Assembly: GCF_000384415.1 (NCBI RefSeq)
Contig: NZ_ARVU01000001.1
Location: 1-64,000, forward strand
Length of the DNA stretch: 64,000 nucleotides
From: Cycloclasticus pugetii PS-1
GTDB taxonomy: Bacteria > Pseudomonadota > Gammaproteobacteria > Methylococcales > Cycloclasticaceae
Direction: 5' to 3'
Position numbers and translations under genes: made by a program
Notes under the pieces: model-generated
Database searches by the model: none
What the model saw: the letters and a program-made list of their open reading frames with translations, nothing else
What the model was told of the DNA's origin: nothing
Shown here: piece by piece, positions 1 to 64,000 of the stretch
Position numbering within the stretch: the stretch's first letter is position 1
How the letters are laid out: the number at the start of each line of letters is the position of its first letter

Positions 1-9
1 TGTTTAAAT

Positions 10-48
10 AAAGATTCCCGCCGTAGTGTCGTTCTCTAATGAATCTTT
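10..48. repeat. Inverted repeat upstream of dnaA
   Basis: AAAGATTC at 10-17 is matched exactly by GAATCTTT at 41-48, with 23 bases between the arms and T residues after the right arm. It lies in the dnaA leader, cut by the left edge of the window. It could be a weak terminator of an upstream gene, an operator, or chance; the long loop makes a strong terminator unlikely. Confidence 0.35.
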
Positions 49-53
49 TTTAC

Positions 54-62
54 TGTGGATAA
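54..62 (-). promoter_or_regulatory. DnaA box upstream of dnaA
   Basis: TGTGGATAA at 54-62 is the exact reverse complement of the consensus DnaA box TTATCCACA. It lies about 60 bases before the dnaA start, the usual place for autoregulation of dnaA and for an outlying element of the origin region. Confidence 0.7.
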
Positions 63-120
63 CTTTCCCTTTAAGGGGTATTCTTATAAGCCATTCGTTT
101 CAATTTTATCAAGGATTAAT

Positions 121-1446
121 GTGTCATCTCTCTGGGAGCAATGTTTACAACGATTAGAGGAAGAAATTCCCCCTCAACAAATAAATACCTGGGTTCGCCC
201 TCTTCAAGCTCAAACTAATAATGATGAATTGCTTTTATTTGCGCCAAACAAATTTGTATTAGATTGGGTTTCAGATAACTATATTGAAAATATAACAAAT
301 ATAATCAATAAGTTAACTGAAAATAAAATTAAGCTTCATCTTAAAATAGGCAGTTCAAAAGTACAACCTTCGCCCGCTACTGTCAGTAAAAAAACGACGA
401 CTAAAGCTAATAACACACCCAGTGTTTCCCATAATCTTAATAGTGCCTTTACTTTTGACTCTTTCGTTATGGGTAAATCTAATGAGTTAGCCAAAGCCGC
501 GGCTATACAGGTATCGGAGAACCCGGGTGTTTCATACAACCCGCTTTTTATCTATGGGGGAGTAGGACTCGGTAAAACGCATTTAATGCACTCCATAGGC
601 AATGCCATTCTTCAAAAGAACAAAAACAAACGTGTGTCTTTTTTATCATCCGAGCGCTTTGTATCCGGTATGGTCCAATCTTTACAGAAAAACACCATAA
701 ATGATTTTAAAAACTACTATCGTTCATTAGACCTATTACTTATTGACGATATCCAGTTTTTTGCAAAGAAAGAAAGGTCTCAAGAAGAATTCTTTCATAC
801 CTTTAACACTCTCATTGAAAACAATAAGCAAATCGTCCTAACCTGTGATTGCTATCCAAAAGAGATTAATGGTTTAGAAGAACGACTTAAATCTCGTTTT
901 GGTTGGGGCTTACCAATTCCCATTGAACCGCCAGACTTAGAAACACGGGTGGCTATTTTAAAAAGTAAAGCCGCGTTAAGTGGCGTTGACCTAGCTGATG
1001 AAGTTGCTTTTTTTATGGGCAATAGAATTAAATCCAATGTTAGAGAACTAGAAGGGGCCTTACGCAGAGTTTTAGCAAATGCGAACTTTACCGGTAAACC
1101 TATTACCTTAGATTTTACTAAAGAAGCACTCAGAGATTTGATTGCTCTACAAAACAAACGTATTAGCATTGATAACATTCAAAAAACGGTTGCTGAGTAC
1201 TACAAAATAAGGACATCTGACTTATTGTCTGCTAAACGAACAAGATCAATCGCTCGCCCAAGACAAATAGCAATGGCTCTGGCAAAAGAACTTACTCAAT
1301 ACAGCTTGCCAGAAATAGGGAATCAATTTGGTGGCCGGGACCATACGACCGTTCTTCACGCAACGCGAAAAGTAAAAGAGCTAAGAGACTCTGATCAATT
1401 GATTGATGAAGATTATATTAACCTGTTAAGAACCCTATCGCATTAA
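121..1446 (+). CDS. dnaA: Chromosomal replication initiator DnaA
   Basis: DnaA binds DnaA boxes at oriC as an ATP complex, opens the origin and loads DnaB helicase. The GTG at 121 is chosen because the protein then begins [14 protein letters not shown], the usual DnaA N-terminus, and AAGGA at 111-115 sits five bases upstream. An in-frame GTG at 55 would add 22 residues that do not look like DnaA and overlap a DnaA box. The 441-residue product has a DnaB-interacting N-terminal domain, a variable linker, an AAA+ module with Walker A GGVGLGKT and Walker B LLLIDDIQ, and a C-terminal helix-turn-helix with the GGRDHTTV signature. It is slightly shorter than E. coli DnaA, mainly in the linker. dnaN follows. 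Confidence 0.97.
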
Positions 1447-1458
1447 TTAGGTGTAAGC

Positions 1459-1618
1459 TGTGGATAAAATTTGAGATGTTTTTACAAACAAGTTATCCAC
1501 AATAGTTTTTATATTTAACAACACCTTTTAAAATAACGTAGGTTATTGATTTAAAATTAATAATTAAAAATACTAACCGATTTTTAATTCCTTATAATCA
1601 TAATAAGTATTAAGAGAT
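1459..1618. other. dnaA-dnaN intergenic region, candidate origin element
   Basis: Two perfect DnaA boxes face each other: TGTGGATAA at 1459-1467 and TTATCCACA at 1493-1501. They are followed by about 115 very AT-rich bases up to the dnaN start. Paired boxes beside an AT-rich stretch next to dnaA resemble an origin with a DNA unwinding element, though in many gammaproteobacteria the main oriC lies upstream of dnaA, outside this window. The boxes could instead only regulate dnaN. A TATAAT at 1593-1598 may be the dnaN -10 element; no convincing -35 was seen. Confidence 0.5.
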
Positions 1619-2719
1619 ATGAAATTAAATATTAATAAAGAAGATCTATTAGAGCCATTACAGAAGGTTTTTGGTGTTATTGAAAAAAGACAGACCTTAC
1701 CGATTTTATCGAATGTTTATTTATCGATTAACAATGGTACGATCAAATTCACAGGCACAGATTTAGAAGTACAGGTCAGCGCTAAATCCATATTGATAGG
1801 GGAAGATAGCTTTAATATAACGATTCCTGCAAGAAAGTTATTAGACATCTGTCGATCTTTACCTGATCACTGTGAATTAAATTTATCTTTCAATGATGGT
1901 GTTCTTATTATTAAATCAGGCAAAAGCAGATTTACACTTAGGACACTGCCATCAGATGAATACCCTCTTTTCGATGAATCAAGTTACCTAAATCAAATAA
2001 GCATTAACCAAGAGGTTTTATTAAAAGCCTTTAGTAAAACTATTTTTTGTATGGCACAACAAGATGTTCGTTATTATCTAAATGGTTTAATGATGGAAAT
2101 TGTTGATGGTGAATTACAAACTGTCGCCTCAGACGGTCATCGACTAGCCCTATCTAAAAATAAAATTGATAATGAAAATCAATCCATTAACCAGGTTATC
2201 ATTCCAAGAAAAGCAGCCCAAGAATTACTCAGACTAATGGATAAATTTGAAGGTGCTGTTGAGATAAAGATCGCTAAAAACAGTATTAAATTCTCGTTGG
2301 GTGATGTTGAACTTAATGCAAAGTTGATTGATGGACGCTTCCCTGATTTTAATAATGTAGTCCCTGAACAAAGTAAACATAGCTTTAATATCAATAAGTT
2401 ATCTTTTAAATCCGCTTTATCTCGTGTTTCCATTTTATCCAATGAAAAATATAAAGGAATACGTTTAGACTTATCAAACCAATTAATGACTATTAATGCT
2501 AATAACCCTGAACAGGATGAAGCCGAAGAAGAAGTAGTGGTTGATTACAATGGTGATGAGATGAGTATGGGCTTTAATTCAAGTTATTTAATGGATGCCC
2601 TAAATGTAATTGAATCGGATAATGTGTTAGTTTCTTTTACTGATACAAACAGTAGTTGCTTGCTTGAAAACCCAGAAGATAAGAGAAGTCAATTTATTAT
2701 TATGCCAATGCGTATATAA
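1619..2719 (+). CDS. dnaN: DNA polymerase III beta sliding clamp
   Basis: DnaN forms the ring-shaped dimer that tethers DNA polymerase III to DNA and recruits other repair and replication proteins. The 366-residue length equals that of typical beta clamps. Family features include LNINKEDLLEPLQKV at the start, a central ASDGHRLA, and the C-terminal hydrophobic-cleft end MPMRI. The start ATG follows an AAGAGA-type ribosome site. It lies between dnaA and recF in the conserved origin-proximal order, 172 bases after dnaA and 24 bases before recF, so dnaN and recF are probably co-transcribed. Confidence 0.97.
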   Translation: MKLNINKEDLLEPLQKVFGVIEKRQTLPILSNVYLSINNGTIKFTGTDLEVQVSAKSILIGEDSFNITIPARKLLDICRSLPDHCELNLSFNDGVLIIKSGKSRFTLRTLPSDEYPLFDESSYLNQISINQEVLLKAFSKTIFCMAQQDVRYYLNGLMMEIVDGELQTVASDGHRLALSKNKIDNENQSINQVIIPRKAAQELLRLMDKFEGAVEIKIAKNSIKFSLGDVELNAKLIDGRFPDFNNVVPEQSKHSFNINKLSFKSALSRVSILSNEKYKGIRLDLSNQLMTINANNPEQDEAEEEVVVDYNGDEMSMGFNSSYLMDALNVIESDNVLVSFTDTNSSCLLENPEDKRSQFIIMPMRI

Positions 2720-2743
2720 ACATTTTTACTGTAATTATTTTTC

Positions 2744-3823
2744 TTGTCTTTAGTCGATATTCAAATTAAAGATGTTAGGAATATTGAAAATATAATATTC
2801 CAACCATCTCCTAAGCTTAATATTATTGTTGGGCCTAACGGGAGTGGAAAAACATCAATTCTAGAGTCGCTTTACATACTAAGTAGGGCGCGCTCTTTTA
2901 GAACGCAAAATATCACTAAGGTTCTCTCACACAATAAAGATAGCCTTATTGTTTTTGCCCAATTAGCTTATGTGAACGTTTCTCATAAGATAGCGATCAA
3001 AAAAAACAAACATAAAACCATTATCAGGATAAATGCTCGATCAGAAAAAAAATCTTCTGAATTATCCCGTCTGTTTCATGCACACCTTATCAGGCCTGAA
3101 TCCCAAACATTATTAGAAAATGGTGGGGTTGATAGAAGGGCTTTTATTGATACCGGTGTGTTCCACGTGAAACACTCATTTTTGAATATATCGAAGCAAT
3201 ATAACCACTTATTGAAACAGAGGAATAAGTTATTGAAAACCAAACAATTAGATACATTAACTGTTTGGAATAATAAACTGATTGAATACGGTACAATAGT
3301 CAGTCATGAAAGAGAGAAGTATCTTGAATTGTTAGATAAAGAACTTAAAGGTATTGCCTGTCAGTTTATTGGTGATGCAGAGGTTACTTTAAATTACTTA
3401 AAAGGCTGGGATAAAAGCTTATCGTTTGAGGATGCGCTTAATAAAGCAAAGGACCGAGATATCTTGTATGGCTTCACCACAGCAGGCGCGCATAAAGCAG
3501 ATATTAAGGTTCTGGTTAATGGAAGGTTAGCACAGGATTATTTATCCAGAGGGCAGATGAAACTGCTGGTCATTGCGATGTATTTAGCGCAAATTAAGTT
3601 AATGCGTGATCGAGTATCTAAGTCGGTTTGTGTGTTATTGGATGATTTAGGTGCTGAGCTTGATAGGGAGAATGTAAGAAAAGTAATGTTTTTTTTACAG
3701 AAACTAAATATACAGACTTTCGTGACGACAACAAATATAGATTTGTTTTTAGAGTTTATTGATGCGAAAGAAACTAAGGTGTTTCACGTGAAACGTGGAG
3801 TTATGCAGATAGAGGATAGTTAA
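2744..3823 (+). CDS. recF: DNA replication and repair protein RecF
   Basis: RecF is an SMC-like ATPase that, with RecO and RecR, loads RecA at single-strand gaps. The start is TTG at 2744, giving MSLVDIQIKDVRNIE, which aligns with the N-terminus of other RecF proteins; no strong ribosome site precedes it, suggesting coupling to dnaN. Walker A GPNGSGKT is at residues 30-37, and the signature (YLSRGQMKLL) and Walker B (LLDDLGAELD) are near residue 300. At 359 residues it has family length. The stop abuts the gyrB start with no gap. Two parS-like palindromes lie within the gene, at 3159 and 3780. Confidence 0.95.
   Translation: MSLVDIQIKDVRNIENIIFQPSPKLNIIVGPNGSGKTSILESLYILSRARSFRTQNITKVLSHNKDSLIVFAQLAYVNVSHKIAIKKNKHKTIIRINARSEKKSSELSRLFHAHLIRPESQTLLENGGVDRRAFIDTGVFHVKHSFLNISKQYNHLLKQRNKLLKTKQLDTLTVWNNKLIEYGTIVSHEREKYLELLDKELKGIACQFIGDAEVTLNYLKGWDKSLSFEDALNKAKDRDILYGFTTAGAHKADIKVLVNGRLAQDYLSRGQMKLLVIAMYLAQIKLMRDRVSKSVCVLLDDLGAELDRENVRKVMFFLQKLNIQTFVTTTNIDLFLEFIDAKETKVFHVKRGVMQIEDS
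3159..3174. promoter_or_regulatory. parS-like ParB-binding palindrome inside recF
   Basis: TGTTCCACGTGAAACA matches the widely conserved parS pattern TGTTNCACGTGAAACA at every fixed position, and the flanking G and C extend the palindrome. parS sites nucleate ParB for origin segregation and condensin loading and cluster near oriC. This one is about 3 kb from dnaA. It lies inside the recF reading frame. Confidence 0.8.
3780..3795. promoter_or_regulatory. Second parS-like palindrome at the 3' end of recF
   Basis: TGTTTCACGTGAAACG differs from the parS consensus only at the last base. It lies about 620 bases after the first site and just before the recF stop codon. The core TTTCACGTGAAA is a perfect palindrome. 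Confidence 0.75.
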
Positions 3824-6238
<2,415 letters not shown>

Positions 6239-6301
6239 TTTTTTATGAAAAAATAACACACATAAACCAGAAGGGTTATGAGTCGTTTAAAAGTATCAAA
6301 G

Positions 6302-6328
6302 GCGGAAATTAAATTTCCGCTTTTTTTT
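6302..6328 (+). terminator. Rho-independent terminator after gyrB
   Basis: A perfect stem, GCGGAAAT against ATTTCCGC (6302-6320), is followed by eight T residues at 6321-6328. This is a classic intrinsic terminator for the gyrB transcript. Confidence 0.85.
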
Positions 6329-6430
6329 GAAAAATCGGAAATGAATTTCACTAAAGGCTTTATCCTTTGCTGTAGAGCTTAAAAATAAAAAACGCATACA
6401 AACGGGTTGCTTTATGTGAAAAGGCTTCTT

Positions 6431-6456
6431 AAATAAGCTTTCAGGAGCTTATTTTT
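6431..6456 (+). terminator. Terminator-like hairpin in the gyrB-porin gap
   Basis: AAATAAGCT at 6431-6439 pairs perfectly with AGCTTATTT at 6446-6454 around a six-base loop, and the T run reaches 6456. The stem is AT-rich, so strength is moderate. It may be a backup for the gyrB terminator or the end of a short RNA. Confidence 0.5.
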
Positions 6457-6759
6457 ACCCTGGATTTAAAAAAATTTATTGAAGCCGTGTGAAAAACAAA
6501 TTAAATAATTACAAGATAGGTATATTTAAGGTATGTATTAATTGTCGAAACATCTGTTAGCAGAGGTTTAGATAGTTTGATTCCTTATAAGAAATAAAAG
6601 CAATGGTTAGCTTTACCAATATAAGCCTGTATTTATTCATCGAATGATGCAAGATCACAAAGTAAATCAGGTCTAGGTTTGTTTAAGAGAGGGTTCTTTT
6701 ATTTTAGCGATTAGTTTATATCTGGAAATCGCACCAAATTAATTCATTAATTTTTTTAG

Positions 6760-6782
6760 GCTCATTTTTATGAGCTTTTTTT
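6760..6782 (+). terminator. Intrinsic terminator about 110 bases before the porin
   Basis: GCTCAT (6760-6765) pairs with ATGAGC (6770-6775) over a TTTT loop and is followed by seven T residues. No gene on the plus strand directly precedes it, so it implies a transcript, possibly a small RNA, ending here, or it insulates the urea locus from upstream readthrough. Confidence 0.6.
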
Positions 6783-6837
6783 GTGCAATAATTCTAAATA
6801 TATAGTCATTATCCATTAAAAACAAAGGGTTATATTC

Positions 6838-6853
6838 TGGCATGATATTCGCA
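6838..6853 (+). promoter_or_regulatory. Sigma-54 promoter candidate for the urea locus
   Basis: TGGCATGATATTCGCA has GG and GC exactly ten bases apart and agrees with TGGCAC-N5-TTGCA at most positions. The predicted transcription start is about 6864, 27 bases before the porin start. Sigma-54 control fits a urea locus driven by NtrC; ntrB and ntrC are in this window. Only a half NtrC site (6730-6735) was seen at a suitable distance upstream. Confidence 0.6.
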
Positions 6854-6890
6854 TTTTAGTACCTTCCATTGACAAGATAAAAGGTAATGA

Positions 6891-8051
6891 ATGATGAAAT
6901 ATTCAGGAAAAGTGACAGGGATTGCGGCATTAATTGCTGCTCAAGTCATGACTGGTTCTGTATTGGCTGGTGCAAAATTTGAAGGTTCAGATGGTAAATG
7001 GATAAGTTTCGGTGTGGGCGTGAGAACAAGTTTCACTGCAGTAGAGGATGCGTCGCCTAGTGGGGATGATTGGTCAAATGATTTTAACTTGGATAGCGCG
7101 CGAATCTATATTAATGGTCAAATTTCTGAAAATTTCGGGTTTGAATTAAATACCGAGACATTTTGGAGTAGTTCTAATGCACCATTTGATGAGGAGTTTG
7201 GAATTTTAGATGCTATTGCAAAGTTTAAGATTAACCCTGCACTAAATATATGGGCTGGCCGCATGCTAGTGCCTGCTGATCGTGAAGAAATGAGTGGTCC
7301 ATACTACGCCAATATATGGAATGCTTTTAAAACCCCATTTGGCCCTGCTGATCAAGGAGAAGATCATGGAAAAGGTAATGCAGGTCTATATGGCCGTGAT
7401 GAAGGTGTAACGGTATGGGGTCGTTTAGGAGCTGAGGAGCGTTTTACCTATGCTGTCGGTGTTTTTGAAGGTTATGAAAGTGCAGGGATGGGTGATGCGG
7501 ACCCAGATGATAACTTTTTATATGCAGCGAGGTTCAGTTATAACTTCTTAAATGTTGAAAAAGCACCTGGTTATTACACAGGTAGTACATCATACGGTGC
7601 AGCGGGCGATATTTTTACTGTCTCAGTGGCTGCTCAATTTGAGGAAGATGCTACCGGTATTGTTGGTGATTTAGGTGATTTCACAGCCTTATATACAGAT
7701 GTTTTATATGAAAACGTGTTGGAAAACGAAGGTGTTTTGACCATTGAAGCAGCCTATAAAGACTTTGATTTAGACGGAAAAACAAATGCATTTGGTTTAT
7801 TTGAAGGTGATTCATGGAAAGCAACAACACTTTACTTGTTTCCAAACAAGTTAGGTATAGGCAAGGTTCAACCTTACTTTTCTTACTCAGAAGTAAACCC
7901 AGATAACGGCAGCGATTCTGAAACAATTGATGCTGGTTTTAATTATGTTATCGATGGGTTTAACTCTCGAATTTCTGTGGCTTACTCAAGCACAGACAAC
8001 GGAACAAATGATATGGATGCTTTTGTTATCGGTTATCAATTCCAGTATTAA
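6891..8051 (+). CDS. Outer-membrane porin of the urea locus
   Basis: A probable beta-barrel porin, placed to admit urea or related small solutes to the periplasm. The N-terminus is a signal peptide (hydrophobic core about residues 9-25, cleavage near SVLA|GAKF). The mature part is rich in alternating polar and aromatic residues, contains LDSARIYINGQ as in phosphate-selective-porin-like proteins, and ends in an aromatic residue (YQFQY), the outer-membrane sorting signal. The start may be either of two adjacent ATGs (6891 or 6894) after AAGG at 6881. It is the first gene after the sigma-54 promoter and lies 35 bases before urtA. Substrate specificity is inferred only from location. Confidence 0.8.
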   Translation: MMKYSGKVTGIAALIAAQVMTGSVLAGAKFEGSDGKWISFGVGVRTSFTAVEDASPSGDDWSNDFNLDSARIYINGQISENFGFELNTETFWSSSNAPFDEEFGILDAIAKFKINPALNIWAGRMLVPADREEMSGPYYANIWNAFKTPFGPADQGEDHGKGNAGLYGRDEGVTVWGRLGAEERFTYAVGVFEGYESAGMGDADPDDNFLYAARFSYNFLNVEKAPGYYTGSTSYGAAGDIFTVSVAAQFEEDATGIVGDLGDFTALYTDVLYENVLENEGVLTIEAAYKDFDLDGKTNAFGLFEGDSWKATTLYLFPNKLGIGKVQPYFSYSEVNPDNGSDSETIDAGFNYVIDGFNSRISVAYSSTDNGTNDMDAFVIGYQFQY

Positions 8052-8086
8052 TAATTAGCTCAACACTATTAAATAGGGAAATCAAA

Positions 8087-9373
8087 ATGAATATAAAACG
8101 AAAATTAGTTACATCATTAGTTTCAGCAGGTGCCTTAATAGCAAGTAATGTCTATGCGGCAGAAGATACAATTAAGGTAGGGGTATTGCATTCATTATCA
8201 GGCACCATGGCAATCAGTGAAACGACATTAAAAGATACGGTTTTAATGTTAATTGAAGAGCAAAATAAAAAAGGTGGTTTGCTAGGGAAGAAACTAGAAC
8301 CCGTTGTGGTTGATCCTGCTTCAAATTGGCCATTATTTGCTGAGAAAGCGAAGGAGTTAATTGATAAAGATAAGGTATCAGCGGTATTTGGTTGTTGGAC
8401 TTCAGTGTCACGTAAATCAGTATTACCTGTGTTTGAAGAGTCAGACAGTATACTTTTTTATCCAGTACAGTACGAAGGCGAAGAGTCTTCTAAAAATGTT
8501 TTCTATACTGGGGCTGCACCTAATCAACAAGCTATTCCAGCGGTAGATTACCTGATGAGTGACATTGGTGTTGAGCGTTGGGTATTAGCCGGAACTGATT
8601 ATGTCTACCCACGAACAACAAACAAAATTCTTGAGGCGTATCTGAAATCAAAGGGTGTTGCAGCAGAAGACATTATGATCAATTACACTCCCTTTGGTCA
8701 TTCAGATTGGCAGTCAATAGTCTCTGATGTAAAGAAATTTGGTTCAGCAGGGAAGAAAACAGCAGTGGTTTCTACCATTAACGGTGATGCTAATGTTCCT
8801 TTCTATAAAGAGCTTGGAAACCAAGGTATTTCAGCTGAAGATATTCCTGTTGTAGCCTTCTCAGTTGGTGAGGAAGAACTATCAGGTATGGATACTAAAC
8901 CATTAGTTGGCCATTTGGCGGCATGGAATTACTTTATGAGTATTGAAGCTGAGACAAATGATAAGTTTATTTCTACTTGGCATGATTTTACTAAAGATGA
9001 AAAACGGGTAACGAATGACCCAATGGAAGCGACGTATATCGGCTTCAATATGTGGGTTAAAGCCGTAGAAAAAGCAGGCACAACTGATTCAGCGGCTGTA
9101 CAAGAGGCCATTATTGGCATTTCAGTTCCAAATCTTACAGGTGGTTATTCGTCGATGATGCCAAATCATCACATTACTAAGCCAGTTGTCATTGGTGAAA
9201 TCCAAGATGATGGTCAGTTTGGTACTGTTTGGGAAACATCTGGTTTAGTGGCAGGGGATGCATGGTCAGATTACTTAGAAGGATCGAAAGACCTTATTTC
9301 AGATTGGCGTAAACCGCTTTCATGCGGCAATTACAATGTGAAAACGGCAAAGTGTTCAGGTCAAAACTTCTAA
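8087..9373 (+). CDS. urtA: Urea ABC transporter, substrate-binding protein
   Basis: UrtA is the periplasmic urea-binding component of the high-affinity UrtABCDE transporter (HAAT/branched-chain amino acid family). A signal peptide ends at NVYA|AEDT; the mature protein starts IKVGVLHSLSGTMA, a typical UrtA beginning, and carries VFGCWTSVSRK and the C-terminal cysteine pair region typical of the family. At 428 residues it has family length. AGGGAAA is the ribosome site. It is followed by a strong stem-loop before urtB, which may raise its level relative to the permease genes. Confidence 0.96.
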   Translation: MNIKRKLVTSLVSAGALIASNVYAAEDTIKVGVLHSLSGTMAISETTLKDTVLMLIEEQNKKGGLLGKKLEPVVVDPASNWPLFAEKAKELIDKDKVSAVFGCWTSVSRKSVLPVFEESDSILFYPVQYEGEESSKNVFYTGAAPNQQAIPAVDYLMSDIGVERWVLAGTDYVYPRTTNKILEAYLKSKGVAAEDIMINYTPFGHSDWQSIVSDVKKFGSAGKKTAVVSTINGDANVPFYKELGNQGISAEDIPVVAFSVGEEELSGMDTKPLVGHLAAWNYFMSIEAETNDKFISTWHDFTKDEKRVTNDPMEATYIGFNMWVKAVEKAGTTDSAAVQEAIIGISVPNLTGGYSSMMPNHHITKPVVIGEIQDDGQFGTVWETSGLVAGDAWSDYLEGSKDLISDWRKPLSCGNYNVKTAKCSGQNF

Positions 9374-9395
9374 TCAGTTGTAATCGCAAAATTTT

Positions 9396-9432
9396 TGGCC
9401 AGGCACAAGTAAGTTGAGGTTGTGTCTGGCCA
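9396..9432 (+). promoter_or_regulatory. Stem-loop between urtA and urtB
   Basis: A 13-pair stem, 9396-9408 against 9420-9432, has one G-U pair and an 11-base loop; the arm core is TGGCCAGGCACAA. No T run follows, so it is not a standard terminator. Stem-loops after binding-protein genes commonly stabilise the upstream message or attenuate downstream transcription, giving more binding protein than permease. That role here is inferred. Confidence 0.65.
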
Positions 9433-9513
9433 TGTATTTAAATTAAGAGATTAAATTGTACTTAATAACAGCAGACCTTTTCAGAAACACAATAATACAT
9501 AAGAGTGTGATTC

Positions 9514-11124
9514 ATGACATACGTAACTAGGATGGTCGTATTAATACTAATGGTAATGATACCTATTAGTTTTTCGTCTTTTGCTGATGATGGGATATCA
9601 GCCGATTTTGAAATTGTGTTAGCAGATTTAACATCATCTAAATTTAAAAAAAGGACGCAAGCGATAGAAAAACTCGTCAAAATTAATGACAAACGCTTGC
9701 CACTAGTAATTGATGCCTTACTACATAGTCAGCTTCATTACCGAAAAGCAGATAAATTGGTGGCTGTATTAACTGAAAAAACAGGTAAAGACTACGCAAG
9801 TGCAGTATTAACAGGTGAATCGCTGGGTGTTGCTATTTCATCAGAGTGGAAAAAAATAATCATCAGTAATCGTTTGCGTACAACGTTACGTGATGCGTTG
9901 GCGATGATTCAACTTAATGATGAAAATGCAACGATAAGGAAAACAGCTGTTGATCAGGTGTTAAGTCAAATAGATGTCAAGCAATTAGCCGCATTAGAAA
10001 AACGTTATAAGATAGAGCAGGATGATGACGTTAAAGAAAAATTAAATGTAGCTATTTCAACGCTAAAGCTTAAAAAGAATGAGGGTGATACACGAAACTT
10101 GATTGCAAATGTGAAAGACAGTGTTAACCCGAGTGTGCGTCAAGTATTGGCAGAAGTTATAGACAATGTAAACGATAAAGAAACGAAAAATCTTGCGACG
10201 AAAACATTAGCCAAGATTGATCAACGAGTTAGCCAGTATGCCAAAGTTGAAACCCTGTTTTTTGGTTTAAGTCTTGGATCAGTGTTAGTACTTGCCGCTA
10301 TTGGCCTAGCTATAACCTTTGGTGTGATGGGTGTTATCAATATGGCTCATGGCGAATTAATTATGTTAGGTGCTTACACAACATATGTTGTGCAACTTTG
10401 GTTTCCAAACCTAATTGAATATTCAGTATTAATTGCTATTCCACTGGCTTTTATTGTTTCAGGATTGGTGGGAATTCTAATTGAACGAGGTATTATTAGG
10501 TTTTTATATGGCAGACCGCTTGAAACATTATTGGCTACATTTGGTGTCAGCTTAGTTTTACAACAAGTTGTACGATCAATTTTTGGACCCTTAAATCGAG
10601 CAGTAGAATCACCAACATGGATGAGTGGGGTGTGGCAGGTTAATGATGCTTTAGCACTAACGTGGAATCGGCTCTATATTATTGTTTTTGCAGTATTAGT
10701 GTTTTTCATTTTATTGTTTATTTTAAAAAAAACCACACTCGGTTTAAAGGTAAGGGCCGTTTCCCAAAACCGGACTATGGCCTGTGCAATGGGGGTTAAA
10801 GCAAACTGGGTGGATGCAATGACGTTTGGTTTAGGCTCTGGAATTGCAGGTGTTGCAGGGGTAGCACTTAGTCAGTTAACAAACGTAGGCCCTAACTTAG
10901 GGCAAGCCTACATTATCGACTCATTTATGGTGGTTGTATTTGGTGGGGTAGGGAATTTATGGGGTACGTTAGTTGCTGGACTAAGCCTAGGTATCACTAA
11001 TAAATTACTCGAACCTTGGGCGGGTGCAGTGTTAGCGAAAATTATCGTCTTGCTATTTATCATTTTATTTATTCAGAAACGACCTAGTGGGCTATTCCCA
11101 CAAAAAGGTCGGGCAGCAACTTAA
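9514..11124 (+). CDS. urtB: Urea ABC transporter, permease UrtB
   Basis: UrtB is one of two inner-membrane permeases of the urea transporter. It has a signal-like N-terminus (to about residue 25, SFSSFADDG), an N-terminal region of about 220 residues rich in helical, charged sequence with HEAT-like character, and then a LivH-type permease domain with the hallmark INMAHGELIMLGAY. At 536 residues it has UrtB length, longer than LivH because of the N-terminal extension. An AAGAG ribosome site precedes the ATG. urtC starts 19 bases after the stop. Confidence 0.94.
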   Translation: MTYVTRMVVLILMVMIPISFSSFADDGISADFEIVLADLTSSKFKKRTQAIEKLVKINDKRLPLVIDALLHSQLHYRKADKLVAVLTEKTGKDYASAVLTGESLGVAISSEWKKIIISNRLRTTLRDALAMIQLNDENATIRKTAVDQVLSQIDVKQLAALEKRYKIEQDDDVKEKLNVAISTLKLKKNEGDTRNLIANVKDSVNPSVRQVLAEVIDNVNDKETKNLATKTLAKIDQRVSQYAKVETLFFGLSLGSVLVLAAIGLAITFGVMGVINMAHGELIMLGAYTTYVVQLWFPNLIEYSVLIAIPLAFIVSGLVGILIERGIIRFLYGRPLETLLATFGVSLVLQQVVRSIFGPLNRAVESPTWMSGVWQVNDALALTWNRLYIIVFAVLVFFILLFILKKTTLGLKVRAVSQNRTMACAMGVKANWVDAMTFGLGSGIAGVAGVALSQLTNVGPNLGQAYIIDSFMVVVFGGVGNLWGTLVAGLSLGITNKLLEPWAGAVLAKIIVLLFIILFIQKRPSGLFPQKGRAAT

Positions 11125-11143
11125 AAGTGGGGGGATAAATAAA

Positions 11144-12235
11144 ATGTATTTAAAGAAAATTTTAAAAGATGATGTCGGTGGTCAAGTTTTTCTTACTATT
11201 TTACTGCTCGTTAGTATTATGGTGCCGCTATTAAATTTAGTTGTACCAGAAGGAAGTGCCTTTCACTTAACAACCTATACAGTCACTTTATTAGGCAAGT
11301 ATCTTACTTATGCATTATTGGCGATAGCTGTCGATTTGGTTTGGGGAGTGCTAGGCATTTTAAGTTTAGGACACGGGGCTTTTTTCGCACTGGGTGGTTA
11401 TGCGATGGGTATGTACCTTATGCGTCAGATAGGTGATAGAGGCGTGTATGGGAACCCTGAGTTACCAGATTTTATGGTTTTTCTTAACTGGACTGAATTA
11501 CCGTGGTTTTGGCAAGGCTTTGATCAGTTTTGGTTTGCAGCGATTATGGTTATGTTAGTACCGGGTTTATTAGCCTATCTGTTTGGCTGGTTAGCTTTCC
11601 GTTCTCGTGTAACAGGTGTTTATTTATCAATCATGACTCAAGCATTAACTTATGCACTAATGTTAGCGTTTTTTAGAAACGAGCTTGGTTTTGGTGGGAA
11701 TAATGGTTTAACGGATTTTAAAGATATTCTCGGTTTTTCACTGCAAAGTGATGCAACTAGAGTGGGTTTATTCTTTGCTTCGGCTGTGGCGCTAGCTTTT
11801 GGTTATTTAGCTTGTCGAGCGATCGTACAATCTAAATTAGGTCGCGTTGCAATAGCGGTACGAGACTCAGAAGATAGGCTTCGCTTTATTGGTTACCGAG
11901 TTGAAAATGTAAAACTGTGGATATTCACTTTTTCTGCAATTCTTGCAGGCATTGCTGGTGCCTTGTATGTACCACAGGTTGCGATTATTAATCCAGGTGA
12001 ATTTTCACCATTACTCTCTATAGAAATGGTCGTTTGGGTAGCGATTGGTGGACGGTCAACACTATATGGTGCGGTAATAGGGGCGATTTTAGTGAATTTT
12101 TCAAAAACATACTTTACCGGTGCATTTCCTGAGGTTTGGTTATATGCACTAGGCGGGTTATTTATCTTTGCAACCATGTACCTACCGCAAGGAGTAGCCG
12201 GCTTATTCAAAAAAAGCAAAGAGGCTACGGTATGA
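11144..12235 (+). CDS. urtC: Urea ABC transporter, permease UrtC
   Basis: UrtC is the second permease, LivM-like. The ATG at 11144 follows a strong GGGGGAT ribosome site; a longer frame opening at 11087 would overlap urtB and is rejected. The 363-residue product has many membrane helices and the LivM-like segments DLVWGVLGILSLGHGAFFA and FRSRVTGVYLSIMTQAL. It ends with ATGA overlapping the urtD start, so translation of the two is probably coupled. Confidence 0.94.
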   Translation: MYLKKILKDDVGGQVFLTILLLVSIMVPLLNLVVPEGSAFHLTTYTVTLLGKYLTYALLAIAVDLVWGVLGILSLGHGAFFALGGYAMGMYLMRQIGDRGVYGNPELPDFMVFLNWTELPWFWQGFDQFWFAAIMVMLVPGLLAYLFGWLAFRSRVTGVYLSIMTQALTYALMLAFFRNELGFGGNNGLTDFKDILGFSLQSDATRVGLFFASAVALAFGYLACRAIVQSKLGRVAIAVRDSEDRLRFIGYRVENVKLWIFTFSAILAGIAGALYVPQVAIINPGEFSPLLSIEMVVWVAIGGRSTLYGAVIGAILVNFSKTYFTGAFPEVWLYALGGLFIFATMYLPQGVAGLFKKSKEATV

Positions 12236-13062
12236 GTACATTAGATATGGTGCGTGATGTATTGCGCCGAGATGAGGTGTTTGATTTATTAAAGCCGGAT
12301 ATAAATCCTAACCTAGAGGTTAGTAAAGACATTATTTTATATATGGAAGATGTCAGTGTGAGCTTTGATGGCTTCAAAGCCATTAATGATCTTAACTTAT
12401 ATATTAATGATGGAGAGTTACGTTGTATTATCGGTCCAAATGGTGCTGGTAAAACAACGATGATGGATATTATTACCGGCAGAACTAAGCCGGATAGTGG
12501 AACTGTTTATTTTGGCCAAACGATGAACCTGCTTAGAATGACAGAGCCAGAAATATCGAATGCTGGTATTGGTCGTAAGTTCCAAAAACCAACAATATTT
12601 GAAAACCATACTGTATTTGAAAACCTTGAGCTATCGATGAAAGGTGATAAAGGTGTTTGGGCGACTCTATTTGCAACATTAACGGGCGAGCAACGGGATA
12701 CTATTGACCAAGTACTTGAGAGAATTGGTTTACTTGAAAAAGCAATACTGCCTGCGGGTTTATTGTCTCATGGTCAAAAACAATGGTTAGAGATTGGTAT
12801 GTTATTAATGCAACGGCCTAGGCTGTTATTAGTGGATGAACCTGTAGCAGGAATGACACATCAAGAAATGGAAAAAACCGGGGAACTACTGACCTCACTG
12901 GCAGGAGAGCATTCTGTTGTAGTTGTAGAGCATGATATGGATTTTGTTCGTTCAATTGCACGCAAAGTGACCGTGTTACATCAAGGGAGTGTGCTTTCAG
13001 AAGGAACCATGGATGAAGTGCAGAATGATGAGCGTGTTATTGAAGTCTATTTAGGTGCTTAG
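12232..13062 (+). CDS. urtD: Urea ABC transporter, ATP-binding protein UrtD
   Basis: UrtD is an ATPase of the urea importer, LivG-like. Starting at the ATG of the ATGA overlap with urtC gives 276 residues. Walker A GPNGAGKT is at residues 68-75; an atypical signature LLSHGQKQWLEIG and Walker B LLLVDEPVAGM follow. An N-terminal extension of about 35 residues before the ABC domain is common in UrtD. A frame extending upstream to 12136 lies inside urtC and is not used. urtE begins two bases after its stop. Confidence 0.95.
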   Translation: MSTLDMVRDVLRRDEVFDLLKPDINPNLEVSKDIILYMEDVSVSFDGFKAINDLNLYINDGELRCIIGPNGAGKTTMMDIITGRTKPDSGTVYFGQTMNLLRMTEPEISNAGIGRKFQKPTIFENHTVFENLELSMKGDKGVWATLFATLTGEQRDTIDQVLERIGLLEKAILPAGLLSHGQKQWLEIGMLLMQRPRLLLVDEPVAGMTHQEMEKTGELLTSLAGEHSVVVVEHDMDFVRSIARKVTVLHQGSVLSEGTMDEVQNDERVIEVYLGA

Positions 13063-13064
13063 CG

Positions 13065-13760
13065 ATGTTAAAAATTGAAAAATTAAATCAATTCTATGGT
13101 CAAAGTCATACATTGTGGGATTTAGATATAGAAATACCTAAAGGGAAATGTACCTGTTTGATGGGGCGCAACGGTGTTGGAAAAACCACTCTAGTCCAAA
13201 GTGTGATGGGAATTTTGCCAACAAAATCTGGAAGCATGATGTTTGATGGTCAAGAGCTATCTAAATTATCTGCGGAAAAACGAGCGAGTTTAGGGATCGG
13301 TTATGTACCTCAAGGGCGACAAGTTTTTCCACTGTTAACGGTAGAAGAAAATTTAAAAATTGGATTATCATCACGCCGAGATAAGGTGCGAACAATTCCT
13401 GAGTCTATTTATGAAATGTTCCCCGTATTAAAAGAAATGTCACAACGCCGTGGAGGAGACTTGTCGGGTGGCCAGCAACAACAATTAGCTATAGGGCGTG
13501 CCCTAGCGCTTGATCCTGTTATGTTAATTCTTGATGAGCCTACAGAGGGTATTCAGCCAAATATAGTTCAAGAAATTGGCGATATTATTAATAAATTGAA
13601 CAAAGAAGCTGGGTTAACCGTATTGCTTGTTGAGCAAAAGTTACCGATAACTAAAAAAGTTGCTGACCAATTTATCATTATGGAACGCGGGTGCGCAGTA
13701 GCTAAGGGTGAAATTGCTGAATTAACGGATGATTTAGTCAGTGAATATTTAACCGTATGA
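13065..13760 (+). CDS. urtE: Urea ABC transporter, ATP-binding protein UrtE
   Basis: UrtE is the second ATPase, LivF-like. Walker A GRNGVGKT is at residues 34-41; the signature LSGGQQQQLAIGRAL and Walker B VMLILDEPTEGIQP follow. At 231 residues it has family length. The stop overlaps the ureD start in ATGA, directly joining the transporter genes to the urease genes and supporting one transcript. Confidence 0.95.
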   Translation: MLKIEKLNQFYGQSHTLWDLDIEIPKGKCTCLMGRNGVGKTTLVQSVMGILPTKSGSMMFDGQELSKLSAEKRASLGIGYVPQGRQVFPLLTVEENLKIGLSSRRDKVRTIPESIYEMFPVLKEMSQRRGGDLSGGQQQQLAIGRALALDPVMLILDEPTEGIQPNIVQEIGDIINKLNKEAGLTVLLVEQKLPITKKVADQFIIMERGCAVAKGEIAELTDDLVSEYLTV

Positions 13761-14605
13761 GTTCAGCATTAACGTCAACAATAGAGACAGAAACAGTGTC
13801 TGGTTGGGAGGCTCAGCTGGATTTAAAGTTTGCAGTGCAAGTGAATAAAACGGTGTTGTCTGCACGCCAACAACGTGGGCCCTTAGCTGTTCAGCGTGCA
13901 TTTTATCCTGAAGGTGATGTATGTCACTTGTATATATTACATCCACCGGGTGGAGTGGTCGGTGGTGATCGCTTGTATATAAATGTGGATGTGGGGCAGC
14001 AGGCTAATACGCTATTAACTACGCCGGGTGCAACGAAGTATTACAAAAGCCAAGGCGATACAGCACACCAACAACAAAGGCTAACTGTAGATGAAGGGGC
14101 AGCATTAGAGTGGTTTCCCCAGGAAAATATTTATTTTCCTGGCGCAAAAGTTCATTTGAGAACTCATATCGACCTTACGCCAACAGCACAATTTATAGGC
14201 TGGGAAATGCATTGTTTTGGTTTACCAGCTAATCAACAAAAATTTACCGAAGGTCGCTTGCAGTTGGATTTTATGCTCAGTCGTAATGAGAGACCGCTAT
14301 TAATAGAAAAAATGAACGTTGAAGCAAATAAATTGGAGTCACCAACCGGTTTACGTAATAATTCGGTGATGGCTATTTTTTTGGCAACGCCTGCAAACAA
14401 CAGCATGCTAGAGATGGTGCGAACATTATTGACAGATGATAATAACGTATTGATTGCCACAACCTTAGTCGAAGACTGTTTATTGGTGCGATATTTAGGT
14501 GATTCTACGGAGCAATGTAGGAAAATATTCACTCGTCTATGGAGTGAATTAAGGCCATTGGTACTCAAGCGTAAAGCCTGTTCACCACGCATCTGGGCTA
14601 CTTAG
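13757..14605 (+). CDS. ureD: Urease accessory protein UreD
   Basis: UreD (UreH) forms, with UreF and UreG, the GTP-driven complex that inserts nickel into apo-urease. The 282-residue protein has UreD features: [39 protein letters not shown] and [12 protein letters not shown]. The start overlaps the end of urtE by four bases. It leads ureABC, the common proteobacterial order. ureA begins 11 bases after its stop. Confidence 0.94.
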
Positions 14606-14616
14606 TAGGATTAATT

Positions 14617-14919
14617 ATGAATTTGACCCCAAGAGAAAAAGATAAGTTATTAATTTTTACCGCAGGATTACTAGCTGAGCGGCGCAAAGCGCGAGGTGTA
14701 AAGTTAAATCACCCTGAAGCCATTGCTTATATTAGTTCGGCCATACTAGAGGGTGCGCGAGATGGACAAAGTGTGTCTGAATTAATGAATTTTGGTCGCA
14801 CACTATTAACACGAGATGATGTAATGACAGGCATTGCCGAAATGATTCAGGAGGTACAAGTTGAGGCAACATTTCCCGATGGTACAAAGTTGGTAACTAT
14901 CCATGATCCAATTGTTTAA
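14617..14919 (+). CDS. ureA: Urease subunit gamma
   Basis: UreA is the smallest structural subunit of the urease (UreABC)3 complex. At 100 residues it has exact family length, with [20 protein letters not shown] at the start and the [11 protein letters not shown] motif. An AGGA ribosome site precedes the ATG. It is followed by ureB after 24 bases. Confidence 0.97.
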
Positions 14920-14943
14920 TAAAGTACGACAGGAAGGTGCCTT

Positions 14944-15261
14944 ATGATTCCAGGTGAAGTAAAGGTTCTAGAGGGCTCGATTAAGCTTAACGTTGGGCGT
15001 GAAACAGTCCTTGTTAGTGTGGCTAATACGGGTGACCGTCCGATTCAAATTGGTTCTCACTATCACTTTTTTGAAACCAATCCTGCTTTAACATTCGATC
15101 GAAAAAAAACCTATGGGTTTAGATTAAATATAGCGGCCGGTACAGCGGTGCGTTTTGAACCAGGGCAAACGCGGGAAGTGGAGTTGGTCGCCTATGCGGG
15201 AGATCGAAAAGTGTACGGCTTTAATGCCGAAGTAATGGGTACTTTGGAGACGCACTCATGA
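14944..15261 (+). CDS. ureB: Urease subunit beta
   Basis: UreB is a structural subunit of urease. At 105 residues it has the usual length, beginning MIPGEV and containing [17 protein letters not shown], the family signature. AGGAAGG precedes the start. Its stop overlaps the ureC start in ATGA. Confidence 0.97.
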
Positions 15262-16961
15262 CCAGTATTAGTAGACAAGCTTATATGGAGATGTACGGGC
15301 CCACGACAGGGGATCGTGTTCGATTAGGTGATACCGAGCTTTGGATTAAAGTTGAAGATGACCGAACCATCTATGGTGATGAAGTAAAATTTGGTGGTGG
15401 TAAAGTTATTCGTGATGGAATGGGGCAGAGCCAACGTGTAGATGCGGAGGTCGTTGATGTGGTCATTACCAATGCATTAATTCTAGATCACTGGGGTATT
15501 ATTAAAGCGGATGTTGGTATTAAACATGGACGTATTGTTGGTATTGGTAAAGCCGGTAACCCTGATGTACAGCCCGGTGTTGATATAGTCGTTGGGCCAG
15601 GAACCGAGGTAATTGCCGGAGAAGGCCAAATATTAACGGCAGGAGGTGTGGATTCACATATTCACTTTATTTGTCCTCAACAGGTTGAAGAAGCTTTGAT
15701 GTCAGGTATCACCACCATGTTAGGTGGTGGTACCGGCCCAGCTACTGGAACTAACGCCACCACGTGTACACCGGGTATTTGGAATATGCATCGAATGCTG
15801 GAAGCAGCAGAAGAATTGCCGATGAATATCGGTTACTTAGCTAAAGGCAATGCCAGTAGTGAAGAGCCACTAGTAGAACAAATAACAGCCGGCGCGATTG
15901 GCCTTAAATTACATGAAGATTGGGGGACGACACCGGCTTCACTTGACACGTGCTTGTCAGTAGCTGAAAAAATGGATGTACAAGTCGCAATTCATACAGA
16001 CACGTTGAATGAGTCCGGTTTTGTAGAACATACCTTAGGTGCAATGAAGGGGCGCACAATTCATACGTACCATACGGAAGGCGCAGGCGGTGGTCATGCG
16101 CCAGATATTATCAAGGCCTGTGGTGAACCGTTTGTATTACCATCCTCGACGAACCCAACAAGGCCCTATACGATCAATACGGTGGACGAACATTTAGATA
16201 TGTTGATGGTTTGCCATCATTTAGATCCTAATATTGCTGAAGATGTGGCTTTTGCAGAGTCTCGTATTCGCCGGGAAACCATAGCAGCAGAAGATATTCT
16301 GCATGACCTAGGCGCATTTTCAATGATTGCGTCTGATTCGCAAGCAATGGGACGGGTTGGCGAAGTTATTACGCGCACATGGCAGACAGCACATAAAATG
16401 AAAGTACAACGGGGTGCATTAGAAACAGATGATGAGTTGTCGGATAACTTTAGAGCAAAACGCTATATTGCTAAATATACAATTAATCCTGCAATAACAC
16501 ATGGCATGTCCCATGAATTAGGCTCAATTGAGGTTGGTAAATTAGCTGACTTGGTTTTATGGTCACCCGCATTTTTTGCCACAAAACCAAGCCTAATTAT
16601 TAAAGGTGGCATGATAGTAGCCGCTCCAATGGGCGATCCAAATGCATCTATTCCTACACCTCAGCCAGTGCATTATCGAACTATGTTTGGAGCACTCGGC
16701 GGTGCACGGCATGCAACTCGTATGACGTTTGTGTCACAAGCTGCTGCGAAAGATGATATTGCAGGCAAGTTAGGCTTAAAAAGCATGATTGGGGTAGTCA
16801 AACATTGCCGTGATGTATGTAAGTCGGATATGCTGCTTAATGATTATCAGCCTAATATTCAAGTTGACCCTCAAACCTATCAAGTGTTTGCTGATGGTGA
16901 GCAGTTGACCTGTGAGCCAGCAACAGAGTTACCGTTAACGCAACGATATTTTTTATTTTAA
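15258..16961 (+). CDS. ureC: Urease subunit alpha (catalytic)
   Basis: UreC hydrolyses urea to ammonia and carbamate at a dinuclear nickel centre in the cytoplasm. The 567 residues match the family. Metal and catalytic elements are present: [13 protein letters not shown] (nickel histidines), the carbamylated lysine in [11 protein letters not shown] near residue 217, [28 protein letters not shown], and the flap MVCHHLDP with its cysteine and histidine. No catalytic residue appears lost. Overlaps of four bases with ureB and one base with ureE indicate coupled translation. Confidence 0.98.
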
Positions 16962-17410
16962 TGATGCTGAAGTTAGTAAAAAAACTGAAAGAAGCGGCTG
17001 ATGCGCAAGCAAGCTTAACCCTGCCACTGGCAAGTAGGGTTAAAAGTCGGCTACGATCAACCCTAGATGATGGTCGAGAAGTTGGCTTATTTTTAGAAAG
17101 AGGCCAAACTCTTTATCATGGAGACTTATTAGTAAGTACCGATGGGTTGGTTGTTAAGGTCATTGCTGCGGATGAAACCGTGTCGACAGTAAATTGCGAT
17201 GATTATCTATTACAGGCAAGAGCAAGTTACCACTTGGGTAATAGGCATGTTGCCCTACAGATTAAACCCGGACAGCTGCGCTACCTTCATGACCATGTTT
17301 TAGACGACATGCTTAAGGGGTTTGGGTTAACCGTTAAGGTCGAAAAAGCGCCATTTGAACCTGAGCCAGGTGCTTATCAAAGTACTGGATTACATCACCA
17401 TGAACATTAA
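16961..17410 (+). CDS. ureE: Urease accessory protein UreE
   Basis: UreE is a nickel chaperone that delivers nickel to the UreG-UreD-UreF complex. The 149-residue protein has the N-terminal peptide-binding-like domain and a metal-binding domain with YHLGNRHVALQI and LRYLHDHVLDDMLKGFGL. It ends in a short histidine-rich tail, GLHHHEH, for extra nickel binding. The ATG shares a base with the ureC stop; a second ATG follows directly. Confidence 0.95.
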   Translation: MMLKLVKKLKEAADAQASLTLPLASRVKSRLRSTLDDGREVGLFLERGQTLYHGDLLVSTDGLVVKVIAADETVSTVNCDDYLLQARASYHLGNRHVALQIKPGQLRYLHDHVLDDMLKGFGLTVKVEKAPFEPEPGAYQSTGLHHHEH

Positions 17411-17425
17411 GTAGGAGCTTTCTTC

Positions 17426-17608
17426 ATGAATAAATTACTCGTAGCGATCGTCACTTTATTTCCAGCTTTAGCATATGCCCACCAAGAGCATGGGCACAAC
17501 CTATCAGAAAATATTTCGCATATATTTTCAAATCCAGAACATGTGTGGCCTTTATCGTTGGGCATTGTTTTGATTGTTGTTATTGGGGCCGCTTTTAGTA
17601 AAAAGTAA
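17426..17608 (+). CDS. Small His-rich membrane protein, mini HupE/UreJ-like
   Basis: A 60-residue protein between ureE and ureF, preceded by a good GGAG ribosome site (17413-17416). It has a signal peptide with likely cleavage after residue 18 (AYA|HQEHGH), histidines at 19, 22, 24, 32 and 39, one membrane helix at about 42-57, and a KK tail. The stretch HQEHGHN...ISHIFSNPEHVWPL resembles in pattern the N-terminal metal-binding segment of HupE/UreJ nickel permeases (His-rich start, then HP...G.DHLLAM), but only one helix is present instead of six or more. A role in nickel capture at the membrane is inferred from sequence and location. Confidence 0.7.
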   Translation: MNKLLVAIVTLFPALAYAHQEHGHNLSENISHIFSNPEHVWPLSLGIVLIVVIGAAFSKK

Positions 17609-17611
17609 TTA

Positions 17612-18289
17612 ATGCTGGAGTCTAATGTTAGTTTAATACGGCTATTACAATTGTGTAGTAGTGCGTTGCCGATAGGCGGATTCACATACTCACAAGGCAT
17701 AGAATGGGCTGTTGAAGGACACTGGGTGAATAGTGAAAACGATTTGCGAGCATGGTTATTAGATCTTATAAAAACTAATCTGCAACAGCTTGAAATTCCA
17801 GTTTTTTTGAGAATGCTTAGAGCGTGTGAAGATAATGACGAATTAGCATTAAAGCGTTGGTCAGATATTTTATTGGCCTATAGAGAAACCAGTGAGCTGA
17901 GATTAGAAGAAAATAACCGTGGCCGAGCAATGACGCGATTATTAATAGATTTAGAGGTGGAGGCTTCTATTGATTTACAGTCAACACTGGCGAAAACTCA
18001 AACAGCTGGGTTTGCGTTAGCTGTCAATCAATGGGGTATTCCTGTCAATATAGCTGCTCATGGTTTTGCTTGGACTTGGCTGGAGAACCTAGTTATTTCT
18101 GGTGTAAAACTAATACCTTTAGGTCAAGTTTCTGGCCAACGTATTTTACGTGATTTAGCAAAGCCGTTAGCTACAGCAGTGGAGCAAGGGTTGGAAATTC
18201 TTGATGAAGATATAGGTAGCTCATCGCCAGCGTTGGCTCATGCTAGCGCACGCCACGAAACACAATATACACGATTATTTAGATCTTAA
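17612..18289 (+). CDS. ureF: Urease accessory protein UreF
   Basis: UreF works with UreD and UreG in urease activation and gates the GTPase of UreG. The 225-residue protein starts [25 protein letters not shown], the family signature, and includes [17 protein letters not shown] and [10 protein letters not shown]. It starts three bases after the small membrane protein, and its end is 19 bases before ureG. Confidence 0.94.
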
Positions 18290-18308
18290 CATTTGGGTAA
18301 AAAAGAAA

Positions 18309-18926
18309 ATGATGAATAGTTCAAAAAAAATACCTTTACGAGTTGGAGTGGGTGGCCCTGTTGGGTCAGGTAAAACAGCTTTATTGGACTCCCTTTGTAA
18401 AGCGATGCGTGCTGATTACCAGTTAGCAGTGGTTACGAATGATATTTATACAAAAGAAGATGCGCAATTCTTAACTAAAAGTGAAGCGCTTGCAGCTGAT
18501 CGAATTGTAGGGGTTGAAACGGGTGGCTGTCCTCATACAGCTATTCGTGAAGATGCATCAATGAACCTTGCTGCTGTTGAGGATTTGAGTGAGAAATTCT
18601 CAGATTTAGATCTAATATTTATTGAAAGCGGTGGTGATAATTTATCGGCTACATTCAGTCCTGAATTAGCCGATATTACAATTTATGTTATTGATGTTGC
18701 TGAAGGAGAAAAAATTCCTAGGAAAGGTGGCCCTGGTATTACGCGCTCAGACCTTTTAGTGATTAACAAAATTGATTTAGCACCCTATGTAGGCGCATCA
18801 TTGGATGTAATGGATAAGGATACGAAGCGAATGCGAGTAGATAAACCTTATGTTTTTACAAACCTTAAGACCGGTGAAGGTCGCGCCAGCATTATCGACT
18901 TTCTAGTTAAAGAAGGCATGCTTTAA
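18309..18926 (+). CDS. ureG: Urease accessory GTPase UreG
   Basis: UreG is a SIMIBI-class GTPase that carries nickel and drives its insertion into urease. The start is one of two adjacent ATGs (18309, 18312), giving 205 residues, the family length; an upstream extension into ureF is rejected. The P-loop GPVGSGKT is at 16-23, the metal-binding CPH motif is in [15 protein letters not shown], and [13 protein letters not shown] is the guanine-recognition region. It closes the urea locus; no clear terminator was seen in the 130 bases before the convergent plsC. Confidence 0.97.
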
Positions 18927-19056
18927 AGCCGAAACTTTACTCTGGATAGGTCAACTATACCTAATAAAACCTATTGCTAATGGGGTTATTAGTGATCACT
19001 TGAAAGCTATAAGAGTTGATTTAATAGCATGATAGTTAAGGGACACTAATAACGTT

Positions 19057-19806
19057 TTAAGGCGATTTGTTTGTTATTTCTTCCATCTGCCCTTCAATCC
19101 AGTTTTCTGCTTGTTGATTGAGCTCTTTGGCAGACATGGCGTTACTGTCGATCATTTTTCCAATTCGAACTTGAATCGTACCTGGGTGCTTTATGAAAGC
19201 ATTTTTTTTCCAAAACTCGCCGGCATTATGTGCAACAGGAATAACCGGGTAACCAGACTTTTCCGCTAATAAGGCACCGCCTACCATGTACTTTTTTCGT
19301 TCACCAGGGGCTGTTCGTGTGCCTTCTGGAAAAATAACAACCCACCGACCAGATTGAAGTCGTTGACTGCCTTGTTTGATAATTTGTCGAAACGATTTAC
19401 TCTTTTTTGAGCGGTCTATTGCAATAGGTTGCGTTAGTGCAAGCGCCCAGCCAAATAAAGGGATCCACAGCAGTTCTTTTTTTAAGACCCAGCATTGCTC
19501 TGGAAACATGACTTGTAACGCAAAGGTTTCCCAAGCAGATTGATGTTTACAAAAAATAATGCCATTACCTTTTATATTTTCTAAACCAGTTACCTGAAAA
19601 TCCAGCTTACAAATAACTTTAAGGCCTTTAATAACCAGTTTAGCCCAGGTGCTAGCTATGGCGTATCTTATGTTATAGGAGAACGGAAAAGACAGTAGAA
19701 CCAGTGGTGCAAATATAAACAAAGTAGTTACTTGGAATATAAAAAAAACAACCGATCGTAATCCGGGAATTAACAGTTTAAATAAGGATGTTTTGGCTTG
19801 CGTCAT
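19057..19806 (-). CDS. plsC: 1-acylglycerol-3-phosphate acyltransferase
   Basis: PlsC adds the second acyl chain to lysophosphatidate in the inner membrane. An N-terminal hydrophobic segment is followed by the acyltransferase motif in the form KHQSAWETF (an HX4E variant of HX4D seen in this subfamily) and by FPEGTRTAPG. The start used is ATG at 19806 (MTQAKTS); an ATG at 19818 is possible. Either start overlaps the end of gmhB, so translation is likely coupled. The gmhB-plsC pairing is common in gammaproteobacteria. Confidence 0.88.
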   Translation of the reverse strand: MTQAKTSLFKLLIPGLRSVVFFIFQVTTLFIFAPLVLLSFPFSYNIRYAIASTWAKLVIKGLKVICKLDFQVTGLENIKGNGIIFCKHQSAWETFALQVMFPEQCWVLKKELLWIPLFGWALALTQPIAIDRSKKSKSFRQIIKQGSQRLQSGRWVVIFPEGTRTAPGERKKYMVGGALLAEKSGYPVIPVAHNAGEFWKKNAFIKHPGTIQVRIGKMIDSNAMSAKELNQQAENWIEGQMEEITNKSP

Positions 19807-20326
19807 AAAGTGTCTCAAAAATAGGGTAAGGGAGCTCAGGGTTTTCTTGTTGAGTTTTTTTTCCTTTTCCGGTCAAAACAAGTATGGCTTTTGAACCAAC
19901 TTCAGTTGCGGCTTGTAAGTCCCTTAGGCTATCGCCAATGACAATAGCGGCGTTTAAATCAATATTGAATTCTAGGGATAAATCATGCAATAAGCCAGGC
20001 TTTGGTTTACGGCAAGTACAATGATCATCAGGTGTGTGTGGGCAAAAGGCTATCCCAGTAATTTCACCGCCGGCTTGATGTATTAAATCGAGCATTTTGT
20101 TGTGCATGGCGGTTAAGGTATCTAAGCTAAAGTACCCACGACCTAAACCGGATTGGTTGGTTGCAATAAAAATTCGATGACCTGCTTTGTGCAAGTTAGC
20201 AATCGCAAGAATGCTACTTTGAATTGGGAGCCATTCATTAACACTTTTAACGTAGCTGTCACTGTCGATATTAATAACACCATCACGGTCTAAAATAATG
20301 TCTGGCTTGTTTATTTTAGTAAGCAT
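19778..20326 (-). CDS. gmhB: D-glycero-beta-D-manno-heptose-1,7-bisphosphate 7-phosphatase
   Basis: A HAD-superfamily phosphatase of the ADP-heptose pathway for lipopolysaccharide core. The catalytic DRDGVIN motif is near residue 13; ATNQSGLGRGYF and the zinc-binding loop CPHTPDDHCTCRKPKPG identify GmhB. At 182 residues it has family length. It lies 10 bases after glyS and overlaps plsC, forming a minus-strand glyQ-glyS-gmhB-plsC operon. Confidence 0.93.
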   Translation of the reverse strand: MLTKINKPDIILDRDGVINIDSDSYVKSVNEWLPIQSSILAIANLHKAGHRIFIATNQSGLGRGYFSLDTLTAMHNKMLDLIHQAGGEITGIAFCPHTPDDHCTCRKPKPGLLHDLSLEFNIDLNAAIVIGDSLRDLQAATEVGSKAILVLTGKGKKTQQENPELPYPIFETLYDASQNILI

Positions 20327-20336
20327 TACTGTCTAT

Positions 20337-22403
20337 CTAACAAATTGATATATCAGCTATTTTAATAAAATTAGAGTGAATTTTGTTAAGCAAAGCCAAC
20401 CGCGAATGTTTAAGCTGTTCATCTTCGGCCATAATAAAAACGTGTTCAAAGAAATCATCGATGGGCGTTTTCAGCTTAGATAATACTTTTAGCGCTTCAA
20501 TATATTGTTGTTGCTCGATTAATGGATGAGTCTGTGTTTCGATCAGTTGTAATTGTTCATATAGGTAGATTTCTTGCTGATCGACTAAACGCGAGGCATC
20601 AAAAAGCGCGCTGACATTGTCCGGTGCTTTCTTTAATAAGTTTTGAATCCGTTTATTGGCCTCAGTTAAGCTCATAGCTTCGTCTAGTTTAGAAAAATCT
20701 TTGACCGCACGAATACGATTCATAAAATCTACAGGTCGAGTACAGTCAACAGAGGCAACGGAAACGAATTGCTCAGGAGAGTAATGATTTGACAAACAAT
20801 AGCCTTTTAAACGGTCGAGCATAAAATTTAAAACGAGCTCTTTGGTCTTATTTGCGTCAAACGTGTGGCTAAATTGCGCACAAGATAGGCTAATGAGTTC
20901 TTTTAGGTCAAGTTCGAGTTGACCTTCAATAATAATCCTTAAAATACCTAAAGAGGCGCGACGTAAAGCAAATGGGTCTTTGTCGCCGGTAGGTAATAAA
21001 CCGACACTGAAAATCCCCACAACGGTATCGAGTTTATCAGTAAGGGCAAGAAGTTGACCTGTTTTGCTGGTCGGTAGCACACCACCCGACTGTTTCGGCC
21101 AGTATTGTTCTTGTAAGGCTTCGGCGACTTCATCTGGTTCGCCATTTTCTTTGGCATAGTAACGGCCTATAACGCCTTGTAGGCTAGCAAATTCGCCAAC
21201 CATATCCGTTATCAGGTCTGTTTTACTGAGAAGTGCGGCGCGTGAGGCTAGTGCTGTATCACGCCCGAGTTGATCGGCAAGTTGAATAGAGAGTTTTTCA
21301 ACGCGACGAGTTTTTTCACCAATAGATCCCAACTTTTGCTGAAAAATGACGTTATCTAATGAGCTGATTCGTTCAGCAAGTGTCTTTTTCATATCTTGTT
21401 GCCAGAAAAACTCAGCATCGGATAAGCGCGGGCGAATAACTCGCTCATTACCATGACTAACAGAGCTTGGGTTGTTGCTATCAATATTACTAATGGTAAT
21501 AAAGTATGGAAGCAACTCGCCGTTCTCATCCAAAATAGGGAAGTATTTTTGGTTGATTTGCATGGTGGTAATGAGGACTTCTTTGGGGAGTGCTAAAAAA
21601 TGGTCGTCAAAACTACCTGTTACGGCAACAGGGTATTCTACTAATGCAGTAATTTCATCTAACAGGCTAGGTTCGATGTGCGCTTGACCATTGACCGCGT
21701 TAGCAGCTTGAATGGCTTGCTGTTCAATAAGGGCTTTGCGGTCTACAAAAGAAGCGATCACGTGGGCATTAGCGAGCTTTTCATTGTATTGGCTGGCCTC
21801 TTCAATGGTAATAGGGCCAGGTGCATGAAAGCGATGACCGAATGAAGTATTTGAGGCGTTAACAGCAAAAAATTGAGTATTAATGACCTCATCACCTAAG
21901 AGCAATAATACTGAATGTACAGGCCGTACAAATGCATCGTTAGAATGACCCCAGCGCATACGTTTTGCAATTGGTAAGCGAGTCAAGGCTTTTTCTATAA
22001 TGCTAGGAATAAGCGCTTTAGCCGATTGACCTTTTTCAAGCTTTTTATACGAAAGCCACTCGCCTTTATCTGTTTTCAGCGTGCCAAGGTCATCAAAATT
22101 AGTGCCACAACCACGTGCGAACCCTAAAGCAGCTTTAGATGGGTTGCCTTCAGCATCATAAGCAGCCGCTATAGCGGGGCCACGTTTTTCAACATGAATA
22201 TCTTCTTGAGTTGTTTCGAGTGCTTCTACCCATACAGCTAAACGGCGGGGTGTGGCAAAACTATGAGTACGAGTAAAACCTAATTTTGCCTCTTCAAGGC
22301 CACTGCATATTGCAGATAGCAGGTGGTCGCGTAAGGTTTTTAATGTTGATGGTGGAAGTTCTTCACAACCGAGCTCAAACAATAAATCTTTTGTTTCGGC
22401 CAT
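20337..22403 (-). CDS. glyS: Glycyl-tRNA synthetase beta subunit
   Basis: GlyS is the beta subunit of the bacterial alpha2beta2 glycyl-tRNA synthetase and binds tRNA-Gly. At 688 residues it matches the family; the start LLFELGCEELPPSTLK and the segments RRLAVWVE, TTMQINQKYFPILDENG and DPFALRRASLGILRII are characteristic. The ATG shares a base with the glyQ stop, so the two subunits are translationally coupled. Confidence 0.97.
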   Translation of the reverse strand: MAETKDLLFELGCEELPPSTLKTLRDHLLSAICSGLEEAKLGFTRTHSFATPRRLAVWVEALETTQEDIHVEKRGPAIAAAYDAEGNPSKAALGFARGCGTNFDDLGTLKTDKGEWLSYKKLEKGQSAKALIPSIIEKALTRLPIAKRMRWGHSNDAFVRPVHSVLLLLGDEVINTQFFAVNASNTSFGHRFHAPGPITIEEASQYNEKLANAHVIASFVDRKALIEQQAIQAANAVNGQAHIEPSLLDEITALVEYPVAVTGSFDDHFLALPKEVLITTMQINQKYFPILDENGELLPYFITISNIDSNNPSSVSHGNERVIRPRLSDAEFFWQQDMKKTLAERISSLDNVIFQQKLGSIGEKTRRVEKLSIQLADQLGRDTALASRAALLSKTDLITDMVGEFASLQGVIGRYYAKENGEPDEVAEALQEQYWPKQSGGVLPTSKTGQLLALTDKLDTVVGIFSVGLLPTGDKDPFALRRASLGILRIIIEGQLELDLKELISLSCAQFSHTFDANKTKELVLNFMLDRLKGYCLSNHYSPEQFVSVASVDCTRPVDFMNRIRAVKDFSKLDEAMSLTEANKRIQNLLKKAPDNVSALFDASRLVDQQEIYLYEQLQLIETQTHPLIEQQQYIEALKVLSKLKTPIDDFFEHVFIMAEDEQLKHSRLALLNKIHSNFIKIADISIC

Positions 22404-23320
22404 TACGGTGTCTCCTCAGTTTTTAGCATGGGGAAGCCTAGCGCTTCTCGAGAGGCGAAATATGTTTCAGCGACCATTTTAGAAAGGCTGCGGACACGTA
22501 AAATAAATCGCTGCCGTTCAGTCACAGAAATGGCGTGACGAGCATCTAATAAGTTAAAGGTATGCGAGGCTTTTAAAACTTGTTCGTAAGCAGGCAGCGG
22601 CAAACCTTTTTCAATTAAAAGGTTGCAAGCCTGTTCGCATTCATCGAATTGTTTAAACATGGCGTCTATATTGGCATGATCAAAGTTGTAAGCCGATTGT
22701 TCCACTTCATTTTGGTGAAATACATCACCGTAAGTAACGACACCCTTATTGGTCTTAGTCCAGACAAGGTCATACACACTTTCAACGCCCTGTATATACA
22801 TGGCAATGCGTTCTAGCCCATAGGTGATTTCGCCGCTAACGGGGCGGCAATCTAAGCCGCCGACTTGTTGAAAATAGGTGAATTGGGTGACTTCCATACC
22901 ATTTAACCAGACTTCCCAGCCTAAGCCCCAAGCACCTAAGGTAGGAGACTCCCAGTTATCTTCAACAAAGCGTATATCATGTTCAAGCATGTCTAAACCA
23001 AGATGACTGAGTGAACCTAAATATAAGTCTTGAATATCAATGGGCGATGGTTTGATAAGCACCTGAAACTGATAATAATGTTGTAGACGGTTTGGGTTTT
23101 CACCGAAGCGGCCATCGGTTGGGCGGCGCGAGGGTTGTACATAGGCCGTTGACCAAGGTTCAGGGCCTATGGCACGCAAAAAAGTGGCAGGGTGGAAAGT
23201 TCCAGCGCCCACTTCAAGGTCTAGCGGTTGAAGAATAGCACACCCTTGGTTAGCCCAATATTCTTGTAAAGCAAGGATAAGGCCTTGGAACGTCATAAGG
23301 TCTTGAGTAGATTTTGACAC
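22403..23320 (-). CDS. glyQ: Glycyl-tRNA synthetase alpha subunit
   Basis: GlyQ holds the catalytic site for glycine activation (class II synthetase). The GTG at 23320 is chosen because [17 protein letters not shown] then aligns without gaps to the start of other GlyQ proteins; an ATG at 23383 would add 21 atypical residues and an ATG at 23299 would be short. No good ribosome site supports any of them. Family motifs include [40 protein letters not shown] and ERIAMYIQG. 305 residues. Confidence 0.93.
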
Positions 23321-23444
23321 AGTAGTTTCGGCGGTTGTTTGAATAAAAAAGAGAAGTATATCTAATAAGCCTACACTTATCATTAAAGCAAGCTTAAATG
23401 CATAAGCTATTTAAGCATTTATACGAAACTTGAGGCCCTTTGGG

Positions 23445-23450
23445 TATAAT
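23445..23450 (+). promoter_or_regulatory. -10 element candidate in the glyQ/PP-loop divergent gap
   Basis: TATAAT at 23445-23450, 29 bases before the PP-loop ATPase start, is a perfect -10 hexamer, but no good -35 was seen at 17-18 bases. The same gap contains an inverted repeat, TAAATGC (23395-23401) and GCATTTA (23415-23421), whose role is unknown. Confidence 0.35.
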
Positions 23451-23478
23451 GATCAATCAATGTATTTAAGAGAAGATT

Positions 23479-24519
23479 ATGGCAACGCAACGTAAAGCGG
23501 TCGCACTGATATCAGGTGGTTTAGATTCACTATTAGCGGCAAAAGTTATGCTTGAGCAAGGGGTTCATGTAGAGGGTATAAATTTTTATACAGGGTTTTG
23601 TGTGGAAGGGCATACCCATGCAATTCGAAAAAAAGATAAAGCAAAACCGAAAAGAAACAATGCATTATGGAGCGCTGAAAAGCTAGGCATTAAGCTTCAT
23701 ATTATTGATATTATTGAAGAATATAAAGATGTTTTGCTTAACCCAAAGCATGGTTATGGCGCCAATATGAACCCTTGTTTAGATTGTAAAATCTTTATGG
23801 TGGGAAAAGCCAAAGAGTGGGCAGAAGAAAATGGCTTTGACTTTATTATTACCGGTGAAGTTATTGGTCAACGTCCGATGTCACAACGTAAGGAGACTAT
23901 GCCGGTAATTTCTGAAGAGTCGGGCGCGGATGATTTGTTATTGCGCCCTTTGTGCGCGCAAAATTTGCCAGAAACGCTGCCCGAGCGTGAAGGCTGGGTT
24001 AATCGTGACCAATTGTATGACTTTAGTGGGCGGACACGTAAACCTCAAATGGCGCTGGCTGAAAAATTTGGCTTTGATGATTACGCCCAACCTGCTGGTG
24101 GTTGTTGTTTCTTAACCGATAAAGCGTATTCCGTTAAGTTAACTGATTTATGGGCTTCTCGAGGCAAACGAGATTATGAAATAGACGACATTATGTTGTT
24201 AAAAGTAGGCCGGCATATTCGACCAAAACCAAACTTTAAATTGATAGTGGCTCGTGAAGAAGGTGAGAATAATTTCTTACAGGGTTATAAAAAGCAGTTT
24301 ATAACGCTAAGAACCATGAGTCATAAAGGGCCATTAACGTTGCTGGATGGAACGGCCAATGATGAAGACCTTAAACTAGCGGCACAAATTGTCGCACGGT
24401 TTAGTCAAGGTAGAGATGCAGAAACTGTTGATGTTGAAGTGACTGAGAACGGGGTTAATAAAAACTTTTCCGTAACGCCTTTAAAGGCGGATCAGATTCA
24501 AGATGCTTGGCGCGTATGA
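23479..24519 (+). CDS. PP-loop ATPase, MnmA/ThiI-like, with C-terminal NFACT-R-like region
   Basis: A 346-residue protein of the ATP-pyrophosphatase family that adenylates a substrate, in relatives usually a tRNA base, for thiolation. The PP-loop SGGLDS is at residues 12-17. Cysteines occur in PCLDCKIF (near 95) and AGGCCFL (near 211), which could bind a cluster or carry sulfur. From about residue 240 (RPKPNFKLIVAREEGENNFL) the sequence resembles the NFACT-R/DUF814 RNA-binding domain. It resembles proteins loosely annotated as tRNA thiouridylases, but it is not MnmA itself. AAGAGAAG is the ribosome site. The stop overlaps the TusA-like start in ATGA, suggesting a shared sulfur-transfer function. 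Confidence 0.72.
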   Translation: MATQRKAVALISGGLDSLLAAKVMLEQGVHVEGINFYTGFCVEGHTHAIRKKDKAKPKRNNALWSAEKLGIKLHIIDIIEEYKDVLLNPKHGYGANMNPCLDCKIFMVGKAKEWAEENGFDFIITGEVIGQRPMSQRKETMPVISEESGADDLLLRPLCAQNLPETLPEREGWVNRDQLYDFSGRTRKPQMALAEKFGFDDYAQPAGGCCFLTDKAYSVKLTDLWASRGKRDYEIDDIMLLKVGRHIRPKPNFKLIVAREEGENNFLQGYKKQFITLRTMSHKGPLTLLDGTANDEDLKLAAQIVARFSQGRDAETVDVEVTENGVNKNFSVTPLKADQIQDAWRV

Positions 24520-24740
24520 TAGAGCTAGATGCACGCCGGTTAATGTGCCCTATGCCGGTTATAAAAACGCAAAATATAATAAAGACACTGTCTTCAGGTG
24601 ATAAAGTAAGAGTCAGCTGTACAGATCCTGGTGTTATGCAAGATATTCCTGCTTGGTGTAGAATCAATGGACATACTGTTTTAAGCACAGAAGAAATTGA
24701 TCACGAATATATCCTAATTATCAAAGTTGGAAGCGATTAA
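24516..24740 (+). CDS. tusA: TusA-like sulfur carrier protein
   Basis: TusA-family proteins carry persulfide sulfur on the cysteine of a CPxP motif; here CPMP begins at Cys11. The ATG at 24516 overlaps the preceding stop in ATGA and gives 74 residues beginning IELDARRLMCPMPV, typical of the family; a TTG at 24507 is less likely. TusA normally feeds sulfur into tRNA 2-thiouridine, molybdenum cofactor or sulfur oxidation pathways; here its partner is likely the overlapping PP-loop ATPase. Calling it the housekeeping TusA is uncertain. Confidence 0.85.
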   Translation: MIELDARRLMCPMPVIKTQNIIKTLSSGDKVRVSCTDPGVMQDIPAWCRINGHTVLSTEEIDHEYILIIKVGSD

Positions 24741-24745
24741 ATAAT

Positions 24746-25882
24746 ATGTCTCAACTGATGACTGAAACCAGGGCCAAAAAGAATATCACCGTGATTGGTG
24801 GCTTGGCTAATTTAGTATTGTCCGTTTTCAAAATTGGTTGTGGTTGGTTCACGCAGTCACAAGCACTGGTCGCTGACGGTTTTCATTCTCTGTCCGATTT
24901 ATTAACAGATGGCTTGGTGTATTACGCATCGCATCATGCCGGCCAAGAGGCGGACGAAAAACACCCGTACGGTCATGCAAGGTTTGAAACATTAGCAACC
25001 GTCATTTTAGGTGCTTTGTTGGTGGCTACGGCTGGGGGAATTATTTGGAATGCAATAGCCGGCTTCTTTAATGATGATGTATTGCTGCATGGTTGGTTGG
25101 TTATTACTATTGTAATGATCTCTGTCTTATCTAATGAAGTCATGTACCAGCTGACGATGAAAATTGCTCGGGATACAAAATCTGAGTTGATGAAGGCTAA
25201 TGCGTGGCATCACAGGAGTGATGCGATTTCTTCTTTAGTTGTATTAATAGGTGTTGGTCTTGATATGGCTGGCTTTCAATACTTTGATTCTATTGCGGCA
25301 ATTATCGTGGGTCTAATGGTGGCAAAGGTTGGGGTTGATCTAGCATTGAATGCGAGTAAGGAGTTAGTCGACACTGCATTGGATGAAGAGGTTGTAGAAA
25401 AAATTAAGCAAATCATATTAGACGCCAGTGGCACGAGAGAGCTACATTTTTTACGTACTCGAAAAATGGGGGATACAGCTCTTGTAGATGTGCATATCTT
25501 GGTGGACCCTAAAATAAGTGTTTCTGAGGGACATTTAATTAGCGAAAGGGTACGCTTATCATTAATAAAGGGCGTTGAAAATATTGGTGAGGTGACGGTC
25601 CATATCGACCCAGAGGATGATGAGATTTATTCGCCAAGTGTCGATTTACCCTTAAGGCATCGTCTTATAGGCCAGCTTAATGAGTCATGGGAAGGCATTG
25701 CTGAAAAAGACGGAGTGTCAAATGTCACCCTTCATTATCTGGATGGTAAGGTAGAGGTTGAAATAGAGCTTCCTTTAGAGGTCATTAATAATATTAGTGA
25801 AGCACGGGATGTGTCAGAAAAATTTAAAAAGAAAACGTTAACACTTCCAGAGGTGACGGATGTAAAAGTGTTATTTGTTTAA
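24746..25882 (+). CDS. Cation diffusion facilitator transporter
   Basis: A proton-coupled exporter of divalent metals (CDF family, FieF/MamB-like). The 378-residue protein has six predicted helices, metal-site residues in ADGFHSLSDLLTD and WHHRSDAISSL, the PYGHARFET loop, and a cytoplasmic C-terminal domain of about 170 residues that is longer than in FieF. It follows the TusA-like gene by five bases and is probably co-transcribed. Metal specificity (iron, zinc, manganese or other) cannot be told from the sequence alone. Confidence 0.88.
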   Translation: MSQLMTETRAKKNITVIGGLANLVLSVFKIGCGWFTQSQALVADGFHSLSDLLTDGLVYYASHHAGQEADEKHPYGHARFETLATVILGALLVATAGGIIWNAIAGFFNDDVLLHGWLVITIVMISVLSNEVMYQLTMKIARDTKSELMKANAWHHRSDAISSLVVLIGVGLDMAGFQYFDSIAAIIVGLMVAKVGVDLALNASKELVDTALDEEVVEKIKQIILDASGTRELHFLRTRKMGDTALVDVHILVDPKISVSEGHLISERVRLSLIKGVENIGEVTVHIDPEDDEIYSPSVDLPLRHRLIGQLNESWEGIAEKDGVSNVTLHYLDGKVEVEIELPLEVINNISEARDVSEKFKKKTLTLPEVTDVKVLFV

Positions 25883-25884
25883 AT

Positions 25885-25932
25885 TGCCTAAAATTGGTGC
25901 GGCTAGTGTAAATAATGCACCAATATTGGGAT
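25885..25932 (+). promoter_or_regulatory. Tandem NtrC-like sites upstream of glnA
   Basis: Two sites resemble TGCACC-N5-GGTGCA: TGCCTA-AAATT-GGTGCG (25885-25901) and TGCACC-AATAT-TGGGAT (25916-25932). Each has one strong half. Their centres are 31 bases apart, about three helical turns, and lie about 85 and 116 bases before the predicted sigma-54 start, closely resembling the E. coli glnA enhancer layout. The strong halves also form an 8-base inverted repeat, ATTGGTGC and GCACCAAT. Confidence 0.65.
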
Positions 25933-25982
25933 TTTAAGCCGTGAAAAAGGTAAATATCCGTAAAATACAACAAGTTATGTTT

Positions 25983-25998
25983 TGGCATATTATGTGCA
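25983..25998 (+). promoter_or_regulatory. Sigma-54 promoter of glnA
   Basis: TGGCATATTATGTGCA carries GG and GC with ten bases between them and matches the -24/-12 consensus well. The predicted start is about 26009, giving a leader of about 49 bases. Upstream NtrC-like sites and the identity of the gene support it. Confidence 0.75.
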
Positions 25999-26057
25999 CA
26001 AAATGTCGAGCTAACTTAATTTTAGAAGCAATCATTTAAAAAACTTTAGGAGTAATC

Positions 26058-27467
26058 ATGTCAGCACAAGATGTATTAGATTTGATCAAAGAAAAAGAAG
26101 TCGCTTTTGTTGATTTCCGTTTCGTTGATACTATTGGTAAAGAACAACACGTAACAGTTCCATCACATACGGTAGATGCTGATGTGTTTGAGGACGGCAA
26201 AATGTTTGATGGATCTTCCATTCTAGGTTGGAAGGGTATTAATGAGTCAGACATGATTTTGATGCCAGATCCATCAACAGCTGTTTTAGACCCATTTTTT
26301 GATGACGTAACGCTGATTATCCGTTGTGATGTTGTTGAGCCTAGCGATATGTCTGGCTATGAAAGAGACCCTCGCTCAATTGCTAAAAGAGCAGAAGAGT
26401 ATCTTCAGTCAACAGGTATTGGTGACGCGGCTTATTTTGGTCCAGAAAATGAGTTTTTTGTATTTGATGATATTCGTTGGAAAACAGACATGTCGGGGTC
26501 TTTTTATAAAATAGACTCTGAAGAAGCGGGCTGGAATTCAGAAAAAGATTATGAAAGTGGCAACATGGGTCACCGTCCTGGTACAAAAGGCGGTTATTTC
26601 CCAGTCCCTCCTGTTGATTCTCTTCATGACATGCGTGCGGCTATGTGTTTAACGCTTGAAGAAATGGGTCAAGAGACTGAAGTTCATCACCATGAAGTAG
26701 CAACAGCGGGCCAGTGTGAAATTGGCACAGTGTTCAATACATTGGTGAAGAAAGCAGATGAGGTCTTAGAGCTTAAATATGTAGTTCAAAACGTTGCTCA
26801 CGCCTATGGCAAAACAGCTACTTTTATGCCGAAGCCAATCGTTGGTGATAACGGTAATGGTATGCATGTTCACCAATCAATTTTTAAAGACGGCAAAGCA
26901 TTATTTTCTGGTGATTTATATGGCGGTTTATCTGAAATAGCCTTGTTTTATATTGGCGGTATTATTAAACATGCTAAGGCAATTAACGCCTTCGCAAATG
27001 CTTCAACAAACAGCTACAAACGTTTAGTACCGGGTTTTGAAGCACCTGTTATGTTGGCTTATTCTGCACGTAACCGTTCAGCATCTATTCGAATTCCTTT
27101 TGTAGCAAACCCTAAAGGTCGTCGAATTGAAGTGCGTTTTGCTGATTCAACGGCAAACCCATACTTATGTTTCTCAGCCATGTTAATGGCGGGTCTTGAT
27201 GGTATTAAGAATAAGATCCACCCTGGCGAAGCTATGGATAAAGACCTTTATGATTTGCCACCAGAAGAAGAAGCTGCAATTCCACAAGTAGCGACTTCAT
27301 TTGATGAAGCACTAGTTGCATTGGATAAAGACCGTGCGTTCTTAACTGAGGGCGGTGTGTTTACTGATGATATGATTGATGGCTACATTAAATTAAAAAT
27401 GGAAGAAGTGACTCGCCTAAGGATGAGCACTCACCCGATTGAGTTTGATATGTACTACAGCTTGTAA
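26058..27467 (+). CDS. glnA: Glutamine synthetase, type I
   Basis: GlnA makes glutamine from glutamate, ammonia and ATP and is the entry point for the ammonia released by urease. The 469-residue protein has [50 protein letters not shown] and the adenylylation-site motif LYDLPPEE, marking the GSI-beta form controlled by adenylylation. TTAGGAGT is the ribosome site. It stands alone between a sigma-54 promoter and a strong terminator. Confidence 0.98.
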
Positions 27468-27490
27468 AATTGCATTAATGTAATGAAAGA

Positions 27491-27515
27491 CCCCGCTATT
27501 GCGGGGTTTTTTTTT
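27491..27515 (+). terminator. Terminator after glnA
   Basis: CCCCGC (27491-27496) pairs with GCGGGG (27501-27506) over TATT and is followed by nine T residues. A strong intrinsic terminator 24 bases after the glnA stop. Confidence 0.93.
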
Positions 27516-27575
27516 GCACAAATTTTAAGAAATATGGTCTTATGGTTGCATAGCACAGTCATAAAGGAGCAGGGT

Positions 27576-28076
27576 ATGAAGCGAAGTATTATTTTAATCA
27601 CAATTTTTTTAGCGGGTTTTGTGCAAGCCGATGTTTATAAATATATCAATAAACAAGGGAAAACAGCCTACTCCGACACACCTGTTAAAGGTGCAGAGAA
27701 AGTGATTGTGCCGCCGATTATGACTTATGAGGCACCTAATATTCCTACAAAAAAAATAGTGACTTCAGAAGAGCGCAAAGAGTTAACTGAAGCCAATATT
27801 CCTTATGATCATATTAGTATTATTTCACCCATTGAGCAGGGAACGGTTAGGAGTAATCAAGGTATTGTGAATGTTACATATGATTTGCAGCCGGCTTTGC
27901 AAGAAGAAGATACGGTTGAATTATTACTTGATGGGGTGGTTCAAGAAGGCTTCAATCTTGAGGGGGTGGAGCGTGGTGCGCATGTTGTTCAGGTGCAAGT
28001 AATAGATAAGAATGGTGAGGTGAAAATAACTAGCCCCAGTGTGACTTTTTATTTACAAAGAAGCACAGCATCATAA
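27576..28076 (+). CDS. DUF4124 domain-containing periplasmic protein
   Basis: A 166-residue exported protein of unknown function. The start ATG at 27576 follows GGAGCAGGG and gives a clear signal peptide (MKRSIILITIFLAGFVQA); a longer frame from 27483 runs through the glnA terminator and is rejected. The DUF4124 motif DVYKYINKQGKTAYSDTPV follows immediately, then a C-terminal beta-rich region (residues about 80-160). DUF4124 genes often lie between glnA and ntrB in gammaproteobacteria, without a known link to nitrogen control. Confidence 0.82.
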   Translation: MKRSIILITIFLAGFVQADVYKYINKQGKTAYSDTPVKGAEKVIVPPIMTYEAPNIPTKKIVTSEERKELTEANIPYDHISIISPIEQGTVRSNQGIVNVTYDLQPALQEEDTVELLLDGVVQEGFNLEGVERGAHVVQVQVIDKNGEVKITSPSVTFYLQRSTAS

Positions 28077-28115
28077 AGATATAAAGCGTTTAACAATGGG
28101 ACGTTAAAATAAAAA

Positions 28116-28132
28116 TGCACTGCACTGGTGCA
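28116..28132 (+). promoter_or_regulatory. NtrC site upstream of ntrB
   Basis: TGCACTGCACTGGTGCA fits TGCACY-N5-RGTGCA at every position. It lies about 90 bases before ntrB. A possible -10, TATGAT at 28152-28157, would put the -35 across the end of this site, the arrangement expected for repression of ntrBC by its own product, as at the E. coli glnL promoter. The -10 assignment is tentative. Confidence 0.75.
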
Positions 28133-28222
28133 TAAAATTTCTGTTAACGAGTATGATGAGACCTATGTTTATTAAAGAGGGCACCTCATACTACTTGGCG
28201 CATTAATTGCTAGGTATCTAGA

Positions 28223-29293
28223 ATGAAAAAACACACCTTTATGCCAAATTCTGTCATGGAACAACTGTCTGTCGGTATATTGCTGTTTAACGAAAAAAAT
28301 GCGTTAGTTTATATAAACAATGCAGCTGAAGAATTACTTGATATCAGTGAACGTAAAGCCATTGGCGCGAAGGCAGAAAACCTGTTTAAAACAGCACGCT
28401 TTGATATCAATAAGGTGTTTCAGCGTAGCCGGCAACTAGGGTCAAAAGTGACTGAGCACTTGGTTCCCATCGGCCACCCCGTTGGAACAAAAAGAAGCGT
28501 AAGTTTATCAGCAACACCATTATCAAATAATAGTAATGACGATGAAGAAGAGCTGCTCGTTGAAATCGTTGATTTTAATTACTATTTACAGATCGATCAT
28601 GATGAAAAATTATTAGCGCAAAATGAACTAGCGACCAATATGTTACGAGGGCTTGCGCATGAAATTAAAAACCCATTAGGTGGTATTAGGGGGGCTGCTC
28701 AGTTGCTATCAAAAGAGTTAAATGGTGATTTTTCTGACTATATACACGTTATTATCGAAGAGGCGGACCGCTTAAGAACGCTAGTTGATCGAATGTTGGG
28801 GTCATCAGAGTTACCGAATCATCAATACATTAATATACATGTGATTTTGGAACGTGTAAGGCAATTAGTGGAAGCCGAGGTTAATGAAAAAGTCATCATA
28901 AGAGCAGATTATGATCCTAGTCTTCCAGATATCAAGGCAGATAAAGATCAGCTTATTCAAGCATTACTAAATGTAGTTAGGAATGCAACGCAAGCAGTTC
29001 AAGATGGTGGTGAAATTATCCTTAGAACGCGAATACATCGAAATTTTACGATAGGTGATGAGACTAGAAAGTTAGCGGTAAAAATTGATGTAATTGATGA
29101 CGGGCCTGGCATCGAGAAAGAGATGCAAACAAAAATTTTCTACCCGATGGTGACTGGGCGAACTGACGGAACGGGTTTGGGCTTATCAATAGCTCAGACA
29201 AATGTGCAGCGCCATAGTGGCATTATAGAAGTGGCCAGTGAACCGGGCCACACGGTTTTTTCAACAATATTACCGCTAGAAAAAGCAGGATAA
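28223..29293 (+). CDS. glnL: Nitrogen regulation sensor kinase NtrB
   Basis: NtrB phosphorylates and dephosphorylates NtrC under control of PII. The 356-residue soluble protein has an N-terminal PAS domain (residues about 10-120), the phospho-acceptor helix with His146 in RGLAHEIKNPLGG, and an HATPase domain with NVVRNATQAV (N box), DDGPGIE (G1) and GTGLGLSIAQ (G2). No membrane segment is present, as expected. ntrC follows after 69 bases. Confidence 0.95.
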   Translation: MKKHTFMPNSVMEQLSVGILLFNEKNALVYINNAAEELLDISERKAIGAKAENLFKTARFDINKVFQRSRQLGSKVTEHLVPIGHPVGTKRSVSLSATPLSNNSNDDEEELLVEIVDFNYYLQIDHDEKLLAQNELATNMLRGLAHEIKNPLGGIRGAAQLLSKELNGDFSDYIHVIIEEADRLRTLVDRMLGSSELPNHQYINIHVILERVRQLVEAEVNEKVIIRADYDPSLPDIKADKDQLIQALLNVVRNATQAVQDGGEIILRTRIHRNFTIGDETRKLAVKIDVIDDGPGIEKEMQTKIFYPMVTGRTDGTGLGLSIAQTNVQRHSGIIEVASEPGHTVFSTILPLEKAG

Positions 29294-29362
29294 CTAGGGA
29301 GTGTAATACCTAATGGGTTGTCGAGTAAAACGTAAGCATCAGATAAATGGATAGTATTAATT

Positions 29363-30775
29363 ATGGGTGAAAAGATAAAAGCATGGGTGGTCGATGATGA
29401 TCGTTCTATTCGATGGGTGTTGGAAACAGCATTAAAAAGAGAGGGTCACCAAGTTACTTGTTTTGAGAGTGCAGAAGGTATCCTAAACCTTATGCACAAA
29501 GATAAGCCGGATGTGTTGCTAACTGATATTCGTATGCCCGGCAAAAGTGGCATTGAACTCCTTGCAGAACTACAGAAACATTATCCAGATTTACCTGCGA
29601 TTGTGATGACGGCTCATTCAGATATGGACAGTGCGGTGTCTGCCTATGATGGTGGTGCTTTTGAATATTTGCCTAAACCTTTTGATGTTGATGAGGTTGT
29701 TAATCAAGTTGAACGAGCCTACGAGCACCTTAAAAAGAAAACAAGCGCTGTTGAGCAACCTGATACTCAAGATGAGGCCAGTGAGTCGGGCATTATTGGT
29801 AGTGCTCCAGCTATGCAGGTTGTTTTTAGGGCGATTGGGCGCTTGTCAAAGTCTAATATTACGGTGATGGTAAATGGAGAATCAGGCACCGGTAAGGAAT
29901 TAGTTGCCAAGGCCCTTCATCAACATAGTTTAAGAAGAGATAAACCGTTTATAGCGTTAAATATGGCGGCGATTCCTAAAGATTTATTAGAGTCTGAGCT
30001 ATTTGGGCATGAGAAAGGGGCATTTACTGGCGCAACGAGTCGTCGAAAAGGGCGTTTTGAGCAAGCCGATGGTGGGACGCTGTTTTTAGATGAAATTGGT
30101 GATATGCCAGCAGATATGCAAACACGTTTATTGCGGGTACTGTCAGATGGAGAGTTCTTTTCTGTCGGTGGTCATCAACCAATAAAGGTGGATGTGCGTA
30201 TTATTGCGGCAACACATCAGGGGCTAGAAAAACTTGTTGAAGAAAAACTTTTTAGAGAAGATTTATTCCATCGTTTAAATGTGGTGCGTATCAAAATCCC
30301 TCCGGTTCGAGAACGTCGCGAAGATATTCCATTACTTCTAAAACATTTTTTAGCTAAGGCTGCCAGCGAGTTGGAAGATGATGTGAAGTTGTTGGATGAC
30401 GAAACCATGCAGTATCTGTCAGGCTTGCCTTGGTTGGGTAATGTTAGGCAAATTGAAAATACCTGTCATTTATTAACTGCAATGTGCCCGAGTAACATCA
30501 TTCAGTTAGATGACCTACCTGATGAGTTGAAAAATATCACCTCGACAGAAAAAGTGATGGTTGAGGGTGACTGGTTAGACGCAGCAAAAGAAGATATTAC
30601 TAAAAGATTATTAGCAGGGGAAGCAGATGTGGCGAAAAGGGTGGTGGCTTCGGTAGAAAAGGTATTAATTATGCAAGCATTGGATGTTACCAAGGGGCGC
30701 CGGCAAGAAGCGGCAAAATTACTAGGCCTTGGGCGAAATACCTTAACTCGGAAAATTAAAGATTTTAGTGCTTAA
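29363..30775 (+). CDS. glnG: Nitrogen regulation response regulator NtrC
   Basis: NtrC activates sigma-54 promoters when phosphorylated. The 470-residue protein has a receiver domain with Asp55 (LLTDIRMPG), a sigma-54 AAA+ domain with [14 protein letters not shown] (the sigma-54 contact loop) and [13 protein letters not shown], and a C-terminal Fis-type helix-turn-helix ([19 protein letters not shown]). It is likely to act at the sigma-54 promoters of glnA and the urea locus in this window. The stop overlaps the end of the convergent pyrD by four bases. Confidence 0.96.
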
Positions 30776-31701
30776 CAGTCGAGGCTACCGATTAATTCAG
30801 AAAAATGGTTAAGTTGGTGTGTATCGAGATAATCGGTTATCCCATCATTAACTTTTTTACTCAGTAAGGGGTCATAGAATAGCCCTGTACCAAGACCAAC
30901 TGCGCTAGCTCCAGCAATAATAAACTCAAGGGCATCATTAGCGGTAGTGATACCGCCTTGGCCAATAATAGGAATATTATGTGCTTTGCAGACTTGATAG
31001 ACTTGATGAACTTTCAATAAAGCAATGGGTTTAATTGCCGGGCCAGAAAGCCCGCCCTGTACATTACCAATAATGGGGGTTCTTGTGTTGGTGTCGATAG
31101 CCATGCCCATTAAAGTGTTGATGACTGAAAAGGCATCGCTACCGGCGTCAATACAACGTTGTGCATTGTCAGCAATATTTGTTTGATTGGGGGATAGTTT
31201 AGTAATTAGTGGTTTGTTGGTAACGGATCGACAGGCTTCTACCACGCGTGCAGACATGTCAGGATCGTTGCCAAATGTCACACCACCTTCTTTTACATTC
31301 GGGCAAGAAATATTAATTTCTATGGCATCAATAGCAGATTGATCAAAAAGCCGTGTTACCTCAGTGTATTCTTCGATGGTGGAGCCAGAAACATTCGCAA
31401 TAAAACGAGTTTCTTGGAAATTTAGCGAAGGAAGTATCTCATCAACAACCTTATTGGCACCGGGGTTTTGCAGGCCAATCGCGTTTAACATGCCCGATGG
31501 GGTTTCGTAAACGCGGTGTGTTGGGTTTCCAGGGCGGGCGCTCAACGTGGTGCCTTTAAGACAAACAGCGCCAATATCTCGATGAGAAAAACCCTCTACG
31601 CGGGTGTATTCTTGACCGAAGCCAACACAGCCAGAAAGTAAGACAACGGGTGTTTGGAATCGCATTCCACAAAAGTAAGAGGCTAATTTAGGGTGTAACA
31701 T
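30772..31701 (-). CDS. pyrD: Dihydroorotate dehydrogenase, class 1B type
   Basis: PyrD oxidises dihydroorotate to orotate with FMN in pyrimidine synthesis. The catalytic base is Cys133 in NISCPNVKEGGVTFGNDP, which marks class 1 (serine is used in class 2) and reads as the 1B type; IGLQNPG and PIIGQGGITTANDALEFI are FMN-site segments. At 309 residues it has class 1 length and lacks a membrane-associating N-terminus. Class 1B enzymes normally pair with PyrK, which is not in this window; gammaproteobacteria usually carry class 2. Confidence 0.88.
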   Translation of the reverse strand: MLHPKLASYFCGMRFQTPVVLLSGCVGFGQEYTRVEGFSHRDIGAVCLKGTTLSARPGNPTHRVYETPSGMLNAIGLQNPGANKVVDEILPSLNFQETRFIANVSGSTIEEYTEVTRLFDQSAIDAIEINISCPNVKEGGVTFGNDPDMSARVVEACRSVTNKPLITKLSPNQTNIADNAQRCIDAGSDAFSVINTLMGMAIDTNTRTPIIGNVQGGLSGPAIKPIALLKVHQVYQVCKAHNIPIIGQGGITTANDALEFIIAGASAVGLGTGLFYDPLLSKKVNDGITDYLDTHQLNHFSELIGSLDC

Positions 31702-31763
31702 TTGCTGACTGATAGTGAGATAATATGCTCAATTATACCAGTTAACCCAAGGTTAATATCATC

Positions 31764-32222
31764 ATGATCCATGTCGTTTTATTTGAACCAGAAATTCCTC
31801 CTAATACGGGTAATGTAATGCGCCTTTGCGCTAATGCTGGGGTGCGTTTAAGTTTGATTCACCCGCTCGGTTTCGAAATTAACGATAAACAGTTAAGGCG
31901 AGCAGGGATGGATTACCGAGACGTGGCGGATGTGAAGGAATATCAAAATTTTGATGAATTTTTAGACGGCGAAAAACCAAACAGGGTGTTTGCTTTTTCT
32001 AGGTTTGCAAAAAGTAATTATTCGCAGGTCAGCTATCAAGCTGGCGATGCCTTGGTTTTTGGTCCTGAAACGAGAGGCTTGCCAAAGGCATTTATTGAAG
32101 CCTTACCAGAGCAGCAGCGACTTTTAATTCCAATGAAGGAGGGTAATAGAAGCCTTAATTTATCAAACTCAGTTGCTGTAGCGGTGTATGAGGCATGGCG
32201 CCAACATGATTTCGAATGGTAA
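31764..32222 (+). CDS. trmL: tRNA (cytidine(34)-2'-O)-methyltransferase
   Basis: TrmL methylates the wobble ribose of certain leucine tRNAs. The 152-residue SPOUT-family protein begins IHVVLFEPEIPPNTGNVMRLCAN and carries the knot motifs FGPETRGLP and RSLNLSNSVAVAVYEAWR. It is divergent from pyrD (62 bases apart) and convergent with gpsA (three bases apart). Confidence 0.95.
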   Translation: MIHVVLFEPEIPPNTGNVMRLCANAGVRLSLIHPLGFEINDKQLRRAGMDYRDVADVKEYQNFDEFLDGEKPNRVFAFSRFAKSNYSQVSYQAGDALVFGPETRGLPKAFIEALPEQQRLLIPMKEGNRSLNLSNSVAVAVYEAWRQHDFEW

Positions 32223-32225
32223 AAA

Positions 32226-33236
32226 CTAGTCTAGCTGAGGTTCGGCCAATTGAGCGCGGCTGAGCAAATATCTAACGGCTACGTCAGGGGCTAATCCTTC
32301 ATACAAAATTCGGTATGTTTGAATGCAGATGGGCATATCGAGTGACCACTTTTCACAAATAGCATGCACTTCACGAGCAGCATGGATGCCTTCTACTTCT
32401 TGGCCAATCGTTTGTTTTGCGTCATCAATTTTTTTACCCTGTCCAAGCTGTAAACCAAGACGTCGGTTACGTGATTGATTATCGGTACAAGTCAATACTA
32501 AATCACCGACACCGGCTAAGCCAAGAAAAGAACTTTCCGAGCAATTATAGACATGGCCGAGTTGTACCATTTCAGTTAAGCCTAGGGTGATTAATGCGGC
32601 TCGAGCATTGGCTCCGTAACCTAAACCATCAGAAATACCGGCAGCAATGGCTAAGATATTTTTCATGGCGCCACCTATTTCTGCGCTAGCAAGGTGCTTA
32701 GTTGGGAAGGTCAGGAAGTTAGCGTTTCGTATTATATCTGCAACCTCAGTGGCAACCTCGATATCTGTAGAAGCTACTACAACGGCTGTGGGCAGATTAT
32801 CTGCAACTTCAAGTGCAAAACTAGGCCCAGAGATTAGGGCTAACTTTGTATCCTTACCTAGGGTTTCTATGACGATTTCATGTGCTAATAGCCCTGTGCC
32901 GGTTTCAAAGCCTTTTGTTATCCAGCTCACGATAGTATCTTTTTTAAGCTGAGGCTTACATTTAAGTAGCGTTTGTCTAAATGCATGACTGGGAACAGCA
33001 AGCATTAAAAAATCGTGTTCTTCGACGGTTTCTTCCAGCTGATCTGTAACGCTTAAGGTGCTGGGGAAGTCGGTGCCAGGAAGAAATTCAACGTTACTAT
33101 TATCAATCTTGAGTTGCTTAATATGGCTCGGGTTATGTCCCCATAATGTAATGTGGTGACCTGCTCTGGCCATCATCACAGCCATGGCGGTACCCCACGA
33201 GCCAGCACCAAGAACAGCTATTTTTTTAGGGCTCAT
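32226..33236 (-). CDS. gpsA: Glycerol-3-phosphate dehydrogenase [NAD(P)+]
   Basis: GpsA reduces dihydroxyacetone phosphate to sn-glycerol-3-phosphate for phospholipid synthesis. The 336-residue protein has the Rossmann motif VLGAGSWGTAMA at the N-terminus, SWITKGFETGTG, SGPSFALEV, and the catalytic-lysine region GGAMKNILAIAAGISDGLGYG. It lies 11 bases after secB, in the conserved rhodanese-secB-gpsA order. Confidence 0.96.
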   Translation of the reverse strand: MSPKKIAVLGAGSWGTAMAVMMARAGHHITLWGHNPSHIKQLKIDNSNVEFLPGTDFPSTLSVTDQLEETVEEHDFLMLAVPSHAFRQTLLKCKPQLKKDTIVSWITKGFETGTGLLAHEIVIETLGKDTKLALISGPSFALEVADNLPTAVVVASTDIEVATEVADIIRNANFLTFPTKHLASAEIGGAMKNILAIAAGISDGLGYGANARAALITLGLTEMVQLGHVYNCSESSFLGLAGVGDLVLTCTDNQSRNRRLGLQLGQGKKIDDAKQTIGQEVEGIHAAREVHAICEKWSLDMPICIQTYRILYEGLAPDVAVRYLLSRAQLAEPQLD

Positions 33237-33247
33237 CTGCGTATTAG

Positions 33248-33709
33248 TTAATTGGCTTTGGAGATATCGTTTTGTTGGCTATGCTGAGCGTATAAAGCAT
33301 CAAAGTTAACAGGGTTTAGTAACATTGGAGGGAAGCCGCCTTTGGTGACAACCTCAGAAACCACTTCACGTAAATAGGGAAATAAAACACTTGGGCAAAA
33401 GCTACCTAAGAGTGGGCCTAACTCAGGCTCTGAGAAACCTTTAACACCGAAAATTCCTACCTGGGTCGCTTCAACTAAGTAGGCCACGCTGTCATTATTT
33501 TTTACGGTGACGGTAACAGTGATTGAGACTTCAAAAAGGTCTTGAGGTGCTTTTTTGGCATTACTGTTTAAGTTTATATCAACATTGGGTTCCCACTTTT
33601 CTGTAAAAACAGTGGGTGTGTTAGGCGATTCAAAAGATAGGTCTTTTACATATAGTTTTTGAATTGCAAATTGTTTGTCAGATGAAGCGGTTTGTTCGGT
33701 AGAGGCCAT
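33248..33709 (-). CDS. secB: Protein-export chaperone SecB
   Basis: SecB is a tetrameric cytoplasmic chaperone that hands precursors to SecA. The 153-residue protein has FAIQKLYVKDLSFESPNTP, EVSITVTVTVKN and PYLREVVSEVVTKGGFPPMLLNPVNFDALY, all family hallmarks. It lies between a rhodanese gene and gpsA. In many relatives glutaredoxin grxC sits between rhodanese and secB; here only 21 bases separate them. Confidence 0.97.
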   Translation of the reverse strand: MASTEQTASSDKQFAIQKLYVKDLSFESPNTPTVFTEKWEPNVDINLNSNAKKAPQDLFEVSITVTVTVKNNDSVAYLVEATQVGIFGVKGFSEPELGPLLGSFCPSVLFPYLREVVSEVVTKGGFPPMLLNPVNFDALYAQHSQQNDISKAN

Positions 33710-33730
33710 ATGGATTCCAGATGAAAAGGG

Positions 33731-34156
33731 TTATTTTTTAACGAGTGGCATGCTGGCGGCTTCCCAAGCTTGGATCCCACCGCTTAAAGCATGCACATTA
33801 GTTCTGCCAAGCTTGCTGAGTGTTTTGCAAGCTTCGTCAGAACGTGTTCCTGACTTACAGTAAAGTATTAGCGGGCGTTCCTCGTATTTATTTAACGCAT
33901 CAGCGTTATCTTTTATCTCAGAGATCGGCATCAATACGGCGCCTGAAATGTGACCACTTTTAAACTCGTCTTTAGTACGTGTATCAATAACGACAGCGTC
34001 TTCACGGTTAATCAGGTTGATCGCTTCAGATGGGGAAATGAGTTTATATTTGCGGGTAATGTCGCTAAAAAAAGACTGTAACAATAAAATAATAACAAAC
34101 AGCAAGGCAATAAAAAGCAGGCTGTGATTGCTGATAAATTCCAAATAAATATCCAT
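33731..34156 (-). CDS. Membrane-anchored rhodanese-like protein
   Basis: A 141-residue protein with an N-terminal membrane helix (about 12-30) and one rhodanese domain with active-site Cys100 in LYCKSGTRSDEA, a six-residue loop that fits sulfurtransferase activity on persulfide sulfur. It matches the YibN group found before secB. The adjacent upstream ArsR-type gene resembles YgaV, which pairs with the membrane rhodanese YgaP in E. coli, so a part in sulfide or persulfide handling is plausible. Start ATG at 34156 encodes MDIYLEF. Confidence 0.88.
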   Translation of the reverse strand: MDIYLEFISNHSLLFIALLFVIILLLQSFFSDITRKYKLISPSEAINLINREDAVVIDTRTKDEFKSGHISGAVLMPISEIKDNADALNKYEERPLILYCKSGTRSDEACKTLSKLGRTNVHALSGGIQAWEAASMPLVKK

Positions 34157-34186
34157 CTTAGGGTGAGCCTTAAAGTATTAGATTAA

Positions 34187-34495
34187 TTAGCAGTAGATTT
34201 TTTTTAATAAATGTACGACATCTATAGAGGCCTTTTCAGCCACGCTATAGAGGACTTGAGTGGCATTTTTTCGGTATTGTAAAACGCCATTATTTCGCAT
34301 AATTGCAAGATGTTGTGAGACGTTGCTTTGGGTAGAGCCAACACTGTCTAATAGTTGTTGTACAGTTTTTTCGTCATGCCCTAGCTGACAAATGATTTTT
34401 AGCCTAATAGGGTGAGAGAGCACTTTAAGAAGATCAGCGGCTTAGTTTATTTCCTCATCACTTTCGATGAGTTTGTCCATAGCTAGGTTGCTCAT
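34187..34495 (-). pseudogene. ArsR-family repressor (YgaV/BigR/SqrR-like) interrupted by a stop codon
   Basis: Read from the ATG at 34495, the frame gives MSNLAMDKLIESDEEIN, then TAA (34444-34442), then in the same frame AADLLKVLSHPIRLKIICQL and the rest of a winged helix domain (SNVSQHLAIMRNNGVL) ending LLKKIYC at 34187. The whole has normal ArsR length, about 100 codons. Cysteines in IICQ and at the C-terminus match the pair used by persulfide-sensing YgaV/BigR/SqrR. Only a GTG at 34423, without a ribosome site, could restart translation, which would remove the first helix. It is therefore a probable pseudogene, or an N-truncated protein of 78 residues. Confidence 0.75.
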
Positions 34496-34598
34496 AGGGC
34501 TTGTCTTTGCATATAGTTAAAGTATTAAAAGGGCATATATCGTAAAATGGATGACATATATTAACCCATTATAACAAGCAAACTGTGGAGATAGCATT

Positions 34599-36152
34599 TT
34601 GAAGCAACATTTAATTAAACGCCCTATTGTGTTAATGATTTTAGATGGCTTTGGTTACGCTGAGGCAGGAGAATCTAACGCCATTAATGCGGCGAACACG
34701 CCAACCTGGGACAGACTATGGGCAACCAAGCCTAAAGCTTTATTAGATTGTTCAGGCTCGGTAGTGGGGTTACCAGATAGGCAAATGGGTAATTCAGAGG
34801 TTGGGCATTTGCACTTGGGTGCAGGACGCTTATTGCCGCAAACGTTTACGCAATTAAATGATGATGTTCATTCGGGTGAATTTAAAAACAATCCAGTACT
34901 TTGTGATGTAGTAAATGATGTGATTGAAGATGATAAGGCGCTACATGTTGTAGGCTTATTATCGCCTGGTGGTGTACATAGCCATGAAGATCACCTTAAA
35001 GCAATGATAGAAATGGCTGCTGAGAAAGGTGTTAAAAAGCTTTATTTGCATGCCATCTTAGATGGCAGGGACACACCGCCGAAAAGTGCTAAGGCGTCAT
35101 TAGAAAAAATGGAGCTTTTATATAAACAGTTAGGTGTTGGCAAAACGGTGTCTTTAGTAGGTCGTTTTTATGCGATGGATAGAGATAATCGTTGGGATAG
35201 AGTCCAACTGGCGTATGACCTATTGAGCCAAGGGAAAGCAGAATATTCTGCTGAAGATGCAATTAGTGGATTAATGGCATCTTACGGACGCGAGCAAACA
35301 GATGAGTTCGTCTTGCCAACCAGCATACACCCTACTAGTAGCCAGGCTATTAAAATAGAAGATGGCGACAGCGTTGTTTTTATGAATTTTAGATCAGATA
35401 GAACACGTGAATTAACCAGGGCATTTACAGAAACTGGCTTCAATGAGTTTGAGCGAGCTGAGGTGCCGTTATTGAATAAATTTGTGTGTTTAACACAGTA
35501 CCATGAGGATTTTGATTTGCCCGTTGCCTACCCTCCTATAGAGGTAAATAACGGCTTTGGAGAGGTGCTTGCCAGTAAAGGTCTAAAGCAGTTGCGTATT
35601 GCTGAAACTGAAAAGTATGCGCATGTTACGTTCTTTTTTAATGGTGGTGATGACGCACCAAATGAGGGTGAGGATCGAGTTTTAATTCCATCGCCAAATG
35701 TTAAAACATATGATTTACAACCAGAGATGAGTGCGCCAGAACTCACAGATAAATTGGTTGAGGCTGTTTTATCAGAAAAATATGATGCCATTATTACCAA
35801 TTATGCAAACTGCGATATGGTTGGCCATACAGGTAATTTTGATGCAGCGGTGAAAGCTGTTGAAACGATTGATGCCTGCATTGCAAGGTTGTTGGAAGCA
35901 CTTGAAAAAGTAGGCGGTGAGGTTTTTATCACGGCGGATCATGGTAATGCCGAACAAATGACGGATCCAGATTCTGGTCAGACGCACACAGCGCATACCA
36001 CCAACCCAGTGCCCTTTGTTTATGTTGGCCGTTCCGCACAGCTTGATAGCAGCGGTGATTTAGCAGATGTCGCGCCTACGATGTTGGCCGCTATGGGGCT
36101 TAGTCCATCAGCCGAGATGAGTGGGCATAGTTTGCTTCATTTAACCAGTTAA
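34599..36152 (+). CDS. gpmI: Phosphoglycerate mutase, cofactor-independent
   Basis: GpmI interconverts 3- and 2-phosphoglycerate using two manganese ions and a phosphoserine. The start is TTG at 34599 after GTGGAG; the protein begins KQHLIKRPIVLMILDGFG. The serine is in RQMGNSEVGHLHLGAGR; metal ligands occur in LDGFG, GNCDMVGHTG-like (ANCDMVGHTGN) and ITADHGNAEQM. 517 residues, family length. It heads the envC-ctpA-yibQ group, a conserved order. Confidence 0.96.
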   Translation: MKQHLIKRPIVLMILDGFGYAEAGESNAINAANTPTWDRLWATKPKALLDCSGSVVGLPDRQMGNSEVGHLHLGAGRLLPQTFTQLNDDVHSGEFKNNPVLCDVVNDVIEDDKALHVVGLLSPGGVHSHEDHLKAMIEMAAEKGVKKLYLHAILDGRDTPPKSAKASLEKMELLYKQLGVGKTVSLVGRFYAMDRDNRWDRVQLAYDLLSQGKAEYSAEDAISGLMASYGREQTDEFVLPTSIHPTSSQAIKIEDGDSVVFMNFRSDRTRELTRAFTETGFNEFERAEVPLLNKFVCLTQYHEDFDLPVAYPPIEVNNGFGEVLASKGLKQLRIAETEKYAHVTFFFNGGDDAPNEGEDRVLIPSPNVKTYDLQPEMSAPELTDKLVEAVLSEKYDAIITNYANCDMVGHTGNFDAAVKAVETIDACIARLLEALEKVGGEVFITADHGNAEQMTDPDSGQTHTAHTTNPVPFVYVGRSAQLDSSGDLADVAPTMLAAMGLSPSAEMSGHSLLHLTS

Positions 36153-36175
36153 AGTAGTACCTCTAGCCAATAAGA

Positions 36176-37342
36176 ATGTTAAAGCAACGACTTATTTTAA
36201 CGACGCTTATATTAGTTTCGTTACTGGGTTCAGGGTCCTTATTTGCATCGCCTGAGAGTGAGAAAAAGAAACAACTGGCTTTGTTGCGCGAGCGGATGCA
36301 ATTGGTGGAAAAAAACATCGCTTTAACGCAGCAATCAAAAACTAAAGAGGAAAAGGCGCTTAAACAACTGGATAAACGCTTGGCTGAGTCTTCAAAAAGG
36401 CTTCGTTTGCTGAATGAAAAGCTTGATGAAACAGACAAAAAAATTAAGCAATTGCGAGCCCAGCAAGCTAGGCTAAAAGAACAGACTAAGGTGCAAAAAC
36501 AGTTATTGGCCGAGCAATTAAAGTCGGCGTATTTAATGGGTAAGCAACAGCGTGTGAAGATGTTGCTTAATCAACAGCACCCAGATCGGATGAGTCGAGT
36601 AATACAGTACTATGACTATTTCAACCAAGCGAGATTGGACAATGTAACGGCACTGGACGCGGGTATTAAAAAATTAATTGATGTTGAAGTGGCGCTAGAT
36701 GATCAGTTGAGTGAGTTAGCCACCTTTATTGACGCAAAAAAAACGGAGAACGAGCAGTTAATGGCGGCTAAGAGTCAACGTAAAAAGGTGTTGGCTCAGT
36801 TAGGTAAAGAGATGAAATCAGCGGCCGATGAATTGGCTGAATTAAAAGAAAATGAAAAACGCTTAACAACGCTATTAGCTAGTATTCGCCAAGTCATTAT
36901 TGATACGCCTGTGTTGGCCCAGCAAAATAAACCTTTTAAGAGCTTAAAAGGTCGATTGCCTTGGCCTATAAAAGGCTCGATACGTAAGCGATTTGGTAGT
37001 GCAAGACAATCTGGTCGCTATGACGGGGTTGTTATTGCTGCAAGCGAAGGCACCGCCATTAAGGCTATCTCGCATGGTAGAGTAGTGTATGCGGATTGGT
37101 TAAGAGGCTATGGTTTGTTGATTATCGTCGATCATGGTTCAAACTATATGAGTTTATATGCCTTCAATGAAGGGTTGTACAAAGAAGTGGGTGACTGGGT
37201 TGAAGCGGGTGAAATGATAGCAACGGTTGGAGTGAGTGGCGGACAACAAAAAGCCGGTCTATACTTCAGCATTAGAAAAAATGGAAAGCCGGTGAATCCT
37301 ATTCAATGGTGTCGAGCGGTTAAAAAAGGTCGCGTTGGGTAA
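36176..37342 (+). CDS. envC: Murein hydrolase activator, EnvC-like
   Basis: EnvC-type proteins activate cell-division amidases in the periplasm. A signal peptide (to about residue 25, SLFA|SPES) is followed by a long coiled coil (about 30-250) and a C-terminal LytM/M23 domain. The metal-binding residues of active M23 peptidases appear lost: the first His position reads YDGVVIAAS, and the HxH position reads LYFSIRKNG. This fits a non-enzymatic activator. 388 residues. It lies 23 bases after gpmI and 23 before ctpA. Confidence 0.88.
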   Translation: MLKQRLILTTLILVSLLGSGSLFASPESEKKKQLALLRERMQLVEKNIALTQQSKTKEEKALKQLDKRLAESSKRLRLLNEKLDETDKKIKQLRAQQARLKEQTKVQKQLLAEQLKSAYLMGKQQRVKMLLNQQHPDRMSRVIQYYDYFNQARLDNVTALDAGIKKLIDVEVALDDQLSELATFIDAKKTENEQLMAAKSQRKKVLAQLGKEMKSAADELAELKENEKRLTTLLASIRQVIIDTPVLAQQNKPFKSLKGRLPWPIKGSIRKRFGSARQSGRYDGVVIAASEGTAIKAISHGRVVYADWLRGYGLLIIVDHGSNYMSLYAFNEGLYKEVGDWVEAGEMIATVGVSGGQQKAGLYFSIRKNGKPVNPIQWCRAVKKGRVG

Positions 37343-37365
37343 TTTTGTAAGTTAATGGAGTTGAT

Positions 37366-38655
37366 ATGAATTTTTTACGTAAAACATTGCCAGTGTTAAT
37401 GGTAGGTGCTGCACTGGGTATTATGTTGAGCATTGGCGGGACCGTGTTGGCTGAGAAAGAACGGGTTAACAGTTCGTTACCATTAGAGGATTTAAAGGCA
37501 TTTTCAGAAGTATTTGGCCAAATTAAAGCGTCTTATGTTGAAGAGGTGAGTGATCACGACCTATTAGAGAATGCGATAAAAGGGATGTTAACGGGCTTGG
37601 ACCCTCACTCAACCTATTTGGATAAAAAAGCCTTTAAAGATTTGCGTGAAGGAACACGTGGGGAATTTGGTGGTTTAGGCATCGAAGTAGGTATGGAAGA
37701 TGGTTTCGTAAAAGTTATTACGCCAATTGATGATACGCCTGCTTTTAAAGCAGGGATAGAAGCCGGTGATTTGGTGATTCGTTTAGATGAAAAACCAGTA
37801 AAAGGCATGACCTTGTCAGATGCAGTAAAAATAATGCGCGGCAAACCAGGGACCGATATTCTGTTAACGATTATAAGAGAAGGTGAGCCGAAGCCACTTA
37901 AAATTAAGATCACCCGTGCAGTTATTAAAGTGGTTAGTGTGAAAAATCGTCTTTTAGAACCCGGCTATGGCTATGTAAGAATTGCCAGCTTCCAAACAAG
38001 GACTGGAGAAAACCTAAATGACGCGATTTCTGAGTTAAAAAAAGAATCTGAAGGTAATGAGCTAAAAGGTCTGGTATTGGATTTACGTAATAACCCTGGT
38101 GGTTTATTAAATGCGGCCGTGTCAGTGAGTGATGCTTTCTTAAGCGATGGTTTAATTGTTTACACAGAAGGCCGTATTGAGCATTCTAAAATGAGCTTTA
38201 AAGCAGGCCCCAATGATGTTTTAAAAGGTGCTCCAATTGTTGTGTTGATTAATGGTGGTTCTGCGTCGGCCTCAGAAATTGTTGCTGGTGCGTTACAAGA
38301 CCATAAGCGTGCAGTGATTATGGGGCAGCAAAGTTTTGGTAAAGGTTCGGTGCAAACGATTTTAGAAAACAATAAAGGCGGAGCGATTAAATTAACCACA
38401 GCGCGTTACTTCACGCCATCAGGTCGCTCAATTCAAGCTGAAGGGATCACGCCTGACATCACTTTATCGGCAGTAAAGTTAGAACAATTAGAAGATGATT
38501 TTGTTGCAATTAAAGAAAAAGATTTAACAAAGCATTTAGTGAACCCCGAAGGCGAAGAAGAAAAGGAAGAAAAAGTAGTAGAGCAAGTGAGTACAGATTA
38601 CCCCTTGCACGAAGCGCTTAATTTGCTTAAAGGCATCAATATTTTAAGAAAGTAA
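37366..38655 (+). CDS. ctpA: C-terminal processing peptidase, S41 family
   Basis: A periplasmic serine protease that trims or degrades envelope proteins. It has an N-terminal membrane or signal segment, a PDZ domain (about 85-170; GEFGGLGIEVG, PAFKAGIEAGDLVIR), and the S41 catalytic domain with Ser in NGGSASASEIVAGAL and Lys in FGKGSVQ. 429 residues; the C-terminal tail is acidic. The gene sits between envC and the yibQ-like gene, as in many gammaproteobacteria. Confidence 0.95.
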   Translation: MNFLRKTLPVLMVGAALGIMLSIGGTVLAEKERVNSSLPLEDLKAFSEVFGQIKASYVEEVSDHDLLENAIKGMLTGLDPHSTYLDKKAFKDLREGTRGEFGGLGIEVGMEDGFVKVITPIDDTPAFKAGIEAGDLVIRLDEKPVKGMTLSDAVKIMRGKPGTDILLTIIREGEPKPLKIKITRAVIKVVSVKNRLLEPGYGYVRIASFQTRTGENLNDAISELKKESEGNELKGLVLDLRNNPGGLLNAAVSVSDAFLSDGLIVYTEGRIEHSKMSFKAGPNDVLKGAPIVVLINGGSASASEIVAGALQDHKRAVIMGQQSFGKGSVQTILENNKGGAIKLTTARYFTPSGRSIQAEGITPDITLSAVKLEQLEDDFVAIKEKDLTKHLVNPEGEEEKEEKVVEQVSTDYPLHEALNLLKGINILRK

Positions 38656-38675
38656 GCGATAGGCACGAGCGACCG

Positions 38676-39458
38676 GTGGAAAAGTTAATTATGGCTCGGA
38701 CTTTTTTATTGATCGCTTGTGTTTTTTTGATAGGGCCTAGCCACGCCGAGGAAGTAAAACCAGAGGCGGTTATCAGTATTATTATTGATGATATTGGTTA
38801 TCGTTTAGAAGAAGGCAGGCAGCTGATTAATCTATCGGCCAACTTAACGTATGCGGTTTTACCCAATGCACCAAAAGCCAGACAGTTGGCGAATCTTGCG
38901 CATCAGCATGGGCACGAAGTTATGCTGCATATGCCAATGCAGTCAACCCTTGGAGAAGCTGCCGAAGAGGGTGCCTTAGCCATTGATATGAAAGAAAAAG
39001 AGGTGGAGCAGGCCCTGTTGCAGGCGTTTAATAAAGTACCTCACGCAATCGGTATGAATAATCACCAAGGGAGTTTGCTAACACGGCATCCTGGCCATAT
39101 GGAATGGGTGATGAAAACAATGCGGCAGGGAAATTATTTTTTTGTTGATAGTCGTACTGCTGGGCAGTCTATTGCCGCGCAAATTGCCGTTGAACAAGGT
39201 GTGCCCGTCCTTAGTCGTGATGTTTTTCTCGACCACACTATTGATGAAGAAAAGATTAAACAACAGTTTGATATATTGATTAAACAAGCTTTAGAAAACG
39301 GTTATGCCGTGGGCATTGGTCACCCATATCCAGAAACATTAAGTGTATTGCAAGAAATGTTACCCACATTAGCCTTACGGGGGGTGAAGCTTGAGCCTAT
39401 TTCATATCAGCTTCGGAAAAGATCGGCACAAATGGTAGTGGGTAAGATCATTAACTAA
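38676..39458 (+). CDS. Divergent polysaccharide deacetylase family protein (YibQ-like)
   Basis: A 260-residue exported protein of the DUF610/YibQ family, which has a degenerate carbohydrate-deacetylase fold. The GTG start at 38676 is used; an ATG at 38691 is also plausible, with GGTGGA ten bases before it. The signal peptide ends near PSHA|EEV. Family motifs are ISIIIDDIGY, LMLHMPMQS-like (VMLHMPMQS), GMNNHQGSLLT and FVDSRT. Its function is not established; it is linked by position to envC and ctpA. A strong bidirectional terminator follows. Confidence 0.88.
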   Translation: MEKLIMARTFLLIACVFLIGPSHAEEVKPEAVISIIIDDIGYRLEEGRQLINLSANLTYAVLPNAPKARQLANLAHQHGHEVMLHMPMQSTLGEAAEEGALAIDMKEKEVEQALLQAFNKVPHAIGMNNHQGSLLTRHPGHMEWVMKTMRQGNYFFVDSRTAGQSIAAQIAVEQGVPVLSRDVFLDHTIDEEKIKQQFDILIKQALENGYAVGIGHPYPETLSVLQEMLPTLALRGVKLEPISYQLRKRSAQMVVGKIIN

Positions 39459-39485
39459 ATTGCACGCTGTTTCAGCAATGAACAC

Positions 39486-39522
39486 AAAAAGTCCCTGCTG
39501 ATAAAACCAGCAGGGACTTTTT
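39486..39522. terminator. Bidirectional terminator
   Basis: A perfect 15-pair stem, 39486-39500 against 39508-39522, with loop ATAAAAC; A residues on the left and T residues on the right make it work on both strands. It separates the convergent yibQ-like gene and the beta-propeller gene. The arm core is GTCCCTGCTG. Confidence 0.93.
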
Positions 39523-39536
39523 AACAAAGCATTGTG

Positions 39537-41027
39537 TTAATCAATGCTTATTTCGTAAATACTAATCGTGTTACTAATCTCATTAGTAACAATTAGCCAA
39601 CCATGAGACTCAGTTTTTTTAATAAAAATTAACCCTTCTGGTCCAATGTCACCTTGCTTCTCAATGTTGATATAACCGGCAGGCTTTGGTTTGCGCGGAT
39701 TAGAGATGTCATATATAAAAATACCATTAGCTCTTTCTAAGCCAATAAAGGCATAAATTTTACCGCGTAGCTCACCGGTAGTAATAGATTCAGGTTCAGG
39801 CCCCTTGTCGTCACTACGTCCTTCTTCCCATGGTTCATTATCAACGTTGTTATCAGCATAGGTGGCTAAGAAGCGTTCAAAGTCAGACCCAGAGTCATAG
39901 ATTCGAGACCCTTTTTCATCCCAGATAGAAAAAGAGCGTGCGCCATAAGAGTAAATCTTTTCATGTGCCCCATCATTGTTTATATCGCCATTGGCAGTGG
40001 TGGTTTTTAATCGCCCCAGGTTCTCTATTTGTTGAAGCTCTCTAGCATTTTCGAATGCGTCAGGGTTTAATATTAGGTCTTCAACACGCACTTCTTCGCT
40101 GTAACCGTCATAGTCTCTAGCATCGCCCTCATTGGCAGATAAAATGAAAGTTGAACCTTTATACTCGAAACTTGCAATAGCATCGGGTTGATACATGCCG
40201 TATGTTGGCCATGTTTGAATGTTTATTGCATTATCTTTGTTGCTGGCATCAAAGGCATTTTTATTTTGTTGATGTTTTTTGTAACCTAAGCCATAAATAT
40301 CGGTGATAGTCGCTGACGCAATGTCTAGTTTTGCTAAAGCATTGTTTTCTTGCAGGCTAATCCAAGCCGTACTGGAGTCGGCTGAAACAGTAATATATTC
40401 AGGTTCTAGGTCTTGGGCAATTGACGCATCTGGGCCAAAAATACGCACGTTTTTTAATTTAGTACTGTTAAACGTATTAAAATCAGCCGTTGCAGGCATC
40501 CAAGTGTTTGTATTGATAACAGTTACCGTACCTTCAGGGTCATTTTTATACTCATCGTCAGGCTCTCCTTCGTTAGCAACAATTAAAAATTTACCGTTCG
40601 GGGTAAATGTCAGCATGTCGGGTAATGCGCCAGCTTTTATGATCCGCTGTAAATTTCCTTCAAGGTCATAGATAAGAACGTTGCCATCATCTTGTTTATT
40701 GACAGCCTCTACGGCTACAGCAACCCAATTCCCGTAGGTAGTAACACTGTTTGGGCCGCCACCAATCAAAGTCAGAGTGCTGTGCTCGGAGAGCCAGCCG
40801 TTACTATCTACATTAAGAATTTTGAGTTCATTCTCTTCGGCATTGGTGGTGTAAATCCTATTCGACACAGGACTAAAAGCTGAAATCTCGGTGCAACTTT
40901 CTTCGCCGCCACATTCCTCGGTATATTGACCTTTTTTAACGATATTAATATCAGCAAAAGAAAGTGTAGAGAATGATATGCCAAGCGTTAAGCTGACGCC
41001 GAGAGTGAGCTTTATTAGTGAATCCAT
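39537..41027 (-). CDS. Exported beta-propeller protein, choice-of-anchor I type
   Basis: A 496-residue secreted protein of unknown role. The signal peptide ends near residue 25 (STLSFA|DIN). The body has the repeat-like segments NSVTTYGNWVAVAVE, PDMLTFTPNGKFLIVANEGEP, LEPEYITVSADSSTAWISLQENN and SFILSANEGDARDYDGYSEEVRVEDL-like motifs that mark the choice-of-anchor I domain, a predicted beta-propeller often found beside phosphatases or as free extracellular proteins. No C-terminal anchor is evident here. It is flanked by its own terminator and a gap of about 185 bases, so it is probably a single-gene unit. Confidence 0.82.
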   Translation of the reverse strand: MDSLIKLTLGVSLTLGISFSTLSFADINIVKKGQYTEECGGEESCTEISAFSPVSNRIYTTNAEENELKILNVDSNGWLSEHSTLTLIGGGPNSVTTYGNWVAVAVEAVNKQDDGNVLIYDLEGNLQRIIKAGALPDMLTFTPNGKFLIVANEGEPDDEYKNDPEGTVTVINTNTWMPATADFNTFNSTKLKNVRIFGPDASIAQDLEPEYITVSADSSTAWISLQENNALAKLDIASATITDIYGLGYKKHQQNKNAFDASNKDNAINIQTWPTYGMYQPDAIASFEYKGSTFILSANEGDARDYDGYSEEVRVEDLILNPDAFENARELQQIENLGRLKTTTANGDINNDGAHEKIYSYGARSFSIWDEKGSRIYDSGSDFERFLATYADNNVDNEPWEEGRSDDKGPEPESITTGELRGKIYAFIGLERANGIFIYDISNPRKPKPAGYINIEKQGDIGPEGLIFIKKTESHGWLIVTNEISNTISIYEISID

Positions 41028-41173
41028 TGGATGTCCTTATGCATTGAAACGGGACATCAAATGTACCAACAGGTTATGACGCTTGTGTGACGGTTAGGGG
41101 GTGTTTTAGTTACAGCCTGGCAAGGGAGCTAAGAAGCGAGCTAGTGGTGTAATATGTTTTTTTGCGTATTTTG

Positions 41174-41197
41174 TCGTTATTTTGATAAAAATAACGA
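41174..41197. repeat. Inverted repeat after the DUF934 gene
   Basis: TCGTTATTTT (41174-41183) and AAAATAACGA (41188-41197) form a perfect ten-pair hairpin with loop GATA, 15 bases past the DUF934 stop on the minus strand. No T tract directly follows in the minus direction, so it is a doubtful terminator. The rest of the gap 41028-41211 shows nothing else. Confidence 0.5.
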
Positions 41198-41211
41198 TAA
41201 GGGCAAGGCTG

Positions 41212-41664
41212 CTAGTTGGTAGCAGCCTGATAGAAAACGCTAAACTCATTTAATTTTTCTAAGGCAAGCGAACCAGCTTCTTTAGTTGAGAATTCAAGTG
41301 TATCGAATCCTACACGTGTTAAATAAAGAGCCTGATCGGGTAGGACATCACCAACGGCTCTGATTTCTTTGGTGTAATGGTGCTTTTCACGTAATATTTT
41401 CGCTAGTGAGTAACCACGACCGTCAACAAATGTTGGAAAGTGTATAGCGATAAGCTCAAAGTATTGTAAGTCATCTGCAAATTGTTCTGCACTTTCATCG
41501 CCTTGAACCCATAAGCCAAGATGTCCTTTGCTAGCGATTAAGGAATCTTTATTGGCATTCCAATAGGCAAGATCGATGATGTTATAGTCTGCTTGTAGAG
41601 CTTGCTCTTCGTCTAGCTTGGTCCAACGGTCTTGAACGATTTCGTTGTTTTTAATGAGCGTCAT
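41212..41664 (-). CDS. DUF934 protein, sulfite reductase partner
   Basis: A 150-residue protein of the DUF934 family, which is regularly found directly after cysI-type sulfite reductase genes and is thought to assist that enzyme. The ATG at 41664 (MTLIKNNEIVQDRW) lies inside the end of the reductase gene, a 14-base overlap, so translation is coupled; an upstream ATG at 41727 lies deep in the other gene and is rejected. Characteristic segments are LGLWVQGDESAEQ, LIAIHFPTFVDGRGYSLAKILRE and AVGDVLPDQALYLTRVGFD. Confidence 0.9.
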   Translation of the reverse strand: MTLIKNNEIVQDRWTKLDEEQALQADYNIIDLAYWNANKDSLIASKGHLGLWVQGDESAEQFADDLQYFELIAIHFPTFVDGRGYSLAKILREKHHYTKEIRAVGDVLPDQALYLTRVGFDTLEFSTKEAGSLALEKLNEFSVFYQAATN

Positions 41665-43294
41665 ACACTTTATCCTTAAACGGTTGTAATCCGATGCGTT
41701 GCAGTGTGCTTGCAAAGTTTTCATCATCTATTCTGTTGGCTTTATAGACCTGAACAATGTCGTCAATAGCATCTACTACACCATCTTTGGCAATGGCTTT
41801 TCCAAGCCTGTCCCCTAATTTACTTTGATGGCTATCGGAACCACCTAGAGTTAATTGATACCATTGCTCGCCTTTTTTATCGACACCCAAAATACCAATT
41901 TCACCGATGCTATGGTGGCCACAGCCATTCATGCAACCAGACATTTTGAGGCTGATATTGCCAGCGTCAATGGCGCTGTCAGTAAAACGGTCAGTAATAC
42001 CTTGTGCGATATCAATAGAGCTGGCATTTGCTAAGCTACAAAAATCGAGACCGGGGCAGCAAATCATATCGGTAATCGTGCCAATATTTGCTGTTGCAAG
42101 GTCATGCTCGGCTAATTGCTGCCAAAGGGCATATAAATCACTGGATTTTACATCGGTTAATGCAAGGTTTTGGTCGTGAGTGGTTCTGATCTGGCCAAAA
42201 CTATATTGGTCAGCCAAATCGGCGATGAGTTCCATTTGCTGTTTGGTTACATCGCCCGGCGGACGCTTTGGTGATTTAAGCGAAACAAAGGCAATACGGT
42301 AACCGGATTGTTTGTGCGCTTTAGTATTTTGTTGAAACCACTGACGAAAAGCACCGCTATTAGCCAAGTGTTGCTCTAAAGCCTCATCGTTAGCTGTTTC
42401 GTAATTTAGTGGTGTGAAGTAACGTTTTACACGTTGAATGTTATCGTCGGTTAGCGTTAATTGACTGTCTCGGATGGAAGCCCATTCTGCTTCGACCTGT
42501 TCTTTAAAAGTATCTAAGCCTGTTTCGCGAACGAGTATTTTAATACGGGCTTTGTATTTATTATCTCTGCGGCCAAAGCGGTTATAAACGCGAAGAATCG
42601 CTTCAAGGTAGGACAAGAGGTCTTTTTCAGCAATAAAGTTGTTAATTGTTTGACCAATAACGGGGGTGCGCCCAAGTCCTCCACCAACTAAGACTTCAAA
42701 ACCGATGTTGCCATCAGCATCTTTTTTAAGATGTAGACCAATATCGTGTACTTGTGTAGCGGCACGATCTTTTGGCGACCCGCTTACGGCAATTTTAAAT
42801 TTGCGTGGCAGGTATGAAAACTCTGGGTGTAAAGTTGACCATTGACGAATTATTTCGCAATAGGGTCTTGGGTCTTCAATTTCATCTGCACAAACGCCAG
42901 CTAGTGGGTCTGCAGTCGTGTTTCGGATGCAATTGCCACTACTTTGAATAGAGTGCATTTGCACGCTTGCTAAGTCAGCAAGAATATCGGGCACCCGTTT
43001 TAGCTCTGGCCAATTAAACTGAATGTTTTGGCGAGTCGTAAAGTGTCCGTAGTCTTTGTCATACTTATGAGAAACGTGGGCAAGCATGCGAAGCTGTTTA
43101 CTTGATAATAAGCCGTACGGTATATTGATGCGCAACATTGGCGCATGTGTTTGAATGTATAAACCATTCATAAGGCGTAAGGGGCGAAATTGTTCTTCCG
43201 TTAGATCGCCATTTAAGAACCGCTTTGTTTGATCGCGAAATTGTTCAACGCGTTCGTTGACAAGAGTTTGATCAAATTCGTTATACAGGTACAT
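41651..43294 (-). CDS. Nitrite/sulfite reductase hemoprotein, CysI-type
   Basis: A siroheme and 4Fe-4S enzyme that reduces sulfite to sulfide in assimilation. The 547-residue protein has two ferredoxin-like half domains (FTTRQNIQFNW) and the cluster/siroheme ligands in CCPGLDFCSLA and SGCMNGCGHHSIG (about residues 410-460). The DUF934 partner supports a sulfite rather than nitrite role. No flavoprotein subunit (CysJ) lies nearby, so the electron donor, perhaps ferredoxin, is unknown. It is divergent from metX. Confidence 0.92.
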   Translation of the reverse strand: MYLYNEFDQTLVNERVEQFRDQTKRFLNGDLTEEQFRPLRLMNGLYIQTHAPMLRINIPYGLLSSKQLRMLAHVSHKYDKDYGHFTTRQNIQFNWPELKRVPDILADLASVQMHSIQSSGNCIRNTTADPLAGVCADEIEDPRPYCEIIRQWSTLHPEFSYLPRKFKIAVSGSPKDRAATQVHDIGLHLKKDADGNIGFEVLVGGGLGRTPVIGQTINNFIAEKDLLSYLEAILRVYNRFGRRDNKYKARIKILVRETGLDTFKEQVEAEWASIRDSQLTLTDDNIQRVKRYFTPLNYETANDEALEQHLANSGAFRQWFQQNTKAHKQSGYRIAFVSLKSPKRPPGDVTKQQMELIADLADQYSFGQIRTTHDQNLALTDVKSSDLYALWQQLAEHDLATANIGTITDMICCPGLDFCSLANASSIDIAQGITDRFTDSAIDAGNISLKMSGCMNGCGHHSIGEIGILGVDKKGEQWYQLTLGGSDSHQSKLGDRLGKAIAKDGVVDAIDDIVQVYKANRIDDENFASTLQRIGLQPFKDKVYDAH

Positions 43295-43368
43295 GTTATT
43301 ATCGTCGCTTAAGGCGCAGTAAATTCATACTAGGCCGGTGAATATAAAGGGTTTTTGATATAATTAAA

Positions 43369-43390
43369 AATAATATTAACTGATATTATT
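43369..43390. repeat. Inverted repeat in the sulfite reductase-metX divergent gap
   Basis: AATAATAT (43369-43376) and ATATTATT (43383-43390) form a perfect eight-base inverted repeat with a six-base spacer, 19 bases before metX. In a divergent sulfur-metabolism gap it may be an operator, but base composition makes chance likely. A TATAAT at 43359-43364 may be a -10 element. Confidence 0.35.
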
Positions 43391-43408
43391 ATAACTTAAA
43401 AGAATAAA

Positions 43409-44548
43409 TTGTCTAATATTAAAACAAATTCAGTGGGTATTGTTGAGCCACAAACCCTTCACTTTGACGAGCCGTTATCGTTGGAGAGTGGTAGGCTCAT
43501 TGAGCAATACGATATTGTTTATGAAACCTATGGCAGGTTAAATTCGGCAGCAGATAATGCGGTTCTAATTTGCCATGCCTTATCGGCAGATCATCATGCA
43601 GCTGGGTATCATCATGAAGGTGACTCAAAGCCAGGCTGGTGGGATATATGCATAGGGCCGGGAAAAGCAATTGATACGAACCGGTTTTTTGTGGTCTCGC
43701 CCTGTAATTTGGGCCACTGCAGTGGTTCAACAGGGCCGCGAAGTATTGACCCGAAAACCTCGCAAGCTTACGGTCAAGACTTTCCAATAGTGACCGTTGT
43801 TGATTGGGTTAACTATCAAAAAAGACTGGCAGATAAGCTCGGTATCAGTCAATGGGCCGCTGTAGCGGGCGGCAGTTTAGGAGGTATGCAGGCGTTGCAA
43901 TGGGCGATTCAATTTCCAGATATGATACGCCATGCCATCGTCATTGCGTCTGCCCCTAAATTATCAGCACAAAATATCGCCTTCAATGCGGTCGCGAGAC
44001 AGGCTATTATGAGTGACGCTGATTTTCACGGCGGTCGTTATTATGATCATAATACGGTGCCGGCTAATGGTTTAAAGGTCGCAAGAATGTTGGGGCATAT
44101 AACCTATTTATCTGATGATGCAATGGGTGATAAATTTGGTCGAGAACTAAAAAACGATCAACTTAAATATGATTACGGTGTTGAGTTTCAAGTAGAAAGC
44201 TATTTGCGATATCAAGGAGAATCTTTTGCTAACCGTTTCGATGCGAACACTTATTTATTAATGACCAAGGCGTTAGATTATTTTGACCCTGCTGAAAAAG
44301 AGGGGGGCGATTTATCTGCTGTATTTGAGAAAGTTCAAGCAAAATTCTTTTTAGCCTCGTTTACTACAGATTGGCGTTTTTCACCTGCTCGTTCAAAAGA
44401 GATTGTCAGTGCATTAACCGAGGCGGGTCGAGATGTTAGCTACTTAGAGTTTGAGTCGAATTATGGGCATGATGCATTTTTAGTGCACAATGACGACTAT
44501 CTCGATGCATTTGGTGCCTATATGCGAAATATTGAGGTGTCGCCGTGA
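43409..44548 (+). CDS. metX: Homoserine O-acyltransferase MetX
   Basis: MetX acylates homoserine with acetyl- or succinyl-CoA for methionine synthesis. The TTG start at 43409 gives [23 protein letters not shown] and 379 residues. It is an alpha/beta hydrolase with nucleophile Ser in [17 protein letters not shown] and catalytic Asp and His in [11 protein letters not shown] and [10 protein letters not shown]. Many gammaproteobacterial MetX proteins followed by MetW use succinyl-CoA (MetXS); the acyl donor cannot be fixed here. The stop overlaps metW. Confidence 0.95.
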
Positions 44549-45159
44549 GTGAACTTAGACCCGAACTAGAAAAAATTTGCGATTGGGTAGAGCCGGGCTC
44601 TAGGGTGCTAGATTTAGGTTGTGGTGATGGTGCGTTACTCGATTGGTTGCAAAGAAATCGGCAGGTGACGGGCTATGGGGTAGAAATAGACCAACAGAAT
44701 GTCTTGAGTTGTTTAAAAAAGAACGTCAATATTATTCAGACAGACTTGGATGCAGGTTTAACTGATTTTGCTGATGGATCATTTGATTACGTGATTATGA
44801 CTCAAGCATTACAGGCGCTGCATCGACCAGATAAAACACTGGAGGAAATGCTGCGGGTAGGACGAAAAAGTATAGTGACGTTCCCAAACTTTGGTTTATG
44901 GCGCTGTCGCCTTTACCTTTCCCTGAAAGGGCGGATGCCCGTTTCTAAGGCTTTACCGGCTGAATGGTACGATACAAAAAACATACATTTATGTACGGTG
45001 AGTGATTTTGAACAGTTTTGTCATCAACGTTCAATGGTGATTTCTAAAAAAGGGATCATGGATTATGATCATCGACCAAGTACATTAATGAAGCTATGGC
45101 CTAATTTATTTGGCGAAGTGGCACTCTATCAACTTGATGGAAAAAAAGATGCGATTTAA
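44545..45159 (+). CDS. metW: Methionine biosynthesis protein MetW
   Basis: MetW is a SAM-methyltransferase-fold protein that accompanies MetX and is needed for methionine synthesis in several proteobacteria. The GTG start overlaps the metX stop (GTGA). The 204-residue protein has the SAM motif [23 protein letters not shown] and [17 protein letters not shown]. It is followed by an overlapping DUF4426 gene. Confidence 0.94.
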
Positions 45160-45589
45160 AAAATACTTTTTATTACTTTTATTGTTATGCCCAACATTGA
45201 GTACAGCAGAAAATGCTTACGATTTTGGTGACTATATTGTGTATTACAACGCGTTTACTGCTGATACCTTGCCGCCACAAATGGCTACGGCTTATGGCAT
45301 TTTGCGGAGCCGTTATAAAGGGGTGTTAAACCTGTCGGTTCAAAAGAAGCCCCACCCGGGCCAGTTGCCTCAAGCAGTTAATGCAGACGTTAAAGTAACG
45401 GCCGTTAATCGTGCGGGTCAGTTAAAGACTCTTGAATCAAGAAGAGTAGCGGAAGGAAAGGCTATTTATTATTTGAGTGAGTTTAGAGTGTCGAACAAAG
45501 AAGTGGTGACATTTAATATCAGCCTAAAACCAAAAGGTGTAATAAAACCGCTGGAATTGAGTTTTAAACAACAGTTTTATGTTGATTAG
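45149..45589 (+). CDS. DUF4426 domain-containing exported protein
   Basis: A 146-residue protein of unknown function. The ATG at 45149 overlaps the end of metW by 11 bases and gives a clear signal peptide (to about residue 20, LSTA|ENAY); a longer frame from 45110 lies in metW. The mature part starts AYDFGDYIVYYNAF and is beta-rich, typical of DUF4426. The metX-metW-DUF4426 order recurs in gammaproteobacteria, without a known role. Confidence 0.85.
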   Translation: MRFKKYFLLLLLLCPTLSTAENAYDFGDYIVYYNAFTADTLPPQMATAYGILRSRYKGVLNLSVQKKPHPGQLPQAVNADVKVTAVNRAGQLKTLESRRVAEGKAIYYLSEFRVSNKEVVTFNISLKPKGVIKPLELSFKQQFYVD

Positions 45590-45628
45590 CCAGCTATTCA
45601 TCAAGGTGCCGTAGTTTTTTACGTCCCT

Positions 45629-47176
45629 TTAAACGTTTAGTTTAATGTGTTTATTAATCCAACTGATCAGCACAAGGACAGGGACCCCCATTAACGCGGT
45701 GATTAGGAAAAATTGTTCATAGCCAAATAATTCAACCATCGAACCAGAGTAGCCACCTAATATTTTGGGGAGCAAGGTCATCAAAGAACTAAAAATGGCG
45801 TACTGTACGGCGGTGAATGAAACATTGGTGAGGCTCGATAAAAAAGCAATGAAGGCAGCGCTAGCAAGACCAGCAGACAAATTATCAGCAGAAATCACAA
45901 GGTAAAGCATAGGCATATTGTGACCTATTTGTGCTAACAGCATAAAGAGCAAGTTAGTCAGTGCAGACAGTAAGGCGCCGATAAACAAAATTCGTATCAC
46001 GCCGAAACGTAAAACAAGTAAGCCGCCAATAAAACCACCCAGAAGAGTCATCAGTAGTCCGAATGTTTTTACCACGCTCGCGATCTCGGGCTTACTGAAG
46101 CCAAGGTCTTGATAAAAGATGTTTGAAATGACGCCTAGAACAATATCAGATATTCGATACAAGCCAACCAAAGCCAGTAGCAGCCAAGCAACTGAATAAC
46201 CATAACGTGAGAAAAAGTCTTTAACGGGTTCTATGTAAGTTTTGGTGACCAGTGTATAAGAAATAAGCCCACTTGATATCAGCAGGCGGGTGACAAGGCT
46301 TGCACCTGCCAGTGCCAGTCCAAGGCGGAAGAATTCGACTAAAACACTGGCTAGGGGTCTGTTTGAGAAAAGCGAGGTCAGCTCTGCTTTGAGTTGGTTT
46401 GCCGTATCGGCGCTAAAAAAATAAACAGTAATAAAACCCGTAACAGCCAAGGTGAAAAGCGTTAATAGCTGGACATGCTCACGGGTGTCGTGGAAAAAAT
46501 TGGAGTGAATTTTTTGACGGGGCTCAGATATCAAAAGTGTTGTGATAACGCCAATCAACATGATGCTGGCCATACATAGGTAGGTCCACTGCCATGCACT
46601 ATAGTTGTAGCTGTCTATACTGGACCCTAAGTGGTTGGCTAGCAATAACGCGCCAGCACCAGAAACAATCATGCCAATCCGATAGCCGGCAATGTAGCTA
46701 GATGACATCAGCGCCTGTAGGCTGCTCTCGGCTGATTCAATGCGATAAGCATCAATAACAATATCTTGCGTCGCTGAAGAGAAACCGAGCAAAATAGCGG
46801 CAAAAGCCATGAGAACTAGGTCATCTTGGTGCGGATCTATGAACGCCATCAAGCAAATCGAGATGATAATCATCAGCTGTGAGAATAAAATCCAGCTTCG
46901 TCGATAGCCGAGCCAAGTAGTTAAAAAAGGCAGTGGTAATTTATCAACCAAGGGTGCCCAAACAAACTTAAAAGAATAGCCCAAAGCAGCCCAACTAAAA
47001 TAAGTAACAGTAGCACGCTCAATGCCAGCTTCGCGCAGCCATAAGCCTAATGAAGAAAAAATTAATAGGAGTGGAATGCCTGCAGACAGGCCTAAAAATA
47101 GCATCGCTATGACGGGTGGTTGGCAGAAGGCACGAATAGAGCCTAGCCAACTTCCTTGGGCGATAGAGATCGGCAT
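45629..47176 (-). CDS. ampG: AmpG-family muropeptide transporter (MFS)
   Basis: AmpG imports anhydro-muropeptides for cell-wall recycling. The 515-residue protein has 12-14 predicted helices and AmpG signatures: FLGLSAGIPLLLIFSSLGLWLREAG-type start, FKFVWAPLVDKLPLPFL, LGYRRSWILFSQ and SATQDIVIDAYRIE. It lies two bases after xthA on the minus strand. Confidence 0.88.
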   Translation of the reverse strand: MPISIAQGSWLGSIRAFCQPPVIAMLFLGLSAGIPLLLIFSSLGLWLREAGIERATVTYFSWAALGYSFKFVWAPLVDKLPLPFLTTWLGYRRSWILFSQLMIIISICLMAFIDPHQDDLVLMAFAAILLGFSSATQDIVIDAYRIESAESSLQALMSSSYIAGYRIGMIVSGAGALLLANHLGSSIDSYNYSAWQWTYLCMASIMLIGVITTLLISEPRQKIHSNFFHDTREHVQLLTLFTLAVTGFITVYFFSADTANQLKAELTSLFSNRPLASVLVEFFRLGLALAGASLVTRLLISSGLISYTLVTKTYIEPVKDFFSRYGYSVAWLLLALVGLYRISDIVLGVISNIFYQDLGFSKPEIASVVKTFGLLMTLLGGFIGGLLVLRFGVIRILFIGALLSALTNLLFMLLAQIGHNMPMLYLVISADNLSAGLASAAFIAFLSSLTNVSFTAVQYAIFSSLMTLLPKILGGYSGSMVELFGYEQFFLITALMGVPVLVLISWINKHIKLNV

Positions 47177-47178
47177 AA

Positions 47179-47955
47179 TTAGGCTGTAGGGATGTCGTAA
47201 TCAACAATCAAGGGGGCATGGTCAGAAAACCGCTCATCTTTATAGATGGATGCATTGGCAACCGTATTTTTTAAGTTTTCTGAAATAACTTGGTAATCTA
47301 TCCGCCAGCCAGTGTTATTGGCCCACGCCTGTCCTCGGTTGGACCACCATGTATATTGTTCGGCTTCTTGGTTCACAAGGCGAAAGGCATCACCCCAGCC
47401 TTCTTTGCCAAATAGCTCGTCTAGCCAGGCGCGCTCTTCGGGTAAAAAACCAGAGTTTTTTTGATTGCCGCGCCAGTTCTTAATGTCTATTTTTTTATGT
47501 GCAATATTCCAGTCCCCACAAATAATATGTTGTTTGCCATCTTTTTGTTTTTCTTGTAGAACGGGCATTAATCGATCCATTAAGTCGTACTTAAAGGCTT
47601 GGCGGGATTCTTTTGAGGACCCCGATGGCATGTAAATAGATGATACCCTTAGGTTGCCAAAGGCGGCTTCAATAAAGCGACCCTCGGCATCAAAGTCTTC
47701 CCAACCAATACCTTTAGTTACATTGTCAGGCTTTTGTTTGGAAAAAATGGCGACGCCGCTGTAACCTTTCTTTTCGGCAGGATGGTAGAAACAATGGTAA
47801 TTAGCGGGCCAGAAGGTATCGGCAGTTAGTTGATCTTCTTGGGCCTTTATTTCTTGTAAGCACAGTACATCAGCATCGAGTTGTTGTACCCAGTTAAAAA
47901 AGCCTTTTCTTTCGCCAGCGCGAATGCCGTTAATATTGATTGAAACAATTTTCAT
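47179..47955 (-). CDS. xthA: Exodeoxyribonuclease III
   Basis: A 258-residue AP endonuclease and 3'-5' exonuclease of base excision repair. The ATG at 47955 gives MKIVSININGIRAG, the family start; an ATG at 47973 adds six atypical residues. The metal and catalytic motifs LCLQEIKAQ, GDWNIAHKKID and SDHAPLIVDYD are intact. It shares a divergent gap with rpmE. Confidence 0.94.
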   Translation of the reverse strand: MKIVSININGIRAGERKGFFNWVQQLDADVLCLQEIKAQEDQLTADTFWPANYHCFYHPAEKKGYSGVAIFSKQKPDNVTKGIGWEDFDAEGRFIEAAFGNLRVSSIYMPSGSSKESRQAFKYDLMDRLMPVLQEKQKDGKQHIICGDWNIAHKKIDIKNWRGNQKNSGFLPEERAWLDELFGKEGWGDAFRLVNQEAEQYTWWSNRGQAWANNTGWRIDYQVISENLKNTVANASIYKDERFSDHAPLIVDYDIPTA

Positions 47956-48020
47956 GAGGGGTTTTCTGAACAATTAATAAAATTAGACATCATACCGAAC
48001 AAAGGTAACAATGAAAGGAC

Positions 48021-48080
48021 TTGCTAAAAGCTAACATTTTTCGTATGATGCGCGACCAAGCTTAAGGACAGTACTGTCCT
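48021..48080 (+). promoter_or_regulatory. rpmE promoter and leader palindrome
   Basis: TTGCTA (48021-48026) and TATGAT (48044-48049), 17 bases apart, are a reasonable sigma-70 promoter. The predicted start is near 48056. A perfect 16-base palindrome, AGGACAGTACTGTCCT, lies at 48065-48080 in the predicted leader, 23 bases before the rpmE ATG. It could be an operator for a dimeric repressor or an RNA element for autoregulation by L31. Confidence 0.6.
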
Positions 48081-48103
48081 GCCACAGATTTTTAGAGAAT
48101 ACT

Positions 48104-48310
48104 ATGAAACCAGATACACACCCAGAATATAACGAAGTAGCCGTTACTTGTAGTTGCGGGAATGCTTTTAAAACTAGTTCAACACTCAGTAAGTCTGAAC
48201 TGCATATTGAATCTTGTTCAGAGTGTCATCCATTTTATACCGGTAAACAGCGTATTGTTGATACGGCTGGCCGTGTTGATAAGTTTAATAAACGTTATCA
48301 GCGTGGATAA
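48104..48310 (+). CDS. rpmE: 50S ribosomal protein L31
   Basis: A 68-residue ribosomal protein. Cysteines at 16, 18, 38 and 41 (CSC and CSEC) make it the zinc-binding C+ form. The start [16 protein letters not shown] and the end [11 protein letters not shown] are typical. It is preceded by a promoter with a palindromic leader and followed by a strong terminator, so it is a single-gene unit. Confidence 0.97.
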
Positions 48311-48333
48311 GTTGACGCTAAAGCGTATAGTTG

Positions 48334-48367
48334 AAAAAAATGCTACCTTATAGGTAGCATTTTTTTT
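48334..48367 (+). terminator. Terminator after rpmE
   Basis: TGCTACC (48341-48347) pairs with GGTAGCA (48353-48359) over a five-base loop, with A residues before and eight T residues after (48360-48367). A strong intrinsic terminator. Confidence 0.92.
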
Positions 48368-48391
48368 GCTTAAGTGTTTTAGGGAGGAGGC

Positions 48392-49843
48392 ATGGTAAGT
48401 CGTTATAGTATTGTCATAATCGTATTACTCTGTGTTGGCTGCTCGGTTAACCCAGTAACCGGAGAGCGTGACTTTGTCTTAATGTCAGAGCAAGAAGAAC
48501 TGGCCTTAGGTCGGCAGCATAGTCAGCAAGTAATGAAGGCATATCGTCGCTATGATGACCCAGAGCTTCAGCAGTATGTGCAATCGGTGGGTGATCGGGT
48601 TGCACGTGTTAGCCATCGACAAAGCTTAATTTACCGATTTACCTTATTAGATAGCACTCAAGTCAACGCTTTTGCATTACCCGGCGGCTATATTTATATT
48701 ACTCGAGGTTTATTGGTGTACCTTAATAGTGAGGCTGAGTTGGCTGCCGTGTTGGGTCATGAATTAGGTCATGTCACAGCGAGACACTCTGTTCGTCAGC
48801 ATAGCCTAGCAACGACAACAAATATCATTGGAAGCCTTATTGCGGCTGCATCTGGGGTGCAGGGGGCTGGACAATTAACGAATATGTTAGGCACGGGCAT
48901 AGTCAGAGGTTATGGGCGTGAACACGAGTTAGAAGCGGACGGTTTAGGGGTTCAGTACCTGATTAATGCGGGGTATCGTGCCTCTGCCATGCGACAAGTC
49001 ATCTCAACGTTAAAGAATCAAGAGTTGTTCGATAAAAAACTAGCTATTGAGCAAGGCCGTGAGCCACGAGCTTATCACGGTGTGTTTTCAACCCACCCCG
49101 ATAATGATACCCGTTTGCAACAAGTGTTAAGTGGAGCAGGGGCTTCATCAGTTGTTTCAGGAACGACTGGTCAAGACACTACGTTTTTAAAAAAAATAGA
49201 GAGCTTAACATTTGGCGACAGCGAGAAAGATGGAATCATTCGTGGGCGTCACTTTTATCACCCTGAGATGAATTTTAAACTGACGTTTCCTAGTCAGTGG
49301 CTTATTTTGAACAAGCCGAACGCAATTGCTGCATCAACCCCTAACAACGATGCGTTGATGCAATTAACGTTAGAAGATTTAAATAAAAAAATAACCCCTA
49401 AGGAGTTTCTAAGAACTCGCTTAGGAATAACAAAAACACTCAGTGAAAAGCCTTTTTCAGTGGGTCAGTTAGCTGGCTATCAGGCGATAGTTAACGGTAA
49501 AACACCATATGGGCAAGGCAAGGTTCGAATAGCCGTGGTATTTGATGGCTTAAGGGCGTTTGTCTTTTTTGCGACAACAAAACGAGCTGATAGATTTGTA
49601 GAGGTTGATAAGCAAGTGCTTACGAGCATTAAAAGCTTTTCAAGGTTGAATGCTAAAGATAGAAAAGTCGCAAAAGAGTTAAAGGTGGTGTTAGTGAAGG
49701 TTGGCCAACATAATAAAAGTATAAAGCTGCTGGCTAAAAACTCGCCGATCACTCACCATGTAGAAGACCAACTGAGGCTTTTGAATGATCTTTTTCCGAA
49801 TCGTGAGCCCAAACTAGGTGACCTGATTAAGATAGTTCGTTAA
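48392..49843 (+). CDS. M48-family metalloprotease lipoprotein
   Basis: A 483-residue periplasmic zinc protease resembling BepA/LoiP-type quality-control enzymes. A lipoprotein signal ends at Cys17 (LLCVGC). The zinc motif HELGH is at 123-127, with the third ligand probably in GREHELEADGLGVQYL. The region after about residue 240 contains a second domain (about 285-410) and a C-terminal segment RLLNDLFPNREPKLGDLIKIVR like the tail of similar proteases. AGGGAGGAGG is a very strong ribosome site. Confidence 0.9.
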   Translation: MVSRYSIVIIVLLCVGCSVNPVTGERDFVLMSEQEELALGRQHSQQVMKAYRRYDDPELQQYVQSVGDRVARVSHRQSLIYRFTLLDSTQVNAFALPGGYIYITRGLLVYLNSEAELAAVLGHELGHVTARHSVRQHSLATTTNIIGSLIAAASGVQGAGQLTNMLGTGIVRGYGREHELEADGLGVQYLINAGYRASAMRQVISTLKNQELFDKKLAIEQGREPRAYHGVFSTHPDNDTRLQQVLSGAGASSVVSGTTGQDTTFLKKIESLTFGDSEKDGIIRGRHFYHPEMNFKLTFPSQWLILNKPNAIAASTPNNDALMQLTLEDLNKKITPKEFLRTRLGITKTLSEKPFSVGQLAGYQAIVNGKTPYGQGKVRIAVVFDGLRAFVFFATTKRADRFVEVDKQVLTSIKSFSRLNAKDRKVAKELKVVLVKVGQHNKSIKLLAKNSPITHHVEDQLRLLNDLFPNREPKLGDLIKIVR

Positions 49844-49938
49844 AATCATGAGTAAGTTTTCAAATTATTTTTAATGAGTGCATGTTTTTATTGCGCGTAA
49901 GTAGTGAGATAGCACTATTTATAGATAGGGAGTTATAG

Positions 49939-51231
49939 ATGTCGTCAAAAAATTTAACGCTAACAGATAATACAACTGGGAAAAGTGTAGAGCTGCCATT
50001 ACTTGAGGGTACGCTTGGTAATTCAACCATTGATGTTAAAGGGATACCGGGTGAACTAGGGTACTTCACACACGATCCTAGTTTTGGAACAACGGCAAGT
50101 TGTGAAAGTGAAATTACGTTTATTGATGGCGATAAAGGCGTGTTGTTGCATCGCGGCTACCCCATTGAGCAGTTGGCTGAAAATAGTAACTATATCGAGA
50201 CAGCGTATTTGTTAATTCATGGTGAATTGCCAAATGCGGAAGAGTTTGCAACTTTCAGTAATATTATTCGCCGTCATACGATGATTAACGAGTCGTTGAA
50301 AAAGTTCTTTGATGGTTTTCGTCATGATGCTCATCCTATGTCTATGATGATGGGTGTGGTAGGGTCGTTAGCGGCTTTTTATCATGATGGTTTAAACATG
50401 AATGATGAAGAGCACTTGATGGTTTCGGCGCACAGGCTGATTTCTAAATTACCTACGATTGCTGCGGCTTGTTATAAGCACTCAATCGGTGAGCCAATTG
50501 TCTACCCGCGTAATGATTTAGATTATTGTGAAAACTTACTGTACATGATGTTTTCAGTCCCTTGTGAGGATTATGTCGTTAGCCCGATTGCAGCAAAAGC
50601 CCTGAATCTATTGTTTATTTTGCATGCTGACCATGAGCAAAATGCGAGTACTTCAACAGTTAGGTTGGTAGGCAGTACAGGTGCAAACCCATTTGCTTGT
50701 ATTTCAGCGGGTATTGCAGCGTTATGGGGGCCTGCCCATGGTGGTGCTAATGAAGGGGTGCTGACAATGCTGGACGAAATTGGCAGTGTGGAAAATATTC
50801 CTAAATTCTTAGAAAAAGCCAAAGATAAGAATGACCCATTTAAACTCATGGGTTTTGGGCATCGTGTATATAAGAATTTTGATCCTAGAGCAACGATTAT
50901 TAGAAAGGTATGCTACGAGGTGCTTGAAGAGACGGGCACGCAAGATCCGATGTTTGAATTAGCAATGAAGCTTGAAGAAATTGCATTGAAAGATGAGTAT
51001 TTTGTTGAGCGTAAGTTGTATCCAAATGTTGATTTTTATTCGGGTGTTATTTATAAGGCACTTGGTATTCCTGTCAGTATGTTCACGGTGATGTTTGCAC
51101 TTGCTAGAACATCTGGTTGGGTGTCACATTGGTTAGAAATGATGGCTGATCCAAAAGGTAGAATTGGTCGTCCACGTCAGCTATACAAAGGTTCTCCAAA
51201 ACGTGATTATGTGTCACTGGATGAACGTTAA
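49939..51231 (+). CDS. gltA: Citrate synthase
   Basis: GltA condenses oxaloacetate with acetyl-CoA, the entry to the TCA cycle. The 430-residue protein is of the NADH-sensitive hexameric type by length and N-terminal domain. Catalytic segments include [42 protein letters not shown] and [20 protein letters not shown] precedes the ATG. A terminator follows. Confidence 0.97.
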
Positions 51232-51260
51232 TAGCCGTAACGTTTAATAATTGCTACAAA

Positions 51261-51288
51261 AAACGCACTTAAAAGTGCGTTTTTTTTG
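51261..51288 (+). terminator. Terminator between gltA and mrcA
   Basis: AAACGCACTT (51261-51270) and AAGTGCGTTT (51273-51282) form a perfect stem with T residues to 51287. A residues on the other side may let it serve the convergent mrcA gene too. Confidence 0.88.
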
Positions 51289-51306
51289 GTAGTTAGATCG
51301 CGTGTT

Positions 51307-53793
51307 TTAGAATAACTCTTCGATGGAGGGTTGTTTTCCTAGGGACGAGTTACTGAATTCATTATTTTTATTATCAGCTGGCGGTGTATTTTCTTCTCGG
51401 AAATATTCAAAAATAGCTTTTGGGTTTGAAGGGTTTGTTTTTAACCCTGTCTCAGAGTCAATTAATAATCCAACAATGCCATCGGGCTGTGAGAGGGGGA
51501 TATTAGGTGTGTTTTTAAGTGCCTCCCTCATAAAGTCAATCCAAATAGGTAAGGCGGCGCGGCCACCTGTTTCTCTATTGCCTAATGGTTTGCCGTTATC
51601 AAGGCCAACCCAAGCAACGGCAACCAATGAAGGGTTGAATCCATTGAACCAAGCATCCCTTTGATCATTGGTCGTGCCCGTTTTACCTGCTAGGTCTGAG
51701 CGACCTAAAGAAAGGGCTTTTCTCCCGGTTCCTCGGTTGACAACATCCCTTAATAAAGAATTAATAAGAAAGTGAAGTTGTGGGGAAATAACACGAGGAG
51801 CTTTTCTAATAGGAGGTTCAACGATGGGGTCAATGGGTGTGTTGTTATCTAATAGCGTAGGCGTTATTAGCGGCGTTGTCACTGCTGAGTCGGCAAGTAG
51901 ATTTTTGCTTTGTGGCGTTTCTTGCTTGTCGATGATGGCGACAGCTGGATTAGCTTGGAAGAGTATTTCGCCAGAGGCAGAAGTAATTTGTTGGATAAAA
52001 TAAGGGCTTACACTGAAGCCGCCATTAGCAAAGACAGAATAAGCGGTTGCCATTTTGTATGGGTTAGCGCTACCGCTACCAAGGGACAAGGAGAGGTTGT
52101 TTGGTAGTGAAGAGGGGTTAAAGCCAAAACGTCCGGCAAAGTTTCGTACATATTTTGTGCCGATGTCCCGTAGAATTCTTATTGAGACTAGGTTTCTTGA
52201 GTGAATAAGCGCTTCACGTAAACGGGTAGGGCCAAAGAACTTGCCGCTATAATTTTCTGGTCGCCATTGCTGTTCGAGGCCTGCATCATCAAAAACGACA
52301 GGAGCATCATTAATCAACGTAGCCGTTGTATAGCCTTTAGATAGGGCAGCGGAGTATAAAATAGGTTTGAAGCCAGACCCCGGTTGGCGTTGAGATTGAA
52401 AGGCACGGTTAAATTTACTGGAGTAATAATCATAGCCCCCAACAAGAGAAGTGAGAGCACCATCGTTTGGGTTAATTGAAACGAGCGCGCCAGAAACGTT
52501 AGGCACTTGGGCAAGCTCAAAAATATCAGTATTAGGTTGCTGACGAACCCGGATAATATCACCAACAGCCAAAATTTCAGCGGCTGAGGTTGGCTTTTTG
52601 CCTTGCTTATTTTCGTTGATATATGGCCATGCCCATTTCAGGTTTTCCCAAGTAATTTCGACTAGTACTTTATCTGAGGTGATGGCAGTAACGCTCTTGT
52701 CCGTTAAAGCGGTCACAATGGCGGGTTCTGTTTCACCAATTTTTTTATACGATGATAAAGGACTTAAATCTAAGTCGTTGGTGTCGATATTATCTAAGTC
52801 AATATGGTCTAAAATACCGCGATACCCGTGGCGCCGATCATAGGCGTGTAAGGCCTTTCTAACGGCATGATTGGCAGCATTTTGGTGAGTGCTGTCGAGA
52901 GTGGTGATAACATGCATGCCGTTGGTATAAATTTCATCACCATATATTTCATAAACTTCATTGCGCACCATTTCTGCAACATAAGGTGCTTCAAGTTCCA
53001 CAGAAGCAGAATGTAAGCGAGCGGTAATAGGTTCGGCAATGGCGGCATTAAACTCCGGTTGACTAATGTAGTTAAGACTTAGTAATCGGTTAAGAACATA
53101 GTTACGGCGAAGGAGCGCTCTGTCTGGGTTGGAGATTGGGTTGAAGGCGGAAGGTGCCTTTGGAAGCCCAGCAATCATTGCTTGCTGGGCTAAAGAGAGA
53201 TCTGAAAGTGTTGAGTCATAATACACTTGAGCGGCTGCTGCTATACCGTACGAGCGATGGCCAAGGTAAATTTTATTTAGATAAAGCGTTAGAATGTCTT
53301 GTTTGCTTAGCTCTCTTTCAATAATAAAAGATAAGAGGATTTCACGTATTTTTCTCGAATACGTTTTTTTCTTCGTGAGAAAGAAATTTCTGGCGACCTG
53401 CATGGTAATGGTGCTGCCTCCTTGTTTCTTCTCGCCAGTTAATAGAAGCTGGCCTGTGGCACGCAGAAGCCCAATAAAATCGACACCTGAGTGTTGAAAG
53501 AAGTCTTTATCTTCAGCGGCAAGAAAGGCATTGATTTGGGTCGCTGGAATGTCTTCGTAACGTGTAGGAATGCGTTTTTTTTCACCAAATTTAGCAATGA
53601 GTAAGCCATCTCGGCTGTAGATGCTCATAGGGGTTTGGAGCTGGATATTTTTTAAGAGATTGACATCAGGGAGGTCAGGTATTATTGAAAACTTGATGTA
53701 TAAACCGAGGGCACCAATAAAAATCACACCTATCAAAAAAATAGATATGCTGACTTTTTTAAAAAGTGATGAAGAGCTGTGCTGTTGATTCAT
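51307..53793 (-). CDS. mrcA: Penicillin-binding protein 1A
   Basis: A bifunctional peptidoglycan synthase in the inner membrane. The 828-residue protein has an N-terminal membrane anchor (about 12-35), a GT51 glycosyltransferase domain (AAEDKDFFQHSGVD, GGSTITMQVARN), a linker/OB-like region, and a transpeptidase with the serine in QRQPGSGFKPILYS, the SxN-like region and KTGTTNDQRDAWFNG. It is divergent from pilM, a conserved arrangement in gammaproteobacteria. Confidence 0.96.
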   Translation of the reverse strand: MNQQHSSSSLFKKVSISIFLIGVIFIGALGLYIKFSIIPDLPDVNLLKNIQLQTPMSIYSRDGLLIAKFGEKKRIPTRYEDIPATQINAFLAAEDKDFFQHSGVDFIGLLRATGQLLLTGEKKQGGSTITMQVARNFFLTKKKTYSRKIREILLSFIIERELSKQDILTLYLNKIYLGHRSYGIAAAAQVYYDSTLSDLSLAQQAMIAGLPKAPSAFNPISNPDRALLRRNYVLNRLLSLNYISQPEFNAAIAEPITARLHSASVELEAPYVAEMVRNEVYEIYGDEIYTNGMHVITTLDSTHQNAANHAVRKALHAYDRRHGYRGILDHIDLDNIDTNDLDLSPLSSYKKIGETEPAIVTALTDKSVTAITSDKVLVEITWENLKWAWPYINENKQGKKPTSAAEILAVGDIIRVRQQPNTDIFELAQVPNVSGALVSINPNDGALTSLVGGYDYYSSKFNRAFQSQRQPGSGFKPILYSAALSKGYTTATLINDAPVVFDDAGLEQQWRPENYSGKFFGPTRLREALIHSRNLVSIRILRDIGTKYVRNFAGRFGFNPSSLPNNLSLSLGSGSANPYKMATAYSVFANGGFSVSPYFIQQITSASGEILFQANPAVAIIDKQETPQSKNLLADSAVTTPLITPTLLDNNTPIDPIVEPPIRKAPRVISPQLHFLINSLLRDVVNRGTGRKALSLGRSDLAGKTGTTNDQRDAWFNGFNPSLVAVAWVGLDNGKPLGNRETGGRAALPIWIDFMREALKNTPNIPLSQPDGIVGLLIDSETGLKTNPSNPKAIFEYFREENTPPADNKNNEFSNSSLGKQPSIEELF

Positions 53794-54052
53794 TCCGTTT
53801 TTAGCTGCAAAAGTAGGGGGTGGATTAAGTAATGGTGTACTATTGTATTAGCATTATGAAGAAAATCACATTAACCGTGGCTTAATGGTTTTTTTTTAAA
53901 ATGAAAACACATATATCTAAAAGTAAGGCTATACTCAAAGAAAACGTTGTTAGTTATTGATTTTATGCTTGATTTTGTTGTTTAGTTGTATTTAAATTAT
54001 TGAGAGTTCTCTGTGTGGTCACAGGAACGACTAAAGAGAAGGAAAATACAGG

Positions 54053-55114
54053 ATGTCTTTTTTCAAACGTAATAACCCTAATGTTTTGGGTATTGATGTC
54101 AGTTCATCAGCGATTAAGCTTATAGAGCTCAGTCGACATGGTTCACGTTACCGAGTGGAGAGCTATGGTGTTGCAGCGTTACCTGAAAATGCGGTTATTG
54201 ATAATAACTTTGCAGACCTTGAGGCTATCGGAAATACGCTGTCTACCGTTATTGAGCGTTCAGGCACAAAATTAAAGCAAGCTGCGTTGTCGGTTTCTGG
54301 TTCCGCTGTTATCACCAAAATTGTTACTATCCCGAAACCTGAAAGTGATGAAGAACTCGAAGCGCAGGTTGAGATGATTGCTGATCAATACATTCCTTAT
54401 GCTTTGGACGAGGTTAATCTGGATTTTAGTGTTATTGGTCCAAATGAAAAAAATGCAAGTTTAATAGATGTACAGCTGGCAGCGTCAAGGCGTGAAAATA
54501 TAGACGATAGGGTGGCGGTATTAGATCTGGCCGGGTTGAAAGCCAAAATAGTGGATGTCGAAGCCTATGCGCTAGAAAATGCCTATGGGCTTTTACAAAG
54601 CGGACTACCCGACTATGGCCCCGAGGCAACGATTGCTATTGCTGATACAGGCTCTACGGTAACAACGCTTAATGTTATTCATAAAAATAAAGTCATCTAC
54701 TCTCGAGAGCAGGGCTTTGGCGGTAAACAATTAACAGAAGAGATTCAACGTCGGTTCGGGCTTTCGTATGAAGAAGCTGGCATGGCCAAAAAACATGGCG
54801 GCTTGCCAGACAGTTATATAACAGAAGTGTTAGACCCCTTTAAAGAGGTCATGTGCCAACAAATTGGGCGTTCATTGCAGTTCTTTTTCTCTTCTAGCGC
54901 TCAACATAGCGTAGATCACATTATTCTTTCTGGGGGTACTTCATCTTTACTAGGGATTGATGCGTTGGTAGAGGAAAAACTAGGAACCCCTGCAACGGTA
55001 GCAAACCCATTTTCTGAGATGACATTGGCCGGGAAAGTAAAAGCTCAGGCGCTTAGTAATGATGCGCCCGCAATGATGATTGCAACGGGTCTTGCATTAA
55101 GGAGTTTTGATTAA
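54053..55114 (+). CDS. pilM: Type IV pilus assembly protein PilM
   Basis: PilM is an actin-like cytoplasmic ATP-binding protein that anchors PilN of the pilus alignment complex. The 353-residue protein starts with FFKRNNPNVLGIDVSSSAIKLIEL and has the actin-like phosphate motifs IADTGSTVTTLNV and ILSGGTSSLLGID. GAGAAGGAAA is the ribosome site. The 259-base gap before it, shared with the divergent mrcA, must hold the promoter, but no convincing element was found. Its stop overlaps the pilN start. Confidence 0.95.
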   Translation: MSFFKRNNPNVLGIDVSSSAIKLIELSRHGSRYRVESYGVAALPENAVIDNNFADLEAIGNTLSTVIERSGTKLKQAALSVSGSAVITKIVTIPKPESDEELEAQVEMIADQYIPYALDEVNLDFSVIGPNEKNASLIDVQLAASRRENIDDRVAVLDLAGLKAKIVDVEAYALENAYGLLQSGLPDYGPEATIAIADTGSTVTTLNVIHKNKVIYSREQGFGGKQLTEEIQRRFGLSYEEAGMAKKHGGLPDSYITEVLDPFKEVMCQQIGRSLQFFFSSSAQHSVDHIILSGGTSSLLGIDALVEEKLGTPATVANPFSEMTLAGKVKAQALSNDAPAMMIATGLALRSFD

Positions 55115-55668
55115 TGGCTAAAATTAACCTTCTTCCATGGCGCGAAGAACTGCGAAAGCAGCGCCAAATTGACTTTTTAATGTTTTTGGGTATGGGTGTA
55201 TTGGCATCAATCATCTTGATGGCGACAGTGCACTTTTCGATTGAAGGGCTTATTGAAACTCAAAATAACCGTAATCGATTTATTCAAAATGAGATATCTG
55301 TTTTAGATAAAAAAATTAAGGAAATTGAAGCGTTAGATAAGACAAAAAGTAAGCTGCTGGCTCGGATGGAAGTCATACAACGTTTGCAAAGTAGCCGGCC
55401 TGAAATCGTACACATGTTTGATCAATTGGCAAAAACAGTGCCTGAAGGTGTGTACCTTACTAAATTTAACCAAAGCGGAAAAAAACTGGCCATCGAGGGT
55501 AATGCCCAATCGAACACAAGGGTCTCGGCTTATATGCGTAGTTTGGAGCAGTCGCCTTGGTTGAAAGGGACTGACTTGAATGTGATTCGCTCAAAAGGTG
55601 TTGATGCAAATAGTTTTACCCTGAAAGTTGCTCAGGCAAAAGTTGGGGAGCCCACGGAGGGAAAATAA
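55114..55668 (+). CDS. pilN: Type IV pilus assembly protein PilN
   Basis: PilN is a bitopic inner-membrane protein that binds PilM through its conserved N-terminal INLLPWREELRKQRQ motif, present here at residues 4-18. One membrane helix (about 21-45), a coiled coil and a periplasmic ferredoxin-like domain follow. 184 residues. It shares a base with the pilM stop and abuts pilO. Confidence 0.95.
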   Translation: MAKINLLPWREELRKQRQIDFLMFLGMGVLASIILMATVHFSIEGLIETQNNRNRFIQNEISVLDKKIKEIEALDKTKSKLLARMEVIQRLQSSRPEIVHMFDQLAKTVPEGVYLTKFNQSGKKLAIEGNAQSNTRVSAYMRSLEQSPWLKGTDLNVIRSKGVDANSFTLKVAQAKVGEPTEGK

Positions 55669-56253
55669 ATGAATTTAGATGAGATTAATTGGGATTTTAA
55701 TGAGGCGGGTAATTGGCCCACCGCTATTAAAATAGGGGCTATTGTTTTAGTAAGTGTTATTTTGCTCGGTGCTTGGGTTTATTTTGACACGCTTGATCAG
55801 TGGGATGACTTAAAGAAAGTAGAGCAAAAAGAAACGGCCTTAAAGAAAACGTTTGAGCGAAAACAAGCAAAAGCTGTCAACCTAGATGCCTATAAGCAAC
55901 AACTTAGTGATATGCAGGAGCAGTTCGGTGCAATGTTGCAGCAGTTACCTAATAAAACACAAATAGCCGATTTATTGGTTGATGTTTCCCAAGCAGGCTT
56001 AGCAAGTGGTTTGGAGTTTAGCTTATTTCAACCGTCGGGCGAAAAAAGAAAAGATTTTTATGCTGAAAAGCCGATTAAATTAACCGTAGTGGGAAGTTAT
56101 CACGAGTTTGGAGAGTTTGTTAGTAATTTAGCAGCCTTACCACGTATTGTAACGTTACATAATGTGTCACTAACACCGGCTGGAAAAGGTGGGCAGATGA
56201 CAATGAATGCAACTGCAAAAACTTATCGTTACTTAGATGAGGATGATAAATGA
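55669..56253 (+). CDS. pilO: Type IV pilus assembly protein PilO
   Basis: PilO pairs with PilN in the inner-membrane alignment subcomplex. The 194-residue protein has an N-terminal cytoplasmic stretch (LDEINWDFNEAGNWP), one membrane helix (about 22-40), a coiled coil and a periplasmic domain with LPNKTQIADLLVDVSQAGL and GSYHEFGEFVSNLAALPRI. It starts directly after pilN, and its stop overlaps the pilP start. Confidence 0.94.
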   Translation: MNLDEINWDFNEAGNWPTAIKIGAIVLVSVILLGAWVYFDTLDQWDDLKKVEQKETALKKTFERKQAKAVNLDAYKQQLSDMQEQFGAMLQQLPNKTQIADLLVDVSQAGLASGLEFSLFQPSGEKRKDFYAEKPIKLTVVGSYHEFGEFVSNLAALPRIVTLHNVSLTPAGKGGQMTMNATAKTYRYLDEDDK

Positions 56254-56783
56254 TGGCTCGCTTAAAGCTAAATAAACTGCTGATTCTTATCATGTTGACG
56301 CTATTGATGGGGGGCTGTGTTAGCGAGGAATTTGATGATTTAAAAGCCTATATTTCACAAGTAAAGTCTAAACCAGCAACGCCAATTGAGCCGATGCCTG
56401 TTATCAAGTCGTATGAGTCGTATAGTTATGTTGCTGATGGCTTGCGTAACCCCTTTGAAAAACTTGATGAGCCTCAGGCTATTGAGAAAATGATGAATGT
56501 AGAAGGGCCTGGACCTGATTTGGAAAGAGAAAAAGAGGAACTGGAAGCTTACCCGCTAGATACATTAAGGATGGTTGGTACGCTGTCTAAAGATAATGAA
56601 CAGTGGGCCCTTGTAAAGGCAAATGATGGAGTTATACACCGCGTTCAGGCAGGTAATTATTTAGGTCAAAACTTCGGCAAAATTATAAGAATACAAGATC
56701 AACAAATTGATCTTGCAGAATGGGTAGCTACAACAGCTGGTAAGTGGCGCGAAAGAGAAGCTTCTTTGGCTCTTGTTGAATAA
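56250..56783 (+). CDS. pilP: Type IV pilus assembly lipoprotein PilP
   Basis: PilP links the PilN-PilO inner-membrane complex to the PilQ secretin. The lipobox LMGGC puts the lipidated cysteine at residue 23. A flexible segment with NPFEKLDEP follows, then the beta-sandwich domain with YPLDTLRMVGTLSKDNEQWALVKA and VQAGNYLGQNFGKI. 177 residues. It overlaps pilO by four bases. Confidence 0.94.
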   Translation: MMARLKLNKLLILIMLTLLMGGCVSEEFDDLKAYISQVKSKPATPIEPMPVIKSYESYSYVADGLRNPFEKLDEPQAIEKMMNVEGPGPDLEREKEELEAYPLDTLRMVGTLSKDNEQWALVKANDGVIHRVQAGNYLGQNFGKIIRIQDQQIDLAEWVATTAGKWREREASLALVE

Positions 56784-56827
56784 AGAAGAGAATATTGATA
56801 ATGAAACATGTAAATAAGGGAAAATTC

Positions 56828-58969
56828 ATGCACAAGTCAAATGCAAGTGGATGGGACATAGCAAAGCAAAAAGCTCGGCTAATAAAAGGAATGTTTGCTA
56901 TGGCATGTTGGGCTTCGATGTCAATGATGCCTGCGCAAGCAGCCATTCTGAAGGATATTCAATTTTCCGGTTTGCCTGGGAATAAAGTGCAGCTTGAACT
57001 ATCGTTGGATTCTGCGCCAGATCAGTTGAAAAGTTTTAGTACTGATAACCCAGCTAGAATAGCCATCGACCTTATGGGGGTAAGTAATGGTGTTGGTAAA
57101 ACAACTATTCCAATTAATATCGGTAAAGCCATCAGCGTTAGAGCGTTAGAGGCAGGTGGTAGAACACGAGTTGTGCTTAACCTTAATGATGCTGCGCCTT
57201 ATGCAACAAAAATAGAGGGGCAGAGTGTCTTTATAACGTTAGGTAATGTGACCAGTGCTCCTGTGATTAGCAGTCCTAGTGCAACAACAGCACCAGCAAA
57301 AGCGGCAGATAAATTAGTTAGTGCAGTGGATTTCAGGCGCGGTGAAGAAGGTGAAGGGCGTGTTTTAGTGAGCCTTACAAATACCTCTTCGGTTGTAGAT
57401 GTTAAGCAGGAAGGTGGTAAAGTCATTGTAGATATTAAAGACACTTCGCTACCCCCAGAGCTTGCTAATAGATTAGATGTATTAGATTTTGCAACACCTG
57501 TAAAAACTATTGATGTGATGCCATCTGGTAATGATACAAAGTTATCAATTGCAGCAATTGGCCACTACGAATTTTTGTCATATCAGATGGATGAATTGTT
57601 AACGGTTGAATTCAAACCATTAACAAAACAAGAGCAAGAAGAATTGGTAGCTGATAAATTTCCGTATACAGGTGAAAAGTTATCTCTAAACTTTCAAAGC
57701 ATAGAAGTTCGATCTGTATTGCAACTGCTTGCCGATTTCACAGATATGAATTTAGTGGCTAGTGATTCTGTCGGTGGCAGCGTGACTTTGCGATTGAATA
57801 ATGTTCCATGGGATCAGGCATTAGACATTATTCTTAAAAGCAAAGGTTTGGCGAAGCGGATTACGGGCAATGTGATGATGGTTGGCCCACAAGCAGAGGT
57901 CGCGGCTCAAGAGAAATTAGAGCTTGAAGCCAAAAAGCAAGTGGTGGAATTGTCGCCATTATTAACGGAGTTTTTTGAGGTTAGTTATGCCAAGGCTTCT
58001 GACTTGGTGACAATTTTAAAATCTACAGGCGGGCGTAGTGGAAATACTAATTCAAATACAAAGTTAATTTCCAATAGAGGTGGGGTTTCAGTTGACCAAA
58101 GAACTAATACTTTGTTGGTTCAAGAAACCGCTGAAAAATTGGTTGAAATTCGTAGAATTATTGAGCGTTTAGATCGCCCAGTGCGACAAGTGATGATTGA
58201 GTCGCGAATTGTGATTGCGAATGATGACTTTACACGTGACTTAGGTGTCAGGTTCGGTTTGTCTGGCATAACGGGTGGTGGCGTTGCTACAGGGGATTCA
58301 ACAACAGTCGTGGGTGGAGCATTAGAAAATGGAATAACGGTTGGAGCCGGAAATATTTTTGATGTTGGTGGCAGCGAAGGTTTGATGGTTGATTTGCCAG
58401 CGGCCAGTCCAGCGGGTGCGATACAGTTTATAATGGGTAAAATTGGAAGCTCTTTATTACAATTAGAACTGTCAGCGTTACAAACAGAAGCAAAAGGTGA
58501 AGTTATTTCAAGCCCCCGTGTTATTACGTCTGATCAAATTGAGGCTGAAATCAGTCAAGGTGTTGAAATTCCATTTCAAGAGGCATCCTCTTCAGGCGCT
58601 ACTTCAACGAGTTTTGAAGAGGCAGAGTTAAAGTTATCGGTGACGCCAAGAATTACACCAGATGACCGAATTAACTTAGAGTTAAATATAACGAAGGACT
58701 CGCCAGATTTCTCAAATGTTCAACCGGGTGGTGTGCCAATTAATACACAGGAAGTAGATACGACAGTACTGGTAAATAATGGCGATACAGTTGTCTTAGG
58801 GGGTATCTATGAGCGTTCGAAAGATCACAGTGTTCGTAAAGTTCCTTTCTTTGGAGATTTGCCAGGTGTTGGGGTGTTATTTAAGAAAGACTTTAAGCAA
58901 GATAATAACAGAGAGCTTTTATTCTTCATTACACCTAAAATATTAAAAGATAATTTAGCGGTTAATTAA
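56828..58969 (+). CDS. pilQ: Type IV pilus secretin PilQ
   Basis: PilQ forms the outer-membrane channel for the pilus. The ATG at 56828 follows AAGGG (56816-56820); in-frame starts at 56795 (TTG) and 56801 (ATG) are possible. A long signal peptide ends near MPAQA|AIL. Two AMIN domains that bind peptidoglycan, a secretin N-domain region (SLNFQSIEVRSVLQLLADF), NTLLVQETAEKLVEIRRII and the C-terminal secretin domain with VPFFGDLPGVGVLFK follow. About 713 residues, family length. A terminator follows. Confidence 0.95.
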   Translation: MHKSNASGWDIAKQKARLIKGMFAMACWASMSMMPAQAAILKDIQFSGLPGNKVQLELSLDSAPDQLKSFSTDNPARIAIDLMGVSNGVGKTTIPINIGKAISVRALEAGGRTRVVLNLNDAAPYATKIEGQSVFITLGNVTSAPVISSPSATTAPAKAADKLVSAVDFRRGEEGEGRVLVSLTNTSSVVDVKQEGGKVIVDIKDTSLPPELANRLDVLDFATPVKTIDVMPSGNDTKLSIAAIGHYEFLSYQMDELLTVEFKPLTKQEQEELVADKFPYTGEKLSLNFQSIEVRSVLQLLADFTDMNLVASDSVGGSVTLRLNNVPWDQALDIILKSKGLAKRITGNVMMVGPQAEVAAQEKLELEAKKQVVELSPLLTEFFEVSYAKASDLVTILKSTGGRSGNTNSNTKLISNRGGVSVDQRTNTLLVQETAEKLVEIRRIIERLDRPVRQVMIESRIVIANDDFTRDLGVRFGLSGITGGGVATGDSTTVVGGALENGITVGAGNIFDVGGSEGLMVDLPAASPAGAIQFIMGKIGSSLLQLELSALQTEAKGEVISSPRVITSDQIEAEISQGVEIPFQEASSSGATSTSFEEAELKLSVTPRITPDDRINLELNITKDSPDFSNVQPGGVPINTQEVDTTVLVNNGDTVVLGGIYERSKDHSVRKVPFFGDLPGVGVLFKKDFKQDNNRELLFFITPKILKDNLAVN

Positions 58970-58984
58970 AAACGATAGATTGAT

Positions 58985-59013
58985 AAAAAAACGGGGCTAA
59001 GCCCCGTTTTTTT
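58985..59013 (+). terminator. Terminator after pilQ
   Basis: ACGGGGC (58991-58997) pairs with GCCCCGT (59001-59007) over TAA, with flanking A residues and a T run to 59013. It ends the pilMNOPQ transcript before aroK. Confidence 0.93.
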
Positions 59014-59104
59014 ATGTGCTTGTACTTGTTGTAAGCAATACATTGCACGCGCTATGAAATGCTCGTGATATAGTTCTAGCAAATTTCAGAATAAGATAAA
59101 GTTC

Positions 59105-59623
59105 ATGCCAGAAAAAAATAATATCTATCTTGTGGGCCCAATGGCAGCCGGCAAATCAACGATTGGTAAACTGTTAGCGCGGCGTTTAAATAAAGCATTT
59201 TATGATACAGATGCAGAAATTATTAAATGTACAGGGGTAGAAATATCCTTAATTTTTGAGCTTGAAGGGGAAGAAGGTTTTAGGTCTAGAGAAACCGATA
59301 AACTTAAGTTACTGTCGGTATTGGATGGCGCTATCATTGCAACAGGTGGTGGTATTGTCTTAAGCGAAGAAAATCGTAAAGTGTTAACGGAAACAGGCTG
59401 GGTTATATACTTACAATGTTCTGTTGAGCAGCAGTTAAGCCGAACAAAATTTGATACAAAAAGGCCTTTATTGCAAATTGACAACCCACGGAAGAAGCTG
59501 GAAGAATTAATGCGACTTAGAGCGCCGATTTATGAATCAATTGCAGACATCGTTGTTAGCACAAACAAAACAAGTAGTAAGAAAGTAATCTTAAGTATTC
59601 TTGAGCAACTAAAGAAAAAATGA
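59105..59623 (+). CDS. aroK: Shikimate kinase
   Basis: AroK phosphorylates shikimate in aromatic amino acid synthesis. The 172-residue P-loop kinase has [18 protein letters not shown] at the N-terminus, where the usual GPMGAGKS carries an alanine; [16 protein letters not shown] and IATGGGIVL are shikimate and nucleotide sites. Its stop overlaps the aroB start (ATGA). Confidence 0.96.
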
Positions 59624-60723
59624 ATAATAAATTAGAGATATTGAATGTTGACCTTGGTGATAGAAGCTACCCTATTTACATCGGTGAGGGTTTATTAACG
59701 CAGCCAGCATTCGTTGAAAAGCACATTGTCTCTAACCAAGTATTGATTGTCACGAATGAAACGATTGCACCAATGTATTTAAGCCAGTTGGTCGATCAGC
59801 TGCCAGTAGGTGTAGACGTTAGAACCGCTATTCTGCCAGATGGTGAACGGTTTAAAACGCTAGAGTACCTAAATAAAATATTTGATTCATTATTAGAAAA
59901 CACATGTAACCGGCAAGTCACATTGATCGCTTTGGGTGGTGGTGTGATTGGAGATATGACAGGCTTTGCAGCTGCAAGTTATCAAAGAGGAGTTGGTTTT
60001 ATTCAGCTCCCGACTACTTTGTTATCTCAGGTTGATTCCTCTGTGGGTGGAAAAACAGGGGTCAATCATCGTTTGGGTAAAAATATGATTGGGGCGTTTT
60101 ATCAGCCTAAAGCTGTTTTGATCGATACGACAGTGCTCTCAACATTGCCAGCCAAAGAACTAAGTGCCGGTTTGGCAGAAGTCATAAAATATGGTGCGAT
60201 AAATGATATGGATTTTTTTGTCTGGCTGGAAAAAAATATAGAGTATTTATTAGCACAAAAAGCGGACGCATTAATTTATGCAATTAAAAGATCGTGTGAG
60301 AAAAAAGCTGAGATCGTCGAGAAGGATGAGAAAGAGTCTGGAATACGCGCAACACTTAATTTTGGGCATACATTTGGGCACGCCATCGAGACTCATATGG
60401 GGTATGGTGAATGGTTACATGGCGAGGCGGTAGCCGCTGGAATGTGTTTAGCAGCAGAATTATCTGTGGAGTTGGGTTGGATGAGCTCTTATGAGGCTGT
60501 CCGGATAAAGGCCTTATGTATAAAAGCTAACTTGCCAGTAAAAGCACCTGAAGAAATGGACGGTGCCGATTTTATAAAGCATATGAAAGTCGATAAAAAG
60601 AACACCTCAGGTTCTATTCGACTAGTGCTGCTAAAAAACCTTGGTGAAGCCGTTATTTATGACTGCACTGATGAGTCGTTAATTAAAAAAGTGATTGACG
60701 GAAAAGACAGAGATGTCTCTTAA
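59620..60723 (+). CDS. aroB: 3-dehydroquinate synthase
   Basis: AroB makes dehydroquinate from DAHP with NAD and a divalent metal. The 367-residue protein has [56 protein letters not shown] and the metal ligands in [12 protein letters not shown] and [11 protein letters not shown]. It overlaps aroK by four bases and the damX-like gene by 11. Confidence 0.97.
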
Positions 60724-62152
60724 TCGCCTAAATGAAGAGGTGGGGCTGGAGGAGTTTTTCCCAGCAGAAAGGCAGCAGCGGCTTGATCTAATACTTCACC
60801 TTATTCCAAATACAAGGCAAGCTATTTTATTAAGAGGGCCAGAACAATCAGGGAAGTCTTTTTTTCTTAGGCAATTTGACAAACAAAGGGATAAGCGTTG
60901 GCAGTTTTGCTTAATACCAGCGAAATCGCTAATGGATACAACATCTCCATTGGAGGTATTAACTCAAGCTTTTGATGAATTGGAAGGCAATAACAAACAG
61001 CTTCTTGTGCGATTGGCAGCTGCGTCAAAAGCAGAAAAAAAAGTCATTATCTGTATTGAAGATACACATCAATTAGGCGAGGCGCAGTTCGATTTTTTGT
61101 TTAAATTGGCAGACAGCTATGATTGTTTGCAAGTTTTATTAAGCTCTGCGGATAATCTAGGAGAGGCCATTGAGTCGCGTTGCCAGTTGATTGACCTAGA
61201 GCCATTTACACAACGGCAGACAACAGAGTATGCGCGAAAGATAATACAAAAAAACAATCCAGGCCTGACTAATTTGGTAGGCCTAGATGAAGTGGTGTTA
61301 TTTATTGAAACAGGTGGTTTGCCAGGGCGAATAAATGATGTCTTAGCGCAAATGAGCACCTCAGCTATGGGGCATGAAAAGCCTACACTTGTGAAATCAG
61401 GATCCGTAATAGGGTTAATAGCACTAGCTATTTTATTGCTGGGTGTTTCAGTTTTTATCTTTTACCCTCAAGAAGAAAGTGAGGAAGTGCCTTCTACTGT
61501 TGTGCAGGCTCAGTCGGCAGGGCGGATACATAACCAAAAGCTAGAAACTCCAGCTAAAACAGCGATTACTGAGCAGCCAAGAGTAAGCGGCTTTAGCGAG
61601 ATAAAAGAGTTCAAAACGCCTTCTTCAATGTTAGACGCTCCTTTAGAGACGGCGAGTAAAACAAAGGTGAGTGGCCTGAGAAATACAGATGAAAAGGTAG
61701 GGGCCGTTAAGGTAGAGAGGAGCGTTAATACTCAAACGGTGGTTCTAGCTAACATCAAAGCAGAGGAGTCAGGTAGCGATAGCAAGGAGGTCGTATCTAT
61801 AAAAGAAAATAGTAATCCTAGCGCCAAAGCACCCGCAGCATTAACAGCTATTCAGTTGAATCACCAATGGCTTGAAAGTAGAGATAAAAAACATTTCACT
61901 TTGCAATTGTTGGGTGTGTCTACAGAAGAGTCTGCAAAAAAGTTTATTCTTAAACATAACACCCTTAAACCATTATATTTTTTTCAACATAAAAGAAATG
62001 CTGGGCAATGGTTTGTGGTCATCTATGGTGATTTTGAAAATAAAAAGCTAGCAGAAGAAAAAGCGAATAAGATGCCGGCTTCTTTGACGGCATTAAAACC
62101 TTGGGTTCGTACGTTTGACGCCGTTCAAAGAGATGTTCTAGTTAAAGAGTGA
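60713..62152 (+). CDS. AAA ATPase and SPOR domain protein, DamX-like
   Basis: DamX-like proteins bind septal peptidoglycan through a SPOR domain and take part in division. The ATG at 60713 overlaps the end of aroB; a TTG at 60695 is less likely. The 479-residue protein has an N-terminal AAA-type ATPase region ([28 protein letters not shown]; about 20-220), one membrane helix (about 227-247, [19 protein letters not shown]), a low-complexity periplasmic linker, and a C-terminal SPOR domain ([18 protein letters not shown]). The aroK-aroB-damX order is conserved. Confidence 0.9.
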
Positions 62153-62241
62153 ACTAGGTGCTAAAAAGCTGACATTTAGTTAAGCGTGTGTCGCGTAGGT
62201 CTTGAGAGTGTGGTATTTGTTAATAGATATGCTCTTCAAAA

Positions 62242-62270
62242 TTGAAAATAATCTATCTGATTGGTATAAT
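62242..62270 (+). promoter_or_regulatory. Sigma-70 promoter of gltB
   Basis: TTGAAA (62242-62247) and a perfect TATAAT (62265-62270) are separated by exactly 17 bases. The predicted start, near 62277, leaves a leader of about 55 bases before the gltB GTG. No other element was seen in the gap 62153-62331. Confidence 0.8.
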
Positions 62271-62331
62271 TATTAGCCGACTTGCGTAAGTAAGTTGTCT
62301 ATTCAATAACTAAGCACATAAGGTTAACCGA

Positions 62332-64000
62332 GTGAAACATACCTCAATCCCTCAAGCGGGTTTATATGACCCTGCGTTTGAAAAAGACAGCTGCGGATTT
62401 GGACTCATTGCGCACATTGATAACAAACCGAGCCACTGGCTGATTAAGACGTCCATCGATTCGTTAGCTCGATTGACCCACCGTGGCGCCATCGCAGCAG
62501 ACGGCAAGTCAGGTGATGGCTGTGGTTTGCTCCTTAAAACGCCAGAAAAATTCTTTCGTGCAAAAGCACAAGAGCTTGGCGCGACACCGACTGAATTGTT
62601 CGCTGTTGGCATGGTCTTTTTAAGCCAAGATGCGTCTAAGGCTGAGCAAGCAAAACTAATCCTTAAAGAAGAAATAGAAAAAGAAGGGCTCACTGTTATT
62701 GCCTGGCGAACTGTGCCAACCAATACAGAAGCATGTGGTGAACAAGCCTTAGCAACATTGCCTTGTATTGAGCAGGTATTTGTCAATGCCAAAGAGGGAA
62801 TGAATAATGCAGCAATGGATTGTTGCCTATATATTGCAAGACGTCGTGCTGAAAAGCGGATAGAACAAAACGACGAGATGTTTTATGTGGCGAGTTTGGC
62901 TTCAAATGTCATTTCTTACAAAGGCTTGGTAATGCCAGAGTTTTTACCGGTTTTTTACCCAGACTTAAATAATCCAGAACTGGAAAGTTCACAATGTGTT
63001 TTCCATCAGCGATTTGCAACCAACACATTTCCACAATGGCGTCTAGCTCAACCGTTTAGGTTTCTGGCACATAATGGTGAAATTAATACTATTCGCGGTA
63101 ACAGAAGCTGGGCGCAAGCACGTAGCTATACGTTTGAAACGCCTTTAATACCTAATATGGATGATATTCGACCTTGGGTTTCGTCCGTAGGCTCAGACTC
63201 AAATAGTCTGGATAATATGGTGGATGGTCTGATTGCTGGCGGCATGGATATTTTCCGTGTTATGCGCCTGCTTGTCCCACCAGCATGGCAAAATGTTCAC
63301 ACTATGGATCCTGAACTGCGTGCTTTCTATGAATATTCATCGATGCATATGGAGCCTTGGGATGGCCCTGCAGCCATTGTGCTGACAGATGGTCGTCATG
63401 TAGCGTGTTGTCTCGATCGAAATGGCCTACGCCCTGCTCGTTATGTGATTACTAAGGACCGTCATATCACCCTGGCATCTGAGGTGGGCGTGTATGATTA
63501 TAAGCCAGAAGACGTTGTGCAAAAAGGTCGCTTAAAACCGGGCGAAATGTTAGCTGTGGATACAGAAAAAGGCGAACTGATTACACCGAAGGAAATTGAT
63601 GACCGTTTAAAGGCTCGTCAACCGTACAAAGCATGGTTAGCTGAGCACACTAAAAAACTATGTACAGAAAGAGATGATGATCCGCTGACTTTGGCGCCAT
63701 TAGATAAAGCAACTTTACAGGTGCATGAAAAACAGTACCAGTTGACTTTTGAAGAGCGAGATCAAGTACTTAAAGTGTTGGCAGAAGCAGGCCAAGAAGC
63801 AATTGGTTCAATGGGTGATGACATCCCCATGCCTGTTTTATCAACTAAAATTCGTAGCTTGTATGATTATTTTAGACAGCAGTTTGCACAAGTAACGAAC
63901 CCGCCTATTGACCCTTTGCGTGAGCAAGTGGTTATGTCATTGATGACAAGCTTTGGTCGGGAAAAAAATCTATTTGAAGAGTCGGCCGAACATGCGCACC
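62332..64000 (+). CDS. gltB: Glutamate synthase large subunit (partial, runs off the window)
   Basis: GltB makes glutamate from glutamine and 2-oxoglutarate (GOGAT), completing ammonia assimilation with GlnA. The GTG at 62332 gives MKHTSIPQAGLYDPAFEKDSCGFGLIAH; Cys21 is the glutaminase nucleophile exposed after propeptide removal. THRGAIAADGKSGDGCGLL, RFLAHNGEINTIRGN, SDSNSLDNMVDGL and CLDRNGLRPARYV are class II amidotransferase motifs. The frame stays open for 556 codons to the window end, about a third of the expected length of roughly 1,500 residues. Confidence 0.96.
   Translation, partial: MKHTSIPQAGLYDPAFEKDSCGFGLIAHIDNKPSHWLIKTSIDSLARLTHRGAIAADGKSGDGCGLLLKTPEKFFRAKAQELGATPTELFAVGMVFLSQDASKAEQAKLILKEEIEKEGLTVIAWRTVPTNTEACGEQALATLPCIEQVFVNAKEGMNNAAMDCCLYIARRRAEKRIEQNDEMFYVASLASNVISYKGLVMPEFLPVFYPDLNNPELESSQCVFHQRFATNTFPQWRLAQPFRFLAHNGEINTIRGNRSWAQARSYTFETPLIPNMDDIRPWVSSVGSDSNSLDNMVDGLIAGGMDIFRVMRLLVPPAWQNVHTMDPELRAFYEYSSMHMEPWDGPAAIVLTDGRHVACCLDRNGLRPARYVITKDRHITLASEVGVYDYKPEDVVQKGRLKPGEMLAVDTEKGELITPKEIDDRLKARQPYKAWLAEHTKKLCTERDDDPLTLAPLDKATLQVHEKQYQLTFEERDQVLKVLAEAGQEAIGSMGDDIPMPVLSTKIRSLYDYFRQQFAQVTNPPIDPLREQVVMSLMTSFGREKNLFEESAEHAH

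Follow-up and report, generated by a model that had tools for sequence, protein, structure and literature searches.

An NFACT-R-containing PP-loop ATPase and its TusA-like carrier in Cycloclasticus pugetii as a probable tRNA 4-thiouridine synthase in place of ThiI

The window analyzed here is a stretch of 64,000 nucleotides at the beginning of the Cycloclasticus genome, which is assembled as one contig of 2.38 Mb and is 99.99% complete. Two genes on the forward strand form the locus under study. The first (23479–24519) encodes a PP-loop ATPase of 346 amino acids with a C-terminal NFACT-R domain, as given by the open reading frame, the Pfam matches, and a structure model, and is proposed here to be a tRNA 4-thiouridine (s4U) synthase. 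The second (24516–24740) encodes a TusA-family sulfur carrier of 74 amino acids, as given by the open reading frame and Pfam. The stop codon TGA of the ATPase (24517–24519) and the start codon ATG of the carrier (24516–24518) share the four nucleotides ATGA, and an alternative start of the carrier, TTG, lies at 24507. The first-pass annotation had described a PP-loop ATPase whose stop overlaps the start of a CPxP carrier and a metal exporter directly following, and these positions are correct; the gene of the exporter, which is of the CDF family, begins 5 nt past the stop of the carrier. On the other side, divergent genes for the glycyl-tRNA synthetase subunits, named from their translations, occupy 20337–23383 of the reverse strand and start 95 nt before the ATPase.

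The PP-loop motif of the ATPase, SGGLDS, is located at residues 12–17 (23512–23529), and SGGxDS is found in 115 of the 116 aligned homologues. A second, ThiI-like motif, TGExxGQxxxSQR, is located at residues 125–137 (23851–23889), and its core, GExxGQ..SQ, is found in all 116. These motif counts, and the cysteine counts below, refer to 116 sequences including one without its N-terminus (L108). The motif TG[E/D]xxxQxxSQT is present in 9 of the 9 ThiI proteins compared; the ATPase carries both motifs used to recognize ThiI, the SGGxDS PP-loop and TG[E/D]xxxQxxSQ. Its PP-loop part starts at residue 3, with no N-terminal NFLD/THUMP region as membership in ThiI needs. In the Pfam search, NFACT-R_2 (PF18297), a predicted RNA-binding domain, was matched at residues 244–345 (24208–24513) with E 1e-36 and 125.6 bits against a gathering cut-off of 26.9, ThiI was matched with E 2.9e-14, and the HUP domain of tRNA_Me_trans/MnmA with E 3.4e-10 and 40.3 bits, so that the MnmA/ThiI-type PP-loop and the NFACT-R-like C-terminus noticed in the first reading were both recovered. 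The score against the curated ThiI model (TIGR00342) was 51.2 bits for a cut-off of 264.5, where only the profile positions 171–314 were matched, and that against the MnmA model was 42.3 bits, below the cut-off of 284. The Pfam and NCBIfam scores lean to ThiI over MnmA; a profile of the ATPase family gives 33.0 bits for the MnmA of the same genome, above the nine ThiI proteins (12.3–28.8 bits). By sequence alone, ThiI and MnmA ancestry of the ATPase are not separable.

The structure of the ATPase was modeled using AlphaFold2 with 60 sequences (59 of the 80 nearest loci and the ATPase of this locus), which gave a mean pLDDT of 87.9. Residues 3–215 of the model match the ThiI-RNA complex 4kr6 with a Z-score of 14.8 over 169 residues (rmsd 2.8, 27% identity). 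The catalytic part also matches YcfA (residues 3–214, Z 15.2), LarE (residues 3–243, Z 14.1), and MnmA (Z 13.3), which are tied with ThiI. Residues 242–346 match the NFACT-R domains of FbpS (5h3w, Z 14.1, 103 residues) and RqcH (8s1u, Z 14.0). These two proteins share the fold of the C-terminal domain but have no PP-loop, and their role is in ribosome-associated quality control. In the full-length Foldseek alignments, the TM-scores by query are low, 0.27–0.38, as is expected if no solved protein combines both parts of the ATPase. As judged from the model, the catalytic half resembles ThiI, and a predicted RNA-binding NFACT-R domain stands where ThiI has THUMP.

Three cysteines of the ATPase are present in every one of the 116 aligned homologues: Cys100 and Cys103, which form a C-x2-C motif (23776–23787), and Cys210 (24106–24108). 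The model is less certain near these residues, where the mean pLDDT is 61 for residues 91–100 and 62 for residues 201–210. Of the other cysteines, Cys41 and Cys209 are each conserved in 111 homologues and Cys159 in 95; the two cysteine pairs mentioned in the first-pass annotation correspond to Cys100-x2-Cys103 and Cys209-Cys210. C-x2-C plus one further cysteine is the three-cysteine pattern of the [4Fe-4S] PP-loop tRNA thiolases. In this second class of tRNA thiolases, the cofactor is described as a [4Fe-4S] cluster bound by three cysteines with one iron open, and it is reported for archaeal synthases of s4U at position 8 (s4U8), TtcA, TtuA, NcsA, and some MnmA proteins (PMC10067955). The ATPase is probably [4Fe-4S]-dependent as well, with Cys100 and Cys103 as two putative ligands and Cys210 as the third.

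The known thiolases are encoded elsewhere in the same genome. MnmA is a separate gene at 1212216–1213313 (485.7 bits, cut-off 284), TtcA is at 549179–550042 (478.9 bits, cut-off 272), and TilS is at 1069670–1070998. The search of this genome with the ThiI model gave no match at E ≤ 1e-40. The presence of mnmA, ttcA, and thiI had been named in the first reading as a check, and the former two were found as separate genes while thiI was not. When the ATPase was used as the query against its own genome, it matched only itself and MnmA. A second gene of the TusA family is located at 2208643–2208873.

The carrier matches the TusA family (PF01206) with E 1.2e-22 and 79.9 bits for a cut-off of 28.6, and its score against TusA sensu stricto (NF001423), 48.9 bits, is below the equivalog cut-off of 78. 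TusA-type proteins carry persulfide; in the present carrier, Cys11 of the CPMP motif (24546–24557) is the candidate persulfide cysteine, and CPxP is present in 93 of the 93 TusA matches across the loci. Of the 80 nearest loci, 76 have a TusA gene immediately downstream of the ATPase in the same orientation. As for the other four, two (L037 and L071) have one 2.3–2.4 kb away, one (L076) has sequence that stops 0.5 kb downstream of the ATPase, and one (L077) has no TusA within 5 kb. Among more divergent loci, TusA is adjacent in 15 of 25 and not adjacent in 10; these 25 are the loci used for linkage and alignment out of 30 numbered ones, three having been left out for contig ends (L094, L107, and L115) and two as pieces of one broken gene in genome G346 (L114 and L116). 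A different class of the phylum contributed ten loci with 52–58% identity, 9 of which have TusA within about 0.7 kb downstream. The linkage between the ATPase and TusA, the conservation of which in other genomes had been proposed as a test of the pair, is more than chance.

The carrier appears not to be obligatory for genomes that bear the ATPase, hereafter the enzyme. When 16 such genomes were searched with a weak single-sequence query at E ≤ 1e-5, TusA was not matched in six (G242, G334, G050, G082, G277, and G346, the enzyme gene of the last being broken), and the sole match in another (G191) sits inside a frame of 826 amino acids. In a known thiolase, TtuA, sulfur is delivered to the cluster by the small carrier TtuB, and sulfide is reported to be used in species that lack TtuB (PMC7138817); this is a possible analogy for genomes that have the enzyme but no detected TusA. 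Five small genomes of 1.0–1.9 Mb (L109–L113, families f53 and f85) encode an enzyme of about 50% identity with no adjacent TusA, and four of them gave no TusA match at all in this search. In G346, the enzyme gene is in two pieces with an internal stop, which is likely a recent loss.

The distribution of the enzyme relative to ThiI was determined in two draws of genomes, with the enzyme counted at E ≤ 1e-30 and ThiI at E ≤ 1e-40 in the class draw. Among 370 Gammaproteobacteria genomes that are at least 90% complete, 187 have the enzyme, 29 have ThiI, none has both, and 153–154 have neither. The Fisher test gives P 4e-10 for this exclusion, a value that ignores phylogeny. The enzyme is present in 82 families and ThiI in 20, with none shared; about 64 families have neither gene, a count that rests on the family numbering of the genome set. 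Because no family is shared, a small number of replacement events may underlie the exclusion. In a draw of 150 genomes from the phylum, 33 have the enzyme, 54 have ThiI, none has both, and 63 have neither; 30 of these 33 enzyme genomes lie outside the class draw, and six genomes with the enzyme or ThiI are in both draws. One genome without the enzyme (G028) has a weak NFACT-R_2 match (2e-6), perhaps a decayed copy, and other genomes of its family have the enzyme.

RudS is an eraser of s4U in tRNA, built from a TudS domain and DUF1722. Its authors described RudS groups without ThiI, for which they suspected differently organized homologues of ThiI (PMC11417400). The Cycloclasticus genome encodes a RudS homologue of its own (680612–681556) with both the TudS and DUF1722 domains. 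Both domains were checked in this protein only; the other genomes were counted by DUF1722 alone, and some of their frames are short. With a threshold of E ≤ 1e-20, the genomes of the class draw with a DUF1722 match number 78 of the 187 with the enzyme, 15 of the 29 with ThiI, and 2 of the 154 with neither; at E ≤ 1e-5, they number 89, 15, and 2. A strong match is absent from 109 of the 187 enzyme genomes and 14 of the 29 ThiI genomes. In one of the two exceptions (G362), the contig starts with the 3' end of an enzyme gene followed by an overlapping TusA gene; with this genome reassigned, the counts become 79 of 188, 15 of 29, and 1 of 153. The other (G286) is a true exception, which has DUF1722 and neither gene; it is 94% complete, and the enzyme is otherwise present in its family. 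In the phylum draw, DUF1722 was matched at E ≤ 1e-5 in 16 of 33 enzyme genomes, 29 of 54 ThiI genomes, and 0 of 63 with neither (16, 24, and 0 at E ≤ 1e-15). At the family level, 47 of the 82 families with the enzyme and 10 of the 20 with ThiI have it, and no others do. In two ThiI genomes (G350, C2; G283, C25), the DUF1722 match lies at most 100 nt from ThiI on the same strand, which is gene-neighbor support for the link between eraser and writer.

The first reading had left the substrate open; the exclusion with ThiI and the co-occurrence with the RudS domain together point to 4-thiouridine in tRNA. The genome comparison and the structure model suggest that the two genes most likely put sulfur into tRNA in many bacteria without ThiI. 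More specifically, we assign a probability of about 70% to the reading that the pair is a tRNA s4U synthase, presumably for position 8 by analogy with ThiI, which replaces ThiI. The counts are most simply explained if, in genomes lacking ThiI, the s4U that RudS erases is made by the pair. The pair is also a good candidate for some of the RudS groups described without ThiI in PMC11417400.

The best surviving alternative, which we regard as unlikely, is an RNA thiolase for another site or base, in another tRNA position or rRNA, with the replacement of ThiI as a by-product of lineage history. NFACT-R domains are also known from proteins of ribosome quality control, RqcH among them, the profile scores of the ATPase family do not single out ThiI, and s4U is evidently not required by all genomes since 153–154 of the 370 have neither gene. 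However, such a thiolase does not agree well with the absence, from either draw, of any genome with both the enzyme and ThiI, or with a RudS domain that is enriched in enzyme and ThiI genomes and hardly found elsewhere, and s2U34 and s2C32 are already served by MnmA and TtcA here. Considerably less probable is that the ATPase thiolates a small molecule or cofactor in the manner of LarE or YcfA, or belongs to the sulfur trafficking of sulfur oxidation. The model fits YcfA and LarE as well as ThiI, and among the 80 nearest loci are several of sulfur oxidizers and their symbionts, but an NFACT-R domain has no place in such a role, the family also occurs in methanotrophs, in Cycloclasticus, and in about half of the class genomes, and the exclusion with ThiI would be left unexplained. 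The metal link raised by the first-pass annotation, in the form of a homeostasis module with the adjoining CDF exporter, is very improbable and was rejected as the shared function: of the 68 near loci (out of 80) whose sequence extends over 2 kb downstream, no more than 44 have a CDF gene nearby on that side and 24 do not, the gene listed next after tusA in G362 is glutamine synthetase, and shared transcription suffices to explain the proximity. The first reading had also named the possibility that the ATPase is the sole MnmA; in spite of the Pfam HUP match, its being the ordinary MnmA forming s2U34 is refuted for this genome, since MnmA is encoded elsewhere with a score more than ten times that of the ATPase and the ATPase has PCxxC where that MnmA has PDxxC.

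If the pair makes s4U, the reaction may proceed as follows. The TusA-like carrier, loaded with a persulfide by a cysteine desulfurase, would dock on the ATPase. The NFACT-R domain would bind the tRNA, the same job as that of NFLD/THUMP in ThiI, and the PP-loop would adenylate O4 of the uridine. The sulfur would be held on the open iron of the [4Fe-4S] cluster at Cys100, Cys103, and Cys210 and would then displace the adenylate. The core idea of the first reading, a carrier handing sulfur to an RNA-modifying ATPase, is well supported, and neither of the two findings named there as refuting it was obtained: MnmA is a separate gene, and the linkage is conserved. As a whole, its interpretation is partly supported, the metal link and the word "undescribed" being the weaker points.

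The claim of an undescribed pathway was too strong, as a similar one had probably been predicted. Burroughs and Aravind (RNA Biology, 2014) reportedly inferred in silico, on the basis of NFACT-R domains and TusA-like proteins, a pathway for the 4-thiouridylation of tRNA, with what is said to be the same domain combination and proposed product as in the present pair. Both the combination of the two genes and the product that it likely makes were thus probably predicted in 2014, and the count of the ThiI exclusion, the link to RudS, and the cysteine count come from the present analysis. In a literature search that had most subscription papers outside its reach, we recognized no experiments on the pair and no direct s4U data for enzyme-bearing species without ThiI.

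Compared with ThiI (TIGR00342), the ATPase has in common the PP-loop fold, the SQ-containing motif, the proposed product s4U, and the occurrence of the RudS domain in both kinds of genome. In contrast, it has NFACT-R with no THUMP/NFLD or rhodanese match, three invariant cysteines, and a separate TusA carrier, and it never shares a genome with ThiI in either draw. The archaeal [4Fe-4S] U8-tRNA sulfurase TtuI is similar in its proposed three-cysteine [4Fe-4S] chemistry leading to s4U8, but it is described as ThiI-type and sulfide-using (PMC9957541), unlike the combination of NFACT-R and a TusA carrier here. TtuA/TtuB, which forms s2T54, likewise joins a PP-loop [4Fe-4S] thiolase to a small carrier dispensable in some species, but TtuB is described as a ubiquitin-like thiocarboxylate carrier (PMC7138817).

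On balance, we lean towards the broader view that a non-orthologous s4U synthase, in which NFACT-R stands in for THUMP and a TusA carrier supplies persulfide to a [4Fe-4S] thiolase, is a major s4U-making system of Gammaproteobacteria, several times commoner there than ThiI, and accounts for RudS in genomes without ThiI. If this is true, a persulfide carrier would be joined to [4Fe-4S] thiolation, a combination not encountered in the literature consulted here. The s4U erasers in genomes without ThiI, left as an open question in PMC11417400, would be explained. Species scored as lacking s4U for want of ThiI would in fact make it, with the enzyme in 187 of 370 genomes of the class against 29 for ThiI.
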